Origin: a virus | Length of the DNA: 20,153 nucleotides | Reading direction: 5' to 3' (one strand) | IMG/VR virus record: IMGVR_UViG_3300042879_000452 | Span: 1 to 20,153 of that record | In this document: one piece after another, positions 1 to 20,153 of the stretch | Numbering within the stretch: the stretch's first letter is position 1 | Layout: every line of letters begins with the position of its first letter | The notes under the pieces: generated by a model | Seen by the model: only the letters and a program-made list of their open reading frames with translations | The model's database searches: none | What the model was told of the DNA's origin: nothing | Translations under genes and position numbers: made by a program

Positions 1-1293
1 AAAAGCATGCTCACAACAAGTATTTTCAAGTTCAGGCTCACATTCAAATCTATGAACAGCACTTGAAACTATTGGTTTAATCTCTTCTTCAATTGGAGGT
101 AAACCATACATTTCACGTACTTCATTCTTTGTCATTACCTTAATTTTTTCTTCAATAGGCAACTGTTCTTCAATAGGGTCTAACTCTTTTAAATAGATAC
201 GATTAGAAAATCCTTTTAACTTCAATAAGTAGTTAAAGTCTTTCTCTATTTCTCTTTGATTTGGAATTATGTAAGTTGATTTATAAAGCTCGAAAGAATC
301 GTTTATTTGGTCTTTACTTCCTAACTCACCAGGTGTTTTGATACCAACTAACATTGGATTCGGTATGTGATGGCCTATGATTAATTCTTGAATAACTTGG
401 TCGTTTAATTCAGTTAATTGAGCATCTACATTTTGAGGTGTTAAATGTTCAATTGTTGGAGCAGAATCTCTATTGCCACTAAATGAAATTAGTAAGCTGT
501 TTGCTCTATCTGTACCTGTGAACTTCTCTTTTAGCCTTGCTTCAATTTCTTCTTTCTCTTCTTCTGTTGGTCTGCCATTGCTAAAGTTTAAAATAGTTCC
601 TGCATTAAAGCCACTTTTAATAGCATTCAATCTATAATTAGAAAGCTCAACATCAATTTCAGCATAAACAGCAGAAGCCACGTAATCGGGTAATGGATAA
701 GCATCTAAGTCAGGTCTGTATTCTTTTGATACAAATATTTGTCTGCCTGTTGGTTTCTCAGTGTCAAATAAAGGGATGTATTCTAAATCGGTATCTTCAG
801 GAGTTTGTTTCATTTTGCTCCAGTCCTTTGAATACCAATAACCCTCAGCATCTTTTGCTTTTCTTAGGTTGTTATAAGGAAAATGTAATAACTCAAAGTT
901 GTTACCTGCTTTGTTCCAAATAACCTCTAAATAATAACCACCAAATAACTTTTTATCTAATACACATTTTTTTACAATATCTTTTAAAGTATCATAGTTA
1001 GTGTTTTCTTTATTGATAAAGTCATTAGCCCTTGCAATATCTTCTATACTAAGACCATTAGAATCAAAGCCAACACCGGCACCACAAATGTAAAGTACCT
1101 TACCATTAATAAAAGCATTGTGCTTAGAACTACGATTAAACAAATAAAGTAAGTAAGCAGGATAATTGTTATAATATCCGCCCTCTTTTTCTGCTCCATA
1201 AATTACCCATTCTTTTGATTTCTCTTCTTTAAATACAGGTGTTTTATGTGCCTGTAGTTTAAGATTAATTACATCATATATGTTATTCTCCAT
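1..1293 (-). CDS. Phage portal protein, cut by the left window edge
   Basis: I translated this frame by hand from ATG at 1293. It stays open for 431 codons and runs off the window. The portal forms the dodecameric ring at the capsid vertex through which DNA is packaged and the tail attaches. Support includes a GGYYLEVIW-like core strand near residues 117-125, a region around residue 310 reading HIPNPMLVGIKTPGELGS, and its place in a head gene set with an XkdF-type protease, which resembles PBSX-family portals. The last visible residues are acidic and contain three cysteines (FEC, then TCC). The start overlaps the end of the preceding gene by 11 nt, suggesting translational coupling. Portal genes normally follow the terminase; here it comes after the capsid genes. 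Identification comes from recalled family pattern and context. The C-terminus is not visible. Confidence 0.8.
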   Translation of the reverse strand, partial: MENNIYDVINLKLQAHKTPVFKEEKSKEWVIYGAEKEGGYYNNYPAYLLYLFNRSSKHNAFINGKVLYICGAGVGFDSNGLSIEDIARANDFINKENTNYDTLKDIVKKCVLDKKLFGGYYLEVIWNKAGNNFELLHFPYNNLRKAKDAEGYWYSKDWSKMKQTPEDTDLEYIPLFDTEKPTGRQIFVSKEYRPDLDAYPLPDYVASAVYAEIDVELSNYRLNAIKSGFNAGTILNFSNGRPTEEEKEEIEARLKEKFTGTDRANSLLISFSGNRDSAPTIEHLTPQNVDAQLTELNDQVIQELIIGHHIPNPMLVGIKTPGELGSKDQINDSFELYKSTYIIPNQREIEKDFNYLLKLKGFSNRIYLKELDPIEEQLPIEEKIKVMTKNEVREMYGLPPIEEEIKPIVSSAVHRFECEPELENTCCEHAF

Positions 1294-1681
1294 AAGTTAT
1301 AATCGTTTTACTTTGATTATCGTATTCTGTATAAATAGGTAAATCACTATTTACTTTTATCATTCCAATTTCTAAAATACTTGTTGTATTTTCTACATTC
1401 AAATTACTTGAACTTGTTTGCTCATAAATAGTATATTCATAAAAACCTGTTTCAGGCAAAGATACAACTCCACTGGTTAAGTTTACTGTTCCTGTTGTTT
1501 CAGTAATTAAAAATTTATTAAAGCGTGTTGGAAAGCCACTAACATCACTTGCAATAAAATTAACTGAACTCATTAACACTTGATGTTTAAAGCTAAATAA
1601 ATAATAAGGATTTGCCAATGTTACTTTTTCACTAAGTGTAAAAATAAGAAAATTATTTTGCCCTTTATTTATGATTTGCAT
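1283..1681 (-). CDS. Small phage structural protein, function unknown
   Basis: This 132-residue protein has no signal peptide or membrane segment. It is rich in Thr, Ser and alternating hydrophobic residues, which suggests a beta-sandwich. The N-terminal part (roughly residues 10-32, FLIFTLSEKVTLANPYYLF) resembles a conserved pattern I associate with uncharacterised Bacteroidetes phage virion proteins, but I cannot name a family. It lies between a probable tail-tube gene and the portal and overlaps the portal start by 11 nt, so a head-tail joining, decoration or neck role is plausible. Translation probably starts at ATG 1681, because the recurrent 14-base leader element ends 2 nt upstream. 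A strong terminator-like hairpin lies about 40 nt upstream, so this gene and the portal may be expressed at lower levels than the capsid and the next structural gene. Confidence 0.7.
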   Translation of the reverse strand: MQIINKGQNNFLIFTLSEKVTLANPYYLFSFKHQVLMSSVNFIASDVSGFPTRFNKFLITETTGTVNLTSGVVSLPETGFYEYTIYEQTSSSNLNVENTTSILEIGMIKVNSDLPIYTEYDNQSKTIITYGE

Positions 1682-1683
1682 AT

Positions 1684-1697
1684 TTTATAAAGTACCT
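1684..1697 (-). promoter_or_regulatory. Recurrent start-proximal element, copy 1
   Basis: The minus strand reads AGGTACTTTATAAA, followed by 2 nt and ATG of the 132-residue structural gene. It is identical over 14 bases to copies at 3936, 6967 and 12367 and differs at one base from the copy at 13945. It could be a translation-initiation leader or a phage-specific promoter; the sequence alone does not decide. Confidence 0.7.
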
Positions 1698-1713
1698 AAA
1701 ATTTAAACTATTG

Positions 1714-1746
1714 TAAAAAAACAAAGGAGTGTATTTCTACACTCCT
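1714..1746 (-). terminator. Rho-independent terminator after the 169-residue structural gene
   Basis: A perfect 9-bp stem (1725-1733 pairing with 1738-1746) closes a tetraloop at 1734-1737. On the minus strand it is followed by TTGTTTTTTT, a good U-tract. The plus strand lacks a T-run on the other side, so the signal is directional. It begins 28 nt beyond the stop codon of the gene ending at 1775 and precedes the leader element of the next gene. Confidence 0.8.
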
Positions 1747-1774
1747 AAGCAATCAAATTAATTAAAACAGAAAA

Positions 1775-2284
1775 CTATATGATGCCAGAAATCACACCTG
1801 AATTTACCTTGTTAGCCGGCAATGGTTCTTTACCTGTTAATGTTAATGAGTAGCCATTTTTGTCACCCATTGCTTTACCAGTTGAACTTGTGCCTGCTGT
1901 TAAGTGCATCGCTCTTGTTTCACCTGCTAAATGATAAACATCATCAGCATCTTGAACAATAACCATTAATCTATTTTGAGTAAGTAAGCGAACAATGTTT
2001 CTGTTTTTAGCAGTCATTTTATAAACGCTAAAAGTTAATGTTTGTTCGTAAAAAGTTGTTCCGTTTTCAATTGATACAGTTGCATTTTCGTCAAATTGTG
2101 CATCTTCTAATTCAACCTCAACAGTCCAAAACTTTTTGCCTGCTGACATTGTAATTGCAGTTACACTTCCTGATGAACTTGTAATTGATGAAACGTTTGC
2201 AAACTCTGTTAAATAAAGTTTCTTAATACCGCCGGCACCTTGCCTACAGTCTAATGATATTCCCTCTATGAGTGTACATGCCAT
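1775..2284 (-). CDS. Probable major tail tube or other abundant virion structural protein
   Basis: This 169-residue protein begins MACTLIEGISLDCRQGAGGI and is rich in beta-strand-forming Thr, Val and Ser. Its pattern (GKKFW near residue 50, ENGTTFYEQTLTF near 73-85, and KAMGDKNGYSLTLTGKEPLP near 137-156) resembles a conserved structural protein of Bacteroidetes phages. I believe it to be the tail tube or a similar abundant component. It directly follows the major capsid gene and is bracketed by two related hairpins, as expected for a gene expressed at high level in its own transcript segment. The 5' leader contains TTTATAAA 3 nt before the ATG, a half copy of the recurrent leader element, but lacks the AGGTAC half. 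The structural role is fairly secure; assignment as tail tube is tentative, since a head-completion or decoration protein is possible. Confidence 0.65.
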   Translation of the reverse strand: MACTLIEGISLDCRQGAGGIKKLYLTEFANVSSITSSSGSVTAITMSAGKKFWTVEVELEDAQFDENATVSIENGTTFYEQTLTFSVYKMTAKNRNIVRLLTQNRLMVIVQDADDVYHLAGETRAMHLTAGTSSTGKAMGDKNGYSLTLTGKEPLPANKVNSGVISGII

Positions 2285-2298
2285 GGTTTATAAATTTT

Positions 2299-2322
2299 AA
2301 AAGGGAGTTTTTACACTCCCTT
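2299..2322 (-). terminator. Terminator-like hairpin between capsid gene and next structural gene
   Basis: An 8-bp stem (2301-2308 pairing with 2315-2322) closes a 6-nt loop. The minus-strand sequence runs on into TTTT before turning A/T-rich. The U-tract is short, so this is probably a leaky terminator, attenuator or mRNA 3'-end stabiliser for the capsid transcript. Its 5' arm and loop share GGAGTGTA with the hairpin at 1725-1746. Confidence 0.6.
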
Positions 2323-2330
2323 AGTTAATA

Positions 2331-3296
2331 TTAAGCGTTTGTATATTGTACTACGTGGTCGATGAATTTTACTGCACAACCTGCTCTAAAACTACCGAAG
2401 ACCTTATATACTCGGTCGTCCTGTGAGAACCAACTTTCTATGGTATCAGTATCAGATTGTAAGTCTGTTCCGTATACTAAGTTAGAAGCATAAGTAGCAA
2501 TTATACGATTTCGTACTGCACTTGGTACAGAACCTGTATCAACGGTTGCATCACTAAGTCCTGGCACACCAATAACTTTCATGTTAGTACCTGGATACAT
2601 TAATTCCCAATTGTTCCATACGTTATCAGTAGTGTATTGAGAACCATAAATACCATAAGTTGAAGTAATCTTAGCAGCTAATGTTCTGAAAGTATCTAAT
2701 CCACAGAAAGCAACAACTGGCTCATTTACTAATGCAGCAGCTGGAACTTTTGAATAAACATCATCAAATATAGTTAATACGTTTGTTGAGTTTAAAGTTG
2801 AAGGTGTTGCAGCAACTGCTGTACCTGCTGTGTCAATAGTTGCTAACCAGCCATTCATTTGTTTTAATACTGTTGAATTGCCATAAGTTGTTTTGCCTGC
2901 CCAAATCATATTTTCAACGTTACGTGCTACCTGTGCAATTTTTCTATCAATGATTTGTTGTGCAATTGACATTGAATCTACATTTGAACCTGCTGGTAAA
3001 TACTTCTGTGTAAAGTAAACATTCAAGTCATTTAAACAGAATTGCTCTGAAAATTGAATACCTACAGTTGCGATTTCAATTTGATTGATTGTTGTAGTAC
3101 CTGAAGAGGTAAAAGAACAAGCTAATGATTGAAATGGTACAGTTGATTCTAATACTGGAATCTTTGCAGAAGATTTGATACCTGTTCTAATATCTACTCC
3201 TAATCCTAATGTTTTTGCACCAAGGATTGCTTTGGTGATTAAGTCCGCTTTATTTTCTTCAATATAAGCGGTCATTGTGCCTAATGAAAATGCCAT
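2331..3296 (-). CDS. Major capsid protein
   Basis: This 321-residue protein would form the icosahedral shell. It looks like the capsid protein of Bacteroidetes siphoviruses. Landmarks are an N-terminal helix (residues 5-30), a central stretch ENMIWAGKTTYGN around residues 127-139, NMKVIGVPGL around 238-247, and a C-terminal GSFRAGCAVKFIDHVVQY typical of an HK97-fold P-domain end. Context agrees: the protease and a scaffold-like coiled-coil gene lie immediately upstream in transcription order, and a terminator-like hairpin follows the stop. The start at ATG 3296 has an A-rich leader with no Shine-Dalgarno site, normal for highly expressed Bacteroidetes genes. It is one of only two non-overlapping structural genes lacking a full copy of the recurrent leader element. 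I see no obvious N-terminal delta domain, fitting the separate scaffold gene. Confidence 0.85.
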   Translation of the reverse strand: MAFSLGTMTAYIEENKADLITKAILGAKTLGLGVDIRTGIKSSAKIPVLESTVPFQSLACSFTSSGTTTINQIEIATVGIQFSEQFCLNDLNVYFTQKYLPAGSNVDSMSIAQQIIDRKIAQVARNVENMIWAGKTTYGNSTVLKQMNGWLATIDTAGTAVAATPSTLNSTNVLTIFDDVYSKVPAAALVNEPVVAFCGLDTFRTLAAKITSTYGIYGSQYTTDNVWNNWELMYPGTNMKVIGVPGLSDATVDTGSVPSAVRNRIIATYASNLVYGTDLQSDTDTIESWFSQDDRVYKVFGSFRAGCAVKFIDHVVQYTNA

Positions 3297-3328
3297 TTTG
3301 TTTTGTTTTTAGTTGTTATTTATTTTTG

Positions 3329-3925
3329 TTATTTAAATGCTAATTTTCTAAACTCCTCCAATGAACTCATTGAAGTTGATTTTTTAAAGTTTTCTTTTGC
3401 AGTTGATTTTGGTTCTACGCTTGGAGCATCAGCAACCTTTTCAATTAAAGAGAATAACTTTCTGTTTAAATCGTTTTGTGCAATAATCTGATTGTTTGCA
3501 GATTCTAAAGCCTGATTTGATAAACCTAAAGCAGCTTCTAATTTACTTAGTCTTTCGTTTAACTCTGCAAATTTAGTTTCAAACTCTTGGTTACTATTCA
3601 TTTCTTCCATTACTGGCTCTTCTTCTACTGATTCAGGTTCTAAACCTTTTACAACTCCGTTTTCAATGTATACTTTCATTGGTTGCTCATTTACCATGAT
3701 AACCATTTCAGTTACTTCTGCCGGTACATCCATAACCCCATCTGGAGTTATAACTTGTAACTTTGAACCGATTGCTATTTCTTCAGTATCAGTTCTTAGG
3801 ATTGTGCCATCCATAGCTTTATAGTCAGCAAACTTTTGCTTTACTATTTCATCTCCGAAAATATCCTTAAACAAATCTTTCATGTCTGAGAATACTTCTT
3901 TAAACGATTGTTTTTTATTTTCCAT
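3329..3925 (-). CDS. Probable capsid scaffolding protein
   Basis: This 198-residue, charged protein has an N-terminal helical, basic/acidic region (residues 1-35), a small central beta-rich segment (about 38-92), an acidic linker (EPESVEEEPVMEEM, about 96-109), and a predicted coiled coil (about 112-165) with a heptad-like pattern. It ends in a basic Lys/Arg tail (SSLEEFRKLAFK), which in scaffolds typically contacts the capsid protein. Its position between the XkdF-like protease and the major capsid gene is the classic scaffold location. There is no recognisable enzyme motif. The start at ATG 3925 follows a copy of the recurrent leader element with a 10-nt purine-rich spacer. A minor capsid or decoration role is the main alternative. 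Confidence 0.65.
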   Translation of the reverse strand: MENKKQSFKEVFSDMKDLFKDIFGDEIVKQKFADYKAMDGTILRTDTEEIAIGSKLQVITPDGVMDVPAEVTEMVIMVNEQPMKVYIENGVVKGLEPESVEEEPVMEEMNSNQEFETKFAELNERLSKLEAALGLSNQALESANNQIIAQNDLNRKLFSLIEKVADAPSVEPKSTAKENFKKSTSMSSLEEFRKLAFK

Positions 3926-3935
3926 TTCTCTTTTT

Positions 3936-3949
3936 TTTATAAAGTACCT
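3936..3949 (-). promoter_or_regulatory. Recurrent start-proximal element, copy 2
   Basis: The minus strand reads AGGTACTTTATAAA, with a 10-nt A/G-rich spacer before ATG of the scaffold-like gene. It lies entirely in the gap after the TAG stop of the protease gene. This copy shows that the distance to the start codon can vary, which argues against a strictly spaced ribosome-binding site. Confidence 0.7.
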
Positions 3950-3954
3950 ATTTT

Positions 3955-5013
3955 CTATTTCGTTGCAATCTCAGCAACTTTTTTTCTTAAATTGTGTATT
4001 CTATCCGCTAATGATTCAATAACATCTACAGGCGCATCTTTTAGCTTTCTTTGAGAAAAAGCACCCTCAACACTAAAACCTTTAAACACTCCTGTTTTAA
4101 TAAAATCATTCCAAACTTCATTGTTATCTACTTTAAAAGTTCCAAACCAACTACCTTCTGTTAATGTTGGATAGCCTTCTGGTGTTTTTATACCTCTTGT
4201 TTTATCAATGATAAAAGATTCAACCATGTAAACTCCATTAACTTGTCTTTCAGCATCGTGCATCATGTTTACATTGTGAGTGTAACCTTTTTTAAAAAAT
4301 CTTTGTGCAATCTTTTCAATCTGGTCCTTATCAAATACTACATAATACTCTCCGCTCTCGTCTCTTCTATAAATTGGTAAATCTGCAATCATTAAAGCTC
4401 CCGAAATCAGTCTACGTTCTTTATCAGCAAAGAATTTAAACTGTTGATTCATTCCTTTATTTTCCCACTTGGTATAACAAATAGCTGATGCTTGGTCTGG
4501 TGCTTTTCCTGCTTCTATTTCAACACTCATGCAACGTGACATAAAATCGTCTTGACTTTCACCGGTACGTGGATTTATAACCATTTCTTGTCTATCTATT
4601 TGTTCTAATTTTCTTTGCGCCCATTCAATGCCAGCATCACCACCCCATGCTAACCACATCAACCTACCACATCCATCACCTAATGCCTTTTGGCTGTTTT
4701 GTCTATGCCTTTCAAATGATGCCATGCGTGCAATCGTGTCACGTGAAATTGGTTCACCCTTTGCGAGCTGATTGGCTCTTGCCTTGCCTGTAGCCTCTCC
4801 GCAATCACCCCATCCGTTTTCTTCTGCCCATCTCAAAGCTATCTTTGCATTCTCACTTGCTTGTTTTGGGTAATCGTCATAACTTTCAAAGTTATGGTCT
4901 TTAAATGCGTGCCAGTTAGTTTCTATGGCAGGTGCGTCTACCAAAGCTATGTATTCTACACCAAGTTCGTCACTATCGTCTATTACTAATTTATACACTG
5001 GTAAATTTTCCAT
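3955..5013 (-). CDS. XkdF-like head maturation protease with N-terminal extra domains
   Basis: This 352-residue protein would process or assemble the prohead. Residues about 190-320 look like the XkdF family of putative phage serine proteases, with VNMMHD (candidate histidine H252), TEGSWFGTFKVDN (286-297) and KGFSVEGAF (candidate serine S314). The first 30 residues (VYKLVIDDSDELGVEYIALVDAPAI) are the usual XkdF start. Between them sit two inserted blocks: residues about 46-140, containing ARMASFERH and GRLMWLAWGGDAGIEWAQRKL, and residues about 146-183, containing INPRTGESQDDFMSRCM and ASAICYTKWE. Both recur in phage head proteins, but I cannot name them surely. The gene starts one base after the tape-measure stop, with AGGATAAC as a possible ribosome-binding site, and precedes the scaffold gene. 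Catalytic residues are inferred, not verified. Confidence 0.75.
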   Translation of the reverse strand: MENLPVYKLVIDDSDELGVEYIALVDAPAIETNWHAFKDHNFESYDDYPKQASENAKIALRWAEENGWGDCGEATGKARANQLAKGEPISRDTIARMASFERHRQNSQKALGDGCGRLMWLAWGGDAGIEWAQRKLEQIDRQEMVINPRTGESQDDFMSRCMSVEIEAGKAPDQASAICYTKWENKGMNQQFKFFADKERRLISGALMIADLPIYRRDESGEYYVVFDKDQIEKIAQRFFKKGYTHNVNMMHDAERQVNGVYMVESFIIDKTRGIKTPEGYPTLTEGSWFGTFKVDNNEVWNDFIKTGVFKGFSVEGAFSQRKLKDAPVDVIESLADRIHNLRKKVAEIATK

Positions 5014-5014
5014 G

Positions 5015-6964
5015 TTATCCTATTTTTGAATTGTTACTTAATTTATTTACTCTTTCTGTTACTGCTCTACTTTCTGATTCCACTACATAAGCCTTCATTG
5101 GTTGTTGGTTTCCTTGCCCTGCTACTGTTCCATCTGGATTAATTTGTGTAACTGTATTTTGTGCTGTTAATCCTTGTGGAGGTTGCCCACCACCACCACC
5201 ACCTTGACTGAATGAACCTAAGTTACCACCACCGCCACCACCACCGCCACCTGTTGATGGTGCTTCAAACTTTTGTTTTGCAATTACTGCAACCCTTGCC
5301 AATCCACTTGCTATGGATATACCTGCCGCTATTGCTGCCCTAACTGGAGCATCTGGTGTTGGTATTGCCATCTGACTTGCATAAGCTGATTGTGCTGCCT
5401 GATATGTTTCAATGGTTGCCTGTGCAATACTTGCCGCCTTTTTTACATTAAATGCTCTTCTTTGGCTTTCTTCACTTTTACCTGCAAAAGCATCCGCTAA
5501 TGATTGAACTGTTTGTAAACCTTCAAGTGTTAATTTTACCTCTTGTTCTTTTGCTTTTTTTCTATTTGCAAGTTCTTCTTCTCTTCTTTTCTTTTCAGCT
5601 TCAAATTCAATTTTAATCTTCTCATCTGCATCTGCTCTTCTTTTATCTTCTGCTTCTTTTAATCTTTTTAATTCAGCATCAAAAGCGTTATTATAGTCTT
5701 GTTGTTGTTTTAATTTATAAGCATTCCATGCTTCTATTTCTTCTGGTGTTGCATAATTTAAAGCAATCTTTGTTGCAAGTTGTTGTTCTGCAATTATCTG
5801 TTCTTCTTCTCCAAACTTATTATTTAAAGCATCAATTTCATATTGAATAAATTTTTGTTGCTCCTGTCTCCACTTTTCAGCAGCCGCTAAATCATCTGCT
5901 GCCTTTTTATCCCTTAATGCTTTTGCTCTTTCATTTGCTGCCTTTTGTCTTTCTTCTGCTTTCTTTCTTTCATCTGTATCAAATTTTTCTTGCTCTAATT
6001 TATTTTGATTTTGTAATTCTCTTTGTCTTTTTTGAAATTCTGTTATCTGTTTTAAGTCCTCTTGGTTTCTTTTTATTGTTTCCTTTTTTTCATCATCGTC
6101 TTGGTTTTGAATTATTTTTGCTCTATGAATTATATTTTGTTTTAATACATTAATACGCTGTTGTAATAGCTTTCCCTCTTCAATGTTTAGATTTTTATTT
6201 AATGCAAGTATTTCATCTGCACTTTTACCTTGTGCCTGTGCCAATTGCCTCCTAAAATTTGACTCTTCTTGAAATCGTGAAAACTGCCTATCCATTACTG
6301 CAAGCTCCGCCTCACGTGATGCAATTACCTTTTTCTGCGCTTCATCTTCATCTTCCATTGAATTAACTACAATAGCAATAACTCCTACTAAGGCTGTTAA
6401 ACCTGCAATTAATAATCCTATTGGATTTGCTGCCATTACAGCATTATAAACTCTTTGAGCAGCAGCCAAAGCATAAGTTCCAACTGTTGAAGATTTTAAA
6501 ACATTGGATACTACTTTTAAACTATCACCCATTCCTGCAAGTCCCTGCAATCCTTGAGTGATTGCCATTGCTGCCTGAACTTTTAATAATGCTTTTTGTA
6601 AATCTTCATTCTCACTTCCAAATAAAGCAACTGCACCCTGTGCCGCCTGAAATCCAGATGCAACCCCACCAATAACACTTGTAAATGCTTGTATCTTTTT
6701 ATCTGCTCCTGCAAAGCCTTCTATCTCTGCTCTTAAGTCTCCAATATCGTCTTTAACAGCTCCTAATCTTTTTAAAGCATCTACATATTCCTTAGTGCCT
6801 GGTGTTAGTCCTGATAGTTGGTCTTGAAGTGTTTTAAATTCCTTTTTTAAATCAGTAAGTGATTTTACACTACCTTCTGCTTGTTGCTTTATATCTTCGA
6901 GTTGATTTACCGATTGTTCACCTCCTACAATTTCGGTTTCTATTACTATTTTTGTAAGTGCCAT
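5015..6964 (-). CDS. Tail tape measure protein
   Basis: This 649-residue protein would set tail length and help eject DNA through the tube. It is dominated by long, Gln/Glu/Lys-rich coiled coils (about residues 12-80 and 205-475). Residues 180-200 (NPIGLLIAGLTALVGVIAIVV) form the hydrophobic segment following ANPIG that is characteristic of tape-measure proteins. Near residues 570-600 are two pure glycine runs of nine and six residues in a flexible linker, encoded by CCA/CCG-type repeats on the plus strand. It is short for a tape measure, so a fairly short tail is expected. ATG 6964 is supported by a leader-element copy 2 nt upstream. Unusually, it follows the tail-tip genes rather than preceding them, and it is separated from the chaperone by three genes. 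Confidence 0.8.
   Translation of the reverse strand: MALTKIVIETEIVGGEQSVNQLEDIKQQAEGSVKSLTDLKKEFKTLQDQLSGLTPGTKEYVDALKRLGAVKDDIGDLRAEIEGFAGADKKIQAFTSVIGGVASGFQAAQGAVALFGSENEDLQKALLKVQAAMAITQGLQGLAGMGDSLKVVSNVLKSSTVGTYALAAAQRVYNAVMAANPIGLLIAGLTALVGVIAIVVNSMEDEDEAQKKVIASREAELAVMDRQFSRFQEESNFRRQLAQAQGKSADEILALNKNLNIEEGKLLQQRINVLKQNIIHRAKIIQNQDDDEKKETIKRNQEDLKQITEFQKRQRELQNQNKLEQEKFDTDERKKAEERQKAANERAKALRDKKAADDLAAAEKWRQEQQKFIQYEIDALNNKFGEEEQIIAEQQLATKIALNYATPEEIEAWNAYKLKQQQDYNNAFDAELKRLKEAEDKRRADADEKIKIEFEAEKKRREEELANRKKAKEQEVKLTLEGLQTVQSLADAFAGKSEESQRRAFNVKKAASIAQATIETYQAAQSAYASQMAIPTPDAPVRAAIAAGISIASGLARVAVIAKQKFEAPSTGGGGGGGGGNLGSFSQGGGGGGQPPQGLTAQNTVTQINPDGTVAGQGNQQPMKAYVVESESRAVTERVNKLSNNSKIG
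5186..5251. repeat. CCA/CCG microsatellite encoding poly-glycine in the tape measure gene
   Basis: Two blocks of CCA/CCG trinucleotide repeats (5186-5203 and 5225-5251 on the plus strand) are separated by 21 bases. On the minus strand they read as GGT/GGC glycine codons. Such a run could vary in length by slippage without breaking the frame. Confidence 0.8.
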
Positions 6965-6966
6965 GT

Positions 6967-6980
6967 TTTATAAAGTACCT
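6967..6980 (-). promoter_or_regulatory. Recurrent start-proximal element, copy 3
   Basis: The minus strand reads AGGTACTTTATAAA, followed by AC and ATG of the tape-measure gene. Its first A is also the last base of the TAA stop of the upstream tail gene. It is identical to copies at 1684, 3936 and 12367. Confidence 0.7.
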
Positions 6981-9925
6981 TAATTGTAAACTCTTATCTC
7001 AATTGTTGTATAGATTAACTTGTCATCACTTGCTATTCCTGCTGAGTTAAATGTTTGAACCCTTATAACATTGTTGTTTTTTCTAGCTATAAGTATTTCA
7101 CCTTGCCCTGTATTGTTACAAAATATAGCAGTTTTAAATTCAGTAAATTCACCTGTTAATGTTCCGTCATAGTCACCGGTAGCTGAACGAGTCCATGTTA
7201 TTAATCCGCTTAATGTATTTTCTAAAACGTAAGGTGTTGGTGCATTTGTACTTGTTTGGTACAATAAAGCAATGTAATGTTTATAAGATACATTATTATT
7301 TGTCTTTATTCCATTGTTGTAAGTAACATTTGATTCACTTACTGTTAATCCACTGCTATTAGTTACTGATATATTGGAAACTCCTCCTAAAACTGTAACC
7401 CCTGTTGAACTTGTTATGTTTACATTCTTTGAACCTACCCCTACAACATTATCCTGACCGCTTACAATAACACCATCACCTGATTGAACTAAATTATTTC
7501 TGCCACTTACCAATGCACCAATAGCTACATAATTATTATTAAATGCTATTCCTCGTGCTGTTGGAGCAGGAGTTAAATTATCTAAGTCTTCACTACCTCC
7601 GTTTATATCTATTCCGCTATCGTCTGTATAATTAGGTAATGTTTTTAATTTAATAAACTCACATTTAGTTGGTTGATTCATTACCCTATCATAGTCTATA
7701 ATCTTATTTAGCCTCCAATATTCATTTTCAAAGAAAAACAAATCCCTGAAATCTAAACTTTGAATGTCAAACTCATTTAGTAAAAAGTAACCGCTGAATA
7801 TCTTTGAATCTTTATCAGATATTTGCTCAATATAATCCCTCCAATATTTATTATAAAGGTTATTGGCTGTATATCTTTGTGCTGTATAATATACTTGGTT
7901 AGGACTTCCAAAGTTTAAATCAAATGATGGATTGTTTACATCGTCTAAATGTCCTGCATAGGGAAAGTCATTCCTGCTTGTTGTTCCACTTGTTGCTATA
8001 TGTTGCCATGCGTTATTAGTTGGTTTTAACCCACCCCAATAAAGTAAACGAATATTTGATTGTGTTGGTTTAATAGTTCCGTTTGCATCTAATGTGTAAA
8101 TCTTAGATATTACCCTATCATGCCCTATTGTATTAACTAATGGTGTTGGACTAAATATTAATTGAGTAACTACTTCACCTTTTAAGAAATCGTTTAATAC
8201 TTCGTATTTTCTTTGTCCGTAAACCTCATTGTATGTGGTTTTATAGTCAGCATTGAAAAAGTCAGTATCTTCTGCATAGGTAAATAAATATGTTTTATTA
8301 TTTAGTTCACCTAATGGAATTATCTTTGTTTCTTTTGAGTAATCCAGTTTGTAACTCCAATCTCTTGTAGTTCCACTTGCATAAAATGTTGGCCTTGGCT
8401 CAATTAGTAATTTTTTAGGATTGCCTTTGTCTACTTCTACAAATAAGTTAAAAGCTTTTATAATTGAGTTGAAAAAGTCACTTTGTTTTATTTTATCTGG
8501 CAATACTACATTTACTTCAACATCGTCACCTTCTTGGATATTTGTATCTGTTAATTGAACACTAAAAAAACTATCTTGTAATACATTCATTTGAAAATTA
8601 GATGTATTATTCCATTCTTGCTTAGTTCCTGAATTGCTGTATATTGAATAAAATACAGATGTACCTACTTGGTATGGTTGATTATAACTACCAAAGTTTG
8701 CATACTTAATTTGTATAATATCATTTTGCGCCAGATAAGTTGTTATGCTTAATTGTCCCTCACTTGTTAGTGATGTTGTTCCGCTTGTTAATGTTGCAGG
8801 TAATGTTGTTGAATTTGAAGCTGTAAACATAAACGAATCATCTACATTAACTTGTGCAGATATTTGTTTCATGTAACATGGTATATTAGCAATTACTTGA
8901 ATGCTATTTTTATAAATAGCAAACATACCTACTCCTACTGTTGAATTTGTTAAATCTGCTGTTGCTGTACTTGGTAAATGAGTTACATTAGCTTTTATAA
9001 AAGCTGTTAAATTATAAGTTCCACTTTTAGGCACTACATATGTTTGATAATTAACACCGCCCTGTTGATCAAACCAATTATTACCATCGTCAAAGTTTGG
9101 AGGTGTTGTTTTATCAGGATATATTAAACGTGTTGCATTTGCTACTTCTGGAGCTGTAACTGTTCCACTATTATTATTTATTATGCTTTGTGTTGATGTT
9201 TTACTTGCTCGCATGGTTCTATCTCTTACCTGCTCAGCTGTTAGCTTTAAAGTTGATGCTCCTGAATAAGGAATAATTAACTTTTTAAATAGTTGTGTTT
9301 CAAAGAAACTTGATGTATAACTAAATCCTGCATCTAAAAACATTTTATCTATGATAGTCTTTACATACAAGGCAGGGAACATTTCAGTTACTTTAAACTG
9401 ACTATTAATCCCAAATCCATAATCAATCATTGGATAAACATAACCTGCCGTATTATTCCAACTTAATTGCTGGTTGTAAAGAGTGTATTCATGGTCGTAT
9501 TCTGTAAAATCTAAATCCCTTAAAAACTTATTATTGAAAAATTGATATACATTTTGCAACTCACCAAAGAAAGCTACTTCATACTCAATCTCGTATTTAT
9601 CAGTAACATTTACATTTAACAACTGACAAATCCCTTTAAATTGGATAGCTTCATTGTATGTTATCTCAGCCTGTGCTTTTAAGTTCGGATTAAAGTTTGG
9701 ACTAAAGTTAGTAGTGCCTGTACTATTAATGACCGCATTAACATTCCATATATTTGAAAACAAATCATTATTAAATGTAGTACCCGGTAATATAACAGTC
9801 TTGCTCCATGTTGTACTGCGCTTTTCAGGTTCTCTAATATCAGCAATGTTAAAATTAAGAGGGATTGAAACATCTTCTTTTAAATCTATCTGCTCGTTGT
9901 TGATATAAATTTTAGTTAAAATCAT
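6980..9925 (-). CDS. Large tail tip / hub protein with C-terminal repeat domain
   Basis: This 981-residue protein is the largest in the window. The N-terminus (MILTKIYINNEQIDLKEDVSIPLNFNIADI in short pieces, then EKRSTTWSKTVILPGT) matches a start pattern I associate with tail-tip proteins of Bacteroidetes phages. The middle is beta-rich. Around residues 730-770, RDLFFFENEYWRLNKIIDYDR resembles hub-like baseplate proteins. From about residue 795 the sequence turns into short repeats rich in Val, Gly, Asn and Ser (for example GDGVIVSGQDNVVGVGSKN) suggesting a beta-helix or YadA-like stalk, ending in a beta-rich terminal domain likely to be exposed. The role is probably tail tip plus host receptor contact. 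ATG at 9925 overlaps the upstream stop as ATGA, so translation is coupled. Exact homology to Tal or hub families is unverified. Confidence 0.7.
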   Translation of the reverse strand: MILTKIYINNEQIDLKEDVSIPLNFNIADIREPEKRSTTWSKTVILPGTTFNNDLFSNIWNVNAVINSTGTTNFSPNFNPNLKAQAEITYNEAIQFKGICQLLNVNVTDKYEIEYEVAFFGELQNVYQFFNNKFLRDLDFTEYDHEYTLYNQQLSWNNTAGYVYPMIDYGFGINSQFKVTEMFPALYVKTIIDKMFLDAGFSYTSSFFETQLFKKLIIPYSGASTLKLTAEQVRDRTMRASKTSTQSIINNNSGTVTAPEVANATRLIYPDKTTPPNFDDGNNWFDQQGGVNYQTYVVPKSGTYNLTAFIKANVTHLPSTATADLTNSTVGVGMFAIYKNSIQVIANIPCYMKQISAQVNVDDSFMFTASNSTTLPATLTSGTTSLTSEGQLSITTYLAQNDIIQIKYANFGSYNQPYQVGTSVFYSIYSNSGTKQEWNNTSNFQMNVLQDSFFSVQLTDTNIQEGDDVEVNVVLPDKIKQSDFFNSIIKAFNLFVEVDKGNPKKLLIEPRPTFYASGTTRDWSYKLDYSKETKIIPLGELNNKTYLFTYAEDTDFFNADYKTTYNEVYGQRKYEVLNDFLKGEVVTQLIFSPTPLVNTIGHDRVISKIYTLDANGTIKPTQSNIRLLYWGGLKPTNNAWQHIATSGTTSRNDFPYAGHLDDVNNPSFDLNFGSPNQVYYTAQRYTANNLYNKYWRDYIEQISDKDSKIFSGYFLLNEFDIQSLDFRDLFFFENEYWRLNKIIDYDRVMNQPTKCEFIKLKTLPNYTDDSGIDINGGSEDLDNLTPAPTARGIAFNNNYVAIGALVSGRNNLVQSGDGVIVSGQDNVVGVGSKNVNITSSTGVTVLGGVSNISVTNSSGLTVSESNVTYNNGIKTNNNVSYKHYIALLYQTSTNAPTPYVLENTLSGLITWTRSATGDYDGTLTGEFTEFKTAIFCNNTGQGEILIARKNNNVIRVQTFNSAGIASDDKLIYTTIEIRVYN

Positions 9926-11142
9926 CTTCTTTGTCTTTTTCTGTTTTGTGAATAGGTAAATGAAATAACCAAATTAAATAATTGCTGACTTGCAACATAT
10001 TTAGTTTCATAGTTGGCATTGGTAATATTTATTGATACTAAGTTAGCACCCTCATAAATATAAACGTCTGGACTTGTAACTAATTGTTCTAACCATTCGC
10101 TCTCATCTTCTGTAATCCAATCACTATTTATTGTTATGGTATCATCTAATATAGTTTCATATTGGTTTAACCCTCTACTCATTCGATTGTAATTGTAATT
10201 AGTACTGCTCCATGAGTTTGGATTACTTTTGTATGTATTTCGTGTTATGTTTGTGTTTTTTGTCTTTGCACCGGTGAAAGTGTAATAATCGTATTTACCA
10301 TAGTTATTCATAAACTTAAAACGGATAGGATCATACTTACTGCAAATATCTTCACCTGGATAAATAGTTATTGTTTCACTTACTATTGTGCCTGCACTAT
10401 TTTTTATTTTAATAGTGTAATATTCATAACTTGCTGAAAATATTGGTGTTGTTCCAAATGATAAATCACTATTGGTTAAACTACTTAACCAGGCATGATC
10501 TACCCTTACATTAATACTTCTGTCTGCTCTATTACTTAATGCTGTAAATGGATTCTGTGTTCTTACAGTATTAAATATAGTACCTTCATCATAATAACTA
10601 ACTATCTCTAAATTATAGGCTTCATTAACAGCATCAGTCATAAAACCTAAAATAAGTTTTTCACCTGCCCTTGTTTCAAATGTTGGTCTATCTGTTAGAA
10701 AATTAGAACCTGAACTATTTAATACATAAGTATTAACTGAGTAATCTAAAAAACTAAGTGAATCGAAAACACCATTATAGGCATAACCTGAACTTGTTGT
10801 TAAATTAGTGTAGTTAGTTATTCCACTACTTGGTCCGTATTGTTCACCAAACTTTACCTCATAAGATGCAATTGAGTTTCCGCATGTCTGAAATGTAGTT
10901 GTGTTATCGTCTGCATCCCTACTTAAAAAGTTTTGTATTATTCCGCTTACATCAAAAGTTCCATAATTATTACTTGGATTCTTTCCGACTTCTAATCGTG
11001 TATAGTCAGATGAACCATTTACATAAATATCTGCTATGTATCTAAAATTAGATTGCCCTGAGCTTGTACTGCTCAAAGTAAATATCATTTGATTGTATGC
11101 AGGCGCATAGCTTGCAGGTGTGTTGTATACTGTTATTGCCAT
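9922..11142 (-). CDS. Tail structural protein, distal-tail-like
   Basis: This 406-residue protein has no signal peptide and consists largely of predicted beta strands with many Thr, Ser, Asn and Tyr residues, as in tail-tip components. A distinctive segment at about residues 274-289, RFKFMNNYGKYDYYTF, recalls a motif in large distal-tail proteins of Bacteroidetes phages. The C-terminus is strongly basic (QNRKRQRR). It lies between the gp10-like gene and the large tip protein, overlapping the former by 10 nt and the latter by 4 nt, so the three are probably made together. The most likely role is a ring or adaptor linking tail tube and tip. An alternative is a minor tail fibre protein. The family name is not certain. 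Confidence 0.6.
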   Translation of the reverse strand: MAITVYNTPASYAPAYNQMIFTLSSTSSGQSNFRYIADIYVNGSSDYTRLEVGKNPSNNYGTFDVSGIIQNFLSRDADDNTTTFQTCGNSIASYEVKFGEQYGPSSGITNYTNLTTSSGYAYNGVFDSLSFLDYSVNTYVLNSSGSNFLTDRPTFETRAGEKLILGFMTDAVNEAYNLEIVSYYDEGTIFNTVRTQNPFTALSNRADRSINVRVDHAWLSSLTNSDLSFGTTPIFSASYEYYTIKIKNSAGTIVSETITIYPGEDICSKYDPIRFKFMNNYGKYDYYTFTGAKTKNTNITRNTYKSNPNSWSSTNYNYNRMSRGLNQYETILDDTITINSDWITEDESEWLEQLVTSPDVYIYEGANLVSINITNANYETKYVASQQLFNLVISFTYSQNRKRQRR

Positions 11143-11630
11143 TGTTTAATTATATCTTCTCTTAATTGTGGTATTTCTTGTGTTAAGAATGGTTTTCCTC
11201 TATATCCAAATCTTTTAATAGTTCCATTCTTTAAAATATTGGTTGCTATTGCATAACTTAATGAGCGTTGTTTTTCTACACTACCTGCTAACTCTTGAAG
11301 TGATGGTTTATACTTTATCCATTCTAAAATCTTAGGTTGTAGCTTTTTTCTTTCTTCTTTTGAAAATCCTTTTGGCTTTGTTCCGTTTTCTAAGTCTTGC
11401 CAATAATCTTCTGCTTGAATATTAACTGCACTAATATATTTACCTTTTTTTGTGCTTGGTAATGCTTTTAAGGATTGGAACATATTACCAGATGCATCAA
11501 ATCCAAATGTTTCTAAATTCTTTTTTACTCTATCTAAAAATTTATTAATAGGATCTTGCTCAACTTCAAAATTATCAATGCTATCAGTTAAGTCATCTAA
11601 TGCTTGTAGTTGTTGTTTATTTAATGCCAT
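11133..11630 (-). CDS. HK97 gp10-like head-tail / tail completion protein
   Basis: This 165-residue, basic protein would close the tail end that joins the head. Its arrangement is typical of the HK97 gp10 family: an N-terminal helix, then DYWQDLENGTKPKGFSKEE at about residues 75-93 (the YW...LE.GT signature), a helical middle, and a C-terminal FGYRGKPFLTQEIPQLREDI at about 140-160. Its ATG overlaps the end of the -1 chaperone frame by 10 nt (AAATGGCATTAA), which supports that frame being translated. It overlaps the next gene by 10 nt as well. There is no Shine-Dalgarno site; expression probably depends on coupling. Confidence 0.7.
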   Translation of the reverse strand: MALNKQQLQALDDLTDSIDNFEVEQDPINKFLDRVKKNLETFGFDASGNMFQSLKALPSTKKGKYISAVNIQAEDYWQDLENGTKPKGFSKEERKKLQPKILEWIKYKPSLQELAGSVEKQRSLSYAIATNILKNGTIKRFGYRGKPFLTQEIPQLREDIIKQWQ

Positions 11631-11866
11631 TTGTTTCTATCTTTAATATAACTCAAGTAATTTAAAAAAGCCACTACATTCATATTTAAGTAATAATCCC
11701 ATTTAGTTCTATCCTTACCGCTCATGTTATCCAATGTAACATACCAACTCCAATAATCTAAATGCTTTTGTTGTTCAGTTCGTTCTCTATCTTCTCCCTC
11801 ATTAACTTCATTTGATTTACCAAATAATCTTCCATAATTGGATGTAAATCCTCTATAACCTTGCAA
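11621..11866 (-). CDS. T-extension of tail assembly chaperone, reached by -1 frameshift
   Basis: This frame has no good start of its own; the only upstream candidate is a TTG at 11878 right before the T-run. It lies in the -1 frame relative to the gene at 12366-11758 and overlaps its last 36 codons. Slipping at the T TTT TTT heptamer (11872-11866) would join residue 167 of the upstream protein to 81 residues beginning LQGYRGF, giving a 248-residue protein. The 81-residue part contains WSWYVTLDNMSGKDRTKWDY and then VAFLNYLSYIKDRN, an aromatic-rich helical pattern I recognise from the T part of gpG-gpGT chaperones. The stop TAA overlaps the start of the gp10-like gene, as expected of a real reading frame. 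Confidence 0.8.
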   Translation of the reverse strand: MQGYRGFTSNYGRLFGKSNEVNEGEDRERTEQQKHLDYWSWYVTLDNMSGKDRTKWDYYLNMNVVAFLNYLSYIKDRNKWH

Positions 11867-12366
11867 AAAAAAACACAAAGCGGATAAACTACTCCTACAT
11901 TCATTGATTGAATATTTTTAATCCTATCTTCATAACTCATTTCAATTTCTTTAAGTTTAAACCAGTTCATCTTGTAAGGTTTAACAAACATTGCAACAAG
12001 CTGAGGTAAATTAGCCATTATTGATTCTTCACTTTCAGTTAATTTACTAATGCTTATAAAGTCACCTGCTGAAATCTTTGTAATATCATAACTCACTACC
12101 CATCTGTAGCCATTATGCCTAAACATTTGAACAGGCTTAGGAAAGTCCATTTTAAAAACAAAGTTTACTGTTTTAATAAGTTCTTTTAATTTGTCTATTC
12201 TTATTTTCTCAATATCAGCAACAGGAACATCACTCATTATTGATATTACCCTTATTTCTCTATCTATCGGATCAATATCTTTATCACGTACAATATCATA
12301 GATTAAAGGAAACTTATCTATTGATACATCGAACCAGGTTGTTGGAATTGTTATTGTCATATTCAT
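11758..12366 (-). CDS. Tail assembly chaperone, short form (gpG-like)
   Basis: This 202-residue cytoplasmic protein resembles the G part of the lambda-type gpG/gpGT tail assembly chaperones, which coat the tape measure until tube subunits polymerise. It has a short N-terminal beta region (ITIPTTWFDVSIDKFPLIYDI), followed by helices carrying DREIRVISIMSDVPVADIEKIRIDKLKELIK, the usual pattern of a small helical chaperone, and ends in a Glu/Asn-rich helix. A run of nine T at 11865-11873 falls in codons 165-168 and allows a -1 slip. Two starts are possible, ATG 12366 (directly after the leader element) and ATG 12360; I keep the first. The stop is TAG. The identification rests on the frameshift arrangement plus sequence pattern. 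Confidence 0.8.
   Translation of the reverse strand: MNMTITIPTTWFDVSIDKFPLIYDIVRDKDIDPIDREIRVISIMSDVPVADIEKIRIDKLKELIKTVNFVFKMDFPKPVQMFRHNGYRWVVSYDITKISAGDFISISKLTESEESIMANLPQLVAMFVKPYKMNWFKLKEIEMSYEDRIKNIQSMNVGVVYPLCVFFCKVIEDLHPIMEDYLVNQMKLMREKIENELNNKSI
11866..11872 (-). other. Slippery heptamer T TTT TTT for -1 frameshifting
   Basis: In the zero frame the codons are GTT TTT TTT TGC, which fits the X XXY YYZ rule with X=Y=T. After a -1 slip the next codon is TTG in the T-extension frame. An AGGAG sits on the minus strand at 11892-11896, about 20 nt upstream, and could act as a stimulatory internal Shine-Dalgarno site, though its spacing is longer than usual. I found no convincing downstream stem-loop by eye. 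Confidence 0.75.
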
Positions 12367-12380
12367 TTTATAAAGTACCT
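12367..12380 (-). promoter_or_regulatory. Recurrent start-proximal element, copy 4
   Basis: The minus strand reads AGGTACTTTATAAA, abutting ATG of the chaperone gene directly. A second in-frame ATG lies 6 nt further on, which may be the true start if the element needs a spacer. Confidence 0.7.
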
Positions 12381-12385
12381 TTGTT

Positions 12386-13591
12386 TTACATTAATGTGTA
12401 TCTGCCTGTTTTGTATTTAGTGTAAGCATGGAAAGCTAAGCATGTAGCCATAACCCCATCGTCATGAAATCCACTTGTTGCTGAATACTTAATTACCCTA
12501 CTTTTAGGATTATATTCATAAGTGAACATTTCAAGTTCTTTATCCAACCAATCAACGTTTAAGAATTTTACCTCTTTGTTTTGGTTGGCTACTATTAAGG
12601 ATTCAACTATCTCCTTTTTACTTTGGTTAGTAGTCAAGAATGGCTCAATAGTGCAATATCCCTGACATTCCTTTTGTAGCATTTCAAATATAACGTCACC
12701 TATTGAGTTTACTTCTACTAATGCAGTTTGGACATTATTTGTCCTCAATCCTTGTGCTATATTTTTAACAATACTATTCCAATCGGTATGCCTCCAGCGT
12801 TCAATGTAGAACTGCTCCCCTTTTTCATTGAAGATAGATAGTACTGAATAATCGTCTGCTCTACCTAAGTCAATACCGGCAAATGACCTGCCATAAGATT
12901 TATTATCACTTAACTGCCTATTGTTAAATAAAGTCGCAGTACCATCTACAAACTCCGCCAAATATTCCTGCCTAAATACCATATCAGGCAAAGTCAATTT
13001 AGCATCGTCAATCTCTTTTGGATTAATCATTGGATTGTGATAGGATGTCATGGTAAAAGACTTATACTGCTCGTTAATGCCATCCAATTGATACATTTTG
13101 TAAAAATGGTTTTTACCTTTTGGAGTGCTAATTAATAAAACCTTTTTACCTTTTACCAATACTGTTGCCCTTAATACTTCAGTCCATGCTTTTTCATCCA
13201 TGAAGGCAAACTCATCACAAACTAAGTAATCGAATGTGAAACCTCGAATGTTATCGTATCTCTCAGCACTAAAGAATTGAATTGTTGAACCTGTTATGTA
13301 TTCGAGTACCAACTCCGACTGATTAACCTTTCTGTATATTTCAGGTCTCTTTGCAAATGCCTTGAAGCAATCATCAAATACTTTTTTAGATTGTTTATAA
13401 ATAGGACTTACCCATGCTATCCTTATGCCTTTATTATTTAAAGCCCAAAATAACATTTGATTAATAGCTAATAAAGTTTTACCAAACTGCCTACCGATGT
13501 TTATAACGTAGTACTTATGGTTTTCTTTATTTATACTATCATGTATTTTCTTCTGATTCTTGTGTGGATTGTATAGTACTGCTCTCGCCAA
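12386..13591 (-). CDS. terL: Terminase large subunit
   Basis: This 401-residue packaging motor cuts concatemeric phage DNA and pumps it into the prohead through the portal. The ATPase half shows Walker A GRQFGKT (residues 33-39), Walker B LVCDEF (123-128, with D126 and E127), and the coupling motif STPKG (155-159). The nuclease half has GIDLGRADDYSVLSI with D241, then LVEVNSIGD around E293, and a terminal HDDGVMATCLA (about 376-386), which together fit the RNase H-like acidic cluster. Length is near the family norm of the shorter terminases. The ATG at 13591 overlaps the small subunit by 53 nt, a long overlap, but residues 1-32 look like a genuine adenine-binding start (NPHKNQKKIHDSI). All key residues appear intact. 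Confidence 0.95.
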   Translation of the reverse strand: MARAVLYNPHKNQKKIHDSINKENHKYYVINIGRQFGKTLLAINQMLFWALNNKGIRIAWVSPIYKQSKKVFDDCFKAFAKRPEIYRKVNQSELVLEYITGSTIQFFSAERYDNIRGFTFDYLVCDEFAFMDEKAWTEVLRATVLVKGKKVLLISTPKGKNHFYKMYQLDGINEQYKSFTMTSYHNPMINPKEIDDAKLTLPDMVFRQEYLAEFVDGTATLFNNRQLSDNKSYGRSFAGIDLGRADDYSVLSIFNEKGEQFYIERWRHTDWNSIVKNIAQGLRTNNVQTALVEVNSIGDVIFEMLQKECQGYCTIEPFLTTNQSKKEIVESLIVANQNKEVKFLNVDWLDKELEMFTYEYNPKSRVIKYSATSGFHDDGVMATCLAFHAYTKYKTGRYTLM

Positions 13592-13940
13592 AGTCTGCTG
13601 TGAATTTCATATTACCGGTAACTTTTACCTCATGCTGTTCAATATATCCACGTTTCTTAGCTCTACATTTTAAATAAAACATTGTGCTTAGTGGATTACC
13701 TTTTTTTATTTGTTGGTGCAATGCTGACTCCGCAAAGTCTAAAGCAACATTCTCAAGTTCCTTTACTGCCTGTCTGTATTCTTTATCTTCTTTTAACCAC
13801 TTATAGTGCTGAGTTCGTGATAGTCCACTTTCTTTACATGCAGGTGTTACAATGCCCAAATGTTTCTCTAAAGCATTCAATAACATCCTTTTAGCTTCGT
13901 CTGTTCGCTTTTGTTCGTTATTTTCTTTCTTTTCAGCCAT
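13539..13940 (-). CDS. terS: Terminase small subunit
   Basis: This 133-residue DNA-recognition subunit would bind the packaging site and stimulate the large subunit. It starts with a highly charged tail (residues 2-20) and then has a helix-turn-helix of the terminase small subunit type around residues 28-51 (GIVTPACKESGLSRTQHYKWLKED). A helical oligomerisation region follows (about 52-95), with a polar, Ser/Thr/Glu-rich C-terminus. Position immediately before the large subunit, overlapping it by 53 nt, confirms the role. ATG 13940 is preceded by a leader-element copy with a 4-nt spacer, only 5 nt after the stop of the DUF3310 gene. Confidence 0.85.
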   Translation of the reverse strand: MAEKKENNEQKRTDEAKRMLLNALEKHLGIVTPACKESGLSRTQHYKWLKEDKEYRQAVKELENVALDFAESALHQQIKKGNPLSTMFYLKCRAKKRGYIEQHEVKVTGNMKFTADFGESSTIQSTQESEENT

Positions 13941-13944
13941 TTTA

Positions 13945-13958
13945 TTTATAAAGTACCA
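13945..13958 (-). promoter_or_regulatory. Recurrent start-proximal element, copy 5, overlapping an upstream stop codon
   Basis: The minus strand reads TGGTACTTTATAAA, one base different from the other copies. It is followed by TAAA and ATG of the small terminase. Here the element also encodes the end of the upstream DUF3310 gene: GGT ACT TTA TAA reads Gly-Thr-Leu-stop. Confidence 0.65.
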
Positions 13959-14149
13959 ATATATCTATCTAAATACCATTTAGCTTTTAAAAGGTCTTCT
14001 TTTGTCTTAGTAAGGTCTTTTTTACCTGCTCTACTTATGTACTTGACTACATTACCTAAATGAAAGTTTAGTTCCCATGCTTCTATTACTTTTATAGCTT
14101 CATAGGTTGTATTCCCTCCATAGTGTTTTGGGTTATTTACTGCTTCCAT
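13946..14149 (-). CDS. DUF3310 family small protein (T7 gp1.7-like fold family)
   Basis: This 67-residue protein matches the DUF3310 pattern closely: NPKHYGG at residues 6-12, YEAIKVIEAW at 16-25, the signature GNVVKYISRAGKK at 32-44, and LLKAKWYLDRYI at 53-64. Family members are common small phage proteins; T7 gp1.7, associated with nucleotide kinase activity, is a related example. The actual activity of this short version is not established. It overlaps the upstream gene by 17 nt and stops 5 nt before the small terminase, so it is in the same transcript. Its last codons are part of the recurrent leader element of the terminase gene. Confidence 0.85.
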   Translation of the reverse strand: MEAVNNPKHYGGNTTYEAIKVIEAWELNFHLGNVVKYISRAGKKDLTKTKEDLLKAKWYLDRYIGTL

Positions 14150-14333
14150 CTTTTATAACTGCAAGTAAGTATTCAAGTAATTGTTTTCTGCAATCTCCAC
14201 ATCCTAAGTTAAAAGGTTTGTTTCCACTCTTTATAGCTATCTCATTTAGTTCAGTCCAGTTGAATGTTGGTGAGTAATTTTTACCCATTTGCTCCCATTT
14301 GATTAACTGCTCTGCTATGTTTTGTGGAATCAT
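14133..14333 (-). CDS. Small protein with a CxxC pair, unknown
   Basis: This 66-residue soluble protein is not recognised as a named family. It contains a CGDC pair (C45 and C48) in NLGCGDCRKQLLEYLL, which could bind metal or form a disulfide. It is preceded by helical, polar sequence. A single CxxC would need a partner for a complete zinc site, so it may act as a dimer. Start ATG 14333 overlaps the upstream stop as ATGA, and its end overlaps the DUF3310 start by 17 nt. The bases before the ATG read AGGTACTTATT, a degenerate version of the recurrent leader element, though here they are also codons of the upstream gene. Similar small CxxC proteins near phage packaging genes are common in my recollection. 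Confidence 0.65.
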   Translation of the reverse strand: MIPQNIAEQLIKWEQMGKNYSPTFNWTELNEIAIKSGNKPFNLGCGDCRKQLLEYLLAVIKDGSSK

Positions 14334-14554
14334 AATAAGTACCTATCGTTTATCTGTTCAATTAGTGATGCCAATAAAGCAAAGGTAAAAGGAATAGTTA
14401 ATAAATCAAAATAAGTTGTAAAATTAATTATCTGATAAATTAGGAAACTCCAATAAGTTAAACATAAAGGACAGGTAAATGGTTTTCTCATTAACCATTT
14501 AGGTTTAGGAATGTATTTAGCTATTATGTAGGTAGTTGCTAAAAGTTGTATCAT
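14330..14554 (-). CDS. Small membrane protein with CPLC motif, unknown
   Basis: This 74-residue protein has a hydrophobic N-terminal segment (about residues 2-14), a PFTCPLCLTYWSFLIYQI block (C28 and C31) leading into a second membrane segment, and a third hydrophobic stretch (about 52-66, TIPFTFALLASLIEQ). The FxCPLCLTYW pattern recalls small membrane proteins of the DUF1360 type, which carry a CxxC near the membrane, but I am not certain. It is the only clearly membrane-spanning product next to the glycosyltransferase genes. Its ATG overlaps the previous stop by one base (14554), and its stop overlaps the next ATG. A role with the sugar-transfer genes is possible but is only a guess from position. 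Confidence 0.65.
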   Translation of the reverse strand: MIQLLATTYIIAKYIPKPKWLMRKPFTCPLCLTYWSFLIYQIINFTTYFDLLTIPFTFALLASLIEQINDRYLL

Positions 14555-15249
14555 TAGTTTATTCCTTGTGCTTTAAATACTATTGTATTGTTTAATGGTT
14601 CATCTTCAGGTGCGCCATACATTAATATTTCATTGCCTGAGTGATATTTCATTTTAAGTTGATTTGCTATTATACTCCCACAAGTCATATCATGCCTATG
14701 TCCTTTGCATCTTTCATCTTCGCTTTCTGTTTTATCGTTATTATTCCATTTACCGATAAAGATACCATCTTTTGATGCTTGATGCCATTTGTTAAAAAAT
14801 TCAATAGCTGTTTGGTTTTCAAAGTTTAAACCTAATAAGCCAGCATTTCCGTACATTAACATATTTATGGCTTCATCTCTATTTATGTTAAAATAGTTTA
14901 AGCATTTATCGTTTGCCCATGTTCCAACATAGTGGCCAGCTTCTTGCATTAAATACCCATCTTTATCAATTAATTCAAATATGTGATCTATATTCTTAAT
15001 TACGTAAACAGATGAATCTAACCAAAGTATTTTTTTGTATCCTAAGTTTTTCACTCTTTCAAATATAAAAGTTTTAAAAGCATAAGGATTATTTGAATGT
15101 GATGGGCACGGTACTTGTGTTTCATCTGTAAAAATAAACAGTTCACCTTTAAAGTTATGTTCTTTTACACTATTTCTTAATCTTTGCGCTCCATTCGAAT
15201 AACTACTATTCGCAAAGCATATTATTGCGCATTCAGTAAAGTTTATCAT
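14554..15249 (-). CDS. Glycosyltransferase-like protein, GT-A fold
   Basis: This 231-residue soluble protein looks like a nucleotide-sugar-dependent transferase. The N-terminus gives a first strand (CAIICFAN, residues 7-14), followed by a helix and LFIFTDE. At 75-81, LWLDSSV carries a D-x-S (D78, S80), the place where GT-A enzymes hold metal and UDP or GDP sugar. NAGLLGLNF near 134-142 resembles the acceptor-side loop of GT8-like enzymes. The C-terminal part contains several His and Cys residues (CKGHRHDMTCGS near 181-192), possibly a metal site. It ends the seven-gene sugar island. The specific family, sugar and acceptor are unknown. Confidence 0.65.
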   Translation of the reverse strand: MINFTECAIICFANSSYSNGAQRLRNSVKEHNFKGELFIFTDETQVPCPSHSNNPYAFKTFIFERVKNLGYKKILWLDSSVYVIKNIDHIFELIDKDGYLMQEAGHYVGTWANDKCLNYFNINRDEAINMLMYGNAGLLGLNFENQTAIEFFNKWHQASKDGIFIGKWNNNDKTESEDERCKGHRHDMTCGSIIANQLKMKYHSGNEILMYGAPEDEPLNNTIVFKAQGIN

Positions 15250-15814
15250 AGTTAATGTATCTATAATGATAAATAGGTTCTTTTATTTCTACTTCTGTTT
15301 TAATTAAATTAAACTTTTTAAGTTCCATACAAAAGGCATAGTCTTCAAAATTACTTTTGTCTTCAAACTTTATACTCTTTGCTATTTCCTTTTTTATCGG
15401 TGTTATGTGATTAGTTGAGCGTAGATAAACTTCTTGCCCACTTGAGTAATCTGTTATGTAAGGATTATCTTTTGAAATGTACCATGCTCTTTTATCTCTT
15501 CCGTTTGTAGTCATAAATCCATTAATAGCCAATGCATCAGGTTCTTTTTCCAATGCTACTAATACTAATCTTATTGCATTTTCAAGTATTATATCATCAT
15601 CATCAATAAACCAAACATATTTACCCTTTGCGGAATTAATTAAATCATTTCTTTTTTGCCCTGTAGTTTTTGTTCCTACAGGTGCATGATCGCTAATTAC
15701 TTCTACTAATCCAAAAGCATTACACATATCTATTTGTCTATTTATTTCAGAATGTAACTCTAAAAATAAATTAGCACGCTGTGGTACTGTTGGAATAAGT
15801 ATTGATAGTATCAT
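15233..15814 (-). CDS. Glycosyltransferase family 2-like protein
   Basis: This 193-residue cytoplasmic GT-A enzyme begins MILSILIPTVPQRANLF, the usual GT2 first strand with a nucleotide-binding loop. It has KRNDLINSAKGKYVWFIDDDDII, where DDDD at 71-74 holds the metal and nucleotide sugar. NFEDYAFCMEL (about 154-164) supplies the later acidic residue typical of the ED motif of GT2 enzymes. It is short but has the whole catalytic core. No membrane segment is present, so it acts on a soluble or peripheral acceptor. It overlaps both neighbours (4 and 17 nt). The sugar and acceptor cannot be read from sequence. Confidence 0.8.
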   Translation of the reverse strand: MILSILIPTVPQRANLFLELHSEINRQIDMCNAFGLVEVISDHAPVGTKTTGQKRNDLINSAKGKYVWFIDDDDIILENAIRLVLVALEKEPDALAINGFMTTNGRDKRAWYISKDNPYITDYSSGQEVYLRSTNHITPIKKEIAKSIKFEDKSNFEDYAFCMELKKFNLIKTEVEIKEPIYHYRYINYDKLY

Positions 15815-16392
15815 GCAGTAAAAAATGTTAATTTTTTAAAGTTAGTGATAGTCATGAATTTATCCTGTGTTTTACGAAGTACGCAGTAAATATTCCAACC
15901 ATCAGTTGTGTTATTCATTGCAGGGTGCTCACCTATTTCAAGTATTTCATACCTATTAGTTTCGGCTAATTGTTTATAAAAATCTTCTGTAACATAATTA
16001 AATCCATGACCTGGCCAATTACCCGTTTTGGGATTCTCACTTATTATAAGTCCACCAACTTCGCAAGCATTATGTTTATTTAACCAACAATTGTAAAATG
16101 CCTTTGGATCATGTTTGCCATTTATTCCAACGTGTTCTGATGTACCAAAGTCAGTTACTACATTATATTTTTCTAATATTAGTTTAGTGCCTAAATCTAA
16201 TTTTAAAGCGTTATTCTCTTCGTTTAAATCTAAACAAGTATACTCACATTTTTTCTGTTTATAATACTTATCCGCATACGGTGATCCCTCATATTCGCAT
16301 GAGTATAAGTTTTGTGCTCCAAGTTCTAATACTTTGTCATTTGCTTTTACATACTTATTTAAAATAAGTAAACTAAAATCTGTTATTCCCAT
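15811..16392 (-). CDS. Class I SAM-dependent methyltransferase-like protein
   Basis: This 193-residue protein has a SAM-binding first motif VLELGAQ (residues 21-27), an acidic second strand CLDLNEENNALKLDLG (about 53-68), and DFGTSEHVG (81-89) in place of the usual post-II motif. The rest (GLIISENPKTGNWPGHGFNYVTEDFYK) resembles the substrate loop of small-molecule or sugar methyltransferases found in glycan clusters. Lack of DNA-type DPPY or NPPY motifs argues against DNA methylation. ATG 16392 shares a base with the stop of the upstream FkbM gene. Acceptor unknown; methylation of a sugar made by the neighbouring transferases is the natural inference. Confidence 0.7.
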   Translation of the reverse strand: MGITDFSLLILNKYVKANDKVLELGAQNLYSCEYEGSPYADKYYKQKKCEYTCLDLNEENNALKLDLGTKLILEKYNVVTDFGTSEHVGINGKHDPKAFYNCWLNKHNACEVGGLIISENPKTGNWPGHGFNYVTEDFYKQLAETNRYEILEIGEHPAMNNTTDGWNIYCVLRKTQDKFMTITNFKKLTFFTA

Positions 16393-16991
16393 TATATTCC
16401 TACTATTAAATTTTCGTTATTTACTAAAAGAGTTTTCATATTGTATTTTCTTAACTCTCTCATTATATCATTATACTGATGTCCATTATGCTCAATGCAC
16501 AAACATGAGCATCCTACTTCAATTAAATCTATTTGTTTTAAAATTGATAAATCGTACCCCTCAGCATCTATATTTATGAAGTCATAAAGTTGCCAATAGT
16601 TAAAATCAATCCAACGCATAGACTTTACTTTTGTTTCTTTGTATTCTGTTTTACTTTCCCACTTCTGTTTATCAGTAATTGAAAGTGTTGAAAGTAAATC
16701 ACTATCTCCATTGCCTAAATGTTCACCCGAATTGTAAAAAGTCATTTCACCATTAATATCTGAAATTGCTATATTATGTAGTTTAACTTTTTTATTATCT
16801 TTGTATAGTTCTTTAAGTTTATTGTAAGGTATTTCAGCAGGTTCAATTAATTCAGCACCCCATCCCAATTCAATTAATTTTCTGCTGTTTGATAAAGTAA
16901 TCCCATCGTTAGCACCAATGTCAAGTAAATTACCTATCTTATTGCCAAAGTAATCTAAAATTACTTGCTCCTCGTTGTTCTGACTATACAT
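16392..16991 (-). CDS. FkbM family methyltransferase
   Basis: This 199-residue protein fits the FkbM family of SAM-dependent O-methyltransferases, common in polysaccharide and natural-product clusters. The glycine-rich SAM motif LLDIGANDG is at residues 22-30, followed by the acidic strand LIEPAEIPYNKLKEL (48-62). IDAEGYDLSILKQI at 141-154 is the hallmark FkbM strand-helix (D142 and E144). SQNNEEQVILDYF at the N-terminus is also family-typical. It overlaps the upstream transferase by 8 nt and the next methyltransferase by 1 nt. The likely acceptor is a hydroxyl on a sugar; two methyltransferases side by side suggest a doubly methylated residue or two separate acceptors. Confidence 0.85.
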   Translation of the reverse strand: MYSQNNEEQVILDYFGNKIGNLLDIGANDGITLSNSRKLIELGWGAELIEPAEIPYNKLKELYKDNKKVKLHNIAISDINGEMTFYNSGEHLGNGDSDLLSTLSITDKQKWESKTEYKETKVKSMRWIDFNYWQLYDFINIDAEGYDLSILKQIDLIEVGCSCLCIEHNGHQYNDIMRELRKYNMKTLLVNNENLIVGI

Positions 16992-17682
16992 TGTAGTATT
17001 TTGGTGGATAAATTAATAAATGTTGCCCTATATCGTAGTTTCTTGCTTTTCTATCTTTAAATACTTTGTAATCACTATCCCAGTGTTCCTGACTTTCAGT
17101 TTTTCGGTATTGTTCATCATATTCAGCCAATCCCCATGCAGGATGCCTATGTGTAAATAATACTTTAAGGTCACCCATGTATTCATACTTACCAAGCATC
17201 CAAGCCACTTCTGTTGCCTCAACATCGCACCATAAAGATTTATAGTCAGGATGGTAAATATAATTGAAACGCTTATAGTAATCAACACCCATTATACTCA
17301 TAGTCATAATATTAGATTTTTGATTGCCATCTGAGTAATGTAGCACTTGGTCATAGTTTCCTCTAAAATCCTGCCTTATAATATTATCAAAACCACGTAT
17401 TTCAAATACCATATCGTCTGAGGTGTTAATCAGAATATCCCACCCCTCAAATAAGTCCATGTCACGATTAATAGCATCTATTTTATTCTTTGATAAACCT
17501 TTTGCTATGTAAACATTATCGTCATTATATTCAAAGTTTTTCATTGATTCATCGTCAGTATCAATACTTACAAGTATTGTGTAATTAAGTGAATTACAAT
17601 TTTTTATGATGTTATCAATAGATGCCTTTGCTTTTTCAGGTCTTGAGCGAGTTGCTAATTTAAAAAAAATGTGTTCGTTCAC
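16984..17682 (-). CDS. Glycosyltransferase-like protein, GT-A fold
   Basis: This 232-residue soluble protein has FFKLATRSRPEKAKASIDNI at the N-terminus, the first strand and donor loop of GT-A enzymes. It has an acidic motif DTDD (41-44) and ILINTSDDMVFE with SDDM at 88-91, the likely DxD metal and nucleotide-sugar site. Later it contains the aromatic/His-rich stretch TEVAWMLGKYEYMGDL and THRHPAWG, which may form the acceptor pocket. It belongs to the family of phage sugar transferases related to GT2, though the exact family is not clear. Stop and start overlap neighbours by 8 nt and 4 nt (ATGA). The substrate is not determined. Confidence 0.7.
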   Translation of the reverse strand: MNEHIFFKLATRSRPEKAKASIDNIIKNCNSLNYTILVSIDTDDESMKNFEYNDDNVYIAKGLSKNKIDAINRDMDLFEGWDILINTSDDMVFEIRGFDNIIRQDFRGNYDQVLHYSDGNQKSNIMTMSIMGVDYYKRFNYIYHPDYKSLWCDVEATEVAWMLGKYEYMGDLKVLFTHRHPAWGLAEYDEQYRKTESQEHWDSDYKVFKDRKARNYDIGQHLLIYPPKYYNV

Positions 17683-18335
17683 TCTTCAAAATTATAAAAG
17701 ATTTTAGGACTTTGCAATTCATTTATAAAAACTTTTCTATTTTCTTCAATTAACTTTGCTTTTTTGTATTCAGGTATACTTGATTTATGTTCAATGTTAT
17801 AATCCATAGCAAAAAGATATTCTTTAGTATTCTTTAATTGTTGATAAGGCGCAAAGGTAAAGCCTGCCCGGTAAATTCGATTAGAATAACCAGCATGCTC
17901 AAATCCATACTGCCCATAGTCAGAATTTATATAACCTACTTTATTAAGTACCTCTTTAGTTAGGAACATAAACACACCTCCGCAATCATTGTAGATTTCA
18001 ACTTCATCATGTACTATTATCTTATTATGTGATTTATTTAAGAATAGTAAGTGTTTCTGTTTTGAGTTAATAAAGTAATCTGCCCATCCCTCTTTTATAG
18101 GATAACAATCATCATCAAATAAAAAAATGTAATCGCAATCTTGCAAAGTTTTTAAATTTTGATTCTTTGAGTATCCAACTCCTTTGTAATGTACATCTTC
18201 ATGAATGTGTAAATGATAATTAGTAGGCTTAACTTTTTCAAAGTTTTCTATCCAGGTTTCAATGTATTCTTTTCTGTTTGGTGTTGTAGTTACACCAATG
18301 CCAATGCGAGGTCTTGTTTCCGTTTTTCTGTCCAT
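17679..18335 (-). CDS. Glycosyltransferase-like protein, GT-A fold with FDDDC motif
   Basis: This 218-residue protein begins with a first strand RIGIGVTTTPNRKEYIETWI (10-29), followed by YHLHIHEDVHYKGVGYSKNQNL and the donor motif FLFDDDCYPI at 71-80, where DDD should coordinate metal and nucleotide sugar. A later ECGG-like region (NDCGGVFMFLTKEVL, about 116-130) matches the acceptor-side loop of many GT2-like enzymes, and the C-terminus carries FAMDYNIEHKSS, a His-containing segment. It overlaps the upstream GT4 gene by 46 nt; the start could not be much later because the first strand begins at residue 10. The family is GT2-like, but the substrate cannot be assigned. Confidence 0.7.
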   Translation of the reverse strand: MDRKTETRPRIGIGVTTTPNRKEYIETWIENFEKVKPTNYHLHIHEDVHYKGVGYSKNQNLKTLQDCDYIFLFDDDCYPIKEGWADYFINSKQKHLLFLNKSHNKIIVHDEVEIYNDCGGVFMFLTKEVLNKVGYINSDYGQYGFEHAGYSNRIYRAGFTFAPYQQLKNTKEYLFAMDYNIEHKSSIPEYKKAKLIEENRKVFINELQSPKIFYNFEE

Positions 18336-19318
18336 TCTGTTAAGTTGTAGTTTTGGTTTGTGTATTCTGTTAATTTACTTGCATAGTCAATTCTCATTTG
18401 TTTACTTTCAGTTAATCGTTTAATTGCTTTAAACCAACCATTAAGATCGTGGTTATCTACAAATATTGCAGTTTCTTTTGGAAATATATTATAAGGTTTA
18501 ACATCTGAAACTATCACAGCGTTACCATAGGCTGATGCTTCAAGTAGTTTGATTTCAGATTTACCTTCTGTAAATATATTTTTTTCTAATGGTATTAAAC
18601 TAACATCAGTATAGTTGTAGGCTTTCCCATACTCATAAACAGATAAAGCATTAAGTCTCATGTATTTGCCATGATTCATAACAAACTCATATTCTTTGTA
18701 ATGGTCGTTTGGAGTGTAACCTCCTAAAACAAATTGAGCATTTAAGTTATGCCTTGCAACCTTTCGGATAGGTAGTTGAAGTATTTTAACATCCTGAACA
18801 TGATGAACTCCTGCAATATATCCAAATCTTACCAATTCAGATTTAATTTTATTCGGTTGCCATTGCTCATCTGTTAGGTCTAAGCAGTTAGGATATACCT
18901 TAACATTCTTGTTAAATGGCTTTATTTTGTCAGCAAGTATATTAGTTGTGCAAGTAACTATATCCACATTTCTAAGTATCTCTTCTGTTTGTTTTACTAT
19001 GTTAAACTGCTTATAAACTTTATGCAGAGCGTGAGTTGCAGGTAGTTGCCAGTAGTCATCAATATCAAATATAACTTTACATCCTAACCTTTTAAATCGG
19101 TTAATCTTTTCAAGTGAGTTACCATTTACATCAATTTCTCTTTGGTAAACTATGTATTGATAGTCTTTTACTACTTCATCAGGTATCACATCCAAGTCTT
19201 CATAAACATCACATTTAAAGTTTACAAGGTCTGAAACCTTTGTGTAAGGTACAATTAACCTATGGTAAGATAATCCGTTTAAGTTGCCTAAATTGGCTTT
19301 AATGAGAATTTTGATCAT
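18290..19318 (-). CDS. Glycosyltransferase, GT4-like (GT-B fold)
   Basis: This 342-residue protein has the two-domain GT-B layout. The N-terminal half includes SYHRLIVPY (17-25), the DIDDYW segment (85-90), and IVTCTTN (120-126). The C-terminal half starts around RFGYIAGVHHVQDV (164-177) and contains the donor-binding E-x7-E-like region EGKSEIKLLEASAYGNAVIVSDV (251-273 in parts). That pattern, with E251, E255 and E260, is the diagnostic element of retaining GT4 enzymes. It is the first enzyme gene of the island, starts at ATG 19318 and overlaps the sigma-like gene by 20 nt. It has no membrane segment. Donor and acceptor are unknown. Confidence 0.8.
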   Translation of the reverse strand: MIKILIKANLGNLNGLSYHRLIVPYTKVSDLVNFKCDVYEDLDVIPDEVVKDYQYIVYQREIDVNGNSLEKINRFKRLGCKVIFDIDDYWQLPATHALHKVYKQFNIVKQTEEILRNVDIVTCTTNILADKIKPFNKNVKVYPNCLDLTDEQWQPNKIKSELVRFGYIAGVHHVQDVKILQLPIRKVARHNLNAQFVLGGYTPNDHYKEYEFVMNHGKYMRLNALSVYEYGKAYNYTDVSLIPLEKNIFTEGKSEIKLLEASAYGNAVIVSDVKPYNIFPKETAIFVDNHDLNGWFKAIKRLTESKQMRIDYASKLTEYTNQNYNLTEWTEKRKQDLALALV

Positions 19319-19784
19319 TATGTTTCCGTTTTAATTTTTCTTTGATTTCTTTAATATCGTTTACTACTGTTCTGTAAGGGATTTTAGTCTTATTGCTTAA
19401 CTTAATAGCATCCCCACTTTCTAAATATAGTTTAAATAGATTCTGCTCATAGTAATCATTTTCAGTTTCTGGTGGCTGTTCTAAAAACTTAATTATACTT
19501 GTAAAATCAATTTCTTGCTGTTCTTCAACCAAAACATCACATTTGTAGTTATCTATGTATTGAACGTGATCCCTCATAAAGTTTTTTTTAAACTTGTTGG
19601 AGTGCCATGTTTTCCAAACAATAGCAGAGAAAAAGTGCTTCATGTTTCTGATTTCTGAAAGATTAAAGTTTTTCTCCACTATTATTAAGATGGCTTCTGA
19701 GTGCAATTCCTCCCACAGATAGTGATTCCTACAGATGTTTTTAGTTATCCTTTTATATAAGTTGGTATAAAGTTCATCTATCAC
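19299..19784 (-). CDS. Small RNA polymerase sigma-factor-like protein
   Basis: This 161-residue protein has the two-part shape of sigma-70-like factors. Residues about 3-60 (ELYTNLYKRITKNIC, then WEELHSEAILIIVE and FFSAIVWKTWHSNKF) resemble region 2, which contacts core polymerase and the -10 element. Residues about 117-152 (LYLESGDAIKLSNKTKIPYRTVVNDIKEIKEKLK) have a region 4-like helix-turn-helix. An acidic linker lies between. Similar small sigma-like proteins occur in Bacteroidetes phages. Placement at the head of the glycan/packaging/structural run suggests it may direct late transcription. The start is GTG 19784, because an in-frame TAA lies immediately before it and no other start is available before residue 48. 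A simple DNA-binding regulator is the alternative. Confidence 0.65.
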   Translation of the reverse strand: MIDELYTNLYKRITKNICRNHYLWEELHSEAILIIVEKNFNLSEIRNMKHFFSAIVWKTWHSNKFKKNFMRDHVQYIDNYKCDVLVEEQQEIDFTSIIKFLEQPPETENDYYEQNLFKLYLESGDAIKLSNKTKIPYRTVVNDIKEIKEKLKRKHNDQNSH

Positions 19785-19789
19785 TTATG

Positions 19790-19822
19790 CAAAAGTAAAG
19801 AAACTATTAAGAAGATTGCAAA
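19790..19822 (-). promoter_or_regulatory. Candidate Bacteroidetes-type promoter ahead of the sigma-like gene
   Basis: On the minus strand TTTG (19819-19822) is followed, after 21 nt, by TACTTTTG (19790-19797). This fits the Bacteroidetes -33 TTTG and -7 TAnnTTTG pattern. The -7 box ends only 5 nt before the GTG start, so a transcript starting from it would have almost no leader or none. It lies in the 54-nt gap after the preceding small gene. Confidence 0.45.
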
Positions 19823-19838
19823 GAAAATAAACTGATAA

Positions 19839-19982
19839 TCACTTTTTCTCATTCATTTTAGCTTCAATTATTTTCATGTATAGTTTCCAATTAAAGTTAC
19901 CTCTTACTTGGTTTACTTCTGTTTTCTTTACCCACCATTCAGCTTGGCTGATTAATGATGTCATGTTGTTTTGTGTTTTCAT
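19839..19982 (-). CDS. Small hypothetical protein, 47 residues
   Basis: Translated by hand: ATG at 19982 to TGA at 19839-19841, beginning MKTQNNMTSLISQAEWWVKK and containing RGNFNWKLYMKII. It has three tryptophans, a basic and amphipathic helical character, and no membrane segment. The ATG overlaps the stop of the upstream gene as ATGA, which supports it being translated. A second in-frame ATG lies 18 nt downstream (residue 7). I do not recognise a family; similar tiny helical proteins are common between early and late regions of phages. Confidence 0.6.
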   Translation of the reverse strand: MKTQNNMTSLISQAEWWVKKTEVNQVRGNFNWKLYMKIIEAKMNEKK

Positions 19983-20153
19983 ATTTCAATTGTTAGTTGT
20001 TTTCCTGCTAATATTTCATAATTAAATCTATTATGCTGTAAGTCTATTAAGTCAATAAATACGTTATCAGTACACCAATGACCACATGAGAATCGGTAAA
20101 TAAAACCATCAGTTTTAATTAAAGTAAATATACGCTCCGAGCCATAATACTTG
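19979..20153 (-). CDS. Hypothetical protein, C-terminal part, cut by right edge
   Basis: The frame enters from the right edge and is open for 57 codons before TGA. The visible part reads from KYYGSERIFTLIKTDGFIYRF to QLTIEI, and includes SCGHWCTDN, a C-x3-C pair with an intervening His. It looks like a small beta-rich soluble protein, possibly with a metal site. No family recognised. Its TGA overlaps the ATG of the next gene (ATGA), indicating co-translation. The start lies outside the window. Confidence 0.6.
   Translation of the reverse strand, partial: KYYGSERIFTLIKTDGFIYRFSCGHWCTDNVFIDLIDLQHNRFNYEILAGKQLTIEI

Follow-up and report, generated by a model that had tools for sequence, protein, structure and literature searches.

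The window analysed here, a stretch of 20,153 nucleotides, carries on its minus strand (14554-19318) seven overlapping genes, five for glycosyltransferases (GTs) and two for methyltransferases, which make up a genuine glycan island that is both maintained and modular. This block has two parts, a conserved core made of the first three GT genes, and an exchangeable cassette running from the fkbM gene to the last GT gene. Whole cassettes swap between near-identical backbones, and the same cassette also sits on diverged backbones. Judging the acceptor from the sequences of distant homologues, the block is probably a virion-glycosylation island with exchangeable glycotypes.

Results

Composition of the block

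In the order of transcription, the block encodes a GT4 enzyme, a GT-A enzyme (phrog_2456), a GT-A-like enzyme (phrog_14945), an FkbM methyltransferase, a class I methyltransferase, a GT2 enzyme and a retaining GT-A enzyme. Successive genes overlap by 46, 4, 8, 1, 4 and 17 nt, and the ends of the block overlap their neighbours as well, by 20 nt for the sigma-like gene upstream and by 1 nt for the CxxC gene downstream. The preliminary description had read a seven-gene GT and methyltransferase block here, with overlaps of 1-46 nt, and all seven open reading frames were recovered at the same positions.

The first core GT (18290-19318, minus strand like all genes described below, 342 aa) is of the GT4 type (GT-B) and matches Glyco_trans_1_4 (2.6e-8) and phrog_7162 (3.4e-45); its relatives are found in IMG/VR and in E. 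coli phages, e.g. alia gp45/gp44. The second (17679-18335, 218 aa) is a GT-A enzyme with an invariant DDD motif (phrog_2456, 2.1e-39). It is 31% identical to GTs of mycobacteriophage cluster F1, and its profile matches Estave1 gp109 (3e-39) and LittleE gp18 (1e-25). The third (16984-17682, 232 aa, GTG start), GT-A-like with an invariant SDD motif, matches phrog_14945 (4.1e-15) and no Pfam family, and has relatives in Streptomyces phages at about 25% identity.

The cassette opens with the FkbM-family methyltransferase (16392-16991, 199 aa), in which the glycine-rich motif is conserved and whose membership in PF05050 is clear (4.6e-13; 50.1 bits for a curated cut-off of 22.7). Its only relatives in the phage collection belong to one unannotated 735-kb uncultured phage (two records). 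The next product, in the variable slot of the cassette (15811-16392, 193 aa), had no convincing family match by sequence; its AlphaFold2 model (pLDDT 70) predicts a class I SAM methyltransferase fold (Foldseek 2p8j, 4e-7; best Z 12.8). The GT2 enzyme (15233-15814, 193 aa) has an invariant DDDD motif and matches PF00535 (2.9e-7) and phrog_14775 (1.5e-29). Profile searches by sequence returned no convincing solved structure for the GT4 enzyme, the third core GT or FkbM.

The last GT (14554-15249, 231 aa) has a weak GT8 match (E 0.005) and, according to its model (pLDDT 79), the fold of a retaining GT-A enzyme of GT6/GT8-like, or blood-group-like, type. The nearest structures, level in score, are BoGT6a, a GT6 enzyme (Z 13.5, rmsd 3.8, 189 residues), and the PBCV-1 capsid GT (Z 13.0). 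Where a clear DXD would be expected stands W-x-D-S-[SPC], and the absence of a clear DXD is a trait of bacterial GT6 enzymes as well. The protein exists in two allele groups, about 33% identical to each other, and no relative was found in the phage collection, nor did that collection hold a relative of the whole window at the nucleotide level.

Two small genes border the block. Upstream lies the conserved companion of the GT genes (19299-19784, 161 aa), without family match, and sigma-factor-like by inspection. Downstream, the CxxC membrane-type protein that had been noticed beside the block was found at 14330-14554 (74 aa); it is a constant right boundary, outside the exchange.

A conserved core and a pool of cassettes

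Two scans yielded a comparison set of 105 related IMG/VR loci. The order conserved among these relatives is sigma-like gene, GT4, GT-A, GT-A, variable cassette, CxxC and terminases. That the distal half of the block is an exchangeable cassette could not be seen in the preliminary description, and was revealed by comparing the block across relatives. The core was present in every contig spanning the locus except a deletion variant, L026, which lacks the region from the middle of the second core GT gene through the end of a cassette methyltransferase gene, and whose gap is a genuine deletion or else a misassembly.

At least eight cassette architectures were distinguished among 53 non-redundant contigs. 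In cassettes of the FkbM-GT2-GT6-like kind, the methyltransferase slot holds the window enzyme, a second FkbM or a TylF (eight contigs), or is empty. In the other cassette types, GT2 is diverged and is accompanied by unrelated genes, some of them for methyltransferase-like and DUF5672 proteins.

All seven genes are under strong purifying selection, with median dN/dS values between 0.067 and 0.156. These are comparable with the values for TerL (0.055) and the capsid (0.118), which argues that the enzymes of the block are maintained. Given that dozens of contigs share this gene order, and that dN/dS is low for every gene, the block is not a chance assemblage.

Cassettes exchanged between near-identical backbones

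An exchange is seen in the alignment of the window with one relative, L003. On the core side, up to position 16993, identity is about 95-100% per 100 bp (90% for the first, gapped block). It falls at the start of fkbM to about 45-80%, or the sequences become unalignable, and from 14557 on, at the end of the last GT gene, it is back to about 89-100%. The exchanged segment therefore spans 14557-16993, with breakpoints at gene boundaries. The core proteins of the pair are 99% identical, as against 65% for FkbM, 72% for GT2 and 35% for the last GT. L016 is the converse case, with a GT4 enzyme 62% identical to that of the window, and a cassette at 87-94%. In L002, the first half of the third core GT agrees with the window whereas the second half is divergent, so that the C-terminal half of this protein seems to sort with the distal cassette.

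A simple rank correlation, computed on the pairwise identities of adjacent genes, was by itself not enough to set the core apart from the cassette (GT4-GT2 was as high as GT4-GT7), so that the case for exchange rests on the specific discordant pairs and on the breakpoints. Joining L003 with L095, which come from a common metagenome, into one genome was considered and rejected: the two disagree at three positions of the 109 nt in which they overlap, and they were treated as separate.

Genome context

The window, an IMG/VR record, covers part of the genome of a small tailed phage, with genes for terminases, tail proteins, a tape measure, a protease, an SU10-like capsid and a portal. One relative, the 34,335-bp record L057, has an exact 123-bp overlap between its ends, indicating a complete genome of about 34.2 kb. 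Its gene order runs from the replication genes (ERF, YqaJ, NinG, primase/helicase) through the sigma-like gene, the GT block and the CxxC gene to DUF3310, the terminases and the structural genes. The block had been assigned to the late region; from this complete relative its place, between the replication module with the sigma-like gene and the terminase genes, is better described as the junction of replication module and packaging.

The phage group is apparently widespread, and we take it to be of a freshwater type, by analogy with similar phages. The same analogy, together with a terminase homologue on a 3-kb contig of a Chitinophagaceae MAG, suggests that the hosts probably belong to the Bacteroidota, this single contig being too weak a clue to name a host.

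Homology to enzymes of reported virion glycosylators

Reports of virion glycosylation by phage enzymes exist for a few actinobacteriophages. Che8 and cluster O phages are reported to bear glycans on capsid and tail tube, as related by papers (PMC11256854, PMC12619734, PMC11600133, PMC10877033) that cite Freeman et al. 2023 (Cell Host Microbe 31:1216). Che8 gp108 has an N-terminal domain to which the GT2 enzyme of the window is homologous (7.6e-31, 28% identity across the domain). The C-terminal domain of gp108, fused to this GT2-like domain, is a TylF-type methyltransferase, and relatives of the window encode TylF and GT2 as separate, adjacent genes. Their TylF is homologous to the Che8 and cluster O enzymes, the match in cluster O being to the O-methyltransferase of Idergollasper (1.3e-12). 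In this phage the O-methyltransferase/GT cluster lies between the portal and protease genes. GT2 also matches LittleE gp15 (8.4e-39), and in LittleE the homologues of GT2 and of the second core GT (gp15 and gp18) belong to one cluster, which immediately follows the major capsid gene. The GT4 enzyme and the third core GT had no match among the Che8 or Idergollasper proteins compared.

Modules of the mycobacteriophage type are marked by tandem GTs, an O-methyltransferase and O-linked glycans on capsid and tail tube proteins. Two genetic features of such a module were found: tandem GTs, one of them homologous to a GT of a reported virion glycosylator, and an O-methyltransferase. The homology makes virion proteins the best-supported acceptor, by way of distant homologues, the mycobacteriophage enzymes being no more than about 28-32% identical. 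GT specificity drifts easily. A Ser/Thr-rich acceptor tail was sought on the structural proteins with nothing decisive; at the C-terminus of the capsid protein, which ends in ...VVQYTNA, no such tail is conspicuous.

Discussion

Which acceptor?

The preliminary description had proposed a methylated oligosaccharide placed on the virion, on DNA or on a host surface component, and had favoured the first two. For the virion, the homologies of GT2, of the second core GT and of TylF strengthen the proposal. Its main rival is a modification of the host surface, whereby the enzymes would act in the cytoplasm on a surface glycan (lipooligosaccharide core or O-antigen precursor), and so block superinfection or leave less progeny sticking to debris. 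FkbM, TylF, GT2 and GT4 enzymes are indeed characteristic members of the clusters that make bacterial surface glycans, the GT2 profile matches PDB entries for GTs of such glycans, and cassette exchange resembles O-antigen variation. We nevertheless hold this to be unlikely. Export genes had been noted as missing, and this extends to the complete 34.2-kb relative, where no multi-spanning membrane protein was found; GtrA (PF04138) and integrase (PF00589) had no match in eight records including this genome, while the positive controls matched. There is thus no sign of serotype conversion of the prophage type. A 2025 paper, moreover, suggests that virulent phages would probably find it hard to modify abundant surface glycans completely.

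A glycan built on modified bases of the phage DNA, protecting it against restriction, appears very improbable, and DNA is the part of the earlier proposal that is now disfavoured. Hypermodification of DNA by phage GTs is established in the cited literature, and the alia homologue of the second core GT weakly resembles TET-associated DNA GTs (3.9e-5, below the cut-off). Against this, a thymidylate-synthase-type hydroxymethylase (PF00303) was absent from 15 records including one complete genome, whereas the control matched in 9 genomes, and at E 0.001 none of eight records matched the TET-associated GT (PF20691), while its control did. The TET/JBP oxygenase profile (PF12851, Tet_JBP) had no match, but its control was silent as well. 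Furthermore, the carriers of GT4 and GT-A homologues belong to a group, the phi92-like E. coli phages that include alia, reported to be restriction-sensitive (PMC8594841). Somewhat less remote, and still improbable, is an action on another cytoplasmic target (host protein, nucleotide or small molecule), or a block that would be no single pathway but several independent modification genes. GT acceptors are unreadable from sequence, and the FkbM and TylF families methylate small molecules. The strict co-linearity, the overlaps, the shared selection and the exchange as one block argue, however, for a single pathway.

A model for variable virion glycans

We therefore retain virion decoration as the preferred reading. 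The block would be a cytoplasmic glycan-assembly island, whose product is placed on proteins of the virion itself, with the capsid and/or the tail tube as the most likely acceptors. The core GTs (GT4, then the two GT-A enzymes) may attach a first sugar to the acceptor and lengthen it into a short glycan, with nucleotide sugars of the host as donors, and the distal cassette (FkbM and the second methyltransferase, GT2 and the GT6-like enzyme) may then add and O-methylate the outer sugars. The unit exchanged between phages would be the whole cassette or the methyltransferase slot by itself. As a consequence of such exchanges, particles made of the same proteins could differ in their glycans, and we propose to see in these glycotypes something comparable to serotypes. 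The acceptor, the succession of the enzymatic steps, the sugars used and the benefit, which might be to mask particles from whatever recognises the virion surface, are what we infer within this model.

A more far-reaching possibility, to which we give somewhat less than even chances, is a serotype system at the level of the population: a conserved virion glycan core would be combined with a pool of outer-sugar cassettes (methyltransferase slot, GT2, GT6-like cap) recombining at gene boundaries, so that near-identical phages would present different sugar coats. Selection would presumably come from something that recognises the particles.

The block suggests that chemistry of the virion-glycosylation type also exists in a phage group unrelated to the actinobacteriophages. 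Its unusual trait is that phages with almost the same backbone have exchanged their outer cassettes. Genes laid out in this way, with a constant core and outer cassettes that can replace one another, are what an antigenic-variation system has, and no description of such an arrangement was found in the literature searched. If the virions carry these glycans, which agent in water recognises phage particles so strongly that several coats stay in circulation?

Comparison with known systems

Prophage Gtr serotype conversion resembles the present case as a phage-borne glycan modification of variable specificity, but it differs by its GtrA, integrase and multi-spanning membrane GT, which were not found in the complete relative. 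The last GT resembles GT6 enzymes (BoGT6a of Bacteroides ovatus, the ABO transferases) in its predicted fold, with the canonical DXD lost; it differs in having no match to the GT6 Pfam family by sequence, and the capsid GT of PBCV-1 tied with BoGT6a in structural score. In the phi92/phAPEC8-like E. coli phage alia, homologues of the second core GT and of GT4 lie side by side (gp44-gp46), as in the window. Phages of this type are unlike the window phage in being large myoviruses, with GT genes beside replication genes and no FkbM seen.

The cluster J (Omega-like) phage LittleE likewise unites the two homologues mentioned above in one cluster (gp15-gp21). This cluster has, unlike the window block, a kinase-domain gene, no methyltransferase in the annotated stretch, and no GT4 homologue seen there. 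The modules of Che8 and of Corndog-type cluster O phages consist, like the window block, of several tandem GTs and an O-methyltransferase, and their GT2 and TylF domains are homologous to those of the window-type phages. They comprise three or four enzymes, as against seven in the window, and TylF stands in them in place of the FkbM and the other class I methyltransferase of the window. The glycosylation cluster of cluster O is inside the head operon, whereas the window block lies upstream of terminase. Finally, the window phages differ from these mycobacteriophages by their host group, probably Bacteroidota, and by the exchange of their cassettes.

Gene insertion and apparent loss in the glycosyltransferase block

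In two related loci (L011 and L021), an extra gene sits between the second and third core glycosyltransferase genes. Its 191-aa product (L011:8899-9474 and L021:1472-2047) gave no match in Pfam and, upon inspection of the sequence, looks like an HNH-type endonuclease. Most of the block is gone from a third related locus, where a deletion has fused the middle of core glycosyltransferase 2 to the end of a cassette methyltransferase (L026:185-760); this reflects either a natural loss or an assembly error. Immediately upstream of the block, in every case, lies a small sigma-factor-like gene (window 19299-19784, minus strand), which may control expression of the block or of the late genes.

Other genes of the related phages

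The complete relative carries a GIY-YIG/NUMOD1 homing-endonuclease gene (L109:11259-11828) immediately after the portal gene, and no such gene is present at the corresponding place in another relative, L108. The replication module of L108 ends with a gene for a 264-aa cysteine-containing protein (L108:15294-16088), to which none of the Pfam families of the scan could be attributed. Finally, two members of the scanned set matched the Pfam domain Mtd_N (major tropism determinant N-terminal domain), and these are probably the tail-fibre-like proteins encoded at L109:13048-14196 and L108:5487-6947.
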